Source: Oenococcus kitaharae DSM 17330 (GTDB taxonomy: Bacteria; Bacillota; Bacilli; Lactobacillales; Lactobacillaceae). Taken from it: a stretch of DNA of 64,000 nucleotides. Below the pieces are notes generated by a model, which saw only the letters and a list, made by a program, of their open reading frames with translations, had not been told where the DNA came from and searched no databases. The position numbers were made by a program, and so were the translations under genes. Within the stretch, counting starts at the first letter, position 1; each line of letters starts with the position of its first letter. The stretch is taken from contig NZ_CM001398.1 in the NCBI RefSeq assembly GCF_000241055.1, positions 897,123 to 961,122 on the forward strand. Reading direction: 5' to 3'. Of the stretch, positions 1 to 64,000 are shown piece after piece.

Positions 1-1749
1 AAAAAAGGCGTTATCGATATTGTGCAATATATCGACAGCGCCAGTAACAATTCAATGATTACCTATTACAAGAAGACGATTCAAAATAAGGAAGCGCAGA
101 AGTTAAATACGTTCGACCCGTATAAAAAGAAGATTCTGCAAAATTATGTTGATTCAGCCAACATGCAACTAGATAAATACCTCGACAATTCTACCACATT
201 TGTCTATCAACATATGCTGGTTTATCTGCGGGCCAACAGTTTAGCAGAACTAGACGACTTAACCGAAAACGTTAAGAATACGTTGATTAAACTACAAATG
301 AAGCCTTTAGTGCCCGTTAAAGCAACCTTTCAAGCTTTTTGGTCAACCATGCCGATTAATGAAAATCTCATGGGAGATTATACCTATAAAGAGAGCAATA
401 CCGAAGTTGCTAGCAGCATGTTTCCGTTTGATGACGCCGAGATTTTGGACTTAAAGCCACGAAGCGATATTGAGGGTGTCAATAAAGATACAAACTCATT
501 GATTGCCGTTGATATGCTTGATAGAAATAAGACATTGAACCAAAACATGGTGGTCATTGGGACATCTGGGGTTGGCAAGACGACCTATATGATTCAAAAG
601 ATCTTACGCTATGCCATTCAAGACTACCAAATTTATATCATTGATCCAGAAAATGAATATACCAAGATTGTCGAAGCCTTAGATGGCGCAGTCTTGCACC
701 TAACTTCTAATGCTAAGTACAAAATTAACCCACTACAAATTTTTTCCGAAGAAATCCTAAGCGCTGATGAAGCGGTCACAAACCTTGATGAACTGGTTAA
801 AGATAAAATTCAGCGATTAAAGGGGTTCTTTGAAGTCCTCAAAACCGGGATCACCCAAGTTGAACTGGCAATCTTAGACGACGTGGTCAAGCAAGCTTAT
901 ATCAACAGTGGTGTTTTGAAATACAGCCGCTTAAAAGAGATTAAAGACGATCAGTGGCCGACCTTATCCAATGTTTATGACGAGTTGGAGAAACTGGCTG
1001 ATAAAGACGAAGACAAATTTAATCGGGTCAAAGACTTCTACTACATTTTAGGCAGTTATACCCATGGCTCTAACAGCCTATTTGACGGCCATACCAACGT
1101 TAACCTCAAGGGCAAGATTATTTCCTTTGATCTCAAACCGCTGCAAAGTGAACAGGAAGTCCAATCAGCTGCCTATCTGAACACCTTTCAATACTTATGG
1201 GACGAAATTACCAAAGATCGCCACAGTCGCAAGAAATTGTTTGTTGACGAATTTCACTTTTTAACCCTGCACAAAGCCGCCGCCACTTTTTTCCATCAAG
1301 CGTACAAGCGCTTTAGAAAGTACAATGCTGGAGCGATTGCTGGCACCCAACAAATCCAAGATGTGATTGAAGGGACCACTGATACTGGACAAAACATCGG
1401 GGAAGCTATTATCGGTAATTCCTATACGAAAGTCTTTTTCGGGCTAGACGGCAAAGGCGTTGATGATGTGATTACCAAATTACGCATGACCTTTTCAGAT
1501 AAGGAAAAGAAGTTACTAGAACGCCGTAGGCAAGGTGAAGCCCTGATGATTTATGGTAGCCAACGTGCCTTTATGAAAGTCGAGTTGACCGAAGAAGAAC
1601 TCCGGCTCATTGACCCCGAGGCCTATGAAAAGAAGTATCAGCGGGAAACAACTACCCAACCAGATTATCAAAAGCGCGCGATTCTGACCCCAAGCGAGAT
1701 TGATGCCTTAGCCACGACGGCAGAGGAAGGAGGCACTTTAAATGAGTAA
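1..1749 (+). CDS. trsE: VirB4/TrsE-type conjugation ATPase, 5' end outside the window
   Basis: ATPase that powers the type IV secretion (mating-pair) channel at the inner face of the membrane. The reading frame is open from base 1 (KKGVIDIVQY), so the GTG at 22 is probably internal and the N-terminus is missing. A Walker A motif, GTSGVGKTTY, lies near residue 180 counted from base 22. A Walker B-like LFVDEFHFL lies near residue 405, followed by GTQQIQD, a typical VirB4 sensor region. The stop overlaps the next gene by 8 bases, which indicates one operon. VirB4 identity is confident; the Trs name is by analogy with pSK41/Lactobacillus plasmid operons. Confidence 0.9.
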   Translation, partial: KKGVIDIVQYIDSASNNSMITYYKKTIQNKEAQKLNTFDPYKKKILQNYVDSANMQLDKYLDNSTTFVYQHMLVYLRANSLAELDDLTENVKNTLIKLQMKPLVPVKATFQAFWSTMPINENLMGDYTYKESNTEVASSMFPFDDAEILDLKPRSDIEGVNKDTNSLIAVDMLDRNKTLNQNMVVIGTSGVGKTTYMIQKILRYAIQDYQIYIIDPENEYTKIVEALDGAVLHLTSNAKYKINPLQIFSEEILSADEAVTNLDELVKDKIQRLKGFFEVLKTGITQVELAILDDVVKQAYINSGVLKYSRLKEIKDDQWPTLSNVYDELEKLADKDEDKFNRVKDFYYILGSYTHGSNSLFDGHTNVNLKGKIISFDLKPLQSEQEVQSAAYLNTFQYLWDEITKDRHSRKKLFVDEFHFLTLHKAAATFFHQAYKRFRKYNAGAIAGTQQIQDVIEGTTDTGQNIGEAIIGNSYTKVFFGLDGKGVDDVITKLRMTFSDKEKKLLERRRQGEALMIYGSQRAFMKVELTEEELRLIDPEAYEKKYQRETTTQPDYQKRAILTPSEIDALATTAEEGGTLNE

Positions 1750-3163
1750 GTCCAATCGACAACTATTCAATATTGAAGTTGGAACCTTCAAACGGCAAGC
1801 AAACAAATTGATTTTGGAGCTCAATCACAATCAATTTCGTTATGACCAACTAAGTGAACTTAATGAATTGAAACAGCCTGATCCAAATTTCTTGCAGTTA
1901 GTTAACGTGGTTGAACAAGACCAGAAGGTTGTTTTAACTTATACCTTGCCGGATAAGGTCAGATCATTAAAGGAATTACCACATGAAAATAAAGCAATCC
2001 GGTCAGCAATTGCCAAGGAAATCATGGCGCAAAATGTGGTTAACGATAGCCAGTATCACGTTGCCTTAAACCCAGCTAATCTGTGGTATTTTCCTATGCA
2101 GCATGTCTGGTATGCCTACCGGGCTAACGAACTCATGCCCTTTGATGATAAGCATAGCAATTTAGCTAAATACAAAGCGCTGGTTCTGTTTTGCTTGACG
2201 GGGACGCCCTATGAACGACTTTTAAATGATCCCCAGGAGATAGTGGCCAAGCACGATGACGATTACTTACTGCAGGTAGCCAAAGCTGTTTCAATCACTG
2301 AACTCAAAGAAGTGGTGAATGGCATTGAGGATTTTGTGAGCTATCACGAATGGCAAGCAGTTGAACAGGATCGGCAGAAAAATAAGCAACGATTTTGGTT
2401 GAGTATGGCCGGGGTGGCGATTGTGGCCGTTTTGGCCGTCGGCTTAGTCCATAAAAGTGACGAACGAAAGTATCAAAGCTTAGCTAACCAGAACCAAGCC
2501 CAGGTCACGCGATTAAAATATAGCGGTCAAATTCAGACTGCTTTAAATGATCAGAAGTGGTCAGAAGCCCAAAAAGCCATGAAACGGGCCGGCTATCCTT
2601 CAACTAAGCAAGTCAGCGTCTTTCTAGAACATGGTCAGTACCAGCAAGCCTTAAAGCTTGACCCAAGTCAGTTAAACAAGGTTATCAATGCGGCTTATGC
2701 CAACAAGGATAGTGAACAAGTTACCAAGTGGGAATTACCAAGCAATGCAACGAGTAAGCAAAAAGACCAATTATCGTTAGAAAAGGCCATCGTTAACTAC
2801 GACACCAGTACGCTCAACAACCAATTATCCTTTACTACTAATGCTGATGTTTTATTGAGAATGGGCCAAGCCTTTCTAGCGCATAACGATACGCAAGACG
2901 CCCAGACCGTCCAAACCAAGTTAGCCGGCGTGAACAGTCCTAAAGCTAAGTATTTAAAAGCATTGTTAAGCCTCAATTCAGCTAAAAAGGCAGTTAGCGA
3001 CGCGCAAAAGAAATTAGATGACGCCAACAAGATTGACGGCAGTAAAGATAAGGACAAAGACAAGAAGGTGGATTCGGCGAAGGCAGATTTAAAGAATGTG
3101 CAAAGCGACCAAGCGGCCGCGCAAAAACAGATCGATCAAGCCAAGCACAAAGTGGGTGATTAA
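1742..3163 (+). CDS. EssB/YukC-like membrane protein of the conjugation operon
   Basis: 473-aa bitopic membrane protein. Residues 1 to about 210 resemble the pseudokinase-like cytoplasmic domain of EssB/YukC (type VII secretion). One hydrophobic segment (WLSMAGVAIVAVLAVGL) lies near residues 219-236. The outer part is helical and rich in Q, K and A, with a charged coiled-coil tail (KDKDKDKK region) at about 415-473. It overlaps trsE by 8 bases and is followed directly by the hydrolase gene, so it is probably a structural part of the mating channel, the position usually called TrsF. The family call rests on overall pattern, not on a catalytic motif. Confidence 0.7.
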   Translation: MSKSNRQLFNIEVGTFKRQANKLILELNHNQFRYDQLSELNELKQPDPNFLQLVNVVEQDQKVVLTYTLPDKVRSLKELPHENKAIRSAIAKEIMAQNVVNDSQYHVALNPANLWYFPMQHVWYAYRANELMPFDDKHSNLAKYKALVLFCLTGTPYERLLNDPQEIVAKHDDDYLLQVAKAVSITELKEVVNGIEDFVSYHEWQAVEQDRQKNKQRFWLSMAGVAIVAVLAVGLVHKSDERKYQSLANQNQAQVTRLKYSGQIQTALNDQKWSEAQKAMKRAGYPSTKQVSVFLEHGQYQQALKLDPSQLNKVINAAYANKDSEQVTKWELPSNATSKQKDQLSLEKAIVNYDTSTLNNQLSFTTNADVLLRMGQAFLAHNDTQDAQTVQTKLAGVNSPKAKYLKALLSLNSAKKAVSDAQKKLDDANKIDGSKDKDKDKKVDSAKADLKNVQSDQAAAQKQIDQAKHKVGD

Positions 3164-4318
3164 ATGCAGGTATTGTCGTTTCAATATGAGAAAAAGAAGT
3201 GGAAGTTAATTGCTTATGTTGTGGGCGGCACCATTCTGCTTATCGTTTTATTGATTGCAGCTATCACTGGCCAGTTACAAGAAAACAGTTGTGATAACTC
3301 AACCACTACAGAAACGCAATTAGATAGTAAGAGCATGACGGAAAATGCTCAAAATATCTATGCGCACTGGAAACAGAAGTATGGTGCAACGCCACAAGCG
3401 GCAGCCGGTATCTTGGGGGTCTTACAACTAGAAAGTCGCCTTGATCCTAAGTCCGTCAATTCAAGCTCTGGGGCCATGGGCTTAGCCCAGTGGTTGGGTG
3501 GTCGAAAAGATAAACTGGAAGACTTGGCCCACAAAGAAAACAAATCAGCGACCAATCTCGGGGTGCAGTTGGATTATCTCGACCAAGAATTAAACAGTAG
3601 TTACTATGCATCAAATAAACAGATTTTTAAGTACACGGACGTGCATAAAGCGACCAAAGCCTGGTTAATGGATTATGAAGGCATGAGCAAGAACTCGGAA
3701 CAATGGTATTTAAGCCAAAGATACGGATATGCCGATCACTGGTATTCCGTGTTGGGTGCGAGTGATCCAGTGGCCGGAAACACCTTAGACAATGCGAGTT
3801 CCGGCGATCTAACCGAGTTAGGTTGCGATAGCGACCCGAGCTATTCCGGCGGTAGTATTGTTAAAAATGCGGAAAGTATGAAAGGTGATTTCTACTATGT
3901 TCAAACCCACCCTAGCCCCGATTTAGGTAGCGATTTAAAGAATCCTAATAAAACCGGTGGCACAGATTGTTCCGGCTTTGTCTGGTTAGCCCTGAATAAG
4001 GCTGGTTACAAGGTACCCGCCAACATGGGTTGGTTTACCGGTACGATGGCCAGTGACGCCAAAGGCAGCCATCAATATCTGAAACAGATCAGTAAAAATG
4101 ACGCGAAAGCCGGCGATATTGTCATCGTTAATCAAGGCGCCGGTGCGGGCAACAACGGTCACACCGCCATTCTGCTAGGCAAATGGCAAGGCAAAGCCAC
4201 CAAAATCATTGAGCAAGGTGGTGTAGGCAACAAGGTTAACGAAAGCACATTTGGCACCGCTTTTTATAGTTTATTGAACGGTAGCGATGTAACGTTAGCC
4301 CGGCCAATCAAGAAGTAA
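3164..4318 (+). CDS. trsG: Bifunctional peptidoglycan hydrolase (lysozyme-like plus NlpC/P60)
   Basis: 384-aa cell-wall hydrolase that opens the peptidoglycan for the conjugation channel. An N-terminal membrane anchor occupies about 14-35. A phage-tail-lysozyme-like domain follows at about 55-200 (GILGVLQLESRLDP, then GAMGLAQW). An NlpC/P60 peptidase domain occupies about 235-384, with catalytic Cys in TDCSGFVW near residue 268 and His in GHTAILLG near 325. It starts at the base after the upstream stop, so it is co-transcribed. Gram-positive conjugation operons carry this two-domain enzyme in place of VirB1. Confidence 0.88.
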   Translation: MQVLSFQYEKKKWKLIAYVVGGTILLIVLLIAAITGQLQENSCDNSTTTETQLDSKSMTENAQNIYAHWKQKYGATPQAAAGILGVLQLESRLDPKSVNSSSGAMGLAQWLGGRKDKLEDLAHKENKSATNLGVQLDYLDQELNSSYYASNKQIFKYTDVHKATKAWLMDYEGMSKNSEQWYLSQRYGYADHWYSVLGASDPVAGNTLDNASSGDLTELGCDSDPSYSGGSIVKNAESMKGDFYYVQTHPSPDLGSDLKNPNKTGGTDCSGFVWLALNKAGYKVPANMGWFTGTMASDAKGSHQYLKQISKNDAKAGDIVIVNQGAGAGNNGHTAILLGKWQGKATKIIEQGGVGNKVNESTFGTAFYSLLNGSDVTLARPIKK

Positions 4319-4332
4319 GGAGGGACAAACAA

Positions 4333-4950
4333 ATGAAGCGTAGCGTGGTTTTAAGTGTCGCAGTAGGTAGTTTGATCTTAGTTATGTCATTAGGGGCGAA
4401 TGCCTATCAACATAGCCAAGTGAAACAGGCGCAAGGGCAGATTAGTCGCTTACAGCAACAGAAGCGACAAGTTAGCCAGCAATTGGCTAAAAGCAAGCAG
4501 CAAAAGCGGTTATTGAGCACCCAAATTGGCAGTTATAAGACCTACCAAAATAATAAGGACAAAAGTCCGGCTGAACTTAGTTTTAATACGGTGGTCACCA
4601 AGTTCTTTGATGCCATGAATAACTTTAAGCCCAAGACCTACGGTCAGCGTCAAGATGGCGTTAAAGATTTGATTTCCGACAAATTGTACCAGCAATACTT
4701 TTCCAATAAAGGAACTTATGGCGATAGTAATAGTGCTTCAGCCAAGTTAAACCAACTGAACCTGTATACGCAAAGTAAGCAGGGGCAAAACATGCAGGGT
4801 TTGGCCGTCGTCAGTTATGAAAGCAAGAGTGGTAACAACGACTGGCAAAAGGCGACGGTCCTTTACCAGGTGACCTTCGATACCACCACGGATCGAATCA
4901 CCGCGGTACAAAATTTAGGCAGTAGCTTTAAAGCCAGTGACCTTAATTAA
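4333..4950 (+). CDS. Membrane-anchored conjugation operon protein of unknown role
   Basis: 205-aa protein with an N-terminal hydrophobic anchor (about 4-24), then a Q/K-rich coiled coil (about 28-65, SRLQQQKRQVSQQLAKSK), then an extracytoplasmic domain. The ribosome site aaggaggg lies about 9 bases before the ATG. The size and layout fit the VirB8/TcpC-like or TrsH position of Gram-positive transfer operons, but I see no diagnostic motif, so the function stays open. Confidence 0.7.
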   Translation: MKRSVVLSVAVGSLILVMSLGANAYQHSQVKQAQGQISRLQQQKRQVSQQLAKSKQQKRLLSTQIGSYKTYQNNKDKSPAELSFNTVVTKFFDAMNNFKPKTYGQRQDGVKDLISDKLYQQYFSNKGTYGDSNSASAKLNQLNLYTQSKQGQNMQGLAVVSYESKSGNNDWQKATVLYQVTFDTTTDRITAVQNLGSSFKASDLN

Positions 4951-5305
4951 ACGGGTTGGCAAAGTCCTAGCGGTGATCGTGGTGTTTTTAGCCGTTAGTG
5001 ATTTTGCTAGTCATCAATACGTGAATCACGTGGAAAAACAGCGACTAGTCGTGACGTTAGCTAAGCACCCTAAAAAAGTGTTGTTCTTCTATCGCGATGA
5101 TTGCCCGGATTGCCAAGCTATTTTCCATCAGATTTATTGGCATAACGTCATTAGTCACAACATCGTTTTTATTAATATGAATCAGCCAAAGAATCGCCAG
5201 TATATTCAGAAATATCAACTAACGTCGGTCCCAACCTTGATCCATGGCAAGCAACGGTATACCGGTACTAACCAACAAAGAATTAAACAGATAGTAGGTG
5301 ATTAG
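4937..5305 (+). CDS. Membrane-anchored thioredoxin-like protein
   Basis: 122-aa protein with an N-terminal membrane segment (about 7-22) and a thioredoxin fold carrying a CPDC active site (FFYRDDCPDCQAIF, about residues 47-60) and the cis-proline region SVPTL near residue 95. It probably keeps or forms disulfides in secreted conjugation proteins. The start is a GTG that overlaps the previous gene by 14 bases, so the two genes are translationally coupled. Thioredoxin-like proteins are regular members of Trs-type operons. Confidence 0.78.
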   Translation: MTLIKRVGKVLAVIVVFLAVSDFASHQYVNHVEKQRLVVTLAKHPKKVLFFYRDDCPDCQAIFHQIYWHNVISHNIVFINMNQPKNRQYIQKYQLTSVPTLIHGKQRYTGTNQQRIKQIVGD

Positions 5306-5776
5306 ATGAAAAGTAAACTCTTAAATGCCGTTAAAGCCAGTTGGCCGTATCTACTAACGCTAATCATTGGCTTGTATTTAGCGGAGATTTTAGCTGGCTC
5401 TGTCATGGCCTTGTCGCGCTATAAACTAACTTTTGCCGATCATATGCCAACCGTATTAAAACAATTAGTCTTACACCCTTGGCACTATTACAACTTGTAT
5501 TTAGGCCAAAAGAATCCGGTATTAATGATTGTCAGTGTAGCCGTAGTCCTGTGCACCATCTACTTTGTCTTGAAGCGAAACAGTAAGCACAAAGCTTGGA
5601 AAACAGCCGATACAGAGACCCATGGGAGCGCCACCTGGGGGGATTTAAAAGAATTGAGTGACCATTACTTTAGTCTCAATACTAAAGACCTGACAACGGC
5701 GTTTAACAACCATACCCAGGCAGCAGTTCTCAAATCATTAGTCGACCGTGAGAAATCATCGAAGGGGGTAGATTAA
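5306..5776 (+). CDS. Membrane half of a split VirD4-type coupling protein
   Basis: 156-aa protein with two membrane segments (about 12-32 and 72-88) followed by a cytoplasmic stretch with HGSATWGDLKEL. That last motif is what normally joins the membrane anchor to the ATPase in VirD4/TraG coupling proteins. The next gene starts 2 bases later and supplies the ATPase part without membrane segments. I therefore read this as the anchor subunit of a two-gene coupling protein (the TrsJ position). Function is inferred from motif and position. Confidence 0.7.
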   Translation: MKSKLLNAVKASWPYLLTLIIGLYLAEILAGSVMALSRYKLTFADHMPTVLKQLVLHPWHYYNLYLGQKNPVLMIVSVAVVLCTIYFVLKRNSKHKAWKTADTETHGSATWGDLKELSDHYFSLNTKDLTTAFNNHTQAAVLKSLVDREKSSKGVD

Positions 5777-5777
5777 C

Positions 5778-7289
5778 ATGAATGGCACAATTTTAGGAAT
5801 CGTGGATAAGCAGGTTGTTTATCAGAATAACTCAACCAAACCCAACCGGAATATTTTTGTGGTCGGGGGTCCCGGTTCGTATAAGACCCAATCAGTCGTC
5901 ATTACCAACCTGTTTAATGAAACGGAGAACAGTATTGTCGTCACCGATCCGAAGGGTGAATTATACGAAAAAACGGCCGGGGTTAAGTTAGCCCAAGGTT
6001 ATCAAGTGCATGTCGTCAACTTTGCCAACATGGCGCACAGTGACCGCTACAATCCCTTTGATTATATTCAACGGGATATTCAAGCCGAAACCGTCGCAAC
6101 CAAGATCGTCCAGAGTGAAAACGCCGAAGGTAAGAAAGATGTTTGGTTCAGTACTCAACGTCAACTTTTGAAGGCGCTAATCCTGTTTGTCATGAATCAC
6201 CGGTCGCCAGAACAAAGGAATTTGGCGGGTGTAACGCAAGTCTTGCAAGAAAATGATGTGGAAGCCGAGGAGAAAGGCACAGATAGTCCGTTAGATAGCT
6301 TGTTTCTTGATCTAACCATGTCTGATTCAGCGAGACGCGCTTATGAATTAGGTTTCAAAAAGGCCAAAGGGGAAATGAAAGCCAGTATTATTGAGAGTTT
6401 GCTGGCAACCATTTCGAAGTTTGTCGATCAAGAAGTGGCCGATTTTACCAGCTTTTCGGATTTTGATTTAAAAGAAATTGGCAAAGCCAAAGCTGTCCTG
6501 TATGTGATTATTCCCGTTATGGATAGTACTTATGAAAGCTTCATCAATCTGTTTTTCTCACAATTATTTGATGAGTTATATAAACTAGCCGCTGATCATC
6601 ACGCTAAATTACCCCATCAAGTCGACTTTATCCTTGATGAATTTGTTAATTTAGGCAAGTTTCCGAAGTATGAAGAGTTCCTAGCAACGTGTCGCGGCTA
6701 TGGCATTGGCGTGACGACGATTTGTCAGACCTTAACTCAATTACAAGCCTTGTATGGCAAGGATAAGGCCGAGAGTATCTTAGGGAATCACGCCGTTAAA
6801 ATATGTTTAAATGCCGCTAATGATGTCACCGCTAAATACTTTAGTGATCTGTTAGGAAAATCGACCGTGAAAGTTGAAACGGGAAGTGAGAGTACCAGTC
6901 ATAGCAAGGAAGACAGCCACAGTAAGAGCGATAGTTACAGCTACACGAGCCGTTCTTTGATGACTCCTGATGAAATTATGCGGATGCCCGAAGATCAGAG
7001 CTTATTAATCTTTAGTAATGCGCGGCCGGTCAAAGCGACAAAAGCATTCCAATTTAAACTATTTCCAGGCGCCGATCATTTGGTTAACTGGTCACAGAAC
7101 GAGTATCAAGGCCAACCAGAAGCCAGCCAAGAAACGAATTTTAAGAATAAGGTAGATAAGTGGAATCAGACAGTTAAAGCTCAACAACAAGTTGAACAAA
7201 GCGAAGAAGAAGATCAGAACAAAGAAGCAGATCTGCAGGATAGCATGGATCAAGCTTTAAAAGCAAGACACAAAAAAATGTTGGGTTAA
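5778..7289 (+). CDS. trsK: VirD4/TraG-type coupling ATPase
   Basis: 503-aa type IV coupling protein that brings the relaxosome to the channel. Walker A is GGPGSYKTQSVV near residues 29-40. Walker B is DFILDEFVNLG near 283-293, followed by TICQTLTQLQALYG, typical of TraG/VirD4. The usual N-terminal membrane helices are absent and are supplied by the preceding 156-aa gene. A Ser-rich linker (SESTSHSKEDSHSKSDSYS) lies near 372-392, and the C-terminus is Gln/Glu rich. Confidence 0.92.
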   Translation: MNGTILGIVDKQVVYQNNSTKPNRNIFVVGGPGSYKTQSVVITNLFNETENSIVVTDPKGELYEKTAGVKLAQGYQVHVVNFANMAHSDRYNPFDYIQRDIQAETVATKIVQSENAEGKKDVWFSTQRQLLKALILFVMNHRSPEQRNLAGVTQVLQENDVEAEEKGTDSPLDSLFLDLTMSDSARRAYELGFKKAKGEMKASIIESLLATISKFVDQEVADFTSFSDFDLKEIGKAKAVLYVIIPVMDSTYESFINLFFSQLFDELYKLAADHHAKLPHQVDFILDEFVNLGKFPKYEEFLATCRGYGIGVTTICQTLTQLQALYGKDKAESILGNHAVKICLNAANDVTAKYFSDLLGKSTVKVETGSESTSHSKEDSHSKSDSYSYTSRSLMTPDEIMRMPEDQSLLIFSNARPVKATKAFQFKLFPGADHLVNWSQNEYQGQPEASQETNFKNKVDKWNQTVKAQQQVEQSEEEDQNKEADLQDSMDQALKARHKKMLG

Positions 7290-7312
7290 TGATTAGAAAA
7301 GGAGGCCAAAAT

Positions 7313-8185
7313 ATGAAAAATCTTGATTTTCACCCGGTTTTAGCAAGTTTCTTAGGCGATAAAATTTCAGAAGCAATTAATGACTGGCTTAAGGGTGTTT
7401 TTACAGCTGTTATGAATTTCATGACTTCTGGCTGTCGCGCTGTCTTTGATCAAATTGATCAACATGAGTCCGTTTTAGATCAATGGTATGGCATCTTCCT
7501 TACCTTCGCGACTTCCTTAGTGGTCGTGGTTGTCTTGGGAAGAATTATAGGAACTTTGCTAAAAGAAGCTGACGAAAGTACCGATGTTACTTGGGCCAAC
7601 ATTGTGATGGACAGTCTTAAATCAGCCGCTGCCATTCCTGTCATGGTCTTTTTACAAGGCTTTTTACTTAAAGCAATCGTGTTTCCACTTGGTAAGTTTA
7701 TGTTTTCAATGAACAGCAACTATACAGCTTCAATGATTACGGGTTCAAAAAACATCGCCGGTACACTGGCCATTGGTTCAGTTATGTCACTTATCCTATT
7801 AGGATTTTTTGCGATTGTGACTGTCTTCTTCTTCTTTAAAATGTGCATTTTTATGGCGGATATGGCCTGGTTTTATTTAACCATTCCATTTGCAGCAATC
7901 AGTATCGCAACCGAGACATGGGATTATAGTGGCACCTGGTGGAAAAAATTAATCTACCTAAACGCGTCTATGCTCTCACAAATTTTGTCAATGACTTTAT
8001 GCGTTTGGGGGGTTACCCATTGGGTTAGCAACGGAATTGGCGCTTTTGCTTTATCACTTGGTATGGGTTGGCTAGTCTTGCATACACCGAAAGCTATCGA
8101 AGATTTTTGGAGTTCAACCGGCGCTACCAAAGCTGGTTTAACTGGGGCAATGAGAATGCTAAAAAGTAAAATGAGCACTAGTTAG
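7313..8185 (+). CDS. trsL: TrbL/VirB6-like polytopic conjugation protein
   Basis: 290-aa integral membrane protein of the mating channel with about six hydrophobic segments (for example VVVVVLGRIIGTLL, SLILLGFFAIVTVFFFF, FALSLGMGWLVLHTP). I start it at the ATG at 7313 because aaaggagg stands 7 bases upstream; an earlier in-frame ATG at 7289 overlaps the trsK stop but has no such site. It is the last large membrane gene of the transfer operon. Confidence 0.8.
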   Translation: MKNLDFHPVLASFLGDKISEAINDWLKGVFTAVMNFMTSGCRAVFDQIDQHESVLDQWYGIFLTFATSLVVVVVLGRIIGTLLKEADESTDVTWANIVMDSLKSAAAIPVMVFLQGFLLKAIVFPLGKFMFSMNSNYTASMITGSKNIAGTLAIGSVMSLILLGFFAIVTVFFFFKMCIFMADMAWFYLTIPFAAISIATETWDYSGTWWKKLIYLNASMLSQILSMTLCVWGVTHWVSNGIGAFALSLGMGWLVLHTPKAIEDFWSSTGATKAGLTGAMRMLKSKMSTS

Positions 8186-8277
8186 AGGAATACTGGTCAA
8201 CGACACGGAGTCATCAGACCCTTGGTAAAATATCAATCAAAGTGCTAGTCACAAAAGTCGAAAAGGGAAGTTGTTTG

Positions 8278-8451
8278 ATGCTAAGTTACAGCCTGACGAT
8301 TTTCGATGGCACTTTCATTTTAATTGGGCATCGTCTATCACCCTATACCTTGTTCCAGTTGGTAAATCGGCCATTTGGGTTCACTTTACGGTTAAAAAAA
8401 TCATCCCAAACAATGGCCGATATTAGAAAAGCAAAGGAGATTAGGAAATGA
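8278..8451 (+). CDS. Small plasmid-type protein, unknown
   Basis: 57-aa protein starting MLSYSLTIFDGTF after a gggaag ribosome site. The charged C-terminus (MADIRKAKEIRK) overlaps the next start codon by 4 bases (ATGA-type junction), which supports real, coupled translation. I do not recognise the family. Its place between the channel genes and the ArdC/LtrC-like gene suggests an accessory conjugation role. Confidence 0.5.
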   Translation: MLSYSLTIFDGTFILIGHRLSPYTLFQLVNRPFGFTLRLKKSSQTMADIRKAKEIRK

Positions 8452-8663
8452 ATAATGAATTAGAAGTCATTGCTAGCGAATTACCAGTTTTGGAAGTGAA
8501 TGGCGCCTACAAGTATTTAGCAGAAATCAGTGGGAATGGCGCTTATTATCAAGTGGCCTGGCAAAGCTTGGCCGAAGGCTATGTTGCCCTTTATGGCACA
8601 ACGCCGGTTCCAATGACCAGCCTTCCCACACTGAATGATATTTTTGAAGATGAGGAGGGATAG
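8448..8663 (+). CDS. Small acidic plasmid-type protein, unknown
   Basis: 71-aa acidic protein (ends EDEEG) with a good ribosome site (aggagattagga) and a start that overlaps the upstream gene. A gap of 3 bases separates it from the ArdC/LtrC-like gene. No recognised domain. Confidence 0.55.
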   Translation: MNNELEVIASELPVLEVNGAYKYLAEISGNGAYYQVAWQSLAEGYVALYGTTPVPMTSLPTLNDIFEDEEG

Positions 8664-8666
8664 CTC

Positions 8667-9791
8667 ATGCTGAGTAAAGCAGCAGTTTCATCTTGGAAAG
8701 CGCAATTAGTTACCCAAGCTGAACAACAAATCCTAGAATTAACCGATAGTGATCAATTCAAACAGTATCTTAATACGCTGGCCAAGTTTCATTATTATAG
8801 TGCCAGAAATATTAATTTAATCTATGCCCAGAATCCTAAAGCGACCCAAGTCTCGGGTTTTAAGCAGTGGCAGACTGATTTTAACCGCACCGTCAATCAA
8901 GGTGCTAAAGCCATTCGGATTGCAGCACCAATTATTAAGAAGTTAACACCAGCTGATCAAAAGCGGCTTGATACCACCGACGAACGTGCGATTGTTGGTT
9001 ATCGCTATCTCCCCGTCTTCGATATCTCACAAACCAGTGGTCAACCAGTTTTAAATGCTAGTGATTTTGTCAAAGAAAATTTGGTCGATCATCAGAATGT
9101 CACGAGCTTGTATATCGCGTTCAAGGATTATCTAAACCAGAAAACTGATCTTCAAGTTAGTGAAGTGCCTTTAGTGAAGCTAAATGGTGCCAAGGGGTAC
9201 TTTCAACCCAGTACGAATGAAATCGTGATTGGCGGTGATGAAGCAGATAATGCGCTAAAACTAAAGACGTTATATCACGAATATGCACATAGTCAGCTAC
9301 ACGGGTTAAAATCAGCCTTTAAAGATCACCCACGAGCCTATCAGGAAACGCAAGCCGAAGCTGTTGCCTATGTGGCGATGCAAAGTATTGGCGTTAATAC
9401 CGGTAACTATTCACTCGGTTATGTGGCCACCTGGGCTAAAGACAAAGCCGTTATCCATAGTGCTTTAAGTGAGATCCAGCAAGTGAGTAACAAAGTGATT
9501 GAGCTTAGTGATGACTTAACCAAGCAATTGGGATTACAGGAAGCACAAAAAGATCCTGAACATGATTTAAAACAGCTATCAGCTAAAGCGCTGAATCAGT
9601 CTTATCAAGTTTTGCAGCAAGAAATTAAGCAAGCAATTAATCCACAACCAAAAGCACCATTAAAAGACCAACTGCATGATGTGCAGCAAGAAATTAGTGA
9701 CCGAACTCAAAAACAGTTACAAGATTTTGTTAAACAATACCCAGAAGTTAGACAGCCAGAAGAACAATCATTTCAACGGATCCACAGATAG
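8667..9791 (+). CDS. ArdC/LtrC-like antirestriction protein with metallopeptidase domain
   Basis: 374-aa protein. The N-terminal part (about 15-130) matches the ArdC ssDNA-binding domain: FHYYSARNINLIYAQNP, then the QWQTDFNRTVNQGAKAI region. A zinc-peptidase-like HExxH segment, LYHEYAHSQLHG, lies near residues 204-215 with a downstream QETQAEAVAYV helix (probable third ligand Glu). ArdC-type proteins protect incoming single-stranded plasmid DNA during conjugation, which fits the last position of this transfer operon. The C-terminal 80 residues are Gln/Lys-rich coiled coil. Confidence 0.82.
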   Translation: MLSKAAVSSWKAQLVTQAEQQILELTDSDQFKQYLNTLAKFHYYSARNINLIYAQNPKATQVSGFKQWQTDFNRTVNQGAKAIRIAAPIIKKLTPADQKRLDTTDERAIVGYRYLPVFDISQTSGQPVLNASDFVKENLVDHQNVTSLYIAFKDYLNQKTDLQVSEVPLVKLNGAKGYFQPSTNEIVIGGDEADNALKLKTLYHEYAHSQLHGLKSAFKDHPRAYQETQAEAVAYVAMQSIGVNTGNYSLGYVATWAKDKAVIHSALSEIQQVSNKVIELSDDLTKQLGLQEAQKDPEHDLKQLSAKALNQSYQVLQQEIKQAINPQPKAPLKDQLHDVQQEISDRTQKQLQDFVKQYPEVRQPEEQSFQRIHR

Positions 9792-9794
9792 TTT

Positions 9795-9830
9795 ATAAGC
9801 CCCTATTCATGGAGAATAGGGGCTTATTAT
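9795..9830. terminator. Bidirectional terminator closing the transfer operon
   Basis: A 14-bp perfect stem (ataagcccctattc at 9795-9808 with its complement at 9813-9826) with AT-rich flanks on both sides. It lies between the convergent ArdC/LtrC-like and lysR-type genes and can serve both. Confidence 0.9.
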
Positions 9831-9834
9831 CCTG

Positions 9835-10704
9835 TTAGGGTAATATATCAACATTTTCCATGATAAAGTCAATAAAAAACTGGCTGGCAATGGGTAACAT
9901 GGCTGATTTTTGACTAATAATACCAATCTTTCGGGTTAGTTCGGGTTGGACTGGTAAAATAGCAACTTGGTACGCTGTTTTTTGTAAAACAAGTTCGGGT
10001 AGGATGCTTACACCTAAGCCCAATTCAATCATAGAGAGAATAGAATAATCATCATGTATTCTAATTTTGACATGTGGATCTAAATTAGCGGCCTTAAAAG
10101 CAGATATGGGTTCACTATAAGAACCCTCTTCTAATTCTAAAAAGGGTTCAGAGACCAGATCAGTCAAGGTCACAAATTTTCTTTGTGCTAAGGGGTGATT
10201 AAGGGGTAGCACCGCTCTTAAAGCACCTGATTTAACAAATTGAACTGCGGTATTTGGTAGGGCATCGGGACTAATAAAACCGAAATCAGCTTGATTAGTT
10301 CTCACCCACTCAGGAATAGTTGTGTAGTCACCTTGATGCAAAATGAACTTAACTTGTGGATATTTTTCTTGGAATTTTTGAATTAATACCGGTAACCAAT
10401 GGGCTGAAATACTCGAAATTGTCCCAATTCTAATGGTCCCAGAACTTAATCCTTTGATTTCCTGCACCTTTTCTTGCATCGCTTGGTATTGGCGAATGGC
10501 GTTTTGGATTAAAGGGTACACTTGTGTGCCCTCTAAAGTTAACTGAATTCCTGCATGTGACCGATAAAGCAACTTAATTGAAAACTCATCTTCCAATGCA
10601 GCAACCATATGACTAACAGCTGATTGGGTATAACCAAGCGCTAAAGCCGCTTTGGAAAAGCTGCGAAGTTCAATGACTTTCTGCAAAGCTAAGAGGCGTT
10701 TCAT
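9835..10704 (-). CDS. LysR-family transcription regulator
   Basis: 289-aa regulator. A winged HTH fills about residues 1-60 (FSKAALALGYTQSAVSHMVAALE), and a periplasmic-binding-protein-like effector domain spans about 90-289. It is divergent from the ybaK-phzF-racemase group with a 100-base spacer, the usual LysR layout, so it probably controls those genes. The ligand is not predictable from the sequence. Confidence 0.9.
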   Translation of the reverse strand: MKRLLALQKVIELRSFSKAALALGYTQSAVSHMVAALEDEFSIKLLYRSHAGIQLTLEGTQVYPLIQNAIRQYQAMQEKVQEIKGLSSGTIRIGTISSISAHWLPVLIQKFQEKYPQVKFILHQGDYTTIPEWVRTNQADFGFISPDALPNTAVQFVKSGALRAVLPLNHPLAQRKFVTLTDLVSEPFLELEEGSYSEPISAFKAANLDPHVKIRIHDDYSILSMIELGLGVSILPELVLQKTAYQVAILPVQPELTRKIGIISQKSAMLPIASQFFIDFIMENVDILP

Positions 10705-10804
10705 TAATATTAATTCCTTTCATACTGGTATGACTATTATTTGTTTTACTAATGATTGAATTTACTATACATTAATCTTATTAAGATAACAAGGAGTTGA
10801 GCAA

Positions 10805-11284
10805 ATGTCTTACCAAACTGCCAAACAATATTTTGATCAACTAGGACTCGCCGAACGGGTGACCCACCTAGATGAATCGAGTGCCACTGTTTTAGAAGCT
10901 GCCCAGGCTTTGAACTGTGAACCAGCGCATATTGCCAAAACACTTTCTTTTTTAGTCAATGAACAACCAATTTTGGTGGTCATGGCTGGAGACACGAAAG
11001 TCGATAATCACAAGTTCAAAACTGAATTTCGACAACGACCACGAATGATGCCGGGGGCTCAAGTTGAAGATGCAATTGGACATGCGCCCGGCGGAGTTTG
11101 CCCCTTTGTTACTAAACCAGGAGTGAAGATTTTTTTAGACGCGTCGTTGAAACGTTTTGCAACCATTTATCCAGGTGGTGGTGACGATCACAGTGCTGTT
11201 AAATTATCACTAGATGAGCTTGAAAAATACATTGATGTCGAACGATGGGTTGATGTATGTAAGGGTTGGTTAGTGAACGCGTAA
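10805..11284 (+). CDS. YbaK/EbsC-family aminoacyl-tRNA deacylase
   Basis: 159-aa cytoplasmic protein of the YbaK/ProX family that hydrolyses mischarged aminoacyl-tRNA. The conserved Lys region AGDTKVDNHKFK (about residues 60-72) and a GGVCPF motif near 97 are present. The ribosome site aaggag lies 7 bases upstream. It is the first gene of a short operon with the PhzF-family gene. Confidence 0.85.
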   Translation: MSYQTAKQYFDQLGLAERVTHLDESSATVLEAAQALNCEPAHIAKTLSFLVNEQPILVVMAGDTKVDNHKFKTEFRQRPRMMPGAQVEDAIGHAPGGVCPFVTKPGVKIFLDASLKRFATIYPGGGDDHSAVKLSLDELEKYIDVERWVDVCKGWLVNA

Positions 11285-11301
11285 AAAAGGAGGGTCTAGT
11301 C

Positions 11302-12084
11302 ATGACCAAGAGTTATGTTGTTGATGCTTTTACAGATAAAGTTTTTAAAGGAAATCCAGCAGCGGTGTTGTTTTTGCCCAAATATCCCAGCGACCAATTA
11401 ATGCAAAATATTGCGATGGAAAACAAATTATCCGAAACTGCCTTTGCTGTTAAACAAGATGCTACTCATTATGATTTACGGTGGTTTACCCCAGGTGGTG
11501 AAATTGATCTATGTGGGCATGCGACTTTAGCAACCGGTTTTTTAGTCTTTAAATATGCGGCTCCTGAAACTGGTGATACCGTCACCTTTAAAACCAAAAG
11601 TGGTGATTTAACGGTGACTAAGAAGGGAGAATTATATGAAATGAACTTTCCTTCTTATGACTTGAAACAGGTACCAGTCACTAAAGAAATGACTCAAGCG
11701 TTTGGCGCGCAACCAGAGGCCGCCTATTTAAGTAGAGATCTTTTATGTGTTTTCCCTGATGGCACTGATATTGAACAACTGAATCTCAATATGGATAAAT
11801 TGAGTCACTTAGATGGTTTATTGCAGCATGCGACAGTTGCCAGCGATCAATATGATTGTGCTTCCCGCTCCTTTGGTCCCAAATTAGCGGTACCAGAAGA
11901 TCCAGTTTGTGGCAGTGGTCACTGTCATATTGTGCCTTATTGGGCTAAGCGCTTAGGTAAAAACAAGTTAACGGCCTATCAAGCTTCACCACGGTCAGGA
12001 GTCTTATATTGTGACTATCAGGGTTCACGGACGTTGTTAAGTGGTCAAGCTGCCCTTTATTCGGTGAGTGAGATTTACGTTTAA
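11302..12084 (+). CDS. PhzF-family isomerase/epimerase
   Basis: 260-aa member of the PhzF fold. The N-terminal signature VVDAFTDKVFKGNPAAV, a catalytic Glu in KLSETAFAV (about residue 46) and the GSGHCHIVPYW motif near 210 are visible. I use the ATG at 11302 because aaaggaggg stands 8 bases before it; an in-frame GTG at 11266 lies inside the previous gene. The substrate is unknown. Confidence 0.88.
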   Translation: MTKSYVVDAFTDKVFKGNPAAVLFLPKYPSDQLMQNIAMENKLSETAFAVKQDATHYDLRWFTPGGEIDLCGHATLATGFLVFKYAAPETGDTVTFKTKSGDLTVTKKGELYEMNFPSYDLKQVPVTKEMTQAFGAQPEAAYLSRDLLCVFPDGTDIEQLNLNMDKLSHLDGLLQHATVASDQYDCASRSFGPKLAVPEDPVCGSGHCHIVPYWAKRLGKNKLTAYQASPRSGVLYCDYQGSRTLLSGQAALYSVSEIYV

Positions 12085-12140
12085 TCACGGGTCACTGACG
12101 TCAGGCGACTGAAATACTATTTGGGCGAGGATAAGAGATC

Positions 12141-12836
12141 ATGAAAAAGTTAGGTATCATTGGCGGAATTGGTCCCGAAGCAACAGTTAATTATTATTTA
12201 GATGTGATCAAGGGAACCCAAAAAACCTTAGGAACCAATAAGCAGCTACCAGAAATCGTTATTAACAGTATTAATATGTATCATATGTTTGACTTACTAG
12301 AGCAAAAAGATTATCTCGCCGTTGTTGCTTATCTAGTCAAAGCGGTCAATGAGTTACAAGCCGCTGGCGCTGATTTTGGTTTAATGTGTGGCAATACGCC
12401 ACACATTGTCTTTGATCAAATTCAACAACAAACTTCATTACCATTATTAAGCATTGTCACAACGGCTTTAAAACGAGCACAAAGCTCACACTTAAGCCGC
12501 TTAGCTCTTTTAGGCACCAAATTTACGATGCAAAATACATTCTTTAGCCAACCGTTTATTGATGCTGGTATTAAGGTGGTTTTGCCAAATCCTGACGAAC
12601 AAACTTGGTTACATCAAAAAATTGTTGATGAATTGGAAAACGGCGTCGTTAAAAGAGAAACTAAGCAACAATTACTAAAAATGACACAACGGTTAATTCA
12701 ACAATATCAATTAGATGGTTTGATTCTCGGTTGTACAGAGCTTCCTTTGATTCTTCAGCCAACTGATTTCTCTATCGCAGTTTTGGATATTGCCAAAATC
12801 CACATTGAAACGGCCATTCAAACTAGCTTAAATTAA
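12141..12836 (+). CDS. Aspartate/glutamate racemase family protein
   Basis: 231-aa cofactor-independent amino-acid racemase. It carries the N-terminal GIIGGIGPEATVNYY and two catalytic cysteines, in MCGNTPH (near residue 83) and LGCTELPL (near residue 195). It would interconvert L- and D-aspartate or glutamate, supplying D-amino acids for the cell wall. It follows the PhzF gene in the same direction. Confidence 0.88.
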   Translation: MKKLGIIGGIGPEATVNYYLDVIKGTQKTLGTNKQLPEIVINSINMYHMFDLLEQKDYLAVVAYLVKAVNELQAAGADFGLMCGNTPHIVFDQIQQQTSLPLLSIVTTALKRAQSSHLSRLALLGTKFTMQNTFFSQPFIDAGIKVVLPNPDEQTWLHQKIVDELENGVVKRETKQQLLKMTQRLIQQYQLDGLILGCTELPLILQPTDFSIAVLDIAKIHIETAIQTSLN

Positions 12837-12939
12837 GCCATTAAGGCTGGGGATTACCAGATTAAACTTACTAATAAATTGGTCATAAGCTCCATTATTC
12901 GAGCAGCTGATCGATTTTTGATTCTTAGGAGGATATCTT

Positions 12940-13029
12940 ATGAAAACCATTGCTTATGGGGTTCGCAATGATGAACGCCCATTTTTCCAACAATGGGCCC
13001 AAGCCCATTCAATAAATGTTACGCTATGA
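12940..13029 (+). pseudogene. N-terminal fragment of a D-lactate dehydrogenase
   Basis: The first 27 codons (MKTIAYGVRNDERPFFQQW...) match the start of D-2-hydroxyacid/D-lactate dehydrogenases, with a strong taggagg ribosome site. The frame then runs into unrelated sequence and stops after 29 residues; the family length is about 330. The break near 13019 marks a deletion or insertion edge. Confidence 0.75.
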
Positions 13030-13228
13030 AAAAGACAATAAAGAAATTGGTTTAAATTTTAGGAATCGCTTAGCTCATTGGTTTGCTATATCTGATAATG
13101 ATATGGGTGACAAATTAGTAGGGAATATCCTTTATCTATACGCGAGTGTGCTAAATTCTATTCTTATTTTCTTATTGATGTCTGATCCGGAAAAACGGAG
13201 TAGCAAATCAACTAGACCAGCCAGATAG
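13016..13228 (+). pseudogene. C-terminal fragment of a DUF4209/HEPN-like protein
   Basis: The 70-codon frame contains NFRNRLAHWFAISDNDMGD, a pattern of the RNxxAH type seen in DUF4209/HEPN-like proteins, but everything upstream is missing because it abuts the D-LDH fragment. A second frame at 13201-13329 (VANQLDQPDSFNPANK...) continues as another short open stretch. Family assignment is tentative. Confidence 0.45.
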
Positions 13229-13342
13229 TTTTAATCCCGCAAATAAACCATTTTCTTATCGAAATGACGAAGACGTTAGTATCAAAATAATTGGTAGGTT
13301 AATTTATATAGCACAAGATTTGGGATAAGCACTGTGCATCGT

Positions 13343-13354
13343 CACGTTAATCCG
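13343..13354 (+). repeat. CACGTTAATCCG leader motif, copy 1
   Basis: Twelve bases, followed by GAGAGAA and the start codon of the broken SHOCT gene (13370). The same arrangement recurs at 13536-13547 before the DUF898 gene, and a partial copy (cacgttaa) stands at 13955-13962. Confidence 0.5.
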
Positions 13355-13369
13355 TTTGTGAGAGAAAAA

Positions 13370-13496
13370 ATGAAGAAAGAAAATAAATTGATTATAAGGA
13401 GACTAGTAGCAGGGATACTACTGTTAGTTGCTTGATTCTGGTGTAATTACTCAAGCTGATTTTGATGCTAAGAAAAAGCAACTACTTGGCTTATAG
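13370..13496 (+). pseudogene. Broken small membrane gene with a SHOCT-domain tail
   Basis: The start (MKKENKLIIRRLVAGILLLVA) is a membrane anchor followed by a stop. One frame over, LDSGVITQADFDAKKKQLL, a typical SHOCT C-terminal motif, ends at 13496. The middle has been deleted and the frame shifted. SHOCT domains are often found near DUF898 genes, and one follows here. Confidence 0.6.
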
Positions 13497-13535
13497 TTGC
13501 TAGCCACTTTGTGTAGCAGGGATACGTGCTACGTC

Positions 13536-13547
13536 CACGTTAATCCG
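13536..13547 (+). repeat. CACGTTAATCCG leader motif, copy 2
   Basis: Identical 12-mer placed 24 bases before the DUF898 gene start. The surrounding bases (GTGC.ACGT before, AGAGAGAA after) also resemble copy 1, so it may be a conserved 5' element and not chance. Confidence 0.5.
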
Positions 13548-13570
13548 CTGGGAATTATTTAGAGAGAATT

Positions 13571-13909
13571 ATGCAGCAAGCTCAAACTTTAGAATCAAGG
13601 CACGGACGTAAATCATTTTTTGATGGCGGACTAGCACAGTTTATTGGCTATAAAATCCTTGGTGCCATTGTTACTTCCTGCACGCTGGGAATATGTTATC
13701 CATGGGCTATTACAATGATTTACGGTTGGCAAGCTAAACATACGGTTATCGAGGGACACAGGCAACAGTTTGATGGTTCAGCAGTCGAATTGTTTGGAAT
13801 GTGGATCAAATGGCTTCTGCTATCAATTTGTACATTTGGAATTTATGCTTTTTGGGTCAATATCAAATTGTTAGATTGGCGTGCTCGGCATACTTATTTT
13901 CAAAACTAA
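13571..13909 (+). CDS. Short DUF898/YjgN-family membrane protein
   Basis: 112-aa membrane protein with two hydrophobic segments. Two internal repeats of the DUF898 type are visible: GYKILGAIVTSCTLGICYPW (about 29-48) and IKWLLLSICTFGIYAFWV (about 79-96), each followed by a Trp/Arg-His motif (GWQAKHT, DWRARHT). Full YjgN proteins are longer; short forms like this occur in lactic acid bacteria. Function unknown. Confidence 0.7.
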   Translation: MQQAQTLESRHGRKSFFDGGLAQFIGYKILGAIVTSCTLGICYPWAITMIYGWQAKHTVIEGHRQQFDGSAVELFGMWIKWLLLSICTFGIYAFWVNIKLLDWRARHTYFQN

Positions 13910-13970
13910 CTTTAGCCACCTTTCGTGGCGTACATACGTGCAGCAAGCCGTAATCACGTTAAAAGGTGAG

Positions 13971-14549
13971 CTATTGAACAATTTTAATTAGGCCTGTTTT
14001 GTTGTTCAAAAAGATAATTCGGTTAATATCAAAGCCACGTTTAATTTGAAAGCCCGTTTTTCTGGTCGATGAAATATCTAATAACGACTCCATAATTTGG
14101 TTAGATCCATCGAAAGCTTTGGTGGCAATAGCCAACGTCTCTTTGTCAGATCTAATTAAATAATCCGCAACTAAACGGTATGTATGATATTGATAAACAA
14201 TTCGACATTGCAAGGAAACAACTTCAGGCAAAAAATCTAACATATGAATCTTATTCTTTAAAATATCAATGTTGCCATGAACCGGCGTTAACTCACTAAA
14301 ATCTAAATTGCATTTTTTTAGATCATTCCAAAAAGATTGTGCTCCCTTTGAATATTTCAATCCTAGTAGGTGCATGAATTGATTTTCTTTAAATTTAACT
14401 GCAAGCGCTCGGTCGTTACCAATTTTGTCCTTGTAAAAATAAGTAATCGTTTGATTCAGAAAAGTATCTTCAAAAAAACGTTGTCCAGATCTCAAACTAT
14501 GCAATGTGTCGCTATATCTAATGAAATTAGTAAATGATCTTCTTTTCAT
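13971..14549 (-). CDS. Possible PBECR4-type nuclease/toxin-like protein
   Basis: 192-aa protein. The segment VKFKENQFMHLLGLKYSKGAQ (about 50-70) resembles the PBECR4 group of phage-encoded barnase/EndoU/RelE-like nucleases, which are common in integrated elements of Firmicutes. It stands alone, next to the integrase gene, without a visible partner. The family call is from memory of the motif only. Confidence 0.45.
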   Translation of the reverse strand: MKRRSFTNFIRYSDTLHSLRSGQRFFEDTFLNQTITYFYKDKIGNDRALAVKFKENQFMHLLGLKYSKGAQSFWNDLKKCNLDFSELTPVHGNIDILKNKIHMLDFLPEVVSLQCRIVYQYHTYRLVADYLIRSDKETLAIATKAFDGSNQIMESLLDISSTRKTGFQIKRGFDINRIIFLNNKTGLIKIVQ

Positions 14550-14867
14550 AAAAATAAAACGACTAAATTAATAGTCGTTCTCAATATGTAGGATGGCGTT
14601 TAAGGTGTCCTAGTCCACCATATTCTATTTTTTCCGTCTTAAGATTGACAGCTGGTAAGCGAATTCCAGCAACTCTAGGTTTTTAAAGATGCGCCAACAT
14701 CTGCCAAGGAGTTAAACAATGGACAAACACGAGCAATGTCTGTCTTTGATTAGTTTAGCAAAATTAATTAAAAAAGTACGCTAATTTATAAAAAATTCTT
14801 TACAAATAGTAGACTATCCGATAATAGATATAGTTCACTCTATCGGTACAGTACATAAGGAGTTCTC
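14550..14867. other. Intergenic region upstream of the integrase
   Basis: About 320 bases without a supported gene. The last 80 bases are AT-rich and probably contain the integrase promoter; aaggagt stands 7 bases before the integrase ATG. I see no complete gene or obvious repeat. Confidence 0.5.
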
Positions 14868-15908
14868 ATGGCTTCAATTAAAAAACGTGGCAATTACTGG
14901 CAAGTAAGAGTCACCTATAAAGATAAAGGACAGTATAAAACAAAAAATAAATCCGGATTCAAGTTTAAAAATGATGCTGTGATCTGGGCTTCCAAGATGG
15001 AATCAGGAGAACACGATTTATCAGAAACAAATACCACTAGTATTCTTTTCTCTGATTATTTTAAGCAATGGTACGAGACTTACAAATTAAATCTAGAAAA
15101 CCAAACACTATCTGCATATAAGTCGACTTATCTGTTATTAAAGAAATATGAACCAGATACTTTATTGATAGACTTTAACAGAATTAAATTTCAACAATTA
15201 ATTAACTTATATGGAAAAGATCATGCTATAAATACCGTTCGCAAAAGAAAAGTTTTAATCGCTGCCTGCCTGAAGGACGCTTACGCAGATAAACTAATAA
15301 AAGAACCAGTGGATTTGAGGATCAATCTTGTCTACAGCAACAAAGGCAAAGCATCAGACCTGAAATTCCTTGAAAAAGAAGAAGCACACAAATTGATAGA
15401 TTACTGTCTCGAAAGCCACTCTTTAAGCAATTTTCTACTATTAACTTGTATTCTATCGGGCGCAAGGTTTGGAGAGATTAGCGCTCTGCAATCTGATGAT
15501 ATGGACAATAAAAAGAGAACCATTTCAATCACAAAATCAGCTGAACAAAAGACTGACAAAATAAAGGGCCCGAAGAACGAGACATCTAACAGAACTATTT
15601 CAATGCCAAAAGTATGGTTTGATGAATTAAGTAAATACGATTTTAATGACCAAAGATTGTTTCCCTATACAAACCAATCCATGAATCGACATCTTAAGAT
15701 TTTGTGCGATAAATTGAACATAAAATCAGTGACTATCCACGGTTTAAGGCATACTCATGCAAGCTTGCTTTTAGCAAATGGTGTTTCGATGCAGTATGTA
15801 AGCAAAAGATTAGGGCATGCGAATTTAATGATTACAGAAAAAGTTTATTCTCACCTCTTGGAATCAAAAAGAAAAGAAGATGATGCGAAGGCTATGAGCA
15901 TATTTTAG
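14868..15908 (+). CDS. int: Tyrosine integrase (tRNA-Glu type element)
   Basis: 346-aa phage/ICE-type tyrosine recombinase. It has an N-terminal arm-binding domain (KKRGNYWQVRVTYKDKG), a SAM-like core-binding domain, and a catalytic domain with Arg in SGARFGEISALQ (about 197), HGLRHTHASL (about 290) and nucleophile Tyr in KVYSHLLE (about 326). It ends 146 bases from the 3' end of the tRNA-Glu gene, so that tRNA was its likely attachment target. It belongs to an element lying to its left, possibly including the fragments at 12940-14549 or the transfer genes. Confidence 0.93.
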   Translation: MASIKKRGNYWQVRVTYKDKGQYKTKNKSGFKFKNDAVIWASKMESGEHDLSETNTTSILFSDYFKQWYETYKLNLENQTLSAYKSTYLLLKKYEPDTLLIDFNRIKFQQLINLYGKDHAINTVRKRKVLIAACLKDAYADKLIKEPVDLRINLVYSNKGKASDLKFLEKEEAHKLIDYCLESHSLSNFLLLTCILSGARFGEISALQSDDMDNKKRTISITKSAEQKTDKIKGPKNETSNRTISMPKVWFDELSKYDFNDQRLFPYTNQSMNRHLKILCDKLNIKSVTIHGLRHTHASLLLANGVSMQYVSKRLGHANLMITEKVYSHLLESKRKEDDAKAMSIF

Positions 15909-15938
15909 TGTGCAGAAAGTGTGCAGAATGTGCAGAAC
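15908..15938 (+). repeat. Three TGTGCAGAA repeats after the integrase
   Basis: TGTGCAGAA occurs three times head to tail (TGCAGAA at 15911, 15922 and 15931). Short direct repeats between an integrase and its tRNA target are typical arm-type integrase binding sites. Confidence 0.55.
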
Positions 15939-16012
15939 AAACATATTCATTCGTAGCGTAATGAAGTGTTATGGAAACAGCTGAAAGCCTTGATATAGAG
16001 CCTTTTAAGTAC

Positions 16013-16048
16013 AAAAAAGGCTTCATACCAATAACTGGTACAAAGCCT
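16013..16048 (-). terminator. Terminator of tRNA-Glu
   Basis: On the minus strand an aggctt...aagcct stem with an inner taccag/tggta pairing, followed by six T. It lies directly downstream of the tRNA. Confidence 0.8.
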
Positions 16049-16053
16049 ATTAG

Positions 16054-16125
16054 TAGCTCCAATGGGGATCGAACCCATGATTCCGCGCTGAGAACGCGAC
16101 GTCTTAGCCACTTGACCATGGAGCC
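16054..16125 (-). tRNA. tRNA-Glu (CTC)
   Basis: 72-nt cloverleaf on the minus strand: acceptor GGCTCCA paired with TGGAGCT (one G-T pair), D arm GTCAAGTGGCTAAGAC, anticodon loop TTCTCAG (anticodon CTC) and T loop TTCGATC. CCA is not encoded. Oenococcus prophages are known to use tRNA-Glu(CTC), which fits the nearby integrase. Confidence 0.9.
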
Positions 16126-16191
16126 AAAGCACGTTTAATATTGTAACAAAAAAAACAGCGAACAGCTCGTTTGCTAAGCAGGATACCCCAA

Positions 16192-16220
16192 TCTTAGCGA
16201 CAAAAGCGGCATGTTATAAT
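16192..16220 (+). promoter_or_regulatory. Promoter of ssrA
   Basis: A perfect TATAAT at 16215-16220 stands 15 bases before the mature tmRNA 5' end. The -35 region (around 16192-16197) is weak. Confidence 0.65.
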
Positions 16221-16235
16221 AGATATGTGTCATTC

Positions 16236-16580
16236 GGGGTAGTTCCGGAATTCGACAGGTTATTACAAACATGGACGGCGTTTCCGTTTGTCGGGTCATA
16301 GACTGCAGAAATAACTGCAAAAAATAATGAACCATCTTACGCATTAGCTGCTTGATCGCAGTCGCGTAGCCCTTTGTTGAGTCCACGGCAACATTTTCGG
16401 CTTGATAGTGGATCTGCTGACAAGGTTTCTGTTCGGAGCCGACTTGGTGAAAACGAATCGAACTAGTCTTTTATCTAGAAGTTAGCAACTTGATCTAAGG
16501 CGAATTTGCTTGTTAACTATAAGCGTAGATGTTTATGTGATTGAATAATTTGGACATGGGTTCGACTCCCATCTACTCCA
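16236..16580 (+). ncRNA. ssrA: tmRNA (SsrA)
   Basis: Rescues stalled ribosomes and tags their products for proteolysis. The 5' end GGGGTAG pairs with 3' CTACTCC to give the alanyl-tRNA-like acceptor stem, and GGTTCGACTCCC forms the T arm. The tag frame runs from 16317 to 16355 and reads AKNNEPSYALAA followed by tga. The mature length without CCA is about 345 nt. The last 22 bases serve as the attachment site of the island that follows, and the gene is kept intact. Confidence 0.97.
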
Positions 16581-16582
16581 TT
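16559..16582 (+). repeat. attL of the ssrA island
   Basis: 24-base sequence (starts GGTTCGACTCCC, ends CTCCATT) shared exactly with attR at 25282-25305. It includes the last 22 bases of tmRNA. Confidence 0.93.
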
Positions 16583-16669
16583 GTGTTATGTTCTAAGGGC
16601 GTATAAAGCCCGTGGTTGAGGCATTTCTAAGTTTTACAGGGTTGTGGATAAGTCCTGATATTACTTACA

Positions 16670-16690
16670 AAAGTAATACGAAAAGTAATA
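16670..16690 (+). repeat. Left arm-type integrase sites of the island
   Basis: Two AAAGTAATA copies (16670 and 16682) 12 bases apart, about 90 bases inside attL. The same pair with the same spacing occurs at the right end (25208 and 25220), as expected for integrase arm sites. Confidence 0.75.
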
Positions 16691-16773
16691 TCATTTTTAA
16701 GCAAAGTGAGGTTATGAATATGACTTTACACACACCATCAGTCTCTTAACTAAATTAGAAAAGAGATAAAAAG

Positions 16774-16836
16774 ATGTCGTACACAGTAAATGAAGATACT
16801 TTTGACAGCACAGAAGATAAGGCTAATCATGATTGA
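16774..16836 (+). CDS. 20-residue ORF coupled to the next gene
   Basis: MSYTVNEDTFDSTEDKANHD. Its stop overlaps the next ATG by several bases (start 16829). An aaaagagat ribosome-like site precedes it. It may be a real micro-protein or a translational leader for the following gene. Confidence 0.4.
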   Translation: MSYTVNEDTFDSTEDKANHD

Positions 16837-17038
16837 AAATGAAGCATGGGACTTACTCGATAGAGCCACTCAGTACAGCACTCGACTAGAGAAAATGGTC
16901 GGCAGTCTGAAACTCGATGAGCTAAGCAGCAAGCAAGCCATTATCCGATTGAGTCTGATCTTGTCACTGTCGCAAGCGGTCAGAGATGATATCAAGACCT
17001 TTAAAGACGTGACTGAAATAGCCAGACCGACTAAGTAA
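16829..17038 (+). CDS. Small helical island protein, unknown
   Basis: 69-aa protein starting MIENEAWDLLDRATQ, predicted all-helical with no recognised domain. The ATG sits inside the end of the 20-residue ORF, which suggests coupled translation. It is the first gene after attL and is closed by a terminator at 17056-17085. Confidence 0.55.
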   Translation: MIENEAWDLLDRATQYSTRLEKMVGSLKLDELSSKQAIIRLSLILSLSQAVRDDIKTFKDVTEIARPTK

Positions 17039-17055
17039 ACCTTATAGCAGACTAA

Positions 17056-17085
17056 AAAAGCGTCCATTATGGGCGTTTTTGTTTG
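17056..17085 (+). terminator. Terminator after the 69-aa gene
   Basis: Stem aaaagcgtcc / gggcgttttt with loop attat, ending in a T run. Confidence 0.75.
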
Positions 17086-18816
17086 CTTTATGGGGATGTT
17101 GTGGGCGTGTTTGCATGCACGCTTGTACACATTGCTGACGAAAGATATAGGTAAATGAATTAATAAATAAATAAGTTAGTCTGTATATATTTTGACCCCC
17201 GCCCCCTACTTGCTATTAGGAAGAGCGCACACATTGCCCTTTGCTTGTGTCAAAGCAAAATTTTTAAAACTTTTTGCCTACGGGGGATGTGGATAACTCG
17301 CCTATTTTTGCCTGAATCTAGCCTATTTTAACTGTTTTAGTTCGTGATTAAGTCATAAATATTATGAAATAACTGCAATTAATTGCCATAAAGCGAACGA
17401 TTTTAACCGTTTTTCTATTGGGTGTAGGTTTATAGCCAGTCATAGCAAGGGTTTAGGGCGTTTTAAGCGATAATGTGGTGCTTATTCCAACCCTAAAGAC
17501 GACCACGCTCTGATTAAATAGTGGCAAAGTGGGCGATATCTGTCGATTATTGACCTGTTTTAAGCCATTTTTACGCTGTTTTAGCTCGATTAGAACCACT
17601 TTCCTGTTACTTGGTAAGCAGTGTGATAGGCTTGATCTGCCGCTGCTGTCAACACTGCACAGGACCTATCATCAAAGCAACCTGTGTCCCGTCATAAGAC
17701 GGTGGTTGATTAATGATCTTATCGGGCGTGACTAACGTCCACCCGTTCAAAAGTCCTGTCAGAGAACCTTAGATAGTTGTCTGCTAATCAGTCAAAACGA
17801 CGGCTTAGGCAAGGCAAAGTGTCCTCATTCTTGTGCTGTCCTACTTTAGGACGATTGTTCAGAGTTCACAAGCGTAGCGATTTGCGACTGGTCACACTGC
17901 AAAATACTGAATTGAAAACCTGTCATCAAATCATGGCTAAGACTTGCTCATATAGATAAGCTGACTCGGCTGTTTACCGACTCAGAGAACCATTGCCCTG
18001 TCAGAGGGTAGTGGATTGGATCATCACTATTGTTTATCTGCGGTACTGATTTGGTACTGTGGCCATCACTGAAAGGGGGTACTGCTCTGTTATGCCCTTA
18101 TAAGTGCAGGTTTTGCTGCCTAAATAGAGTCATTTTGCCTCGTTATTGCATACATTTCAGCTATTTTTGTTAGGTTTTAGGCTAGCAAAAGCAAGCATTT
18201 AGACTAGCATTTACTAGCATTTATGCCCTAAAATGCCATGATTTCATGTTGTGTTTTGTTAGGCTGTTTAATAACAATTCCCAACCTTTAGGCCATCCTT
18301 TGCCATCATTTAACCTTAGGGTTTGCAAGGGCGCTAGACCATCAAATACCATTATTTAACCTTATGAATTATCAGCATTGAACCTTAGCAATTCTTAGCA
18401 TGTAAGCCTGATCCAACGGCTTTATAACGCTGATATAACGGCTTGCAACCTTTGCAACCTTTTGTTTTTAGGGTGCAACGTTTGTGTGCAACGTTTTTAG
18501 ATTGTGTTGCAGTAGATTGACCCTCTAAATTTCATTTTTTGGCAATTTTTTACAAAGCGCCATCTATGCGCCGTTCTCTCTTTGACAACACCTTAGCCCC
18601 CATCAACCGATTATCAAAGCCGATCTATCTGCTAGCTTGCGTTTTTAGCTGAAAAACACCAGCGGTTGCTCACGTTTTTAGAGCTTTCCTGTCGATCTGT
18701 CGATCTGGTCAATACACCCGAACAGACGAAAGAGCTTCTCAGGGCTGTTTATTGCCCTGTATGGGGATGGCCGCTAGCAATTTGATAGTAATCTGCTATC
18801 AGATTAAAATAGACTT
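17086..18816. other. 1.7 kb gene-poor island region with short repeats
   Basis: No supported gene: the open frames here (for example 17529-17735 and 17777-17959) lack ribosome sites and look like chance. Repeats seen: CTAGCA three times at about 18181-18220, AACCTTA three times at about 18310-18385, and TGCAAC direct repeats at about 18443-18500. The last 280 bases (from tgaccctctaaatttcattttttggc at about 18519) recur in the tRNA-Ser remnant at about 59626. It could hold a packaging or regulatory sequence, or an RNA. Confidence 0.6.
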
Positions 18817-19257
18817 ATGACTAAGCCAGTGATTGATAAGTTTGTGATTAAAACGATCCGTATTCTTGGCCAGAGTCTGCATTACTGCCAGACCTTTCCT
18901 GAACGGCCTTTTCTCTTGGCTGATGGGAATGTGTATCAGTGCAGTGAGTTGGCTGCTGCCATTGTTTCGGCTTTAAAAGATTGTCCACTGCTCACAGTAA
19001 GATATACCAGTCCTGAAGCCAAGAATACCTTTAAACTTGCTTTGTCCTTAAAGGATATTCAAGCCATGATCCATCGAGGCCGAACACAGACCTGTATCAT
19101 GCTAAATATTGAACGGGAAACATTCATCAAAGCTCTAACCTTGGTGGATGTAGTAGCAGTGGCCGAGGCAGTTAAAAAATCGCCTATACAAAGAGTTTGC
19201 ATACTCGATCATGTTTTTGCCTATAACCCGAGAAAGACCTTGATGAAAGTTGACTGA
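18817..19257 (+). CDS. Island protein of unknown function, paralogue at 59817
   Basis: 146-aa protein (DKFVIKTIRILGQSLHY start). A truncated homologue at 59817 shares KDCPLL.., RYTSPEAKNTFKLALS and KDIQA, so this is a genuine conserved family of these islands and not a chance frame. No motif I can assign. It overlaps the next gene by 8 bases. Confidence 0.75.
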   Translation: MTKPVIDKFVIKTIRILGQSLHYCQTFPERPFLLADGNVYQCSELAAAIVSALKDCPLLTVRYTSPEAKNTFKLALSLKDIQAMIHRGRTQTCIMLNIERETFIKALTLVDVVAVAEAVKKSPIQRVCILDHVFAYNPRKTLMKVD

Positions 19258-19657
19258 GAAGGCGATAAACAGAGCCATTGACCTTGTCTGTCGTCAATAC
19301 TTTTTCTTAGCTTGTCGGCGTTTGTGGTGTTTTAAGGATACGTTCAGCCCTTATTTTGCCTATCTAAAAGCCCGTAGAAGCACTGATGACTATGAATCGT
19401 TTGCTAGACAAGACGAGCTGTTGAGAGTGTTATACCATCTCTTTCAGGCCTGCCCTATGTTAAAAGCTAAGTATCGCAGAAGAACTTTATCAATCAAAGA
19501 ACTCTGCACAGTCTGCCATTGTTCAGAGGCTACTGTTAACAAACGGTTAAGAAATGAGCGGGCTTATTTTGCTGCCCATTTTGATCTGTTTGATCTAAAT
19601 CAGCTAGGCAAACAGATACAAGATAGGAACTATAAAGGCATTGTGCTGCATATTTAG
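19250..19657 (+). CDS. Island protein with a helix-turn-helix-like region
   Basis: 135-aa basic protein. Residues about 82-106 (LSIKELCTVCHCSEATVNKRLRNE) look like an HTH. The start is a TTG inside the overlap TTGACTGA with the previous stop, so translation is probably coupled. It could be an ArpU-like or packaging-type regulator, but I cannot place it in a family. Confidence 0.65.
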   Translation: MTEKAINRAIDLVCRQYFFLACRRLWCFKDTFSPYFAYLKARRSTDDYESFARQDELLRVLYHLFQACPMLKAKYRRRTLSIKELCTVCHCSEATVNKRLRNERAYFAAHFDLFDLNQLGKQIQDRNYKGIVLHI

Positions 19658-19681
19658 CGCATCCCCGCTGAGGGTATTTTT

Positions 19682-20003
19682 AACATATCGGGTCAAAAAC
19701 TAACATAGATAACATGGCAACTAACACGGACAAACCTAGCAACCACGGGCATTAGAAGGGTAAATGTTAGTATGTTACCTATTTTTGCCCAAACTATCTA
19801 TAATCACTTTTTATTTTTTTATTTTTTTATTTTTTCTATCTCAAGACTTTTAGAGAAAAATAACTAACATTTTAACATGAATGTCTTAAAAACGCCTGTA
19901 TAGCAAGGCTTGCGCAGTTTTCACAATGTTAGTTTTTTGCATTTTGTGTTAGTTTTTAGCCGTTTTATGTTAGTTTTTTGGGGGTAAATGTTAGTTTTTT
20001 TAG
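19682..20003. other. Putative replication origin with iterons flanking an AT-rich tract
   Basis: Four direct repeats of TGTTAGTTTTTTG type start at 19927, 19947, 19968 and 19989 (spacing 20-21 bases, two helical turns). Inverted copies AAAAACTAACAT (19695), AACTAACAC (19719) and AACTAACAT (19862) lie to the left, plus ATGTTAGTATGTTAC at 19764. Between them 19801-19840 is almost pure A/T. It adjoins the 3' end of the VapE-like helicase gene, exactly as in staphylococcal pathogenicity islands, where the Rep initiator binds such iterons. Confidence 0.75.
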
Positions 20004-20012
20004 TTCAGACAA

Positions 20013-20036
20013 TAAAAAAAGACCTTTCGGTCTTAG
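20013..20036 (-). terminator. Terminator of the replication operon
   Basis: On the minus strand the stem aagacc/ggtctt with a 4-base loop is followed by seven T. It overlaps the last codons of the helicase gene. Confidence 0.8.
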
Positions 20037-21352
20037 GCTTTCATTTTTGTGTAGCCTGGTTTATTTTTCCAGTTAGCATATTGCCAATCGGGTTTAGTTG
20101 CCATAATCATGTTGATTTCATTTCTTATCGTTGTCCTTTCTTTTGGCTTGAGATATTGCTGATCTGTACGAACTATAACCTGTTCTAATAATTCTCTTAG
20201 CGAGAAGTGTGTACCGACTGTTGTCCCTGCTAAGATATCATCCAAGCTGTCTGTCACGTCATCGCTTGCCAGATAATCATTTTGCAAACTTTCGATCTGT
20301 TTGGTTTCGGCTTTGGTCGGGAAGATTGTATATCCATCACGATACAGAGAAACGGCTTGTCCCCAGAGCTGTGTTATCTCGTTATGAAGCTGATCTGTTT
20401 GACTAGGGTCTGTGATATCGGCTGTGCGCTTATCAGCGTTAGGATGTAAAACAAAGTATCTACGGTTACCAGTCCGATCCTTTAACGGTAGCGGGTCATT
20501 AGTCGTCATGCCGATAACAAAGTTCTTAGCGTACTTACGGGAAGTTCTTTCATAAGGTGCTCTGAACTGCAAAGTTGTTTCTGTGATAAAACTCTTCGTA
20601 TCTTCAAAGCCTGTATGCTTGCTTGCCTTCATCTCATCATCGTTCACGATCCAAGCACCTAACATAATGGCTTGATTGTCTTTGTCCTTAAAATCGCTGA
20701 CATTATCTGTATACCATTCAGGACGAACGGCTAACTTATTGAAGAAGGTTGTTTTGCCAGTGCCAGGAGCACCCTGCAAAAGTAAAACAAAGTCGAATTT
20801 AGCTGTGGGCTGAAAAACCTTTGTGACTGCGCCGACTAGCCAAATAGCAAACATTCTTACATTGATGTCTGTCTGTTCCACGCCTAGCCATTTAGTCATA
20901 AAGCCTGTGAGATGGTCTTGTTGATCCCAGTTATGAAACGCTTCATTTAGATAGTTTTTTAGCGGGTTGTAATGGTTAGCGTGTGCTAAGTCGTTAATGG
21001 CCTGATAAGCCAGGTCAGTTCTGATCTGATAGATAAATTGTGAATCAGCATAGGAGATTAAAGCACTTATTAAGTCATCATTGAAAGCGCCTGTGTGAAT
21101 TGTGAATGAACCGATTTGTAAGTCTGTGGGATAAACCATTTCGATCTGTTCGGCAAAGTCATTGTATTTAATCACGGTTTGGCCAAAGGGGCGCAGCATC
21201 ACAGATAGAATTTGCTTGGCATTGGTCAGGTCGTTGGCTTTCAGCGAACCGTCCATGTTGCGATGAAAGGAATCATGAATCGGGGATGCTGCTAATGACT
21301 TGATTTCATCATCGCTCGGTAAGGCCTGAATTTGTGGCTTGACAATTTTCAT
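20033..21352 (-). CDS. VapE/D5-type SF3 helicase, island replication protein
   Basis: 439-aa protein of the virulence-associated E/phage D5 ATPase type. Walker A GAPGTGKTTFFNKLA is near residues 188-202, and a Walker B region WIVNDDEMKA is near 233-243. RTSRKYAKNFVIGMTTNDPLPLKDRTGNRRYFV, split here by description only, marks the sensor and Arg-finger region near 265-300. It would unwind the adjacent origin. It is the last gene of a five- to six-gene minus-strand operon. No primase zinc finger is visible, so host or helper primase is probably used. Confidence 0.88.
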   Translation of the reverse strand: MKIVKPQIQALPSDDEIKSLAASPIHDSFHRNMDGSLKANDLTNAKQILSVMLRPFGQTVIKYNDFAEQIEMVYPTDLQIGSFTIHTGAFNDDLISALISYADSQFIYQIRTDLAYQAINDLAHANHYNPLKNYLNEAFHNWDQQDHLTGFMTKWLGVEQTDINVRMFAIWLVGAVTKVFQPTAKFDFVLLLQGAPGTGKTTFFNKLAVRPEWYTDNVSDFKDKDNQAIMLGAWIVNDDEMKASKHTGFEDTKSFITETTLQFRAPYERTSRKYAKNFVIGMTTNDPLPLKDRTGNRRYFVLHPNADKRTADITDPSQTDQLHNEITQLWGQAVSLYRDGYTIFPTKAETKQIESLQNDYLASDDVTDSLDDILAGTTVGTHFSLRELLEQVIVRTDQQYLKPKERTTIRNEINMIMATKPDWQYANWKNKPGYTKMKA

Positions 21353-21354
21353 TG

Positions 21355-21570
21355 TTACCTGGTATCTGCCTTTTGAGTCAGCTCATAGAATGAGGCCAGC
21401 AAGGTCATTAAGTCAGGGTCTTGGTCTGGTGTATTCAGATAGCCAGCAACTTGATTGTTCAATTCTGCCAATGCGTGCTGATAGGTCTCTGCCAATATTT
21501 TCAGCCCTTTTAAGGAATATTTGTCAAAGAACTGTTTATCTTTAGACTCGATTGTTTTGTAGTCTGCCAT
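21355..21570 (-). CDS. Small island operon protein, unknown
   Basis: 71-aa protein (MADYKTIESKDKQFFDKYS start) lying 2 bases upstream of the helicase gene in the same operon. Mostly helical, no known domain. Confidence 0.65.
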   Translation of the reverse strand: MADYKTIESKDKQFFDKYSLKGLKILAETYQHALAELNNQVAGYLNTPDQDPDLMTLLASFYELTQKADTR

Positions 21571-21571
21571 G

Positions 21572-21844
21572 TTAATTTACCTCTCGATCAATCGCTCGAA
21601 TATCTACCAGCTCATCCCCAGAATGGCATTCTATGTGCTGAGCAAGTTGTTCGATGACGGCATAATTTTCTAGCTGCCGATAATACTTAGCTGCCAGTTT
21701 TGGATAACCTTTTGCTAGCAAGGACTCATATTCAGCAGATAAGAACTGCTGTCCGAATAACGCTCTTAAGTTGATCCGATGTAGATACACCTCTAAGCTC
21801 CTATATAAGGCCTTATAATTTGTCTCTGTTAAACCGTTAATCAT
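21572..21844 (-). CDS. Small island operon protein, unknown
   Basis: 90-aa protein (MINGLTETNYKALYRSL start) between two operon genes with a 1-base gap downstream and an 8-base overlap upstream. No recognised motif; tight packing supports it as a real gene. Confidence 0.65.
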   Translation of the reverse strand: MINGLTETNYKALYRSLEVYLHRINLRALFGQQFLSAEYESLLAKGYPKLAAKYYRQLENYAVIEQLAQHIECHSGDELVDIRAIDREVN

Positions 21845-22400
21845 GCTGCTTGGCCTCGTGGAATAAGCGCTTGATCTTGTTTAAAATTCCCTCTTTAACA
21901 CCATTTTCAACAGCTTCCCTAGCTTCAATACTTTCGTTTTCTCTTGATCTTGCCTGCTGAGTATATGCTTCCACCTCAAGCGAGCTCTGTGCAATGAACA
22001 AACCCCGATATTCGCCATAAGTAAAACTGACAACAGGAATATGGTACTTAACCCGCAAGTCGTGGATCTCATCGAATAAACGTCTGACTGAGATATTTAA
22101 CTGGTCTGCAATTAGAGTAGATGGTCGAGCGTAAAAACGTCCCAAAGTCAACGAATTAGCTAATCTCTTTAAGGACTCAGACATATCCAGCCAGCCATCA
22201 AAAATATGTGTATTAATATTTTTTAGATCAACGAGATCAAACTCAGTATCATTGAAAAGGCGCTCTTGTTCGCTACCATGCTGATTTAAGTTAGAATGAG
22301 TATAGATATCGTCTTTGATATCCCATGTATTAAGTCCGTTTGCGTTGCTACTTTGGTCGGTGCGTTCGCTAACGGGCTTTTTTGTATCTTCATTTTTCAT
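21837..22400 (-). CDS. Island replication/regulation protein with winged-helix-like region
   Basis: 187-aa protein. A central part (about 80-135, LTLGRFYARPSTLIADQLN then SVRRLFDEIHDLRVKY) resembles a winged helix found in phage replication accessory proteins. The N-terminus is polar and probably disordered; the C-terminus is charged and helical. It overlaps both neighbours, so it is firmly within the replication operon. Exact role unknown. Confidence 0.65.
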   Translation of the reverse strand: MKNEDTKKPVSERTDQSSNANGLNTWDIKDDIYTHSNLNQHGSEQERLFNDTEFDLVDLKNINTHIFDGWLDMSESLKRLANSLTLGRFYARPSTLIADQLNISVRRLFDEIHDLRVKYHIPVVSFTYGEYRGLFIAQSSLEVEAYTQQARSRENESIEAREAVENGVKEGILNKIKRLFHEAKQHD

Positions 22401-22591
22401 TATTTAACCTGCTTTCTTTCCAGATACGCCAGCATTTCATCCGTGCGATAAAGTTTTAGTGATCCGAATACAATCGGTTTGATTTTTCCTTGATTGACCA
22501 GTGTGTCAAAGCTGCGAACGTTAAAGCCGAATAATCTGGGGGTGTCTTTGCGCCTGAACGTAATAGGGAAGAACTTGCTATCATTTTCCAT
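22400..22591 (-). CDS. Excisionase-like MerR-type HTH protein
   Basis: 63-aa protein with a MerR/excisionase-type HTH (RLFGFNVRSFDTLVNQGKIKPIVFGSLKLYRTDEMLAYL). Proteins of this size at this position act as Xis or AlpA-like activators in phage satellites. The stop abuts the next gene. Confidence 0.75.
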   Translation of the reverse strand: MENDSKFFPITFRRKDTPRLFGFNVRSFDTLVNQGKIKPIVFGSLKLYRTDEMLAYLERKQVK

Positions 22592-22769
22592 TGCTTAACT
22601 CCTGAATCGCTGTGAGAACCTTGCTTTTCTGATCTGCTGTCATATCATCTTCAAACTTGAGCCATCCCCACAAGGTAGCCCGATTGATACCTGCTTGATG
22701 TGCGACTTGAAAATAGTTTAATTTGTTGCTTTTGATTAACTGGTTGAGTGATTGTGTTTGTACTGCCAT
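22581..22769 (-). CDS. Cro-like HTH protein of the island switch
   Basis: 62-aa protein with a lambda-repressor-type HTH (YFQVAHQAGINRATLWGWL, about 19-37). It is the first gene of the minus-strand operon and divergent from the repressor at 22946. An 11-base overlap joins it to the excisionase-like gene. Confidence 0.75.
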   Translation of the reverse strand: MAVQTQSLNQLIKSNKLNYFQVAHQAGINRATLWGWLKFEDDMTADQKSKVLTAIQELSNGK

Positions 22770-22842
22770 TTCTGACCTCCATATTTATGATTTTTGTAGT
22801 CCTCATAGCTTGATGTCTTTGCTGATGTTGATTACAATGAAT

Positions 22843-22934
22843 AATGTACAGTATTAAATAAATAGATAAAACTACAGTGCTGTATAAAATTGTTACTGTA
22901 CATACAGTCTCACAAAATGTCATTGCTGTAGGTA
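22843..22934. promoter_or_regulatory. Divergent switch region with repressor operators
   Basis: Several inverted repeats built on ACTGTA/TACAGT: AATGTACAGTATT (22843-22855), TACAGTGCTGTA (22873-22884), ACTGTACATACAGT (22895-22908) and a half site near 22923. They lie between the Cro-like and repressor genes and are the probable binding sites of one or both. Confidence 0.65.
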
Positions 22935-22945
22935 AGGAAGAAGTT

Positions 22946-24031
22946 ATGTCTGAGAAAGAGCCATCATTTACAGGAAAAAAAATTGAAAAGTTGCGCCATA
23001 AAATGGGCATTTCACAGGGAAAACTTGTTAAGCGCTTTAATGATTTGCATATTGCTGAAGGTCATAGCCAGCCTCTAACTTTGACTGACAAAGCTGTTTC
23101 TAACTGGGAGAAGGGTCAAAATCGTGTAGATGGCAAATATATTCGAGGACTATCTCAAATTTTCGATAGACCGCCGTATGAACTTTTATTTGACGCTGAT
23201 GAATTAATCAAGCCGATCAAACTATGTCTTGATATGTATTTAGAAAAACTAAATGATGTTGATTTTAATGAGTATGCGGATTATTCAGAACATGAGTTTG
23301 ATTATATTTTTGAAGATTTGAGTGTTAAAAAAAGAAAAATCATTCAAAGGAATATTGAGGGGATTTTTGGACTAGTCGGCGAATTTGATGTAAATACCTA
23401 CTTTTTGATTAATGATTTTAGGTTTCTGAAAACTCCAGAATCTATACAGTTTGTTAAAAACCAATTAAAAGATGAAGCATACAAACGCTTAGATGTTATT
23501 AAAGTATCTATGTATGGGTGGTCAAAAAAAGATGAAGTATCTGACATGCAATCATTTAATGGTGATAATCCCTTTGACGCCTATATATCGCGAAAAATGC
23601 ATCGGATTTTTTCTTTAGGGATTTTTGCACCATATTTTCTTGACATGGCGCGTATAACAAGTAATTACATTGGTTTTCTTAAATTCATGTCATCTTGTGG
23701 ATTAGGGAACGATGGTACAGAAAATATACATTATTCATCTTTAGATAAGGACCAGAACGGCGATTATTTCACTTACATAGGGAGCCGAGTACCAAATTTT
23801 GAAGTCAGCTATTACCATAGTTTCAAAAAAATTATGTTGGAAACAAAACAGCAATTACAAAAAAATTTTAGAGATATATTCGAGTTACAAAAAAAAGAAG
23901 ATTATCACAAGATAATCGAAAGCCTAGAACAAACAGAGAAAAGGCTAGACAATATTAGCGATAAAGTTGATGAAAATGATATTTCAAGGGCTTTGCATGA
24001 GGCTTACTTATCAGAGAAAGACAACTCTTAA
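22946..24031 (+). CDS. XRE-family repressor of the ssrA island
   Basis: 361-aa protein. The N-terminal HTH occupies about residues 14-75 (GISQGKLVKRF, then KAVSNWEKGQNRVDGKYIRGL). A long C-terminal part of unknown fold follows, with no Ser-Lys protease dyad that I can recognise, so RecA-dependent self-cleavage is unlikely and a Stl-like anti-repressor mechanism is possible. I start at 22946 because ggaagaag precedes that ATG; an earlier in-frame ATG at 22877 lies within the operators. Confidence 0.78.
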   Translation: MSEKEPSFTGKKIEKLRHKMGISQGKLVKRFNDLHIAEGHSQPLTLTDKAVSNWEKGQNRVDGKYIRGLSQIFDRPPYELLFDADELIKPIKLCLDMYLEKLNDVDFNEYADYSEHEFDYIFEDLSVKKRKIIQRNIEGIFGLVGEFDVNTYFLINDFRFLKTPESIQFVKNQLKDEAYKRLDVIKVSMYGWSKKDEVSDMQSFNGDNPFDAYISRKMHRIFSLGIFAPYFLDMARITSNYIGFLKFMSSCGLGNDGTENIHYSSLDKDQNGDYFTYIGSRVPNFEVSYYHSFKKIMLETKQQLQKNFRDIFELQKKEDYHKIIESLEQTEKRLDNISDKVDENDISRALHEAYLSEKDNS

Positions 24032-24072
24032 AAACTCTCGTGACTGATGATGTGTGTACTGCCATTGAATAA

Positions 24073-25242
24073 ATGACAATGAAAATTAGAAGTAAAACAT
24101 TGAAAAACGGACTGAAGTCCTATTATTTTAGAATCGTCTTGAATGGCAAGCCAACCATGAAAAGCGGTTATATCAGCAATAAAGAGGCTGTAAACGCCTA
24201 TCGGGCGTATAAAGTGGCGGAAGCTAACGGCCAATTAGAAAGCCAGCAAGTTAAGCGAATCAAGTTTAATGAGCTTGCTAAAGAATGGCTAACCATGAAA
24301 GCTAAAGATGTGAAGCCATCCACTTACAAGAAAATTGAAGAGCGCTATAAGCTGCATATTCAACCTTATTTCAAGGGGATGTATCTAGACGAACTCACGC
24401 CGATCAAAGCCCAGCAGTTTGTTAATGGACTTGCAGCTAAGTTAGTCGGTTATACCGACTCTTTAGATATCGTGAATCAGGTCTATAAAAAGGCTGTGCA
24501 GTATGGCTATGTGAAAGACAACCCCTTTGCTAACGTGGATAAACCGAGAGCTAAAAAAGCACCATCTAGCATCTCTGTGAAGTTCTATGATGTCGAACAA
24601 CTCAGACGGTTTCTAAACAGTGCTTATCAGCTATATTCCAAAGACCATTATAGCCGATACTTATTCTTCAGACTCTTAGCTTTTACGGGCATGCGAAAAG
24701 GCGAGGCCTTGGCTTTAAGCTGGGAAGATGTGGACTTGGCTGATAAAACACTGTCGATCTCTAAGACGGTAGTCACGACTACAAACGGCGAACTGATCTC
24801 TGAAGCGCCAAAGACTAAAGCGGGCAACCGATTAATGACGCTTGATGATGATACGATTGCTGTTTTGGCTGAATGGAAGCTCAGGCAGCACGAACTGTAT
24901 CAGGCGCTTGGTTACGGTTCATCCCCGTGTGAGTTTGTCTTTAATAGCTCGGTTAATTCCTTTGTGACTTTAGGCAAACCGAGGCAATGGTGTCGGGCAG
25001 TGGCTAAAGCGGCTGATTTACCGCCGATCATTATTCATGGCTTTCGGCATACTTATGCGACCTTAGCGGTGCAGTCAGGCATGGATATCAAGCAACTCCA
25101 GTACCAGCTTGGCCATCGTGATGTGCATACCACCTTACAGATTTATGCAGAAGTGACGAATCAGCAGAAGAAAGAAACGGCTAGTATTTTTGCTAATTTC
25201 GTTAACGAAAGTAATATTAAAAGTAATACCGGAAAGCCTTGA
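24073..25242 (+). CDS. int: Tyrosine integrase of the ssrA island
   Basis: 389-aa tyrosine recombinase. It has an N-terminal arm-binding AP2-like domain, a core-binding domain at about 65-165, and a catalytic domain with Arg in TGMRKGEALALSW (about 207), HGFRHTYATL (about 322), LGHRD and Tyr in QIYAEVTNQ (about 357). It ends 40 bases before attR. The two right arm sites lie within its last codons, so coding and recombination signals overlap. Confidence 0.94.
   Translation: MTMKIRSKTLKNGLKSYYFRIVLNGKPTMKSGYISNKEAVNAYRAYKVAEANGQLESQQVKRIKFNELAKEWLTMKAKDVKPSTYKKIEERYKLHIQPYFKGMYLDELTPIKAQQFVNGLAAKLVGYTDSLDIVNQVYKKAVQYGYVKDNPFANVDKPRAKKAPSSISVKFYDVEQLRRFLNSAYQLYSKDHYSRYLFFRLLAFTGMRKGEALALSWEDVDLADKTLSISKTVVTTTNGELISEAPKTKAGNRLMTLDDDTIAVLAEWKLRQHELYQALGYGSSPCEFVFNSSVNSFVTLGKPRQWCRAVAKAADLPPIIIHGFRHTYATLAVQSGMDIKQLQYQLGHRDVHTTLQIYAEVTNQQKKETASIFANFVNESNIKSNTGKP
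25208..25229 (+). repeat. Right arm-type integrase sites, inside the end of int
   Basis: Two AAAGTAATA copies (25208 and 25220), 12 bases apart, matching the left arm pair in sequence and spacing. Confidence 0.75.
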
Positions 25243-25281
25243 ATTTCTAAAGCCTTGCAGGACAAGGGATAGAGCGTTTCA

Positions 25282-25305
25282 GGTTCGACTCCCATCTACT
25301 CCATT
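25282..25305 (+). repeat. attR of the ssrA island
   Basis: Exact 24-base copy of attL at 16559-16582, 40 bases after the integrase stop. Confidence 0.93.
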
Positions 25306-25310
25306 TAGGC

Positions 25311-25345
25311 CCCTTGCCAGTAAAAGCTGGTAGGGAGCTTTTTTG
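25311..25345 (+). terminator. Original ssrA terminator, displaced by the island
   Basis: Stem cccttgccag / ctggtaggg with one bulged base, then a run of six T. It lies just beyond attR, where the pre-insertion ssrA gene would have ended. Confidence 0.75.
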
Positions 25346-25664
25346 CGTCTAAACGCAGTCATGGCAAGGATTCCAGCCTTCTCTATGTTTCCCTATTTTT
25401 CTCTGATTTTTTGCCACTTTTGCCACATTTTAAATTTTTTTGCCACATTGATCACACTGTGAACTGAAAAAAGTTTTTTCATGGCGTCTGGTATGCTCAT
25501 TCACGCCATTAAAAATTCCGTGAAAAGTGTTTGGATGAATTGCTGCACATTATGCTAAAAAATTTTATTACCGCATTTAAAAAAATCAGATATATCTGGA
25601 CGCAATAAATACTTGCTAGGTAAAGTTGGCCAATCTCGTTATGCTTATGTTGAAGGAGAAAATC
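25346..25664. other. Intergenic region with TTTTGCCAC repeats
   Basis: About 320 bases without a gene. TTTTGCCAC occurs three times (25409, 25418 and about 25438). This resembles an integrase arm region and may be the trace of an older insertion at the same site. The end carries the promoter of the next gene. Confidence 0.4.
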
Positions 25665-26243
25665 GTGGCCTTTAGCGAACTTATTTCTAAGAAAAGAAAA
25701 GAGCTGGGGATGACTCAAGAACAAGTAGCTCAACTGCTCCACGTTAATCGCCAGGCCGTTTCGAACTGGGAGAGGGGCAAAAATTATCCCGATTTGGATG
25801 TTCTGATTGAATTGAGTCGGGCCTATGATCTGTCTCTGGATTTATTAATTAAAGGAGATGTGGGTATTTTGAAAAAAGTCAAAGAAGATGCACAAGAACT
25901 TCGTCGTCAAAGGAAAATTAGAAAGCTGGAATTTTCGTTACTGACTGTGACCCTGCTTTTGATTGTCATTCCTGTATCGTTCAATTTATTTAAGGTGCAC
26001 AATATTTGGAATTCTCATTTGATAAACGCGCTACTTTTCGTACTGGTCATGTTTGTCATGATTGCTTCTTGGGTACTTTACCGTTTTATCTATCCAGGTC
26101 CCATCAATAAAAACGCGCCAATATTTGTGCCGAAACAAATCGGCATTGGTTTGACAATTAACCCGCAGAACCCGATCGGCCTGATCATTTGGATTCTGCT
26201 GATGATTGTGTTAATTATTATCTTTGTACCGAGGATTTTTTAA
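25665..26243 (+). CDS. Membrane-bound XRE-family regulator
   Basis: 192-aa protein. The N-terminal HTH (MTQEQVAQLLHVNRQAVSNWERG, about 15-37, given in part) is followed by a charged linker and three hydrophobic helices (about 87-105, 116-135, 170-190). The GTG at 25665 is taken as the start because aaggag stands about 8 bases upstream; in-frame ATGs further up have none. Membrane-tethered XRE proteins are common in lactic acid bacteria; target unknown. Confidence 0.8.
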   Translation: MAFSELISKKRKELGMTQEQVAQLLHVNRQAVSNWERGKNYPDLDVLIELSRAYDLSLDLLIKGDVGILKKVKEDAQELRRQRKIRKLEFSLLTVTLLLIVIPVSFNLFKVHNIWNSHLINALLFVLVMFVMIASWVLYRFIYPGPINKNAPIFVPKQIGIGLTINPQNPIGLIIWILLMIVLIIIFVPRIF

Positions 26244-26280
26244 TTTTTCTCTCCCAGATTCTCTTTTTTTCTTTTTCCCC

Positions 26281-26311
26281 TTGACTTGAAGTGGACTTTA
26301 AGGTGTTTACT
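26281..26311 (+). promoter_or_regulatory. MerR-type promoter 1, for the aldo-keto reductase operon
   Basis: TTGACT (26281-26286), 19-base spacer, TTTACT (26306-26311). The spacer contains the dyad TGAAGTGGACTTTAAGG. A 19-base spacer with a dyad in it is the hallmark of MerR-family control. Confidence 0.8.
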
Positions 26312-26343
26312 GAATGGGTAAGTTAAAAAAGGAGTTATTCATA

Positions 26344-27198
26344 ATGGAATTTAAAACATTAAATGATGGCAACAAACTGCCTGTACTTGGTTTTGGGGTC
26401 TTTCAGATCCCGGATCCAAAACAAGCGGCCCAGGCCGTGGTTGATGCCATTAGTAGCGGCTACCGCTTGATTGATACAGCGGCTTCCTACGGCAACGAAG
26501 AAGCGGTTGGCAAAGGCATCAAGGAGTCTGGTGTTTCTCGTGATGAGCTGTTTATCACGACTAAGCTCTGGGTCTCTGATACAGGTTATGACGCCACGAA
26601 GAAGGCTTTTGAGACTTCGCTTAAAAAGCTGCAGTTAGACTACCTGGACCTGTATTTAATCCACCAGCCTTATGGCGATGTCTATGGTTCTTGGCGGGCC
26701 ATGGAAGATCTAAAAAAAGAAGGCAAGGTCAAATCCATTGGCGTGTCCAACTTTGATTCCGACCGTGTCATGGACTTGATGCTCTATAACGACGTCACCC
26801 CAGCCGTGAACCAGATTGAGACCAGTCCTTGGACCCAGCAAAAAGACGCGGTGGCCTTCTTAGAAGATCACAACATCCAGCCGGAAGCCTGGGCGCCTTT
26901 TGCCGAAGGCAAGCATGAGATCTTTACCAACCCGGTCTTGTCTGAAATCGGTGCTAAGTACAACAAGTCGGTGGGCCAAGTGATCTTGCGCTGGCTGACT
27001 CAGCGCGGCGTCATTGCTTTAGCCAAGTCCACGCATCAGGCTCGTATGGCTGAAAACTTCAACAGCCTGGACTTTAAGCTCACGGATGACGAGCTGACTC
27101 AGATCGCTGCCTTAGATAAAAAAGAGTCTCAGTTCTTTGACCACCGTGACCCAGCCGCTGTTGAACGTATCCACAGCCTAGTTCGGCACGTGGACTAA
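26344..27198 (+). CDS. Aldo-keto reductase
   Basis: 284-aa NADPH-dependent reductase of aldehydes/ketones (AKR5-like). It shows LGFGVFQIPD, catalytic Asp/Tyr in DTAASYGNE (about 45-53), Lys in TTKLW (about 78) and His in LIHQPYG (about 110), with the KSTHQARMAEN cofactor motif near 240. The start at 26344 follows aaaaggag; the longer frame from 26314 would begin inside the promoter. First gene of a four-gene detoxification operon. Confidence 0.92.
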   Translation: MEFKTLNDGNKLPVLGFGVFQIPDPKQAAQAVVDAISSGYRLIDTAASYGNEEAVGKGIKESGVSRDELFITTKLWVSDTGYDATKKAFETSLKKLQLDYLDLYLIHQPYGDVYGSWRAMEDLKKEGKVKSIGVSNFDSDRVMDLMLYNDVTPAVNQIETSPWTQQKDAVAFLEDHNIQPEAWAPFAEGKHEIFTNPVLSEIGAKYNKSVGQVILRWLTQRGVIALAKSTHQARMAENFNSLDFKLTDDELTQIAALDKKESQFFDHRDPAAVERIHSLVRHVD

Positions 27199-27238
27199 GG
27201 GAAAAGATTCAGAAACAAAATATTAGAGGGAGATTTCA

Positions 27239-27655
27239 ATGGTTGAAAATGAAGCTGTCAGCCAAGGCGTGATTTTTCCGCTTGGCGATAAGAATGAAGC
27301 TTTTGCTAAGTATTTCACGGGGCAAAGCTATCTGGAAGGCTTGGTTAATGACCCGGACGTAAACGTTGGTGTGGGTGTCGTTACTTTTGAACCAGGTACG
27401 CGTAATCATTGGCATATTCATCATGATGGTTTCCAGATTCTTTTGGTTACTGGCGGTACAGGCTGGTACCAGGAAGCTGGCCATCCAGCCCGCTTGTTAA
27501 AGCCCGGTGATGTCGTTGTGACTCATGATGGTGTCAAACATTGGCATGGTGCAACGAAAGACAGTTGGCTCAGTCACATCGCAATCACAGCCGGCCATCC
27601 AGAATGGTTGGAAGCTGTTTCCGATGAAGACTATAACCGTTTGGAGGAAAACTAA
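27239..27655 (+). CDS. Cupin-domain protein
   Basis: 138-aa single cupin. Metal-binding motif 1 HWHIHHDGFQILLVTGG (about 61-77) and motif 2 PGDVVVTHDGVKHWHG are complete. It is located between the reductase and a carboxymuconolactone-decarboxylase-like gene, a common trio in which the cupin is thought to act on small carbonyl or quinone compounds. Its stop overlaps the next start. Confidence 0.88.
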   Translation: MVENEAVSQGVIFPLGDKNEAFAKYFTGQSYLEGLVNDPDVNVGVGVVTFEPGTRNHWHIHHDGFQILLVTGGTGWYQEAGHPARLLKPGDVVVTHDGVKHWHGATKDSWLSHIAITAGHPEWLEAVSDEDYNRLEEN

Positions 27656-27972
27656 TGGCAGAAAAACAAACCGCTGGTCAAGATCGCTTAGGCGATTTCG
27701 CACCGCAATTTGCCAAATTAAATGATGATGTTCTTTTTGGCCAAGTCTGGGATAAGGAAGACGAGTTAAGCCGTCATGACCGCAGTATGACCACGGTGTC
27801 CAGCTTAATGTCTTTGGGCCTTTTTCCACAATTAAAAGATCATATGGCATTAGCCAAGAAAAACGGCGTCACGAAAACTGAAATCGTCGCTTTGATTACC
27901 CAACTGGCTTTTTATGCTGGTTGGCCAAAGGCCTGGTCAGCTTTCACACTGGCTAAAGAAATCTGGGACTAA
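27655..27972 (+). CDS. Carboxymuconolactone decarboxylase-like protein
   Basis: 105-aa all-helical CMD/AhpD-fold protein (TMTTVSSLMSLGLFPQLK, ALITQLAFYAGWPKAWSA). It lacks the CxxC of AhpD peroxidases, so it is of the gamma-CMD type. The start overlaps the cupin stop (TAATGG), indicating one mRNA and coupled translation. Confidence 0.88.
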   Translation: MAEKQTAGQDRLGDFAPQFAKLNDDVLFGQVWDKEDELSRHDRSMTTVSSLMSLGLFPQLKDHMALAKKNGVTKTEIVALITQLAFYAGWPKAWSAFTLAKEIWD

Positions 27973-28014
27973 TTAGTCTTATTGTCATATACAAAAATAT
28001 CAAATGGAGATTCT

Positions 28015-28751
28015 ATGTCAAAAGTCATCGTCATTACCGGTGCCTCATCGGGTATCGGAGAAGCCACAGCTAAGCTGCTGGCTTCTAAAGGAAACAAACT
28101 GGTCTTAGCTGCTAGAAGAGAAGCGCGTCTTCAAGAAATCGTTCAAGACATTACTGAAGCCGGTGGACAGGCTGTCTATCAGGTCACAGACGTCGCTGAC
28201 TTAGATCAGGTGAAAGCCTTAGCTGATAAAGCGGTGTCTAGTTTTGGCCGCTTGGATGTCTGGATGAATAACGCTGGTCTCATGCCGCACTCTGAATTTA
28301 TCAAGGGCCGGGTGGCAGACTGGAACCAGATGATTGATATCAATTTGCGCGGGGTGCTTTACGGCATTGATGCGGCTTTGCCCATCATGCGCCAGCAGTC
28401 AAGCGGCCAGTTTATCAATATCGCTTCCGTCGCCGCTCATGCGGTCCATGCTGGTGGTGGCGTCTACAGTGCCACCAAAGCTGGTGTCTGGATGATCTCT
28501 GAAGCCTTAAGGCAAGAAGAAGTGGCGGCTAAAAGCCATGTCAGAGTCACAGTCGTCTCTCCTGGCGCTGTGGATACGGAACTAGTCAACCATGTCACAG
28601 ATCCGGACACAAAAAAGCCTTAACCGACTTCTATGCCCATATCTCCATGCCGGCCCAGCGTGTAGCAACGGCGATTGCCTTAGCTGTCGACCTGCCAGTT
28701 GATTCAGACATTAATGAAATTGTCATGCGTCCTAGCAACCAGCAGGGCTAA
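28015..28751 (+). pseudogene. Short-chain dehydrogenase with a homopolymer frameshift
   Basis: NAD(P)-dependent SDR: TGASSGIGEATAKLLA (about 8-23), NNAGLMP, and YSATKAGVW with catalytic Tyr and Lys. The frame from 28015 (ribosome site tggaga) stops at 28623, but FYAHISMPAQRVATAIALAV and the rest of the normal C-terminus continue in another frame to 28751. The shift falls in a run of six A at about 28609-28614; a seventh A restores it. It may be a true mutation, phase variation or a sequencing error. Confidence 0.85.
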
Positions 28752-28777
28752 GCACAACAAACAACACACAGTCAACT

Positions 28778-28800
28778 CAAGCAGGGAAACCTGCTTTTTG
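28778..28800 (+). terminator. Terminator of the reductase-cupin-CMD-SDR operon
   Basis: Stem aagcagg/cctgctt with loop gaaa, then T run. Confidence 0.8.
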
Positions 28801-28814
28801 TGTGGGGGAAAATA

Positions 28815-28857
28815 AAAACACCTGAGAATTTCTTTAAAAGATTCTCAGGTGTTTTTT
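28815..28857. terminator. Bidirectional terminator
   Basis: 12-bp perfect stem (acacctgagaat / attctcaggtgt) flanked by A run and T run, between two convergent genes. Confidence 0.88.
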
Positions 28858-28877
28858 AAATAGCAGCTAATTGTTGT

Positions 28878-29525
28878 TTAATAGACGGGTTTATCTAATC
28901 CGGCAGTCGCTGGATCTGCAATACCAAGGCTGGCTTTGCTGCCAAAAGATGGGTCTGCAACAATTCTCAAAACGACATCAGCGATGCTTTTACGCGAACC
29001 GGATGTGCCTGGGAAGGTTTCACCTTTTTCAGTCAGCACGTATTTAACTTCGTCACGGTTATTCAACCAAGGTAAACGCAAAGTGGTGTAGTCTAAACCG
29101 GATTTTTCTAATAATGCATCGGCTTGGAAACCAACTTGGATACCGGCACCGATAATCTGCTTGTTCCAAGCACCAAACTTGCCAGGAACCTCATCGTAGA
29201 TGCCTAGGTCATTGATTTCGACTACACGCTTAACTTGATTTGCTTGCATTCCGTTAACGACGTTCTGTGTCATCTGAAGATTGCTAGTCGCACCAAAGGC
29301 GATGAAAACCAAATCTTGGCCAGCAGCGGCGGCATTTACGTCGCTTGCGTTCGACAAGTCGCCTTCAACCAGTTTCACACGTGCATTATCAGCCAGGTCG
29401 CTCAAACGCGATTTATTGCGCAAAAACAATGTCAACTGAACGTCTTTATATTTTGCATCACTGAGGATTTTTTCTTCGACCAAACGTGCGATCGCACCGT
29501 TAGCCGCTAGTATTAACATATTCAT
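28878..29525 (-). CDS. NAD(P)-binding NmrA/SDR-like oxidoreductase
   Basis: 215-aa atypical SDR. The N-terminal LILAANGAIARLVEEKIL replaces the usual GxxGxxG, and RLPWLNNRDEVKYVLTE lies near 148-164. It is a relative of the gene at 39956-40594 in the same cluster (shared DYTTLRLPW / DYTYMRMTW and IADPS patterns). Substrate unknown; probably a quinone- or flavin-related reductase. Confidence 0.83.
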   Translation of the reverse strand: MNMLILAANGAIARLVEEKILSDAKYKDVQLTLFLRNKSRLSDLADNARVKLVEGDLSNASDVNAAAAGQDLVFIAFGATSNLQMTQNVVNGMQANQVKRVVEINDLGIYDEVPGKFGAWNKQIIGAGIQVGFQADALLEKSGLDYTTLRLPWLNNRDEVKYVLTEKGETFPGTSGSRKSIADVVLRIVADPSFGSKASLGIADPATAGLDKPVY

Positions 29526-29596
29526 TTTTTTCTCCCTTTAATTGAGTCGATCTGTGTCAACAAACCAACTTGATAACTCTATACTATCAAAACTTC

Positions 29597-30934
29597 TTAA
29601 TCGTTCTTTTCGATACGCACTAACAGCAGCGTCGCGATATATGCAAGGCCCACCAAAACAGTGGCCACAATCATTGAGATGCGATAACGGAAAACCTGAT
29701 TACCGATACTTCCTGCTAATAGTGTGATTAAGGCCAAACCGACAGCACCACCAATTTGGTGCACGGCGTTTACTAATCCGGAAGCTGCACCGGATTCTTC
29801 ACCGCGAGTCCTGACAACGCCGGAAACTGTCAAAGGACTGATTACCATGCTTTGCCCGGCCCCAACAAGAATCATTGGCGCGGCGATGCCAAACCAGTAA
29901 CCGAAACCGCTTTGAAAGCAGCAAACCCAAATCATACCCAATAACGTTAATACCATACCGATACGCAGAATACGGGCATTGCCGATTTTTTCAGTCATGA
30001 TTGGCAGGCGCATTGCAACAATATACATGACCATGGTCATAGGAAAGAAGCCGAATCCGACCCATAGAGGCGTGAAGTTCATTGTGTTCTGCATCAATTG
30101 CGGCGTGAAAAACCAAAAACTCATCATCGCGGCCATGTAAAAAAATCGTGCAATATAAGCGCCAATACGTTCCGGATCCTGAAAAAGTGTTATCGGCATA
30201 ATCGGCCTTGAAATTTTTTTCTCTAACACAATAAAGGCAATTAATAAGACGATGCCGATAGCTAAGAATATTAACTGATTACTGTCAGCGGTCATCGCAT
30301 ATAAGATACTGGCTACCGCCAAAATTGACAACAAACTACCGCCAAAATCAATTTTAGAGCCTTCGTGCTGCGCTTGCGACGACACGTATTTCAAAACGAG
30401 ATAGAGCAATACGGCAGCAATCGGAAAATTAATTAAAAAACCAATCCGCCAAGTCCACAAGCTGGCAAACAAGCCGCCCACCACGAGTCCGACGCTGGAT
30501 CCGATGCCGGCTGTTGCACCATAAAGAGCGATTGCTTTTGTCCGTTCGGCGCCGGCAAAAGTATCTAGCAGAAGCGCCGATGAAGTCGGCGCGATAATCG
30601 AGGCACCAATACCTTGAACAGCTCGCGCTAAGATCATCAAACCACTAGTATTAGCAATCCCGACCAGCAAGGAACTGATACCAAAGACGACAATCCCGAT
30701 AATGAAAATCAGTTTTTTCTCAAAAATGTCTCCCAATCTGCCAGCTAACAGCAGTAGGCCGCCAAAAGTTAATGAATAACTGTTGCTGACCCATGGCAAT
30801 GCTTTAGCTGATAGTGATAGATCGCGTTGGATGTTTACCACTCCTGTAAAGATCACTGAATTACTCATAATAATCAGGAAATAGCTGATCAAGACAGCTG
30901 TCAGAATGATCCTTTGTTTTTTAATTTTTTCCAT
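29597..30934 (-). CDS. MFS drug/efflux transporter
   Basis: 445-aa major-facilitator pump with about 12-14 membrane helices. Motif A-like GRLGDIFEKKLIF (about 74-86), motif C-like GPxxGG replaced by GLVVGGLF near 145, and RAVQGIGASIIAP are visible. Start ATG at 30934 follows ggagag; a longer frame to 30982 has no site. It lies downstream of the aldehyde dehydrogenase gene and may share its MerR-type promoter by read-through. Confidence 0.87.
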   Translation of the reverse strand: MEKIKKQRIILTAVLISYFLIIMSNSVIFTGVVNIQRDLSLSAKALPWVSNSYSLTFGGLLLLAGRLGDIFEKKLIFIIGIVVFGISSLLVGIANTSGLMILARAVQGIGASIIAPTSSALLLDTFAGAERTKAIALYGATAGIGSSVGLVVGGLFASLWTWRIGFLINFPIAAVLLYLVLKYVSSQAQHEGSKIDFGGSLLSILAVASILYAMTADSNQLIFLAIGIVLLIAFIVLEKKISRPIMPITLFQDPERIGAYIARFFYMAAMMSFWFFTPQLMQNTMNFTPLWVGFGFFPMTMVMYIVAMRLPIMTEKIGNARILRIGMVLTLLGMIWVCCFQSGFGYWFGIAAPMILVGAGQSMVISPLTVSGVVRTRGEESGAASGLVNAVHQIGGAVGLALITLLAGSIGNQVFRYRISMIVATVLVGLAYIATLLLVRIEKND

Positions 30935-30974
30935 TTTACTCTCCAGATTTTGAAAATGACACAGTCTGTTATAA

Positions 30975-31006
30975 AAACACAAAAGGAGTAGCTTTGTCTA
31001 CTCCTG
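30975..31006 (-). terminator. Terminator or attenuator between aldehyde dehydrogenase and MFS genes
   Basis: Stem aggagtag/ctactcct followed on the minus strand by TTTTGTGTTTTTAT. The T run is interrupted, so partial read-through is plausible. Confidence 0.65.
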
Positions 31007-31049
31007 AAATTAATATTATCTACTGTATCGAGTGTGCAAATAATATTGA

Positions 31050-32462
31050 TTACATAACTGCCAGACCGCCGGCACCGTTTGTGTAGTCAGGTGCTTGTGC
31101 AGTCAGGATTAATTTCTCATTCACGAAGGCCATCAGGCCAAGCGAACTTAATTCTCGACCATAACCAGAGCCTTTTACTCCGCCAAAAGGCAATTCTGGT
31201 AATGAACTCAAGAAGGTATTAACGAAAACCATGCCAGTCTCGATTTGTTTAGCAACTTCTTTACCATGTTTTGGATCAGCAGAGAAGACAATACCGCCCA
31301 AACCAAGTTCTGAATCGTTGGCTAATTCAATCGCTTCTTCATCACTGTGAACCTTGTAGACTTGGGCGATTGGGCCAAACATTTCTTCGTAATAGGCAGG
31401 ATTTTTTTGATCAATATTGGTCAAAATAGTCGGCTGCAGGAACTGTCCTGGCAGGTCAATCGGCTGATTGCCATAATACACTTGAGCACCGGCTTGTACG
31501 GCTTGATCAACTTGTGCCTGCAGCTTGTCTTTAGCTCTCTTAGAGTTCATTGGTGCCAAAGTTGTCTTGGGATCCATGGGGTCGCCAGGTTTAACTGCGG
31601 CAAACTTGGCCTTTAACTGTGCCAAGAAGTCGTCGTAAAGATTATCAGCCACGATAAAACGTTTAGAAGAAGTGCAGACTTGTCCGGCGTTATACAAACG
31701 TGCGCGCCAAGCTAAGTCAACGGCTTTTTTGACATCAGCATCACTTAAGACGATAAAGGCATCAGTGCCGCCCAATTCCATTGAGTTTTTTTTCAAACTT
31801 TCACCAGCGGCTTTGGCAACAGACTGGCCGCCACGCTTAGATCCAGTTAAAGCAATGCCTTGAACACGTGGATCAGAAATAATATCGCCAACTTGATCAT
31901 AATCAAGGAACAAATTGATCAGGCTGCCTTTAGGTGCACCTGCTTCTTCAACAGCTGCTTGAAAGGCCGCAGCGGAACCGGGTGTGTTAGAAGCGTGTTT
32001 TAAAATCATTGGATTGCCAACGATAAAGTTGGGAGCAAAGACACGCATGATTTGATAATAAGGGAAATTCCATGGTTCAACAGCCATGATGACACCGGTA
32101 GACTGTTTTTCAATCTCGGCAGCACCAGTTGCTCGTGTTGCAATGGGTGTTGGTGCCAATAATTCTTCACCATGATCAGCGAAGTAATCAGCGATCAAAG
32201 CACAAAGCTCAACTTCGCCTTTGGACTCTTTAAAGAGTTTGCCCATATCAGTGGTTGCGATTTTGGCCAATTCATCTTCTTTTTGACGGAAGATGTCAGC
32301 GACCTTGTGCAAAATTTTGGCCCGGTCAGCAATGGGCTGATTGCGCCATTCTTTATATAAACTGTGAGTCGTTGCTAGGCTCTCTTGAATTTCTTCTTTA
32401 GTTGCGAAGTCATATGTCTTAACGACTTCATTCGTATATGGATTTACTGTTTGATATGCCAT
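31050..32462 (-). CDS. NAD(P)-dependent aldehyde dehydrogenase (succinate-semialdehyde type)
   Basis: 470-aa ALDH. Glu in SMELGGTDAFIV (near 225) and catalytic Cys in GQVCTSSKRF (near 259) are present, as is the C-terminal LPFGGVKGSGYGREL. It oxidises aldehydes to acids. It is transcribed from a MerR-type promoter with a 19-base spacer (32527-32557), in line with aldehyde-responsive control. Confidence 0.92.
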   Translation of the reverse strand: MAYQTVNPYTNEVVKTYDFATKEEIQESLATTHSLYKEWRNQPIADRAKILHKVADIFRQKEDELAKIATTDMGKLFKESKGEVELCALIADYFADHGEELLAPTPIATRATGAAEIEKQSTGVIMAVEPWNFPYYQIMRVFAPNFIVGNPMILKHASNTPGSAAAFQAAVEEAGAPKGSLINLFLDYDQVGDIISDPRVQGIALTGSKRGGQSVAKAAGESLKKNSMELGGTDAFIVLSDADVKKAVDLAWRARLYNAGQVCTSSKRFIVADNLYDDFLAQLKAKFAAVKPGDPMDPKTTLAPMNSKRAKDKLQAQVDQAVQAGAQVYYGNQPIDLPGQFLQPTILTNIDQKNPAYYEEMFGPIAQVYKVHSDEEAIELANDSELGLGGIVFSADPKHGKEVAKQIETGMVFVNTFLSSLPELPFGGVKGSGYGRELSSLGLMAFVNEKLILTAQAPDYTNGAGGLAVM

Positions 32463-32526
32463 TCAATGTCTCCTCATTTTTTTCATTGATTACTAACTTT
32501 TCATTAGCGAGCGGTCAACAGAAATG

Positions 32527-32557
32527 ATCATATTCCTTGGAGCTAACTCTAAGTCAA
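32527..32557 (-). promoter_or_regulatory. MerR-type promoter 2, for the aldehyde dehydrogenase gene
   Basis: On the minus strand TTGACT, 19-base spacer containing TAGAGTTAGCTCCAAGG, then TATGAT. Confidence 0.82.
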
Positions 32558-32604
32558 GAAAAAATACAATAAAAATGAATTACTTTTTTCACAAGGAAAA
32601 ATGC

Positions 32605-32635
32605 TTGACTTGAAGTGGACTCCAAATGATAGTCT
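32605..32635 (+). promoter_or_regulatory. MerR-type promoter 3, for the second aldo-keto reductase operon
   Basis: TTGACT (32605-32610), 19-base spacer with TGAAGTGGACTCCAAATGA, TAGTCT (32630-32635). Divergent from promoter 2 and only 48 bases away. Confidence 0.82.
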
Positions 32636-32662
32636 GAATTGAGGCGTGTAAAAGGAGAAAAG

Positions 32663-32922
32663 ATGAAATCCAGATCACTACTGATCGTACTTGCTTCTTT
32701 TGTAGTTATTACAATGGTCGCTTTAATTGTTAAGCGGGGAACACGCGGCAATCTTGCTAATATGGATTCTGCTAGTGCACAAAGCGATATAGCTTCTTCT
32801 GGTACTGTAAACGGGCGTGATTCATCTGCGGCTATCAGTGGCCAGCTTCCGATCAACGCTAGCCGGCCTTCATCGCAAGCTCCAATAGAACAGCTGCAAT
32901 TCATAGAAAAGAGGAATAACAA

Positions 32923-32926
<4 letters not shown>
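32663..32926 (+). CDS. Small exported or membrane-anchored protein
   Basis: 87-aa protein with a signal-anchor (KSRSLLIVLASFVVITMVAL) and a Ser/Ala-rich extracellular tail. Ribosome site aaaggag before the ATG at 32663; a longer frame begins at 32639. It overlaps the next start by 4 bases, so it is the first cistron of this operon. Function unknown. Confidence 0.65.
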
Positions 32927-33909
<983 letters not shown>

Positions 33910-33920
33910 TCTATCAAAGG

Positions 33921-34790
33921 ATGGTTCAAGCTAAAGGACACAATAAAAAAATTCTTCTGATTATAACAGCAGCAGTTCTGCTGCTGTTTCTTTTTGTTCT
34001 TGCTTATTTCCTGATTTATGGCCGACCGGCTAAAGCTGGTAATCGTGCTAAAAGTGTACCGACTTTGTACTTGCATGGTTTCGGCGGCACGGCCAATTCT
34101 AGCAATGACATGATTGCTTATGCTGTCAAGCATCAAGGCGCGACGAAGGTCCTGACTGCCCGCGTTTCGCCTTTTGGCAAAGTTCACTTACAGGGCAGCT
34201 GGCCTAAAAATGCCAAGCAGCCTTTGATCCAAGTTCTGTTCCAGAATAACCGCAATGGCAACTACAATGAAGACGGCCGTTGGCTGCGCAATATTCTTCA
34301 GGATTTGAGAAAGAATTATCAGATCAAGCGCGTCAATGTTGTGGCTCATTCAATGGGTAATTTGGCGCTGATGTATTATCAATTAGCTGATGGCAATAAT
34401 CCGCGTTTGCCGCAAATTAATAAACAAGTTGACATTGCCGGGCACTTTGACGGCATTGTTGGAATCGACGATCAGCCAAACCGTAATCGTTTATTGGCTA
34501 AGGGTCGGCCGCGTTACTTGAATAGTTATTATCGAGTGATGCTCGCCCGCCGTAATCGCTTTCCTGAAAATCGTGTTGATATTTTAAATATTTTTGGTAA
34601 TTTGGAAAACGGCAGCAATTCTGATGGGGATGTCACTAATGTCTCGGCACGTTCTTTAAAATATTTGTTGAATGGCCGCTATAAAAGTTATCGCGAAGTC
34701 GAGATTAAGGGCCGTCAAGCACAGCACAGCCGGCTGCATCGCAATAATCAGGTTAATCGTTTGATCGGGCGTTTTCTTTGGAACAAATAA
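33921..34790 (+). CDS. DUF915-type alpha/beta hydrolase, membrane-anchored
   Basis: 289-aa protein with an N-terminal anchor (about 10-32). It shows LYLHGFGGTANSSNDM (oxyanion region), nucleophile Ser in VAHSMGN (near 141) and probable His near HSRLHRNNQ at the end. The substrate is unknown; family members are surface-exposed esterase-like proteins of lactic acid bacteria. Confidence 0.83.
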   Translation: MVQAKGHNKKILLIITAAVLLLFLFVLAYFLIYGRPAKAGNRAKSVPTLYLHGFGGTANSSNDMIAYAVKHQGATKVLTARVSPFGKVHLQGSWPKNAKQPLIQVLFQNNRNGNYNEDGRWLRNILQDLRKNYQIKRVNVVAHSMGNLALMYYQLADGNNPRLPQINKQVDIAGHFDGIVGIDDQPNRNRLLAKGRPRYLNSYYRVMLARRNRFPENRVDILNIFGNLENGSNSDGDVTNVSARSLKYLLNGRYKSYREVEIKGRQAQHSRLHRNNQVNRLIGRFLWNK

Positions 34791-34819
34791 ATTGGAATTG
34801 ATTAAAAGGGGCAATACAG

Positions 34820-37351
34820 GTGAGTGAGATCGATCATATTGAAGTGCGGGGCGGTAACGTCAATAATTTGAAAAATATTGACGTTGATATTCCGCTGAAT
34901 AAATTTGTGGCCATTTCCGGGCCTTCGGGTTCAGGAAAAAGTTCATTAGCCATGGGCATTCTCTATTCGGAAGGTTCTAAGCGTTATCTTGATGCTTTGT
35001 CGACATATACCAAGAATCGTATTGGACAGGCCAAAAGTGCTCAGGTACGGTCTGTCAAACATATCCCTTCAGCTTTGGCCTTACGCCAACGGCCAAGCAT
35101 TCCTTCGGATCGTTCAACAGTTGGTTCAATGAGCGAAATTTTTAATGTTGTTCGTTTGATTTTTTCTCGTCTAGGTTCGGTCGTCTGCCCCAACGGACAT
35201 CGTTTGGAACCAAGTATGGCGATCGCTCAAGCAATGGCTATGTCGGGCGAGAAAATGGGACAGATAACATGCCCGGTCTGCGGTGCTGCTTTTATGGCAA
35301 AAAGTGCTGAGGATTTTTCGTTTAATTCGACCGGTGCTTGTCCCGAATGCCATGGCTTGGGGCGTATCCGCGAACTTGATCCGGAGAAAATTATTGACGA
35401 TGAGAATAAGACGCTAGCTGAAGGCGCTGTAGCTTCTTGGCGTTTGCCAGGACGGAATTTTATGCCGACTGTGGTTGCTAATATCGGCGTTCGCACGGAT
35501 GTCCCTTATAAAGATTTGACGGATAAAGAAAAAGATATCGTCCTGCATGGTGAGAAAAAACAATACAAAGTCGATTTCAGAAGCAGTACAGGCCGCGTGT
35601 TCCATACGGACAAAGCTCTCTATGAAAATGCCTATGATGCAGTCTATGATTCTGTTAAAAGTTCTAAAAGCGATCGGTCAGTAGCTCGATTAAACGCCTT
35701 CTTTCATTTTTCAACTTGTCCAGTTTGCCATGGCACACGCTTGAATCCGGACTTATTAACGCAATTAGTAGCTGGCCTGACGATTGTACAAGTTGGCAAT
35801 CTGACTTTAAGCCAATTACCCGAATGGGAGCGCCAAACTAAAGCCCAACTGCCAGCGGATATGCAAAAGATGGCCGGGGCCTTGTTTGCCGATCTTGATA
35901 ATAATCTGCAGCCTTTATTAGAGTTGGGCCTTAGCTATTTGACTTTATCTCGAAACGGCAACAGCCTGTCAACGGGTGAATTACAGCGGATTGAACTTGC
36001 CAGAACGCTCAGAACGGAAACAACTGGTGTTTTGTATGTCTTGGATGAGCCTTCAATTGGCCTGCATCCGGACAATATTCGCGGTCTGATTCATGTCATG
36101 CGTGCCTTGATTGCACAAGGCAATTCACTTGTCGTCGTGGACCACGAGAGCTCGATTATTGCGGCAGCAGATTGGGTGATTGAGATTGGCCCGGGATCTG
36201 GGGATGCTGGCGGCCGCGTGATTGCTGAAGGGACGCCTGAATCTTTGACACATAATCCAAAATCTTTGATTGGCCCCTTTATTTCAGGCAAGGCTCAGAT
36301 TTTGCGGCCCAAACAAGCAGCATTGACAGATTTGTCGAAAAAATTGCACGAAACGCATTTAACCGTATCGAATTATTTTAATCTGCATAATGTTGCTATC
36401 GAATTTCCTGATAATCGTCTGACAGCCGTCACGGGTTTTTCCGGTGCTGGCAAGACTAGTTTGATTTTAGATAGCTTGGTCAATGCGATCCAAGATAAAA
36501 AACGCGGTCTCAAATTGCCAAAACAGGTGACTGAATTAAATACTGATCTGCATGAAGTGATCAGTGTGGATTCATCGCCAGTTGGTAAAAATGGCCGTTC
36601 GACCTTGGCCACATATACAAGTATCATGGACAATTTGCGGCATATTTTCGCGTCATTACCAGCCGCAAAGGCCAAACATTTCGGTATTTCTTACTTTTCA
36701 TACAACAGCAAAGAAGGCGCTTGCCCACACTGTGGCGGAACTGGCACAATGACTCTAGACATTCAATATTTACCAGATATTGAAGAGGTCTGTCCCTATT
36801 GTCATGGCACACGTTTCATTGATGATGTTCAAAAAATACTCTGGCACGGTTATTCAATTGTTGATTTATTGAATCTGTCTGTCGAAGCTGCTTTACCGGT
36901 TTTTAAATCGGAGACGACTATTGAGCGGCAGCTTCAGCTTTTAGCAGAGGTTGGTCTGGGTTACCTGCATCTTGGTGAAAGTACCCCGAGCTTGTCAGGT
37001 GGTGAGGCCCAGCGGCTAAAACTAGCCAAACATTTAACGCGCGGCCAAAAAGGGACACTGTTTGTCTTTGACGAGCCATCCATCGGCCTTCATCCTAGGG
37101 ACGTTCAGATCCTGCTAGGTGTCTTAGACAAGCTGAAAGAAAATGGTGCAACGATTATCGTGATCACACACGATATGACTATTATGATTAATTCTGATTA
37201 TTTAATTGATCTGGGGCCAAAGGGCGGCAGTGACGGTGGCAAAGTGATGGCATTTGGACAGCCCTTGCAATTAATTCAGCATCCTACCAGCATCACTTTG
37301 ACCTATTTACAGAAGTACTGGGATCATTTTCAGGCACAGACAAGCGTATAA
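34820..37351 (+). CDS. UvrA-like ABC ATPase (short, UvrA2 type)
   Basis: 843-aa duplicated ABC protein. Walker A motifs are SGPSGSGKSSLAMG (near 33) and TGFSGAGKTSLILD (near 537). ABC signatures are STGELQRIEL (near 382) and LSGGEAQRLKL (near 724). Zinc-finger cysteine pairs are CPVCGAAF/CPECHG and CPHCGGTG/CPYCHG. It is about 100 residues shorter than UvrA proper, as in UvrA2/DrrC-like proteins linked to drug and DNA-adduct tolerance. Start is GTG with aaaagggg upstream. Confidence 0.88.
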   Translation: MSEIDHIEVRGGNVNNLKNIDVDIPLNKFVAISGPSGSGKSSLAMGILYSEGSKRYLDALSTYTKNRIGQAKSAQVRSVKHIPSALALRQRPSIPSDRSTVGSMSEIFNVVRLIFSRLGSVVCPNGHRLEPSMAIAQAMAMSGEKMGQITCPVCGAAFMAKSAEDFSFNSTGACPECHGLGRIRELDPEKIIDDENKTLAEGAVASWRLPGRNFMPTVVANIGVRTDVPYKDLTDKEKDIVLHGEKKQYKVDFRSSTGRVFHTDKALYENAYDAVYDSVKSSKSDRSVARLNAFFHFSTCPVCHGTRLNPDLLTQLVAGLTIVQVGNLTLSQLPEWERQTKAQLPADMQKMAGALFADLDNNLQPLLELGLSYLTLSRNGNSLSTGELQRIELARTLRTETTGVLYVLDEPSIGLHPDNIRGLIHVMRALIAQGNSLVVVDHESSIIAAADWVIEIGPGSGDAGGRVIAEGTPESLTHNPKSLIGPFISGKAQILRPKQAALTDLSKKLHETHLTVSNYFNLHNVAIEFPDNRLTAVTGFSGAGKTSLILDSLVNAIQDKKRGLKLPKQVTELNTDLHEVISVDSSPVGKNGRSTLATYTSIMDNLRHIFASLPAAKAKHFGISYFSYNSKEGACPHCGGTGTMTLDIQYLPDIEEVCPYCHGTRFIDDVQKILWHGYSIVDLLNLSVEAALPVFKSETTIERQLQLLAEVGLGYLHLGESTPSLSGGEAQRLKLAKHLTRGQKGTLFVFDEPSIGLHPRDVQILLGVLDKLKENGATIIVITHDMTIMINSDYLIDLGPKGGSDGGKVMAFGQPLQLIQHPTSITLTYLQKYWDHFQAQTSV

Positions 37352-37375
37352 AAGAAAAGAAGAGGAATTTTAAAA

Positions 37376-37831
37376 ATGATTATTGTTTATTTTTCACAGT
37401 CCGGCACGACGGCTCAAGCAGCTAACGAGTTGCACAAGCTGACTCAGGCAGCGATTTATCGTTTAGAGCCTGTGAAGGCTTATCCAAGTGATTTTTCGAC
37501 ACTTGCTGATCGGGCTAAATCTGAAGTTGAACAAGATGTTCATCCGCAACTTCAAGATCAGAAACTTGATTTATCCGGAGAAACGAAAATCATGCTTGGC
37601 TTTCCGACTTGGTGGCATCAAGCACCAATGATTATCGCTAGTTTCTTTGATAATTACGACTTAAAGGACAAGGAAATTCTGCCCTTTACGACAAGTGGAC
37701 AAAGCTCGATCAAAGAAAGTCTGCCTTCAGTCAAAAAGTGGGCGATTGCATCAGGAACACATGTCGGTGCTGCTTTAACAGCTAATGCAACAGCAGCTAT
37801 TACGAAATTCGTCAATGAGAATGACCTTTAA
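37376..37831 (+). CDS. Flavodoxin-like protein
   Basis: 151-aa FMN-binding flavodoxin. The phosphate loop YFSQSGTTAQAANEL occupies residues 5-19 and GFPTWWHQAP is near 81, with a SGQSSI motif near 104. Cytoplasmic; last gene of the plus-strand detoxification operon. Confidence 0.88.
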   Translation: MIIVYFSQSGTTAQAANELHKLTQAAIYRLEPVKAYPSDFSTLADRAKSEVEQDVHPQLQDQKLDLSGETKIMLGFPTWWHQAPMIIASFFDNYDLKDKEILPFTTSGQSSIKESLPSVKKWAIASGTHVGAALTANATAAITKFVNENDL

Positions 37832-37849
37832 ATGGCCAGCGTGATATTA

Positions 37850-37886
37850 AAAAAGCCAAGAGCAATAAAAACTCTTGGCATTTTTA
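37850..37886. terminator. Bidirectional terminator
   Basis: Stem gccaagag/ctcttggc with A run before and T run after, between convergent genes. Confidence 0.87.
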
Positions 37887-37894
37887 ATAGGTAT

Positions 37895-39199
37895 TCACAT
37901 TGTGAGGCGTTCATCGATTAAACGATTACCAGCTACCCCGATCTTTCTTAAATTGCTTTCGACATTTAGGACGATAGCGGCAGAACCAACAATAATAAAT
38001 CGTGCAGCACTGATTTCCGTTTTGTCTAAAATTGACGTCAGATTTTCTTGTGTGAAACGAGCTTTTTTGACGTCGTATTTGAAATGGGCATCATTATTTT
38101 TTAACGAAAGAAAGTCCTCATCATAGTAAATTTCTGAGTTGCGATGCGTACTCCAGATTACATGTATTGCTGCCTTGTTAGCGTATTTAACTGCCAAACT
38201 TCGTAAAGGTGCAATACCAGTGCCCAAACCATATAAAACCACTGGCTGTTTTTTCTTGGCACTATCAGCTACAACTGCGTCCAACATACCGAATGGCCCT
38301 TCTAATTGCACATCGCTGCCGATAGCAACGCGATTAATTGCTTTGGTGAAGTCCCCCAAACGCTGAATTGTAAAAGTCACAACCTTGTGTGATTCGTCTG
38401 GAGAAGAAGTGACAGAAAAGGGGTGTGCCTCGCTAGATATAACGGGGTTCTTTTTGAATTTCAAAAAGAAAATATCGCCAGCTCGGTAATCCGCGGCCTT
38501 CTGTCCCAATTTAATAACCAATTGCTGCGTGGTTGCATCTAGTGGGAAGTTGCCAATTACCTGTCCGCTATATTTCTTTTGATCATATGAAATGAATTGA
38601 TGCCAAGCATAAGCAGACAGAGCGAAGATCGTATAAATATCAAAAATGATGATGAAGTTTGTAATACCGCTGATTCGTCCGATCAAGTGAACGTGCAGCC
38701 AAATGAGTCCGATGATGACGAAATTCAATCGGTGAATCCACAAAGATAGTTGGTGTTTGAATATAAAATGAAGCTGGTTTTTGATTCTTTTAAGAAACCT
38801 CATCCGATCCACTAGCCAGCCTGACATGAAGAAAATAGCATAAGCAATGCTGAAAATTGACAAATACCAGGCATAGTTACCAAGATTTTTAATTGTTTCA
38901 TCAATCGAAAAAGCCTGTAATTTGTGCAGTGTTGCAAAGGATAAAGCCAAGACGCCCAATAATGCGTGAGCAAAATACATGCTTGGAAGCCCGATCAAAC
39001 GATCTAACCATCTTGGCCTCGTCGATAAGAAGACAATTGTCAGCCACCAGACATAAGCAACCACGCCGAAACTATAGATTAAAATATTTTGTCTGGTATC
39101 AACCAAATTTTGATTTAGGAAATAAACAAGCGGCGCTGGAATGGCTACTAGGATGATCAGCCAAGTTGCGTACAGGGCCGCTTCATGTCTCTTTAACAT
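37895..39199 (-). CDS. Membrane ferric-reductase/ferredoxin-reductase-like flavoprotein
   Basis: 434-aa protein. About six membrane helices (1-205) form a ferric-reductase-like domain; conserved His residues HALLG and HRLNFVIIGLIWLHVH could hold heme. A C-terminal FAD/NAD(P) domain follows (HPFSVTSSP near 257, VLYGLGTGIAPLRSLA near 326). It would move electrons from NAD(P)H across the membrane. Downstream of an exported flavodoxin in the same operon. Confidence 0.83.
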   Translation of the reverse strand: MLKRHEAALYATWLIILVAIPAPLVYFLNQNLVDTRQNILIYSFGVVAYVWWLTIVFLSTRPRWLDRLIGLPSMYFAHALLGVLALSFATLHKLQAFSIDETIKNLGNYAWYLSIFSIAYAIFFMSGWLVDRMRFLKRIKNQLHFIFKHQLSLWIHRLNFVIIGLIWLHVHLIGRISGITNFIIIFDIYTIFALSAYAWHQFISYDQKKYSGQVIGNFPLDATTQQLVIKLGQKAADYRAGDIFFLKFKKNPVISSEAHPFSVTSSPDESHKVVTFTIQRLGDFTKAINRVAIGSDVQLEGPFGMLDAVVADSAKKKQPVVLYGLGTGIAPLRSLAVKYANKAAIHVIWSTHRNSEIYYDEDFLSLKNNDAHFKYDVKKARFTQENLTSILDKTEISAARFIIVGSAAIVLNVESNLRKIGVAGNRLIDERLTM

Positions 39200-39215
39200 A
39201 ATTCACCTCATAATT

Positions 39216-39902
39216 TTAGTATCCAAGTGACGTAAGCCAACGATCAACTCTGCCTTGGACGTCGCCGCGGGAATATGCAACATCGCTTCCTCGAATGGCC
39301 AAACCTTTCAAAATACGGGCTTTGGGATATTGCCTGCGTAGTACTTCGGGGTAGTTAGCTAAGCCGGACCCCTCGTGTGTCGAGAAGGGAACGACATTTT
39401 TGCCATTCAAATCCACTGCGTCCAAGAATGTATGAACGACCATTGGATAATCTCCCCACCATACTGGTGCACCGATAAAGATTGTGTCATACTGACTGAC
39501 ATCAGGGATAGGATTTTTAATTTTCGGTCGTGCGTTGTCATTTTGTTCCTGCTGGGCAACCTCCGATGTTCTGTCAAAGCTCTTTGGATAGTCTTTGACA
39601 GGGACTATTTCATATTCGACGCCATTGGTTTTGCTTTTGATCATACCGGCGATCTGCTTCGTATTTCCGATTTTTAAAACTCTATCCTTGTAAATACTGG
39701 ATGCAGCTTCACGCCTAGAAAAATAAACGATCAGTGTTTTCTGTTTTCCTTTAACTTTGCCGCCTTGATTATTAGATGATACATTTTGATTGACGGTTGT
39801 GGTTGGTGAATTTTTGTTCTGGCCGCGCAGAAGATCGAATCCGATAACGGCGGTCGCGATAATGGCGATAGCGGCGATAAATAGGGTAACACGGGTTTTC
39901 AT
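39216..39902 (-). CDS. Membrane-anchored extracellular flavodoxin
   Basis: 228-aa protein: an N-terminal signal-anchor (about 4-26), a Asn/Gln-rich linker, then a flavodoxin_4 domain (LIVYFSRREAASSIYKD near 57, IFIGAPVWWGDYPM near 148, PFSTHEGSGL near 176). Exported flavodoxin next to a transmembrane flavin reductase suggests an electron relay to the outer face. 16 bases separate the two genes. Confidence 0.85.
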   Translation of the reverse strand: MKTRVTLFIAAIAIIATAVIGFDLLRGQNKNSPTTTVNQNVSSNNQGGKVKGKQKTLIVYFSRREAASSIYKDRVLKIGNTKQIAGMIKSKTNGVEYEIVPVKDYPKSFDRTSEVAQQEQNDNARPKIKNPIPDVSQYDTIFIGAPVWWGDYPMVVHTFLDAVDLNGKNVVPFSTHEGSGLANYPEVLRRQYPKARILKGLAIRGSDVAYSRGDVQGRVDRWLTSLGY

Positions 39903-39955
39903 GAGTAACCTCTTTCTAAAATAGGATGGGGGTCCGCTCTTTTTAAGAACGCGAT

Positions 39956-40594
39956 TTAGTAAAAACTTGGTTTGGGATAGTCCTCGGTTCCGGGCTCTGC
40001 AATTCCAACCGAAGCTCGAAGATCCCGTGTTGGATCGGCGATTAAATCTAAGACATATTGCGTGATCGCCTGTCGTGTGACCTGTGCACCGCGAAATTGT
40101 TCTCCCTTTTGCATTGTAAAGTATCTTGTGTTGCCAATTTGGTTATATAACCAAGTCATGCGCATATAGGTATAGTCCAAATCGCTATTTTCAATCTTAT
40201 TGATCATTTCGCGACGTTCAGGCGAGATTTCACCCATCATGCGTTTATTCCAACGCCCGAATTCACCAACAACTTCGTTATAGATACTCAAAGCACCAGC
40301 AATGATCAGACGCTTCACATGGTTAGTATCCATTGCCGAAATCACTGTGCTGACTACTGGCAAACGATCAAAGTCCAAGTAAACCAAATCTTGTTTTGCG
40401 ATTGCATTAGTGACGGCTTGCTGATCGGTCAGATCACCGGAAATAAGTGTGACACGATTGCTAGCTGCGTAATCTTGCAAACGCGTATCAGCGTTTCGTG
40501 CAAATAAAGTCAAATCGTGCGTTGTTTCTTTTAGCAATCGTTCTGTTAATTGCCGCGAGATTTGACCCGCAGCCCCAAGAATAATAATTTTCAT
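39956..40594 (-). CDS. NAD(P)-binding NmrA/SDR-like oxidoreductase
   Basis: 212-aa protein with IILGAAGQISRQLTERLL at the N-terminus and YMRMTWLYNQ near 142. A relative of the gene at 28878-29525. First gene of a minus-strand operon with the flavodoxin and membrane reductase, read from MerR-type promoter 4. Confidence 0.85.
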   Translation of the reverse strand: MKIIILGAAGQISRQLTERLLKETTHDLTLFARNADTRLQDYAASNRVTLISGDLTDQQAVTNAIAKQDLVYLDFDRLPVVSTVISAMDTNHVKRLIIAGALSIYNEVVGEFGRWNKRMMGEISPERREMINKIENSDLDYTYMRMTWLYNQIGNTRYFTMQKGEQFRGAQVTRQAITQYVLDLIADPTRDLRASVGIAEPGTEDYPKPSFY

Positions 40595-40623
40595 GTATTG
40601 CTCCTTTTTGATCTAATTACCAA

Positions 40624-40654
40624 ATGATAAACCTTGGAGTAAACTCCAGGTCAA
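40624..40654 (-). promoter_or_regulatory. MerR-type promoter 4, for the flavodoxin/membrane reductase operon
   Basis: On the minus strand TTGACC, 19-base spacer containing the near-perfect dyad TGGAGTTTACTCCAAGG, then TATCAT. Confidence 0.85.
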
Positions 40655-41128
40655 GGTCTTGAAGGAAATCAGTTGTTTCATTATAAGCACCTGGTTAGGA
40701 CTATGTTCATTGCCTTAAAAAATCTTAAAAATTAAAATGTTGCTGACAAAACTCGTCAAATTCATTTTTTTCTAAACACTTAAAATAGTCGGATTGACTG
40801 GTGTCAGTTAAAAAATAGAAGGCAGCGGATTGGTTAGGTGGCAGATAAGACAGTCTGAATTTAGTGGACTATAATATTTCTCGACTGGGCCAGATAAGTT
40901 ACGAGGATCAGTACAGCACATTTGAGAGCTTTATCAAAGAATATCAGTTAGTGATGATTGTTCAGGAAACGTTTCGGACGATACTTTCAGGCTAATTGAC
41001 CGTATTTTTGCAAATTTCTCATCTCATTTTGCAATGAATTATTCTGGCATAATCGCAATTAATATTGCTGGCTCGATAGTATGTCATTTGATCGGCCTAA
41101 AAGTTAATACGGAAGGGACAATTATTTT
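40655..41128. other. Intergenic region with a gene remnant
   Basis: 470 bases between two divergent transcription units. It holds the promoter of the MerR gene at its right end and an open fragment at 40861-40995 (VDYNISRLGQISYEDQYSTF...) that lacks a start and ribosome site and looks like a decayed gene. Confidence 0.45.
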
Positions 41129-41542
41129 ATGAATATAAAAGAGGCAAGTGAAATAACTAAAGTTAGTTCTGATACAATCCGCTACTACGAAAAAATTGGT
41201 TTGATTCCGCCAATTAATCGGACGAGTTCCGGTATTCGCGATATAGATGAGCGAATTATTGGCAGAATAACCTTTGTTCGTCAGATGCGGTCGGCTGGTA
41301 TGAGTATTGAAAATCTATTGCTCTATATTCATTTAGTAGATTCCAGTGAGGATCATATCGCTGAACAAAAAGATTTGTTAAAACAACAGTTATCAGTCAT
41401 GGAAGAAAAACGAGATGATCTGCAGGCTGCAATCGATCATTTGACCTGGAAATTGGATCATTATGAAGATCATATGGTCAAAGCTGAAGCGGAATTAACG
41501 CGCTTGGAAAAAAAGCATGTTCAAGATCAGGCTATTGATTAA
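41129..41542 (+). CDS. MerR-family regulator (AdhR/YraB-like)
   Basis: 137-aa regulator. The winged HTH at about 1-70 starts MNIKEASEITKVSSDTIRYY and contains KIGLIPPI. A long dimerisation coiled coil occupies about 80-125. There is no cysteine pair for metal, so an organic ligand or aldehyde is likely. It is next to promoter 4 and is the only MerR activator in the window, so it is the natural candidate for all four 19-base-spacer promoters. Confidence 0.88.
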   Translation: MNIKEASEITKVSSDTIRYYEKIGLIPPINRTSSGIRDIDERIIGRITFVRQMRSAGMSIENLLLYIHLVDSSEDHIAEQKDLLKQQLSVMEEKRDDLQAAIDHLTWKLDHYEDHMVKAEAELTRLEKKHVQDQAID

Positions 41543-41556
41543 TTAAATCTGAGTAC

Positions 41557-41586
41557 AAAAAAACACGCCGGATTGGCGCGTTTTTA
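41557..41586. terminator. Bidirectional terminator
   Basis: Stem aaacacgcc/ggcgcgttt with one A-C mismatch, flanked by A and T runs, between the MerR gene and pdxT. Confidence 0.8.
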
Positions 41587-41602
41587 ATATGGAAAAAAGC
41601 AG

Positions 41603-42181
41603 TTATTGCTTTTCGTTTTCGACCATTTTCACAAAATAATCATGAAAACGACTATCACCAGCTAATTCAGGATGAAAGGCACAAGCTAAGAATCGGCCTT
41701 GCCGGCAGGCCACTATATGTTCCTCATAGGTTGATAGTACTTGTACATTATCCTCAACGCTCTTGATATATGGCGCGCGGATGAAGATACCGTCAAAGTT
41801 TTCTGCAACATCCTTGATCTGCAATGTTGTCTGGAAACTATCTACTTGGCTGCCGAATGCATTGCGCTTAACATCGATATCCAATAAAGCCAAATGAGGG
41901 CCTTTGCGTCCTTCTATTTGTTTGGCCATTAAAATTAATCCGGCACATGTCCCAAAGACAGGTTTGCTTTTGGCGAAGTGTTTAACAGCCTTAAACAAAC
42001 CGCTTCGGTCCATTAAACGCCGCATAGTTGTACTTTCACCACCAGGCAGCACCAGACCATCCAAATCAGAAAGTTCTTCAGGATGCTTAACTGTGACTGC
42101 TTGTGCGCCGGATTTTTCTAATGCTTTCACGTGTTCGCTAACAGCACCTTGAAGCGCCAGGACACCGATTTTGACTGTCAT
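41603..42181 (-). CDS. pdxT: Glutaminase subunit of pyridoxal 5'-phosphate synthase
   Basis: 192-aa class I glutamine amidotransferase that feeds ammonia to PdxS. It has PGGESTTMRRL, catalytic Cys in FGTCAGLILM (near 79) and His/Glu in FHPELAGDSR (near 170). I use the ATG at 42181 (MTVKIGVLALQG) because aaggag precedes it; an upstream in-frame ATG at 42202 overlaps pdxS. Confidence 0.95.
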   Translation of the reverse strand: MTVKIGVLALQGAVSEHVKALEKSGAQAVTVKHPEELSDLDGLVLPGGESTTMRRLMDRSGLFKAVKHFAKSKPVFGTCAGLILMAKQIEGRKGPHLALLDIDVKRNAFGSQVDSFQTTLQIKDVAENFDGIFIRAPYIKSVEDNVQVLSTYEEHIVACRQGRFLACAFHPELAGDSRFHDYFVKMVENEKQ

Positions 42182-42191
42182 GGGCAACTCC

Positions 42192-43076
42192 TTAAATCCC
42201 ACGTTCCTGCATGTGTTCAGCCGGTGTCAGAACACTCATATCGATGCCCTTCATCGGGTTGCCCAGTCCCTTAGAGAGTTCAGCAATACGAGCATAATCT
42301 TTATAATAAGTCGTGGCCTCAACGATTGCTTTAGCGAACTTTGCTGGATTTTCAGATTTGAAAATGCCCGATCCAACGAACACGCCATCAGCACCCAACT
42401 CCATCATCAAAGCAGCATCCGATGGTGTCGCCACACCGCCGGCAGCAAAGTTAACAACTGGCAGGCGGCCGGCTTTTTTAATTTCCATCAAAACTTCATA
42501 AGGTGCGCCTAATTCTTTTGCATAAACCATCACTTCATCTGATGACATGCCGACCAATTTGCGAACCTGGCTGTTGACCAAACGCATATGGCGGACAGCT
42601 TCTACGATATTACCAGTACCTGGTTCTCCTTTGGTACGAAGCATTGCAGCGCCTTCACCGATTCTTCTGGCAGCTTCGCCTAAATCACGGCAGCCACAAA
42701 CAAAGGGAATCGTAAAGGCCTTCTTATCAATATGATAGACATCATCGGCGGGTGTCAAAACCTCACTTTCGTCGATATAGTCAACTTTCATAGCCTCTAG
42801 AACCCTAGCTTCGACAATATGCCCGATTCGCGCTTTAGCCATGACTGGTATCGAGACAGCATTTTGTACTTGTTCAACGATAGCCGGATCAGCCATTCTT
42901 GCAACGCCCCCAGCTTTTCGAATGTCTGATGGGACGCGTTCCAATGCCATAACAGCTGTTGCACCAGCCTCTTCGGCGATCTTAGCTTGTTCTGCATTGA
43001 TGACGTCCATGATGACGCCGCCTTTTTGCATTTCAGCCATGCCTCTTTTAACGATTTGTGTTCCTTTTTCTTCCAA
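42192..43076 (-). CDS. pdxS: Pyridoxal 5'-phosphate synthase subunit
   Basis: 294-aa (beta/alpha)8 enzyme that makes PLP from ribose 5-phosphate, glyceraldehyde 3-phosphate and ammonia. [31 protein letters not shown] and the catalytic Lys region MAKARIGH (near 82) are present. It is transcribed with pdxT, 10 bases apart. Confidence 0.96.
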
Positions 43077-43175
43077 TTTCTACCTCCGAATAATTGTCTT
43101 TAATAATAGCTTAAACATTACCTAGTTTAAATATGTACAAGCAAAAAGTATGCATTTGCTCATGATGTTTTGAAA

Positions 43176-43973
43176 TCACAAATCATCTGAGTCAGAAAAA
43201 AGTTTTGAGAAATACCTTTCCGGCGAATCCAAGAAATTGCGTAAAAAAGATACTTGCGGAATTTGGTCGTAACTGATTTTTTTCAGTCCGGTATCCGATA
43301 GCTGCATGATGTCCGTTTTTGGGTAGGCCATGATAATCGGCGAATGGGTCGCAATGATGAATTGAGCTCCTTGCAGGACAGCTTCGTGAATGAGATAAAT
43401 AAGTGACAGCTGGTTTTCAGATGTGAGTGGCGCTTCGGGCTCATCTAATAGGTAGAGAGCATTAGGCCTGAAACGTGTCTTAAAAATTTCCAGAAACGCC
43501 TCAGCATGCGATACCTTATCCAAATCAATCGGATACAAGCGTGCCAGATCGTATAATGTATGCAGATAGGGGATTCGAGCCAAGCTATGCGGATCTTGAA
43601 TCTGGCTTAGTTCCTGCTGTGCATCATATTTTCTTTGCTGCGTCTCCCTGATAAAAGAAATAAAATCGTCGGCTCGAAAAAAGAAACCACGCTTATTCTG
43701 TTGCTGCCAGTGTAAGCTGAGGTATGGTTCGAGTTTTTCGATTGCGGCATATTCAGGGTTATGCAGTAGTGGTTGTCCAGTCATTGCTATCGCTTGATTC
43801 GATAAGGCAATGGCCTCCATGAGCGAAGATTTGCCGGATCCATTGTCGCCCACGAGAATTGTCACGGGAGTCGAGAAACGTATTTTGTCCGTTTGCAAAA
43901 ACCAGGGCAGATTAAAAGGGTAGGTATTTTCCTTCTTGGCACTTGTCCTGAAAATAATTTCTTTTAGCAACAT
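43176..43973 (-). CDS. AAA/ABC-type ATPase (COG3910-like)
   Basis: 265-aa single-domain ATPase. Walker A VGDNGSGKSSLMEAIA (near 41-56), Walker B YLLDEPEAPLTSENQ (near 196) and switch His in IIATHSPIIMAYP are visible. Such stand-alone predicted ATPases are widespread; function unknown. Not linked to an obvious nuclease partner here. Confidence 0.8.
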   Translation of the reverse strand: MLLKEIIFRTSAKKENTYPFNLPWFLQTDKIRFSTPVTILVGDNGSGKSSLMEAIALSNQAIAMTGQPLLHNPEYAAIEKLEPYLSLHWQQQNKRGFFFRADDFISFIRETQQRKYDAQQELSQIQDPHSLARIPYLHTLYDLARLYPIDLDKVSHAEAFLEIFKTRFRPNALYLLDEPEAPLTSENQLSLIYLIHEAVLQGAQFIIATHSPIIMAYPKTDIMQLSDTGLKKISYDQIPQVSFLRNFLDSPERYFSKLFSDSDDL

Positions 43974-44195
43974 AAACTAAGTTTAAAACTCGAGCGGCGA
44001 CCTATGACAACAAAAATTCCAACAATCGTCCCTAAAGCAAGTCATTAAATTTCAGCAATAGCGAATAGCTGAGATTGTTTTGCGGCTACAGTGATATCGA
44101 AAATATTGTGATAAAGATTGCTTTTAAAAACACTGTCATTTGTCTCTCAAAGCGAGTAAAAAACTCTATAATATATACTTATTGCAGTTAGGATA

Positions 44196-45062
44196 ATGCG
44201 TCGTTTGCAAGGCTCCATAGGCCGGAGAAATTCTTGGCAAGAGAACGCAAATAGTCAACAAAAAGTTATGAAAGCCGCAATAACTAAAACTTATGACAAT
44301 TCTGATCAGGCACTCAATGAGTATTCACTAGAAAATGCAAATGGTACTCGAATTTCGGTCAATGGTCTTACGGCGTCTTTGGACGAGTATACTTTCTCTC
44401 CTTCCACCAACCGACTTGTCTTTTTTGATCAGGTTGTATTTGATGCACACCTGAAAGCCCATCAACGGAATGCAGAGGTGACTGTTCACGAGAACTCATT
44501 GACATTCGCGTTTCTTCCACAACTGCAGCAAAAAATCAGCGAACCCGTGAAACAAATTTCGTATAGTTTATTTGAGGATGATTCTCTATCGGCTAAATTT
44601 AACAATGGCCAATCCGCTGATCAGAACTTGGATGTAGTACGTGATCATTTATCTCAATTTCGGCTGCAGGCAGAAGGCTATCAAGCAATAAAACTGTCTG
44701 GGTCGTCTGTTAATCAGATTCTTGCGCAATCTGCCAAAAGCAAAATGTGGCCTTGGCTTGACCGAACGCGTTTTTTGGATTGGCAGAGTTTTTTTGGTCA
44801 ACCGGATCGTGATCAAGTACCAGCATTATTGTTTACATTGGCTGCTCGGGATGAGCGGAAACAAGCAGCATTGGTGTTTCGAAACCAAACCAAAACACAA
44901 CGCTTAGAAATCTACAGTAATGCGCAGCGGCTTATGTTTCAAAAAAAATCATATGCATCACATTCATTTTTAACCCTAAATTTTTTCTTAGCATTCAGTC
45001 AGAAGCAATCAGCACTACCTTCAAACCGGGATCTTTGGATTAATTACAAAATTTACACATAA
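44196..45062 (+). CDS. Unknown protein, no recognised family
   Basis: 288-aa frame; alternative start at 44268 (MKAAITKTYDNSD). The central part looks like a beta-rich domain (SVNGLTASLDEYTFSPSTNRLVFF, read in part). No signal peptide, membrane helix or catalytic motif that I know. Codon use and a -10-like TATAAT at about 44168 support expression. It could be an Oenococcus-lineage orphan or a decayed gene. Confidence 0.5.
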   Translation: MRRLQGSIGRRNSWQENANSQQKVMKAAITKTYDNSDQALNEYSLENANGTRISVNGLTASLDEYTFSPSTNRLVFFDQVVFDAHLKAHQRNAEVTVHENSLTFAFLPQLQQKISEPVKQISYSLFEDDSLSAKFNNGQSADQNLDVVRDHLSQFRLQAEGYQAIKLSGSSVNQILAQSAKSKMWPWLDRTRFLDWQSFFGQPDRDQVPALLFTLAARDERKQAALVFRNQTKTQRLEIYSNAQRLMFQKKSYASHSFLTLNFFLAFSQKQSALPSNRDLWINYKIYT

Positions 45063-45076
45063 CAAAGGACAACTTT

Positions 45077-46450
45077 ATGCATAGCCTGACTGAAGGAAAA
45101 CCTCTTAAATTAATAATTTTCTTTACGATTCCGCTGCTTTTAGGGAATCTCTTCCAGCAGTTATATACGCTGACAGATACGGTTATTGTCGGGCGCACGC
45201 TGGGTGTTAATGCCTTGGCTGCAGTCTCCTTAGCTACAACTCTCAATTGGCTGTTGGTAGGTTTTGCACAAGGTTTTACTGCGGGTACTGCAATTATCAC
45301 AGCTAAACGTTTCGGTGCAGGAGATTTAAGAGGCGTTCGCCAGTCTATGGTAACGACAATTATCTGTACAGCCGCACTGACTGCTATTATGACCTTTATT
45401 GCTGTTGTATTTAATAAGGAAATTCTTCAATTAATGCAAACACCACAAGCTGTCATGGAACAGGCAAATATTTTCCTTACTATCTTGTTAGGATTTATGT
45501 TCACAACCATGAGTTATAATCTCGCGGCCAACGCTATGCGTGCGGTTGGCAATTCGCGTGCGCCGCTGATTTTTCTCATTGTGGCCGTCTTTTTCAATAT
45601 TGTTCTCGAATTACTCTTTGTTGTTGTTTTTTCCTGGGGAGTTGCCGGTGCGGCTTTTGCTACTGTGATTGCACAACTTATTTCCGGCGCCATCAGTTTT
45701 GTCTATATCTATCGGGTTCTGCCCGTTTTGCAAGTTCATCGTCAGGATTGGCATACAAGCTGGTCAGATATCAAAGAGCATCTTCACTCCGGGTTGCCGA
45801 TGGCTTTTCAGAATTCAATTATCGCGATTGGTGCTGTTATCCTGCAAACAGCTTTGAATACCTTAGGCACTGATTCTGTTGCGTCTTCAGGCGCGGCTTC
45901 ACGAATTGACCAACTGGCAACTTTACCAATGATGAGTGTGGGGATCACAATGGCCACTTTTACAGCTCAGAATCTTGGCGCAAAAAAATACTCACGAATT
46001 TTGGAGGGAGTTAAACAGGCCCTGTTTGTTAGCGGCAGCTGGGCGGTCTTAATGTCGATTTTGGAAATTAATTTCGGCCATTATCTGATTCAGTTTATTT
46101 TGGGCGCTGGAAGTCAGCAGAACAATGTATTGGCACTTTCACGTACCTATTTTCTGGTTAACGGAGGGCCCTATATCTTGCTGGCCACTCTATTCCTGAT
46201 ACGGTATACCTTACAAGGCCTGGGTAATGCATCGGTACCCACGGTAGCCGGTATCTTTGAATTATCTATGAGAGCTTTCGCCGGCCTCGTTCTTGTTGGC
46301 TTGTTTGGTTATACCGGTGCAGTTCTTGGATCACCTTTAGCTTGGGCAGGATCTTTGCTAGCTTTGACGCCAGCTTGGTTTTCGGCACGACGAAAATTGA
46401 CTAAATTAAAAGATGGTCAGGAAGTCGATATACATCTGGAAGGCCGCTAA
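45077..46450 (+). CDS. MATE-family efflux transporter
   Basis: 457-aa multidrug/toxin extrusion pump with 12 membrane helices and internal twofold repeat (GNLFQQLYTLTDTVIVGRTL near the start; SGLPMAFQNSIIAIGAVILQ near 240). Ribosome site aaaggac. Followed by a terminator-like stem (gccaac/gttggt) that overlaps the ctsR promoter. Confidence 0.92.
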   Translation: MHSLTEGKPLKLIIFFTIPLLLGNLFQQLYTLTDTVIVGRTLGVNALAAVSLATTLNWLLVGFAQGFTAGTAIITAKRFGAGDLRGVRQSMVTTIICTAALTAIMTFIAVVFNKEILQLMQTPQAVMEQANIFLTILLGFMFTTMSYNLAANAMRAVGNSRAPLIFLIVAVFFNIVLELLFVVVFSWGVAGAAFATVIAQLISGAISFVYIYRVLPVLQVHRQDWHTSWSDIKEHLHSGLPMAFQNSIIAIGAVILQTALNTLGTDSVASSGAASRIDQLATLPMMSVGITMATFTAQNLGAKKYSRILEGVKQALFVSGSWAVLMSILEINFGHYLIQFILGAGSQQNNVLALSRTYFLVNGGPYILLATLFLIRYTLQGLGNASVPTVAGIFELSMRAFAGLVLVGLFGYTGAVLGSPLAWAGSLLALTPAWFSARRKLTKLKDGQEVDIHLEGR

Positions 46451-46471
46451 ACAAGAGCCAACTTTTTAGGG

Positions 46472-46521
46472 TTGGTCTTTCCGGCCGTTTCCGTTTATAA
46501 TAATAGTCAGGAATGGTCAAA
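46472..46521 (+). promoter_or_regulatory. ctsR promoter with CtsR operator
   Basis: TTGGTC (46472-46477), 18-base spacer, TATAAT (46496-46501). The CtsR heptads AGTCAGG (46505-46511) and GGTCAAA (46515-46521) follow, separated by three bases. The operator ends two bases before the start codon, so the leader is very short. Confidence 0.85.
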
Positions 46522-46523
46522 TA

Positions 46524-47006
46524 ATGGCAGAAGCGAATATATCAGATTTAATTGAACAATACTTAAAGGAAATCCTCAGTCAGGATGATTTTGCTGAAAT
46601 TAAACGCAGCGAAATCGCCAGTCGTTTTGCTGTTGTGCCAAGCCAGATTAATTACGTGATTAATACACGATTTACACTGCAAAACGGTTATGTTGTCGAA
46701 TCCAAGCGAGGCGGCGGCGGATATATTCGTATTGAACATGTTGACTTGGTTGACGATACCAAAATTTTCGATGAACTGATCGATTATATCGGTGATTCGA
46801 TTGGTGAGAATAATGCTGGACAAATTATTACGGCACTATTGAATGATAAAGTGGTCAGCGAACGTGAGGCAAATCTGATGGCGGCAGCCATTGACAAGAA
46901 TTCTTTGCGGATTTCTGATAAAGTATCTGAAAACACAGTTAGGGCTCGTGTCCTTGTTGGCATGGTCAATCGACTGAGATTTGAGAGTACAAACACACAT
47001 GGATAA
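46524..47006 (+). CDS. ctsR: Heat-shock repressor CtsR
   Basis: 160-aa class III stress repressor. It has a winged HTH with the beta-wing RGGGGYIRI (near 72), preceded by VPSQINYVINTRFT. Autoregulated through the operator at its own start. In Oenococcus CtsR is the main stress regulator, because other heat-shock repressors are missing. Its stop overlaps clpC. Confidence 0.95.
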   Translation: MAEANISDLIEQYLKEILSQDDFAEIKRSEIASRFAVVPSQINYVINTRFTLQNGYVVESKRGGGGYIRIEHVDLVDDTKIFDELIDYIGDSIGENNAGQIITALLNDKVVSEREANLMAAAIDKNSLRISDKVSENTVRARVLVGMVNRLRFESTNTHG

Positions 47007-49464
47007 TCAATACACAACTTCAGCAAAAAATGTTTTACTTCTGGCCCAAGAACAGGCGAAGTATTTTAAACATGAAATTGTCGGTTCCGAACATTTGTTA
47101 TTGGCTTTGGCACTCGAAAAAGATGGCTTGGCCAGCAAAGTTCTTCAAGACTATAACGTTACCGATGATGACATTAGAAATGAAATCGAACAATTTACAG
47201 GTTACGGTTCACATGAGAATGTGACAGCCGGCTTTTTGGCTTATTCGCCGAAGGCACAGGAAATCCTGAAGAACGCTGCCTTACAGGCACAAAGCTTGGG
47301 TGCAAAAAAAATCGCCACAGAGCATCTGTTGTTGGCTCTGCTAAATGATGAGTCTATTCTTAGTTCGAGGATTTTAGTCAGCCTTGATGTTCGTCTGCAG
47401 GATTTGACGAAAGCTGTTTTCAAGCGAATTGGTGTTGATCCAACGCAGCAGCGGGCAGCTCAGGTACAAAATCAGTCTAATCAAGCTGGAACACCGACAC
47501 TTGATTCAATGTCTCGGGATTTAACCGCGATGGCTCAGGCGGGTCAAATTGATCCAGTCGTCGGACGAGACCAAGAAGTCCATCGGGTGATTCAGATCTT
47601 GAGTCGCCGAACGAAAAATAATCCTGTCTTGATTGGTGAACCTGGTGTCGGAAAGACAGCGATTGCCGAAGGATTAGCCGAGAAAATCGTCAGTGGCCAA
47701 GTACCTTTTGATTTAGCTCATAAGCGTTTAATGGCATTGGATATGGGCGCTTTGATTGCCGGTACGAAATATCGTGGTGAATTTGAAGATCGTTTAAAGA
47801 AAATTATTAACGAAATTCACAACGATGGGCAGGTCATCCTGTTTATTGATGAATTGCACACGTTAATTGGTGCCGGTGGTGCCGAAGGCGCATTGGATGC
47901 TTCAAATTTGCTGAAGCCAGCTTTAGCTCGAGGTGAACTGCAGACAATCGGTGCGACGACCTTTGATGAATATCAGAAGTATATTGAATCTGATCAGGCT
48001 TTGGAACGGCGTTTTGCCAGTGTAACGATTGATGAACCGAATGAAGATGACTCAGTGCAGATTTTAAAGGGTCTGCGCCCTCGATATGAAGAGCACCACC
48101 ATGTGAATATTTCTGATCAGTCGATTGAAGCAGCGGTCAAATTAAGTTCACGTTATATCACGGATCGATTCTTGCCGGATAAAGCGATTGATTTGATGGA
48201 TGAGGCGGCAGCAAAAGTCAGAATCGACACAGTTCAGCCTGAAGACAAAAAAGCCGAATTGGAAAAACATCTGGCACAGTTGCGTGACCAATTGGATGAT
48301 GCCGTTTCCTCTGGAGATTTCGATAAAGCTACTAAAATCCGCCAGGATGAAATCAAGATTAGAAAACAGTTAGCCTTAATTGAGACAGATACTTTGATCA
48401 ACGGCAGCAAAGGGCATGGCTATGGCTTGACCGTTACTGAAAAAGATATTGCCGAAGTTGTCGGCCAGCAAACTGGCGTACCGGTAACACAGTTGCAGAA
48501 GTCGGAATCTGATCGTTTGCTGCATTTGGAGGCGATTCTGCATCGTCGGGTTGTCGGCCAAAATGAAGCTATTTCTGCTGTGGCACGGGCTATTCGTCGC
48601 GCACGGTCTGGTATCAAAGATCCTAGTCGACCAATTGGTACCTTTATGTTCCTTGGGCCGACTGGTGTTGGAAAGACTGAATTGGCTAAAGCACTAGCTG
48701 AGGCAATGTTTGATTCGGAAGATAATATGATTCGTGTTGATATGTCTGAATACCAAGAGTCATACTCTGCTTCGCGTTTAATCGGTTCAGCACCCGGCTA
48801 TGTCGGCTATGACGAAGGCGGACAATTAACTGAGCGCGTTCGCAACCATCCTTACTCAGTTGTTTTGCTAGATGAGGCTGAAAAGGCGCATCCTGATATC
48901 TTTAATTTATTGCTTCAAGTATTTGATGATGGCTATATGACGGATTCTAAAGGACGCAAGGTTGATTTTAGAAACACGATCATTATTATGACATCGAACT
49001 TAGGTGCAACGCGTGTGCGTGATAACAAGCATGTTGGTTTTGGTGCTATGGAACCGCAGGACAATTATCAGGCGATGTCCAGTGAAATTCGTGCAGCCTT
49101 AAAAGAAAGGTTCCGTCCAGAATTTATCAATCGAATTGATGAGACAATTATTTTCCATTCTCTGAACAAGACTGAACTGCATAAAATTGTTGAACTAATG
49201 AGTCATGGAATTTTGGAGCGGGTTGCCGAACAAGGCATCGCGATTAAAATGAGTAAAACGGCCATTGACTTAGTCGCGCAAGCTGGATTTGATCCCGAAT
49301 ATGGTGCCCGCCCAATTCGTCGGGCTTTCCAAAATAATGTCGAAGATGTAGTGTCTGACGCATTATTATCCGGCAGGATCAAAGCTGGTGACTCGGTTAC
49401 TGTAGGTGCCAAAAGAGGGAAAATCGACCTCTTAATCCATAAACAAACCGAAAAAAGTAAATGA
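46999..49464 (+). CDS. clpC: ClpC AAA+ unfoldase
   Basis: 821-aa HSP100 chaperone partner of ClpP. Clp-N repeats occupy about 1-140, AAA1 has Walker [14 protein letters not shown] (near 213), and a UVR-like middle domain lies near 420-460 ([19 protein letters not shown]). AAA2 has [13 protein letters not shown] (near 552) and the C-terminal D2 small domain is present. The ATG at 46999 overlaps ctsR by 8 bases; an upstream in-frame TTG at 46981 is less likely. No mcsA/mcsB pair lies between ctsR and clpC. Confidence 0.95.
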
Positions 49465-49470
49465 GTGATA

Positions 49471-49499
49471 AAAGCCTGCCACTAGTTGGCAGGCTTTTT
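49471..49499 (+). terminator. Terminator of ctsR-clpC
   Basis: Stem agcctgcca/tggcaggct followed by TTTTT. Confidence 0.9.
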
Positions 49500-49506
49500 G
49501 AATATA

Positions 49507-49962
49507 ATGGAAACTATGGCTGATTATGTCAAAGATATTCGTGCAAAAGTCGGGCATATGCCGCTCGTTATGGTTGGTGTTGGTGGGGCATATATTAAAG
49601 ATGGCAAAGTTCTGCTGCAAGAACGTGCCGACACCGGCGGTTGGGGTTTGCCAGGCGGCTATATGGAATATGGCGAACGTGTTGAAGAGACGCTCAAACG
49701 GGAATTTAAAGAAGATGCCGGCTTGGAAATTTTGTCCTATCGTTTCCTAACTAATTTTGATCAGGAATTTTTCACTTATCCAAACGGTGATCAGACACAA
49801 GTATTGACACCTTTTTATCTCGTAACAGCTGTTAAAAATCAGCCAGCTGCATTTGATAAACATGAAACAAAAGCCATCGCTTTTTTTGATTTTGATCATT
49901 TGCCTGAGATCCATTTCGCATCACACAAAAAAATTCTAGCCTATCTGAAGACTTTGTTATAA
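49507..49962 (+). CDS. Nudix hydrolase
   Basis: 151-aa Nudix pyrophosphohydrolase. The box GGYMEYGERVEETLKREF is followed by KEDAGL, with Asp in place of the second conserved Glu. A TATAAT just upstream (about 49503) leaves little leader, and the start may be the ATG at 49507 or 49516. Substrate not predictable. Confidence 0.85.
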   Translation: METMADYVKDIRAKVGHMPLVMVGVGGAYIKDGKVLLQERADTGGWGLPGGYMEYGERVEETLKREFKEDAGLEILSYRFLTNFDQEFFTYPNGDQTQVLTPFYLVTAVKNQPAAFDKHETKAIAFFDFDHLPEIHFASHKKILAYLKTLL

Positions 49963-49984
49963 TAATTTTAAAGAGGTAAGTCCA

Positions 49985-50014
49985 GTGAAGAATACATTGA
50001 TTTTAAATAGATAA
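49985..50014 (+). CDS. Leader peptide of the ABC-F gene
   Basis: Nine-residue peptide M(V)KNTLILNR starting at GTG, with agaggtaag 5-6 bases upstream. It stands ahead of a terminator/antiterminator pair before an ABC-F gene, the layout of ribosome-mediated attenuation in antibiotic-resistance ABC-F genes. Confidence 0.6.
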   Translation: MKNTLILNR

Positions 50015-50021
50015 AATTCGA

Positions 50022-50076
50022 GATTGGTGTATTTTTAATATTGTTTGAAACCACCGATTTCTAAAAGGTGGTTTTT
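50022..50076 (+). promoter_or_regulatory. Attenuator with alternative folds before the ABC-F gene
   Basis: Terminator: aaaccacc (50048-50055) with ggtggttt (50067-50074) plus T run, ending 2 bases before the ATG and hiding the ribosome site. Antiterminator: gattggtg (50022-50029) can pair over 8 positions (two G-T) with caccgatt (50052-50059), which breaks the terminator. A ribosome stalled on the leader would decide between them. Confidence 0.65.
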
Positions 50077-51423
50077 ATGTCTCTAAATATTACAAAATTA
50101 GAAAAAAGAGTTGATGGCCAACAGCTATTTACGGTTGACAAAGCGTTTATCAAAAATCGGGCACGTATCGGTGTGATTGGTGATAACGGCCAAGGTAAGA
50201 CGACGCTCTTAAATATAATTGCTGGCCGAGATAAGGATTTTAGCGGGCAGTTGTACGTTAGCGGTTCTTTGGCCTTTGTTGCTCAAATAAATGATTTTGA
50301 TCAATTATCAGGCGGTCAGCGTGTCAGACGTTTGATTGAAGAAGCTCTCTTGAAGCGTCCGGATTTATTGATCTTAGATGAACCCACGACACATTTGGAT
50401 CAGGAAAATGTCAATTGGCTGTTGGGCAGATTAAAAAAGTTTTCCGGCAGCGTACTGGCTGTTTCTCATGACCGATATTTTCTTGACCAGTTTGCTCAAG
50501 AAATCTGGGCTTTTCAGGATCATCAGCTAACGGTGTTTCCGTCAACTTTACAAAATTTTTTGGACACACGGGCAGCACAAGCTGAAAGTCAAGCCGCGGC
50601 ATTCAAGGAAAGCCGTAACAAGAAAAAGAAGCTCCAGAAGGCGGAAAACAGGGTTCGTGGCGAAGCACAAAGGATTAGCAATCATAGTGTACGGGATCCT
50701 TTTCATGCTAAAGTCGCCAAACAGATGTTTCAAGTGGCGAAAAATCTGCACCGCCATATGGATAATTTGAATGACGTTTCAAAACCTTTTGTCCAAAAGA
50801 AGCTGAAGCTGCAGCACCCGCTTCACATGGCTGCTGGCAAAAACCTTATAAAAGTTTTGAATCTAGACATTGTTCGAGATGGGCAGACGCTGGTTTCCGA
50901 TCTAACTTTTTCAATCGCCGCTGGTGATAAAGTAGCTTTAATTGGCGAGAATGGTTCTGGCAAGACGACTTCTGTCGAAAGAATTTTACAAGCTCAGCCG
51001 CCGCGGGTCACGAGAGCCGATAATCTGAAAATCGGCTACTTTCATCAAGACCTCAGCCAAATACGTAATGATCGCAATCTCTTAGAAAATGTGCTTGATG
51101 GTTCTTTGGAAAATGGACAGACAGCGCGAGACTTTTTAGGCGCTTTTGGTATACGCCGAGATAAAGTTTTTCAAAAAAGCGGCAGTTTATCAGGCGGTGA
51201 GAAAATCAAATTAGCTTTGATTAAAGTCCTATTATCGGATGCTAATCTGCTGATTTTAGACGAACCGACAAATTTTCTCGACTTATCGGCGATTGAGGCT
51301 TTACAAGATTTCTTGACGGATTATACGGGCGGTTTACTGATCATTTCTCATGATTTGACTTTGATTCAGGCAGTTTCAAATAAGATTTTAAAAATCGAGG
51401 CACAACGTATAATTAAGGTATGA
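50077..51423 (+). CDS. ABC-F ATPase, antibiotic-resistance type
   Basis: 448-aa soluble duplicated ABC protein without membrane domains. Walker A motifs are GDNGQGKTTLLNI (near 36) and GENGSGKTTSVER (near 292). Signatures are LSGGQRVRR and LSGGEKIKLAL. The interdomain linker is long and basic (KESRNKKKKLQKAENRVRGE near 180), as in Msr/Vga/Lsa ribosome-protection proteins. The attenuator upstream supports an antibiotic-inducible role. Its stop overlaps the next start. Confidence 0.88.
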   Translation: MSLNITKLEKRVDGQQLFTVDKAFIKNRARIGVIGDNGQGKTTLLNIIAGRDKDFSGQLYVSGSLAFVAQINDFDQLSGGQRVRRLIEEALLKRPDLLILDEPTTHLDQENVNWLLGRLKKFSGSVLAVSHDRYFLDQFAQEIWAFQDHQLTVFPSTLQNFLDTRAAQAESQAAAFKESRNKKKKLQKAENRVRGEAQRISNHSVRDPFHAKVAKQMFQVAKNLHRHMDNLNDVSKPFVQKKLKLQHPLHMAAGKNLIKVLNLDIVRDGQTLVSDLTFSIAAGDKVALIGENGSGKTTSVERILQAQPPRVTRADNLKIGYFHQDLSQIRNDRNLLENVLDGSLENGQTARDFLGAFGIRRDKVFQKSGSLSGGEKIKLALIKVLLSDANLLILDEPTNFLDLSAIEALQDFLTDYTGGLLIISHDLTLIQAVSNKILKIEAQRIIKV

Positions 51424-52271
51424 GTATTTTAGACGAAACTTTTCAATTGAATAATCAAAACAAAATTCCGAAAATCGCCTTTGGCACCTGGCGATTGGCT
51501 GATGGGGATGAAGCCTACAATGCTGTTACGGAAGCTTTGAAAATCGGTTACCGGCACATTGATACGGCTTTTCATTATTTTAATGAGCCTTCAGTCGGAC
51601 GCGCCATTAAAGATTCCGGCGTTGACAGGAAGGATATTTTTCTGACAACTAAACTACCGGCTGAAATCAAAAATCATGATGATATTTTGAAAAATTTTCA
51701 AGAATCTTTGGACCGTTTGCAGACCGATTATGTTGATCTTTACTTGATTCATGCACCATGGCCATGGTCTGATATCAATCTAGATTATCGCTATGATGGT
51801 GCTAATCAGGAAGCTTGGCGGACGATGGAGGAGATTTATCATTCCGGTCGTGCCAAGGCAATCGGTGTATCTAATTTTGATATCCACGATTTGAAAAATC
51901 TGCAAGCTATTTGGACCGTTAAACCAGCTGTCAATCAGATTGAGTACTATATTGGCTGGACACAACCAAAAATTACGGCCTTTACGAAATCACTCGGTAT
52001 CCAAGTCGAGGCCTATTCACCGCTGGCGACTGGAGGTCTGGCAACACAAGACGAGATTCAGAAAATTGCTGATAAATATCAGGTTTCTGTCCCGCAAATT
52101 GCCCTTAAATATGTGCTTCAAAAAGATATTCTGCCTTTGCCGCGTGCAACGAAGGCTGAGCATGCCAAATCCAATGCTACACTTGATTTCCAACTTTCGG
52201 ACGCCGACATGGCTATTTTGGATCGGATTCCCGATACAGGCCAGGCCCGTCATAATGTGACAATGGGATGA
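51420..52271 (+). CDS. Aldo-keto reductase
   Basis: 283-aa AKR5-like enzyme. DTAFHYFNEPSVG with catalytic Asp/Tyr (about 47-59), TTKLP Lys near 78 and LIHAPWPW His near 109 are present. Overlaps the ABC-F stop by 4 bases (ATGA), so it is co-transcribed. It has no MerR-type promoter of its own. Confidence 0.9.
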   Translation: MSILDETFQLNNQNKIPKIAFGTWRLADGDEAYNAVTEALKIGYRHIDTAFHYFNEPSVGRAIKDSGVDRKDIFLTTKLPAEIKNHDDILKNFQESLDRLQTDYVDLYLIHAPWPWSDINLDYRYDGANQEAWRTMEEIYHSGRAKAIGVSNFDIHDLKNLQAIWTVKPAVNQIEYYIGWTQPKITAFTKSLGIQVEAYSPLATGGLATQDEIQKIADKYQVSVPQIALKYVLQKDILPLPRATKAEHAKSNATLDFQLSDADMAILDRIPDTGQARHNVTMG

Positions 52272-52538
52272 GCCAAACGGTTGAAGGAAATTTTATTAGT
52301 CGAATTTATTAGACATAAAAGCCGGCAACATCTCAAAGAGAACTTGAAAACGAGCGATTAGTTGGAACAGCCTTTTTCAAGCAGTGTTTTTAATTTTAAG
52401 TAAATCTTTCTTTATTTCATGCGTTACGAGCAATACATGTTAATCTTGATTGGACTTTCTTTTTAATGTTTTTGGCAACCTTAATTGGTCTGATAAATGA
52501 TTAGCCAAAAAAAATTTGCAAGCTAGAATAAGGAGTAT

Positions 52539-52928
52539 ATGATCAAATTTGAGAGAATTTACGGATCTGAATCAAAAGGGTATCGGGTTTTAATTGATGG
52601 GCTTTGGCCTCGCGGCGTCAGCAAAGAGAAGGCCGCAATTGATCTTTGGGCGAAAGATATTGCGCCTTCTGAAGATTTGCGGCAGAAATATCATGATGGA
52701 GATTTGGATGAAATGGCTTTTCGTGCAATCTATTTGACAGAATTATCCAGCAATCCAGCCACAGCCGAATTTCTACAGACTTTGAAGGATCATCCAGACA
52801 GTATTTTGCTGTATGCATCTAGAGAAAACCATGAAAATAATGCCAAAGTTCTCGCAAATTACCTAACACGTCAGGGAGTTGCTTTTGAAACGGGTTCAAG
52901 CAGCACAAATGAAACAACACAAGCCTGA
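52539..52928 (+). CDS. DUF488 family protein
   Basis: 129-aa DUF488 protein: KGYRVLIDGLWPRGVSKEKA (about 14-33) and LYASRENHENNAKVL near 88. Ribosome site aaggag. Members are small cytoplasmic proteins of unknown role. It overlaps the glycosylase gene. Confidence 0.85.
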   Translation: MIKFERIYGSESKGYRVLIDGLWPRGVSKEKAAIDLWAKDIAPSEDLRQKYHDGDLDEMAFRAIYLTELSSNPATAEFLQTLKDHPDSILLYASRENHENNAKVLANYLTRQGVAFETGSSSTNETTQA

Positions 52929-53442
52929 TTATCAGCACGTTGTTCATCCATGGCCGCCACTTTATGACGAACACTCTAAAGTTCTCCTACTTGGGTCGCT
53001 GCCATCACCCAAATCTTTATCTTTCGGTTTTTATTATGGCAGTCCGCAAAACATTTTTTGGCAGACTTTAGCTAAAGTCCTCGATCAAAAAGAAGCTGAT
53101 AAGACTATAGAATCGCGTCGCAATTTTGCTTTAAGGAATCATATTGCTATTTGGCAGACGCTCGCAGAAGCCGATATTATCGGTTCCCAGGATGCAACAA
53201 TTAAAAATCCCGTTGCAAATGATTTTTCAAATTTATTAGCAAGCTCACAAATTCAAACGATTTTTACCGAAGGCAAGAAGTCAACAGAACTCTTCAATCG
53301 ATTAGTAGCGCCAGCAATCGGTCAAGAAGCAATTTATTTGCCTTCAACATCGCCGGCTAATCGGGCCACACAAGCGAAGCCGATTTTCATGGCTCGTTGG
53401 TCATTGGTTAAACAAGCACTGGAAGGTCAGACCTTAAAATGA
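52909..53442 (+). CDS. DNA-deoxyinosine/uracil-type DNA glycosylase
   Basis: 177-aa member of the uracil-DNA-glycosylase superfamily (deoxyinosine glycosylase type): HPWPPLYDEHSKVLLLGSLP, SFGFYYGSPQNIFWQTL and LPSTSPANR near the C-terminus. It removes deaminated bases from DNA. I place the start at the ATG at 52909 because the conserved HP.PP segment begins 9 residues later; TTG codons at 52879/52885 after gggag are alternatives. Confidence 0.85.
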   Translation: MKQHKPDYQHVVHPWPPLYDEHSKVLLLGSLPSPKSLSFGFYYGSPQNIFWQTLAKVLDQKEADKTIESRRNFALRNHIAIWQTLAEADIIGSQDATIKNPVANDFSNLLASSQIQTIFTEGKKSTELFNRLVAPAIGQEAIYLPSTSPANRATQAKPIFMARWSLVKQALEGQTLK

Positions 53443-53506
53443 GGCGGCCTTTTTATTTGCAGTTTTCACAATGTTTTTATTTTCACAAATGTATGCTATA
53501 TTGAGT

Positions 53507-53524
53507 TTGTAAATTTTTGTACAA
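53507..53524 (+). promoter_or_regulatory. Rex-like operator before the alcohol dehydrogenase
   Basis: TTGTA-N8-TACAA, an 18-base inverted repeat of Rex size, 52 bases before the gene. TTTTCACAA also occurs twice upstream (53463, 53480). Rex commonly controls fermentative alcohol dehydrogenases. Confidence 0.45.
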
Positions 53525-53575
53525 ACTAATACAAAAATCGAAATAAACTACCTAAAAAAGAGGTCGGAGACAAAA

Positions 53576-54628
53576 ATGAAAGCAGCTCTTGTTCGAGAAA
53601 AAAATGATGGATTTGTTGATTTAGTAGATGACTGGGAGCCTCGTAAACTGGCTTTTGGTGATGCTTTGGTCGATGTTGAATACTGTGGTTTATGCCACAC
53701 GGATTTGCATTGTGCAAGTGGAGATTTTGGTGATCCTAATACCATGGGAACGCGCAACGGCAGTTGGCGCCGTGTTATCGGTCATGAAGGTGTCGGTATT
53801 GTTTCTAAACTTGGTGAAGGTGCGGATCAGTATTTGAAAGTCGGTGACCGTGTTTCAATTGCTTGGTTCTATGATGCTTGTGGTGTGTGTGATTATTGTG
53901 TTTCAGGCAATGAGACGTTCTGCCGTAAGGTAAGAAATTCTGGCTATACTGTTGATGGTGCGATGGCTCAACAAGTTGTTGTGAACGCAAAATATGCCGT
54001 GAAGGTGCCATCCGATTTGGATCCAGCGGCTGCTTCTTCCATCACGTGTGCCGGTGTCACGATGTATAAAGCATTGAAAGTCGGTGAGACGAAGCCTGGC
54101 CAGTGGGTATCAGTCCATGGTGCTGGCGGACTTGGTAACTTGGCTGTTCAGTATGCACACAATGTTTTCGGTGCACATGTTGTTGCTATTGATGGCAACC
54201 CTGATAAATTGGAAGCCGCTAAAGAAAACGGTGCCGATATTATTGTTAATCGCAAAACTGAAGATGTCGTTGCTAAAGTTAACAAATTAACTGGTGGTGT
54301 TCATAATGCCCAAGTAACGGCTGTCAATGATGCAGCCTTCTCTCAAGCTGTTAACGTTCTTCGCCCATTGGGCAAACTAGTTGCCGTTGCATTACCTCAA
54401 GGCGATATGGCTTTGAATATTGCTAAGACAGTCTTAGATGGTATTGAAGTTCGCGGTTCTTTGGTTGGCACACGTGCAGATTTGAAAGAAGCCTTCCAGT
54501 TTGGCGCTGAAGGCAAAGTCACACCAATCGTTGAAAAAGTTGATTTGAAAGATATTAATGATGTGATTGAAGAGATGAAAGAAGGTAAAATTACCGGACG
54601 TAAAGTCTTTGATTTTACTCATATGTAA
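53576..54628 (+). CDS. Zinc-dependent alcohol dehydrogenase
   Basis: 350-aa medium-chain ADH. Catalytic zinc ligands are in [10 protein letters not shown] (near 39) and GHEGVG (near 66). The structural zinc cluster [16 protein letters not shown] is near 102, and the NAD motif [14 protein letters not shown] is near 181. It reduces acetaldehyde or oxidises alcohols. Monocistronic, between a promoter region and a terminator at 54646. Confidence 0.93.
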
Positions 54629-54645
54629 ATCTAAAAAGAATGATT

Positions 54646-54681
54646 AAAAAAGCTCTGGTGATTTCTTGCCAGAGCTTTTTA
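54646..54681. terminator. Bidirectional terminator
   Basis: Stem aaaagctctgg/ccagagctttt with a 10-base loop, between convergent genes. Confidence 0.88.
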
Positions 54682-55854
54682 TTTTATTTCAATCGTGAAG
54701 ATTTCGGCGTTTTCCAGGTAGAGGTTATTTAAATTCTGCATTAGTAAAATTAACCAGCCAAAAGCTAGCCCAAATGAAATGATTTCAAAAGCCGTTAGCG
54801 ACAGGTAATGAACCCACTGAAACAAGATTTCCGATAAGGCTAGCAAGCCGGCAAAACCATAGGCTGTTAGCAGAAATTCTTTTGTAATACCTGGCAGCAA
54901 CCAGCGAATACCAATAATTATCAGTAGAATAAATACAACAAGCAGATTGGATGTCCACCAATGCAGCTGATGCAGCCAATCGATGGCGCGATTATTTTGA
55001 AAAACACCGACTAACCCGAAGGCGATTGACGAGCCTGTCAGCAAAATCCGTAGAATCCGTGTTTGAATTGTGATGAATTTAGGAATTAAAGACAGCAGTG
55101 AAAAAATATAATCAATCAAAGTCAGCATAATCGAGGCTGAAAAAATGAGGGTGAAATTAAACTGCCACCAGTTGTTTGATAGATTAGAACCGAGGTAGGA
55201 GAAATTAATTTGCCACCAATTTTGCTGTTTATTTGTAATCATGGATAAAAAGATGCCGCCCACTAGGGTCAAAATCAGCGTAGTCGTGATTGTAGAGAAA
55301 TTAATCGATAATGCAGCATTCATCATTAAATAACAGGAAATGCCCACAAAACCGGCTATTAAGGCTGAACTGGTATAACGATCAAGCATGACGCCATGGA
55401 AGGCTAAATCGATGAAATAAAAGCAGAATGAAGTGATTGAGAAGTTCAAAATCGTAAATGCGATTGATAATGTCAGAACGGATCGAATTTTGCTCCAAAG
55501 GCTGGCCATGACTAATTGTTTGCCGCCTAACAGAAGCAGTGCAGCTAAAAAGACAACAAAACCAAAAACGACAGCTAGATAGATGGTTATTTGACTGATC
55601 GAATTTCCACCTGATAGTTTAACGTAACGTGTTTTTTGAATGAAAAAGTTGATTAGTGCAACAACGCCAGCCAACAGAGCAGGCAGCATAAACCATCGCA
55701 GTGATTGTGTCTGGCTATTGGCTTTTTCAGGTTTTGGTTGAATAATGATTCGGTCACGATCAATTTGAGCCAGCAATTCATCACCGTAATTCAGGGACAA
55801 TTTATCCAAAGCTTTCTTTGGAATTGAAATATGTATTTGCTGATTTTCTACCAC
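54679..55854 (-). CDS. AbrB/SpoVT-domain membrane protein with DUF998
   Basis: 391-aa protein. The N-terminal 45 residues form a SpoVT-AbrB/MazE-like domain (SIPKKALDKLSLNYGDELLAQI). About ten membrane helices of the DUF998 type follow. This fusion occurs in lactic acid bacteria; function unknown, possibly a membrane-held regulator. Confidence 0.75.
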   Translation of the reverse strand: MVENQQIHISIPKKALDKLSLNYGDELLAQIDRDRIIIQPKPEKANSQTQSLRWFMLPALLAGVVALINFFIQKTRYVKLSGGNSISQITIYLAVVFGFVVFLAALLLLGGKQLVMASLWSKIRSVLTLSIAFTILNFSITSFCFYFIDLAFHGVMLDRYTSSALIAGFVGISCYLMMNAALSINFSTITTTLILTLVGGIFLSMITNKQQNWWQINFSYLGSNLSNNWWQFNFTLIFSASIMLTLIDYIFSLLSLIPKFITIQTRILRILLTGSSIAFGLVGVFQNNRAIDWLHQLHWWTSNLLVVFILLIIIGIRWLLPGITKEFLLTAYGFAGLLALSEILFQWVHYLSLTAFEIISFGLAFGWLILLMQNLNNLYLENAEIFTIEIK

Positions 55855-55989
55855 GCACTAATTCTAAACTATTTATGACTTCATTTAGGCTCAGGATGAG
55901 GCGTGCCTGATTCCTTTTATCAAGCTTTTTTGAAAATTTGGACGATTAGCTGACTTTTGATAGACTAAAAGTGTAGAATATTTAAGTTC

Positions 55990-56077
55990 GGATGGATACC
56001 CAAGTGGCTGAAGGGGTCGGTCTAGAAAACCGATAGGTCGTGTATGCGGCGCGAGAGTTCGAATCTCTCTCCATCCA
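55990..56077 (+). tRNA. tRNA-Ser (AGA)
   Basis: 88-nt class II tRNA: acceptor GGATGGA/TCCATCC, anticodon loop CTAGAAA (anticodon AGA), long variable arm, T loop TTCGAAT. No encoded CCA. The downstream sequence is homologous to the left end of the ssrA island, so this gene is the attachment site of a second element. Confidence 0.93.
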
Positions 56078-56094
56078 TAGTGATATGTTGACAA

Positions 56095-56125
56095 GGCGCT
56101 TTAACCGCATGGTTGAGCGCTTTTT
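56095..56125 (+). terminator. Terminator after tRNA-Ser
   Basis: Stem gcgctttaacc/ggttgagcgc with a small bulge, then TTTTT. Confidence 0.75.
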
Positions 56126-56166
56126 GTTTATATAAGGGTTATGGATAAGTTCTTTGGTTACGAAGA

Positions 56167-56188
56167 AAAGTAATCAAAAAAGTAATCA
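56167..56188 (+). repeat. Arm-type integrase sites of the tRNA-Ser element
   Basis: Two AAAGTAATCA copies 12 bases apart, like the AAAGTAATA pairs of the ssrA island. Confidence 0.65.
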
Positions 56189-56248
56189 AATTTATTAAAA
56201 AGAAAGGTCAGTAAATGGCTTCATGGATATGGTCATATCCCAATATTA

Positions 56249-56283
56249 GTAAAAAGACAGGAAAAATTTTCTTGTCTTTTTAC
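56249..56283. terminator. Terminator of the XRE gene
   Basis: 11-bp perfect stem gtaaaaagaca/tgtctttttac with A and T runs. It serves the minus-strand XRE gene and perhaps the element's left transcripts. Confidence 0.75.
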
Positions 56284-56346
56284 TTTCCATATAATATTGG
56301 CAACAACTCACAATTAAACAAATTAATAGTTAGATTTTACCGAGTC

Positions 56347-56706
56347 TCATGAATCTGCTTGTCCTTGTTTATCTTGCACGAAGCGGATGTATGTGAGAAT
56401 TTGTTTCAGATCTTCTTCACTAATGGCAGGATCAATCGTATTTGCAATGAGTAATTGTGCTTGATTTAAATTGGCAATCTGAGCCTGATTAACAGAATGG
56501 TCAATAAAAAACCAACTAGGCTCTTTGTTAAGAGTACGTGCAATATGGATGATTTTGGATTGAGTTGGTGAGCTAACTCCTTTTAGCCACTTAGTGATGG
56601 TCGAACGACTTACATCAATTCTTCTCGCAATTTCCGCGTTTGAGAGATTAGATTCTACTACTGCGTCAAATAAATTTTTCCTGAAAAGGTCTTCCGTATA
56701 CTGCAT
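56347..56706 (-). CDS. XRE-family repressor of the tRNA-Ser element
   Basis: 119-aa protein with an N-terminal HTH (NAEIARRIDVSRSTITKWLKG, about 23-43, quoted in part) and a helical C-terminal dimerisation part. Divergent from the Cro-like gene, as in phage lysogeny switches. Confidence 0.82.
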   Translation of the reverse strand: MQYTEDLFRKNLFDAVVESNLSNAEIARRIDVSRSTITKWLKGVSSPTQSKIIHIARTLNKEPSWFFIDHSVNQAQIANLNQAQLLIANTIDPAISEEDLKQILTYIRFVQDKQGQADS

Positions 56707-56713
56707 GCCTACA

Positions 56714-56795
56714 GTTTAATATATTCAACTTGTGTGTGGTAATTTCAACAATTTTTGCTATAAATGTTGAATTAAACGAAACATTATCTTATATT
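56714..56795. promoter_or_regulatory. Switch region of the tRNA-Ser element
   Basis: Promoter TTGAAT (56767-56772), 17-base spacer, TATATT (56790-56795). The -35 lies in TGTTGAATTAAACGAAAC (56765-56782), repeated almost exactly at 57027-57044 after the Cro-like gene. TTCAAC inverted copies occur at about 56723 and 56745. These are probable operators. Confidence 0.65.
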
Positions 56796-56813
56796 AGTTA
56801 CAGTCGAAAGAAG

Positions 56814-57032
56814 GTGATAGAGATCGAGGGCTCTGATTTAAAATCCAGTTTAGTGAATAAGTTTGGCACACAGGAAAAAGCTGCGAAAGCCTTACATATC
56901 AGTCGTTCATCGCTGAATCAGAAACTTAACGGCAAACAAGAATGGACAGCTCAGCAAATTCAGGTTTTAATTCACACGCTTGACATCTCTGATCAAGATA
57001 TCGAGATGCTTTTTTTTGACGGAAAATGTTGA
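56814..57032 (+). CDS. Cro-like DUF739-type HTH protein
   Basis: About 72 residues with the DUF739 pattern (GSDLKSSLVNKFGTQEKAAK, then HISRSSLNQKLNGKQEW). The start is uncertain: GTG at 56814 is used, because the longer frame from 56730 runs through the promoter. Confidence 0.7.
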   Translation: MIEIEGSDLKSSLVNKFGTQEKAAKALHISRSSLNQKLNGKQEWTAQQIQVLIHTLDISDQDIEMLFFDGKC

Positions 57033-57088
57033 ATTAAAAGAAACGTATTTTTCAGAATATTAATTGGAAACATAGTGAAAGAGGGATA

Positions 57089-58081
57089 ATGGACAAACAT
57101 AAAAAACCGTTATACAAGCAATTCTGGCTCTGGATTGTTTTGGGACTAGTGACTGTCTTCTTGATATTTCTAAACATGCCAATCGGTAATGTAACACAAA
57201 AAAATCAAACTATTTATCGTGTGAACGTTACATCAAGTAAAATTACGCGTCAGGGAGACTATTTATTGCGAGGAACGACTACAGCGCCTGACGGTTCTAA
57301 GATCATCGCCACTCCTTACAGCAGAACTAATAAGCATTACACTTCGGTTGCATCGGCAAAAAATTCTGCACTGAAAAGTTGGGCTACCGTACATGGCAAG
57401 AAATTTACAGCGTTCATTGATTCGTTTGATGTGATTAATGCTAAAAGACCATGGGTTGGTTATCCAACTAAAACTCTGGTTTTTGCATTAGCTGACTATA
57501 AAAAACCTTTTAAGACAAGAAAAATTTCAAAGCAAATAATTGGAAGGGCTAGAAAATACGGTTCTATAAATCTTGGGGTAGATAATAGAGTGGTACAGCA
57601 TATTACTAAACTCAACGATTTGCTTCAGTCGATTATTAAGAGATCTCACTCCAATTCTTCAACGGATTCATCGTCTAGTGATGATAGCGCCGACAGTTCC
57701 TCCACCAACGAAGCGGCCTCATCGTCTTCAGTGACATACCGAACTGACATTACCTATGATCAATTAGCCCGGACACCGGAAAATTATAAATATGCTGATC
57801 TTACACTCACAGGCAAAGTCATTCAAGTGATGGAAGGTACTAATGAGACTGATCTGCGCGTAGCCATTGACGGTAATTATGATGATGTCGTTTTTTTGGC
57901 TTATGATCCATCCATTATGAACGGATCGCGGATAATAGAAAACGATAAAATTCAGTTTTACGGAACGAGTCAAGGAACCACCACTTATACCTCAACTATG
58001 AGCGGAGACATCACAGTGCCATTAATTTTTGCTGATAAAATTAACGATCAAGGCCCAGCACCGGACGATTACGGGGATTAA
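57089..58081 (+). CDS. Membrane-anchored protein with OB-fold-like C-terminal domain
   Basis: 330-aa protein: membrane segment at about 12-31, a middle region of unknown fold, a Ser/Asp-rich linker near 190-220, and a C-terminal beta-rich domain (DLTLTGKVIQVMEGTNETDL, then IQFYGTSQG) like OB-fold/tRNA_anti-like domains of lactic acid bacterial cargo proteins. Unknown role; carried as cargo of the element. Confidence 0.65.
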   Translation: MDKHKKPLYKQFWLWIVLGLVTVFLIFLNMPIGNVTQKNQTIYRVNVTSSKITRQGDYLLRGTTTAPDGSKIIATPYSRTNKHYTSVASAKNSALKSWATVHGKKFTAFIDSFDVINAKRPWVGYPTKTLVFALADYKKPFKTRKISKQIIGRARKYGSINLGVDNRVVQHITKLNDLLQSIIKRSHSNSSTDSSSSDDSADSSSTNEAASSSSVTYRTDITYDQLARTPENYKYADLTLTGKVIQVMEGTNETDLRVAIDGNYDDVVFLAYDPSIMNGSRIIENDKIQFYGTSQGTTTYTSTMSGDITVPLIFADKINDQGPAPDDYGD

Positions 58082-58151
58082 AGCTTTCCCTAGATAGAAA
58101 TATGAACATGAACAAGTTGTCCGATTAGAAAAACAGAATATGTAAGAATCA

Positions 58152-58183
58152 AAAAGTTCTCATTTATTTGAGGGCTTTTTATT
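58152..58183 (+). terminator. Terminator after the membrane protein gene
   Basis: Stem aagttctca/ttgagggctt (two G-T pairs) followed by a T run. Confidence 0.65.
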
Positions 58184-58829
58184 TATTGAATAAGTATTTA
58201 AATTGGTTTAGTTTTCTAAAATCATTAGCGGATGGAACAAAAAATAAATTCCGGAATTATATCTGGCAAAATCTGAGAAAGTCTTAGAATATATACCACC
58301 AATCTTTTGAACTGCATATTAATTAAAAAATAAAACGGGCTTATCACACAGGTACTTGCACACCGTTCAAATAAATTTGGTATGAGTTCAGAAAAAAAGA
58401 TAGGGGGGTTACCGTGTCTAATAGAGCGTTCATATAACCGTCTGTCTGTGTTAAAATGCCAAAATTAAAACTTTTTTATAGGCTGATTTAGCGCTATAAA
58501 TGCCCATATAACGGCGTTTGATTGTCTCTAGGGGTCACACAATCTTTAGCTGTTGCTAGTCTATCTGCCTTCACTAAAGACGCTATGAGATCAATCAGAT
58601 AAAAAAATAAATAAAGGGGATGCCAATGCCTTAACAGCGGTCTTAGTAGCCATAAAATACACAAAAAACAGCCAAAAATAAGCGATTATTTGCCATTATT
58701 TGCCATTATTTCCAGTTTTTCAGCACTTTTCTAGATTAAAATTAGCGGCAATGTAAGATTAAATTTTTTTGATTATATCTTTAGAAGATAGCTGCCCATA
58801 TTTATATAAATTTATTTGAAAGGCTGGTA
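58184..58829. other. Gene-free remnant DNA
   Basis: About 650 bases without a supported gene. It contains TATTTGCCAT repeated twice at about 58685-58705 and island-like AT-rich sequence. Probably decayed satellite DNA; the promoter of the GNAT gene lies at the end. Confidence 0.5.
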
Positions 58830-59351
58830 ATGGAAACAATGGGGATCCATGTCGCAACTAAACGATTATATCTGCGTGAATTTGTAGCGTCTGACTTGGA
58901 TGCGTTGTATGAAATTCTAGGCGATCAGGAAGTCATGTACTTTTGTGAGCCCGCTTATAGCAAAGAAAAGACCAGCCGGTTTTTACAGGACTTTTGTATT
59001 GCCCGTCAGCCGAGGGCTGCCTACGCCTGTATTGAAAAAACTAGTAATAAATTGATTGGGTATATTTTATTTAACGAATATGAAAAACGTGTTTATGAGG
59101 CTGGCTGGTTTTTTAATAAACGTTATTGGCGACAAGGCTATGCCTTTGAAATATGTTCTGCCTTATTTAACTATGCTTTTGCTCAATTAAAAGCACATAA
59201 GATCTTTGCCGAAACTATTGACCCTTTAAAGTCGGCTGGCATGATGAGAAAGCTGGGTATGCAACTTGAAGGCATACAGCGTTTGCAAACACACAATCAT
59301 GAGGGTGCTTTTGTGGATCTATATTTGTATGGTTTGTTAGAAAAAGAATAA
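58830..59351 (+). CDS. GNAT N-acetyltransferase (RimJ/RimL type)
   Basis: 173-aa acetyltransferase: RLYLREFVASDLDALYEILG at the N-terminus and the acetyl-CoA loop RYWRQGYAFEICSALFNYAF near 104. KLGMQLEGIQR near 147 is typical of RimJ/RimL. The acceptor may be an N-terminal amine of a protein or a small amine. Ribosome site gaaaggc. Confidence 0.88.
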   Translation: METMGIHVATKRLYLREFVASDLDALYEILGDQEVMYFCEPAYSKEKTSRFLQDFCIARQPRAAYACIEKTSNKLIGYILFNEYEKRVYEAGWFFNKRYWRQGYAFEICSALFNYAFAQLKAHKIFAETIDPLKSAGMMRKLGMQLEGIQRLQTHNHEGAFVDLYLYGLLEKE

Positions 59352-59816
59352 TTTTTTGAAATCAGATTTTTTACCAACATAGATCCAATAGGGACTTTTA
59401 TTATTAGCTTGTAAAAATTCTGGGTGTTATGTTCTAAAACGGGTAAAATATTACGGCATGTTTAAAACAAGAATGCCATTAGATAGGCGTTTGTAGGCTT
59501 GACGCCCCCTACCTAAAAAATTTTGCAAAATTGATATTTTTTGCAAGTCAGGCATGCTGAGTACGGTCCCCTTTTGAAACGCACTCCCGGGGGCTTAAGT
59601 TTATTAGCAGTCTATTTTATGAATTGACCCCCTAAATTTCATTTTTTGGCAATTTTACGTAAGGCGGTATCTATGCACCGTTCTCTTTTCAGCAGCACCA
59701 TAGCCCCCGTATGGCTCTATATCATGACTTTTTTCTTAAAGATGTATAAACACACGCGAATGACCTAAACGTGCTGTAATCGCCATTTTTTGCCTTCTGC
59801 GAATTAAAATAGACTT
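59352..59816. other. Non-coding segment homologous to the ssrA island
   Basis: The stretch from about 59626 (tgacccc.taaatttcatttt) matches 18519 onward, including atctatgc.ccgttctct, in the same position before the conserved unknown gene. An AT/GC-skewed block (gccccctacc...) at about 59503 has a counterpart at about 17203. Confidence 0.6.
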
Positions 59817-60131
59817 ATGAGTGATAAGTTTGTTATTAAAACTGTTCGCATCCTTTGCCAGAGCCTGCACTTCTATCGAATTTGCCCTTGGTATGTGATT
59901 GGCTTTGCTGACGGCAGCACTGCATCCTGTCCTGACTTAGCTGCAGCTGTTAGTGGTGCTTTAAAAGATTGTCCGCTGCTCACAGCAAGATATACCAGTC
60001 CTGAAGCGAAAAACACCTTTAAACTTGCTTTGTCCTCAAAGGATATCCAAGCCAAAATCGTTCTAAAAGGTATCGAAAAAATGACGAATAGAAGAAGTCA
60101 TTTTTATAATATGAAAATAAATAACCCCTGA
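59817..60131 (+). pseudogene. Truncated homologue of the 18817 island gene
   Basis: 104 codons; the first about 80 align with the ssrA-island protein (DKFVIKTVRILCQSLHF, RYTSPEAKNTFKLALS). After KDIQAK the sequence diverges and stops, and the partner gene is missing. The break at about 60056 marks where conjugative-element DNA was joined. Confidence 0.8.
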
Positions 60132-60161
60132 TATCTACATTATAGATATTAGGGGTTATTC
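60119..60161. terminator. Strong bidirectional hairpin at the junction
   Basis: Stem aataacccct-atatcta / tagatat-aggggttatt with A-rich start and T-rich end. Confidence 0.8.
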
Positions 60162-60255
60162 TTTCAATGTTTTCGAGGGGTGATTTGTAAGTTATAGCCC
60201 CTATACAAACATATTTTGTAAAAAGCCTTTTTTCTGTTCTTTCAACAAATCTAAC

Positions 60256-60366
60256 TTACGTTGATGAAGAGCGATAGTGCCGGATAATCTGATTGATTGC
60301 TTCCGCATTGCCGTCAGTAGCCTTTACAATGAGAGGAAAGGGAACAAGAGGATAATGCTTTTTCAT
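60256..60366 (-). pseudogene. Truncated HTH_16-type protein of a conjugative element
   Basis: 36 codons: MKKHYPLVPFPLIVKATDGN and AINQIIRHYR match the start of the small HTH_16 proteins that follow the sigma factor in Tn916-like elements, but the C-terminal half is missing. It overlaps the sigma-like gene by 4 bases. Confidence 0.65.
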
Positions 60367-60785
60367 TCTTCAAATTCCTCCATAAACTTTTTCATCATGG
60401 CAAGTCCGCTGGTTCTGTGTCGGTAAACAGTGGAACGGTTAAATTTTAGCATGTCAGCAATTTCTGAATCGCTCATATCCATAAAATAGAACAGGAGCAG
60501 AATATCCCGTTTGTTGCTTGGTAAAGCCCGTAATGCTTCACTTAGCAGGTCATTCTCAATCCCGATGGATATGCCATTCAGCATAAAAACCTGAAAATCC
60601 GTTGAATAACTGTCTGTTGTGGCAAACTGGTTGACAAGATAATCGCCAATTTCCGAAAAGGACACTTCATGCTTTGCCAGTCTTGAAAGCTGTTTGAAAT
60701 AGTCTTTTCGTTCATCTTCCATAGCTCGTTTGCAGATATAGTCAAACTGATTTTCTATCGTTGCCTGAAAAGATGATGGTTTCAT
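60363..60785 (-). CDS. Sigma-70-like regulator of a Tn916-type element
   Basis: 140-aa ECF-like sigma/HTH protein. The region-4-type HTH is KRDILLLFYFMDMSDSEIAD followed by RSTVYRHRTSGL (about 95-130). Such proteins sit in the regulatory module of Tn916/CTn-like elements of Firmicutes. Ribosome site aaaggaggtgag. Confidence 0.83.
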   Translation of the reverse strand: MKPSSFQATIENQFDYICKRAMEDERKDYFKQLSRLAKHEVSFSEIGDYLVNQFATTDSYSTDFQVFMLNGISIGIENDLLSEALRALPSNKRDILLLFYFMDMSDSEIADMLKFNRSTVYRHRTSGLAMMKKFMEEFEE

Positions 60786-61009
60786 TTTCTCACCTCCTTT
60801 CTTTGGATTGAAAGGAAGTGAGTTTTGCTCCTTTGCCTCCTTTCACTCTTAGTCCCGACGTGAAAGGGGGATTTGTTGCATTGCCGGTCAAAAAATTTTC
60901 GGACAAATAAAAAACACACAAACAGATTGCTCTCTGTTCATGTGCTTTGCCGGTTTTGATTATGATTGTTAAAAAATATGGAGGATTCTTTTGTATAGAT
61001 TGTGGTGTG
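60786..61009. other. Promoter region of the sigma-like gene
   Basis: Repeated aaaggag/ctccttt blocks (60795-60850) and a possible hairpin, acacaaacagatt / ctctctgttcatgtg, near 60913-60950. No gene seen. Confidence 0.4.
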
Positions 61010-61063
61010 TTATGTTCGTAAATAATCGCCGTATAAAATCGGCTTGTAATATATATTTTTCAT
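61010..61063 (-). CDS. 17-residue ORF, possible leader peptide
   Basis: MKNIYYKPILYGDYLRT with a strong aggag site 9 bases before the ATG. It lies between a terminator and the sigma-like gene. It may be a regulatory leader retained from the source element. Confidence 0.4.
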   Translation of the reverse strand: MKNIYYKPILYGDYLRT

Positions 61064-61075
61064 GGTAATTCTCCT

Positions 61076-61123
61076 GATAAAAATAGCCGATAACATAAGA
61101 TTTTATATCTTACATTATCGGCT
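61076..61123 (-). terminator. Terminator of the KTR/ABC operon
   Basis: On the minus strand GCCGATAA.GTAAGAT / ATCTTA.GTTATCGGC, followed by TATTTTTAT. The KTR gene's stop codon lies inside the stem. Confidence 0.82.
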
Positions 61124-61303
61124 CTGCGTCTTTGCGTCCGGCTCTTTAATGATTGTGGTTTTTAACTCTTTTATATTGACCAAAGTTTCTAATTTACACT
61201 TAGGACAGTAAAGAGGAAAATTTTTTAATTCGGTATCTTTTCGTAGTTTTATCCTCGTTTTACTTTTACAAATAGGGCATAACAGCCAGTTTATTGTATC
61301 CAA
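61115..61303 (-). CDS. Cysteine-rich KTR-domain protein
   Basis: 62-aa zinc-ribbon protein: CPICKSKTRIKLRKDTELKN then FPLYCPKCKLETL, the KTR family found in Tn916-like elements. Probably metal-binding and regulatory. Last gene of the AbrB-ABC operon. Confidence 0.85.
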   Translation of the reverse strand: MDTINWLLCPICKSKTRIKLRKDTELKNFPLYCPKCKLETLVNIKELKTTIIKEPDAKTQSR

Positions 61304-61324
61304 TCACTACCTCCAGCATTTTGA

Positions 61325-61978
61325 TTACAAATCGATTTCTTCAAAGTTTTTAATAGATTTTTTATATGATAACCATGTACATAACATAAATAAGACGACA
61401 CCAATTACGAATACAACAATTTGTGCTGTACTCACGTTTGAAAGCTCATTCAGACTCTTTAAAGTAGGAATATGATGCAATATTTCCCCCATAACTACTA
61501 CAATAAAACTTACTATGCAGAATATTACAAAAGGCTTTCCAATCTTGTAAGCTGTTTTAAAAAAACCTGCGAGAAAAATGCTGTTAAATGCTGCAAATAC
61601 AATCATTACATATCCAAGATAAGCCGCATTTGCACTCATCAATGGATTTATATCATAAGGAGCAGTATTCCCTAAAAATTTCATCCTAATAATCGTTAGC
61701 AATGTACATAAGATAAAAGCCATCAATTCAATAAATAAAACAAATAGATATTTGGCTGTAACCACGTCTTGTTTCTTAACCGGCAACATAACCGTATATG
61801 TTATATCATCATATTCTCTCAACTGCTGGTAAGTATAGAAAATGCCAAGGCAGATAAAAAAGGAACCGACAAGAATGGGGTAACGTGGAATCATCGTCAT
61901 AGCCGAAAAAATAATAAACCAATAGCTCAAAGGATTTGCTGTTAGTTTCAATTCCTTATAAAAAAGTTTTTTCATCAC
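61325..61978 (-). CDS. ABC-2 type transporter permease
   Basis: 217-aa membrane protein with six hydrophobic segments; the N-terminus MMKKLFYKELKLTANPLSYW is typical of ABC-2 permeases of bacitracin/lantibiotic-type exporters. It overlaps the ATPase gene by 4 bases. Confidence 0.85.
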   Translation of the reverse strand: MMKKLFYKELKLTANPLSYWFIIFSAMTMIPRYPILVGSFFICLGIFYTYQQLREYDDITYTVMLPVKKQDVVTAKYLFVLFIELMAFILCTLLTIIRMKFLGNTAPYDINPLMSANAAYLGYVMIVFAAFNSIFLAGFFKTAYKIGKPFVIFCIVSFIVVVMGEILHHIPTLKSLNELSNVSTAQIVVFVIGVVLFMLCTWLSYKKSIKNFEEIDL

Positions 61979-62709
61979 AAATTCACCTCTTCTCTTTCGA
62001 TATGCACCATAATATCTTCAAGTGACGGTGTACCACCTATTTCTTTTGTGTAATAACGGATAAAATCTTCTTTTTTCGTAGATAAAAGCAATTCTCCATT
62101 TTTGATGTAGGTAATCGTATCTGCACATTTATCTAAATCACTGGTGATATGGGTAGAAAATAAAATTGCTACACCTTTTTCAGCAAGCTTCCGGAAAATT
62201 TCATTCATTTCATCTCTGGACACCGGGTCAAGTCCACTTGTCGGCTCATCCAAAATTAAAAGCTTGGCATGATGAGAAAGAGCCAAGGTAAGATAAAACT
62301 TCACCTTCATACCCTCAGAAAGATCCATAAGCTTTTTATTTTCGTCAAGATTAAATGCAGTGAGATAATGATGATACTCCTCGTCATCCCAACTATCATA
62401 GAAAACACGAGTAATTGCCACAATTTCTTTTATCTTTTTCCTTTTATAATAGCTGACTCCACCTACTGCATAGCCAATCTGCTGTTTAATTTTATCCTCA
62501 TTATCTAGATAGTCCATTCCAAGAATACGAACACTGCCCGCATCGGGATGTACAAGATTTAGAATAGATTTAAGCGTTGTTGTTTTACCTGCACCGTTTC
62601 TACCTATGAATCCCATAACTTCACCAGCTTCAATATGAAAGTTAATGGGTTTTAGTTCAAAAGTTGGATAAATTTTCGTGAGGCTATTCACTTCCAGTAT
62701 ATATCCCAT
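61975..62709 (-). CDS. ABC transporter ATP-binding protein
   Basis: 244-aa ATPase: Walker A GRNGAGKTTTLKS (near 36), signature LSEGMKVKFYL (near 131, a variant of LSGGQ), Walker B LLILDEPTSGLDP (near 152) and switch STHITSDL. I use the ATG at 62709 (MGYILEVN) because aaagggg lies 9 bases upstream; ATGs further up overlap the AbrB gene. Partner of the adjacent permease. Confidence 0.88.
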   Translation of the reverse strand: MGYILEVNSLTKIYPTFELKPINFHIEAGEVMGFIGRNGAGKTTTLKSILNLVHPDAGSVRILGMDYLDNEDKIKQQIGYAVGGVSYYKRKKIKEIVAITRVFYDSWDDEEYHHYLTAFNLDENKKLMDLSEGMKVKFYLTLALSHHAKLLILDEPTSGLDPVSRDEMNEIFRKLAEKGVAILFSTHITSDLDKCADTITYIKNGELLLSTKKEDFIRYYTKEIGGTPSLEDIMVHIEREEVNL

Positions 62710-62710
62710 A

Positions 62711-62926
62711 TCATTCATCCCCTTTCTCTTCAAAAGCCTCTTCCATCAGGTATGTGAATGCTTCTTTAGGTGGTATAGCGATACCTCGTTTTTCATCGCC
62801 AAGAAGCAAGATTGTATCACCGGGTTTGATATTAAATACTTCTCGTGCCTGTTTCGGTATTACTATCTGCCCTTTTTCTCCAACTATTGCTGTCCAAGCA
62901 TATTTGCCTTTTGGTATTTTCGTCAT
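62711..62926 (-). CDS. AbrB-family regulator
   Basis: 71-aa swapped-hairpin AbrB protein: KYAWTAIVGEKGQIVIPKQA (about 8-27) and FNIKPGDTILLLGDEKRG. It heads the ABC-transporter operon and probably controls it. This AbrB-ATPase-permease-KTR set is known from streptococcal and clostridial integrative elements. Confidence 0.88.
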   Translation of the reverse strand: MTKIPKGKYAWTAIVGEKGQIVIPKQAREVFNIKPGDTILLLGDEKRGIAIPPKEAFTYLMEEAFEEKGDE

Positions 62927-63164
62927 AACGGTCTCCTTTTTGGTATGTTTAGTATGATTTGTATTACTTATTATACCATTTAAAATCTCAAAAAAAAAGC
63001 CCTGATGATATCATAAAACTCACTACGACTACACCAGTATACTTAACAATTTCAAAAAATTCTGTAGTCTTTGTCCTATAGACTTTCCTTAAAAAAACAT
63101 AACTACCTTTTTCAAATGCTTTTGTTTGAATCTAATGTCATTTTTTAAAGTTCTGTTGATAAAA

Positions 63165-63401
63165 CTATCTTGAATAAATTAAGACTTCTATTCTCGTTGT
63201 AGCGAAAAAGAATAGAAGTCTTACAATTTTAAAACTCTTTATTTCACCAGAACGAATAAATGGAATATCGCCTTTATAGTAACTAGAATTTCCAGCTGAA
63301 GGAGTCCCCCCAGAAAATGAAGTTGTAAATTCCCCTAACTTACGTTCTTCCCAATCATCACTGTAACCATTAAAGCGAATTTGAGGCACTTTATTACTCA
63401 T
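63165..63401 (-). pseudogene. N-terminal fragment of HsdS (type I restriction specificity)
   Basis: MSNKVPQIRFNGYSDDWEER, KLGEFTTSFSGGTPSAG and DIPFIRSGEIK are a typical HsdS start (target-recognition domain 1). After residue 55 the sequence becomes unrelated, next to the inverted repeat at 63181-63222. A full HsdS has about 400 residues. Confidence 0.85.
63181..63222. repeat. Perfect 14-bp inverted repeat at the hsdS break
   Basis: AAGACTTCTATTCT (63181-63194) and its exact complement (63209-63222) with a 14-base loop. It may be a terminator-like stem or a recombination site. Confidence 0.7.
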
Positions 63402-63573
63402 GATTGCCCCCCAACGGAGTATTTTCTAGTCGTTTACGATTGTTGGCATTCAGAATATCTCGCCAGTGATCATATAACCGATCAACTGTTACACCAGAAT
63501 AATCTGTTAGATATTCCCAACCTTCACTCTTTAGCTTGTCAATTACAGCTTGTTCAAATTTATCTTCCGCCAT
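63394..63573 (-). pseudogene. N-terminal fragment of a type I restriction subunit (probable HsdR)
   Basis: 59 codons: MAEDKFEQAVIDKLKSEGWE, DYSGVTVDRLYDHWRD and ANNRKRLENTPL resemble the start of HsdR. The frame ends GGNHE and overlaps the hsdS start codon by 3 bases, as hsdM-hsdS junctions do. A deletion seems to have joined the hsdR start to the hsdM end. Confidence 0.7.
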
Positions 63574-63605
63574 TTAACTAGTCTTCTTTTCTTTTTTAGT
63601 TGTAA

Positions 63606-64000
63606 CTATTTACCAAAACGCCACCACTTTTTAGGTTTAGGTTGTGACTCCGGGGTGCTATTTTCAGGTTCCGGTTGTTTGTCTGACGTCACTTCTTTTT
63701 CACCATCATCATGCGGTGCCATCGTTAAGGCTTTCAAGTCCTTAATTTCTGCCTTGTATTCTTCGAGCAGTTGTTTGTCCTGTAAGGCCAATCTTTGTTG
63801 CTGATCTAGTAACTTATGTAACTCTTTCTTTTCAGATTGCATTTCTGATACTAAATTTCGAAGGAATTTCACTTCATCTTGTCCATCAACCGCATCTTTT
63901 TTGTTGTCGTCAACATCATCTTTTTGTTGACGGTATCTTGTTGACGAATCGTTTGAGAACATTGCTTTAATAGCTTTTTGCCCATCAACATCAACGTAAA
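63606..64000 (-). CDS. DUF536-domain plasmid replication-associated protein, 5' end outside the window
   Basis: The frame stays open to the window edge (YVDVDGQKAIKAMFSNDSST precedes the first internal ATG at 63962). The coiled coil FLRNLVSEMQSEKKELHKLL and QQQRLALQDKQLLEEYKAEI is the DUF536 signature, found in the second gene of theta-type lactobacillar plasmid replicons (RepB-linked). The C-terminus PKPKKWWRFGK is a typical end. Confidence 0.85.
   Translation of the reverse strand, partial: YVDVDGQKAIKAMFSNDSSTRYRQQKDDVDDNKKDAVDGQDEVKFLRNLVSEMQSEKKELHKLLDQQQRLALQDKQLLEEYKAEIKDLKALTMAPHDDGEKEVTSDKQPEPENSTPESQPKPKKWWRFGK

Follow-up and report, generated by a model that had tools for sequence, protein, structure and literature searches.

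Genes and features at the locus

The locus described here lies in a stretch of 64,000 nucleotides from Oenococcus kitaharae DSM 17330 (contig NZ_CM001398.1, positions 897,123 to 961,122), which we call the window and to which all coordinates refer. The genes run in the order clpC-like ATPase, Nudix hydrolase, leader, ABC-F ATPase and aldo/keto reductase, and within the leader a short open reading frame (segment 1) is followed by three further segments, the last of which is the ribosome site of the ABC-F gene. The features are as follows.

46981-49464, clpC-like ATPase gene, named by eye
Stop at 49962, Nudix hydrolase gene, adjoining the leader on its 5' side
49955-49963, + strand, extended -10 promoter TGTTATAAT, which reads TTTG[T/A]TATAAT across five of five genomes
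49970-49976, + strand, Shine-Dalgarno site of the leader, AAAGAGG, with GAGG invariant in five of five genomes
49985-50014, + strand, leader ORF with a GTG start, encoding MKNTLILNR; segment 1; open in five of five genomes
49988-50004 with 50020-50036, + strand, helix 1:2, 17 pairs joining the leader ORF to segment 2
50020-50029 with 50052-50061, + strand, helix 2:3, the antiterminator or anti-sequestering helix, 10 bp
50047-50055 with 50067-50075, + strand, helix 3:4, with nine of nine pairs in all four distinct sequences
50066-50071, + strand, Shine-Dalgarno site of the ABC-F gene, AGGTGG; segment 4; 5 nt before the ATG at 50077
50077-51423, + strand, ABC-F ATPase gene, 448 aa, assigned by ATP sites, family profiles and fold comparison
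51420-52271, + strand, aldo/keto reductase gene (PF00248), overlapping the ABC-F stop

The extended -10 box overlaps the end of the Nudix gene and would be expected to start a transcript near 49970; a two-hexamer promoter scan listed no + strand promoter before the ABC-F gene. The sequence-only reading that preceded this analysis had proposed a nine-codon leader ORF with its own ribosome site, and both are present, with AAAGAGG lying 8 nt upstream of the GTG and the codons reading GTG AAG AAT ACA TTG ATT TTA AAT AGA TAA. Elsewhere in the window, a tmRNA gene is found at 16236-16583 (Rfam, 110 bits).

The ABC-F protein

Both ATP sites of the protein are intact by motif and a membrane domain is absent. 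The score against the profile for ribosomal protection-like ABC-F proteins (NF000355) barely reaches its cut-off (380.4 bits, cut-off 380), and that against the Vga family profile (NF000170) stays below it (383.9 bits, cut-off 725). The nearest proteins by sequence are VgaL (E 2.6e-83) and VgaA(LC), and a structure model with a mean pLDDT of 88.6 is nearest by fold to VgaL as well (Z 38.8, rmsd 5.3, 445 residues aligned), with VgaA(LC) also near. By its ATP sites, its absent membrane domain and its VgaL/VgaA fold the protein can be classed as an ARE1-like antibiotic resistance ABC-F, a tree-free label taken solely from its likeness to VgaL. Kinship with VgaL and VgaA(LC) would suggest that the drugs concerned are pleuromutilins, lincosamides and streptogramin A and not macrolides, and the ABC-F is presumed to confer resistance. 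The tip between the ATP domains carries a drug-acting loop in relatives. Here the segment between the ATP domains is about 9 residues shorter than that of VgaL in the alignment, and its tip is modelled as a 4-residue turn (residues 204-207). A tip this short could signify a different range of drugs, a weaker effect or an absence of resistance.

Three competing helices

Segment 2 (50020-50029) has two exclusive partners, the leader ORF in helix 1:2 and segment 3 in helix 2:3, and segment 3 likewise pairs with either segment 2 or segment 4; the computed helices are thus mutually exclusive, and the leader ORF overlaps the first of them. The antiterminator put forward in the sequence-only reading, GATTGGTG at 50022-50029 with CACCGATT at 50052-50059, is correct as far as it goes, the helix being in fact 10 bp long (50020-50029 with 50052-50061). 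The same reading called the switch complete, but the parts it listed lack any competitor of the antiterminator when no ribosome is stalled; helix 1:2 supplies one. The last hairpin, formed by helix 3:4, runs into TTTTTATG, that is TTTTT followed by the ABC-F ATG, and it encloses GGTGG (50067-50071), part of the ABC-F Shine-Dalgarno site.

Pairing is well kept among the four distinct sequences available from the genus. In helix 1:2, 96.8% of the cells with letters are paired and three pairs have changed on both sides, with three of the 17 pairs falling in a gap in two sequences; the three distant species lack an extension that this helix has in the window sequence (49983-49987 with 50039-50043). 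For helix 2:3 the count is 39 paired cells out of 40, one pair having changed on both sides, whereas control versions in which the helix was slid are 27-60% paired. Position 50025 is T or C, and its pairings with 49999 and with 50056 are both kept. RNAalifold unaided proposed helices 1:2 and 3:4 with an unhelpful covariation term (+0.52), and the covariation scores, calculated from only four distinct and related sequences, were reached by 87 of 500 shuffles for helix 2:3 and by 60 of 500 for helices 1:2 and 3:4 together.

In the minimum-energy fold the leader ORF is joined to 50020-50043. The region 49963-50090 is more stable than expected (z = -3.63, with none of 200 shuffles as stable), and its z is the fourth lowest of those calculated for 55 regions upstream of genes in the window. 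All four real sequences show the three-helix topology, as do 39 (window sequence), 16, 34 and 18 of 2000 whole-sequence dinucleotide shuffles of each, rates that are not to be multiplied because the four sequences are related; shuffling the middle only gave 28, 15, 26 and 8 of 2000. Shuffling produces the topology at a low but not negligible rate; conservation carries more weight as an argument.

Two other upstream regions in the window also have strong predicted folds. That at 60785-60960 on the minus strand has the lowest z of the 55 (-4.97) and forms a hairpin that holds the Shine-Dalgarno site of a small gene, which by eye we take to resemble the sigma factor of Tn916-like elements; that at 14549-14660, also on the minus strand, has a z of -3.98 and no Rfam match at threshold.

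Conservation within the genus

A protein search (E <= 1e-60) finds the ABC-F in five of seven Oenococcus genomes, including all five of the near-complete ones; the two without a match are 65% and 68% complete. Upstream of the gene, all five carry the same series of elements: the extended -10 sequence, GAGG, TCCAGTGAAGAA, an ORF of 9 or 12 codons, and GGTGGTTTTT[A/G]TG at the gene start. The leader peptides are MKNTLILNR (two genomes), MKNTLIPKK, MKKTLIPKK and MKKALILNELKN, and they share MK[N/K][T/A]LI, with codon 5 read as TTG, TTA or CTA and always Leu. Two of the five leaders are identical, which leaves the four distinct sequences of the helix counts.

Sequence comparison shows where this conservation is concentrated. 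Between the two genomes of the window type and the other three, promoter and leader are 70-74% identical, compared with 54-56% for the first 600 nt of the ABC-F gene, 65-67% for its later part, and 35-37% for the 200 nt further upstream, where the neighbouring gene differs. Among the other three genomes the ranges are 68-89% for the leader, 60-80% for the first 600 nt, 67-82% for the later part and 60-93% for the upstream DNA, which in the closest pair is as alike as the leader. For distant species overall, identity is 68-74% in the leader and 54-62% over the first 600 nt of the gene.

The reductase gene lies downstream of the ABC-F gene in all four of the other genus loci, as identified by sequence. 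Three of the five loci have a different upstream neighbour, a divergent gene whose protein starts with MTNYQFLQ or MANYQFLQ and is presumably old yellow enzyme-like, and in these same three a Nudix-type gene, recognized by eye, lies 3' of the reductase instead. Since promoter, leader, ABC-F and reductase are kept together though the neighbouring gene differs, they constitute a unit that is independent of it. It is into this conserved setting that the least probable explanation has to be fitted, namely that a chance short ORF happens to lie among hairpins: A+T-rich DNA often contains hairpins as well as short ORFs that have a ribosome site, and 0.8-2% of whole-sequence shuffles form the three helices, but the arrangement is kept in five of five genomes and the leaders of distant species are more alike than the first 600 nt of coding sequence, making chance very improbable.

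Two of the genomes show peculiarities of their own. One of them (G002, locus L005) has an interruption in the ABC-F frame, close to the 5' end, and an intact promoter and leader. The other, G005, is the closest relative and carries a second ABC-F gene (L031, G005:C2:455698-457050, minus strand) whose product is 35% identical to the one described here and which has its own tripeptide leader, MRN; no second copy was found in the other six genus genomes, two of them incomplete, at E <= 1e-60.

Simulated switching

The effect of a stalled ribosome was modelled by keeping unpaired every base as far as 15 nt beyond the first position of the P-site codon. Ribosome-free RNA extending through the T run has helices 1:2 and 3:4 as its best fold in four of four distinct sequences, and when a ribosome sits at codon 3 or 5 and the RNA extends to the end of GGUGG, helix 2:3 is the best fold, again in four of four. 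The leader computes as a three-state switch in which 1:2 together with 3:4 is the off configuration and 2:3 the on configuration.

The outcome depends on how much RNA is present. When ribosome-free RNA is cut just before segment 4, helix 2:3 is preferred in three of the four sequences, and the off state thus needs helix 1:2 to form first and to hold, or else segment 4 to displace 2:3. Conversely, stalled RNA that includes the T run returns to helix 3:4 in L003 and L005 with the ribosome at either codon 3 or codon 5, and in the window RNA with the ribosome at codon 3. Both results speak for a dependence on timing.

For the window sequence from 49970 to 50110, a ribosome at any of codons 1-8 yields helix 2:3 and one at codon 9 or at the stop yields helix 3:4. 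The computed unpaired fraction of the Shine-Dalgarno site over the same length is 0.14 for free RNA, 0.25-0.34 for codons 1-8 and 0.14-0.17 when the ribosome is at codon 9 or the stop. Folded with a 3' end that is shorter, the window sequence goes from 0.28 to 0.34-0.55, and the maxima for the other three sequences are 0.36, 0.41 and 0.45, starting from 0.33, 0.26 and 0.27 respectively. Equilibrium folding of the complete leader thus gives only modest opening, and folding at nascent length is clearer.

A probable leader-peptide attenuator ahead of the ABC-F gene

We favor the interpretation, with a probability of roughly 0.8, that a leader-peptide attenuator makes the ABC-F gene, and probably also the overlapping reductase gene, inducible. 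The claim in the sequence-only reading of a ribosome-sensing leader that controls the ABC-F gene holds up in its anatomy, in its conservation within the genus and in its agreement with published layouts, with the reservation that the set of parts it named would not switch alone.

In the absence of drug, ribosomes would pass quickly through the short leader, and the leader region would fold onto segment 2. With helix 1:2 formed, segment 3 would be free for segment 4, the ABC-F start would be hidden, and some transcripts may end at that point. A ribosome held by a drug at about codons 1-8 would cover segment 1, such that helix 2:3 could form ahead of the synthesis of segment 4, leaving the Shine-Dalgarno site open; one halted at the last codon or the stop would cover part of segment 2, and the gene would stay off. 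Induction by drugs is putative, as are the stalling and the identity of the inducer, the likely candidates being drugs that halt the ribosome immediately after initiation (pleuromutilin, lincosamide, streptogramin A).

Comparison with known leaders

The sequence-only reading had stated that ABC-F genes in other genera use this layout, and it does match the published attenuators of cplR, vmlR and msrD. The cplR leader of Clostridioides difficile (uORF MR[I/M]) likewise has its uORF inside a 5' hairpin, and shares with the Oenococcus leader an exclusive antiterminator and a hairpin, in cplR a terminator, which lies at the start codon and also conceals the Shine-Dalgarno site (PMC10201436). It differs in having a 212-nt leader with a tripeptide uORF, where that of Oenococcus measures about 107 nt from its expected start and has 9-12 codons, and in having a free poly-U after its hairpin, where the short T run of Oenococcus is largely consumed by pairing. 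The vmlR leader of Bacillus subtilis (uORF MIN) has the anti-antiterminator, the antiterminator and the hiding of the Shine-Dalgarno site in common with it, but comprises four stem-loops in 219 nt, with separate terminator and Shine-Dalgarno hairpins and a NusG-dependent pause (PMC9226507), whereas in Oenococcus one hairpin would do both jobs. The msrD leader of streptococci (MsrDL, MYLIFM) also places a leader peptide ahead of an ABC-F gene, together with a terminator that is weak, like the hairpin in Oenococcus; its macrolide-specific stop occurs at the stop codon (PMC10314930), where in the window sequence a ribosome is predicted to keep the gene off. Macrolide sensing in the manner of MsrDL was considered and rejected as a first choice, on account of that prediction for the window sequence and of a protein that is nearest to VgaL.

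Published leaders of the cplR, vmlR, vmlR2 and lsaA set are 3-4 codons long (MIN, MR[I/M], MK[L/Q], MAGN), and the authors attribute stalling on these leaders to drugs whose action comes directly after initiation (PMC10201436). The Oenococcus leaders start with MK[N/K] but continue for 9 or 12 codons in five of five genomes, and so fall outside this short class. We also read 15 outside ABC-F upstream regions, in 10 of which a tripeptide ORF of the form Met-x-x is accompanied by a possible ribosome site, a count made without a chance control; they agree with the published short leaders, and are listed here by locus.

Listed by program: L008 MRI, L031 MRN, L039 MRI
Listed by program: L006 MKF, L007 MRN, L032 MNN, L046 MKF
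Found by eye: L009 MAA, L010 MRN, L013 MKL

Of the remainder, L056 has MINK, and no leader could be called in L011, L012, L037 and L038. A tripeptide leader whose stop codon was lost may have been the ancestor of the Oenococcus leader. An instructive case is L007, from a genome of another genus of the family (G024), which has GATTGGTG in segment 2 and GGTGGTTTTT in segment 4 before the ATG, as in Oenococcus. It folds into the same free and nascent-stalled states, and at full length the stalled L007 RNA keeps helix 3:4. Its leader is the tripeptide MRN with a longer spacer, and its ABC-F is only 37% identical.

Rfam gives no match at or above the gathering threshold near the leader. A covariance model of the leader (R1) run over 150 genomes gives five strong matches (107-121 bits), all at its own loci; at E <= 1 there is some match in 46 of the 150 genomes, those five included, and the best of the others scores 36.1 bits. 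A distant homologue may be present among these weak matches. Over 73 sources (the window and 72 loci), R1 gives only weak matches besides the window, the best at 26.4 bits. Neither run of R1 reports L007.

Termination or sequestration of the ribosome site

The sequence-only reading described a terminator that ends at the start codon. The hairpin is positioned as described, but as an intrinsic terminator it is weak: its G+C core, CCACC/GGTGG, amounts to -6.6 kcal/mol and ranks 73rd of 168 T-followed hairpins in the window, in a scan that takes only hairpins ending before the T run. On these values we rejected its reading as a strong terminator. Inclusion of A-U pairs, which use up the T run, brings the hairpin to -11.9 kcal/mol, and the hairpin after the clpC-like gene, used for comparison, reaches -14.2 kcal/mol. 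A terminator scan with a loop limit of 8 listed none at the leader.

The most serious alternative to an attenuator with some termination is a purely translational one in the style of ErmC, in which helix 3:4 only hides the Shine-Dalgarno site and transcription is not ended. GGTGG is paired in all four distinct sequences, and the G+C core with its five T is weaker than the hairpin after the clpC-like gene. Against this, the hairpin and its five T are conserved and the T run directly after GGTGG is invariant; the msrD terminator has only -7.9 kcal/mol and yet works (PMC10314930), and in cplR the same hairpin is described as both ending transcription at the start codon and hiding the Shine-Dalgarno site (PMC10201436). 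The nascent folds, moreover, favor a switch that depends on timing, and the need for timing argues for some coupling to transcription. We consider the purely translational version a substantial contender at somewhat less than even odds. Given a last hairpin that makes a weak terminator and at the same time conceals the Shine-Dalgarno site, translational control is at least as likely as termination, and for cplR translational control alone suffices for the off state (PMC10201436). We favor translational control with optional termination.

What the leader may sense

The leader might sense a specific stall context, with Thr or Ala at codon 4 and Leu-Ile at codons 5-6, for example through a phenicol- or oxazolidinone-type stop, and not initiation. 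Ala or Thr next to last is the context of phenicol- and oxazolidinone-type stalls. The sharing of MK[N/K][T/A]LI by all five leaders and the constancy of Leu at codon 5 fit this, as does a leader longer than the 3-4 codons published for such ABC-F genes (PMC10201436). The same bases are nonetheless held by pairing with segment 2, so that conservation of the peptide is inseparable from the constraint of the helix, and pleuromutilin, lincosamide and streptogramin A are the drugs against which the closest ABC-F relatives give protection; we regard such sensing as unlikely. A related and doubtful proposal is that Oenococcus turned a tripeptide leader, of the sort found at related ABC-F genes, into a sensor of 9-12 codons. 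Its body (T/A-L-I at codons 4-6) would be selective for particular drugs or nascent chains, and a ribosome at codons 1-8 would turn the gene on and one at the stop codon would turn it off. If this is true, the leader would respond to elongation inhibitors, whereas those of its relatives sense inhibition at the initiation stage.

A somewhat less likely alternative still is that the ABC-F is a housekeeping translation factor and that its leader reports general translation stress and not a drug. This would suit a gene that occurs in all five near-complete genomes of the genus as a conserved pair with the reductase, and a protein with so short an inter-ATP-domain segment. The protein does reach the curated cut-off for ribosomal protection-like proteins, albeit only just; the interrupted frame in G002, which could be an assembly error, would make the gene dispensable there; and the layout of the leader is that of resistance genes. 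Drug-responsive attenuation remains the reading we prefer.

Implications

The ribosome-mediated design of ABC-F attenuators of the cplR and vmlR type is already published, and the Oenococcus example is a compact and new one; no report of a drug-sensing ABC-F leader in Oenococcus appears among the literature matches listed. It would extend these attenuators to that genus and, at half the length of the cplR and vmlR leaders, should be handy for work in vitro. Its 9-12 codons allow testing of whether the length and sequence of a leader set its inducer, as the authors of the cplR study urge (PMC10201436). If our interpretation is right, the resistance might also go unexpressed during screening of food cultures for as long as no inducer is present. 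Oenococcus is a genus of wine and food bacteria.
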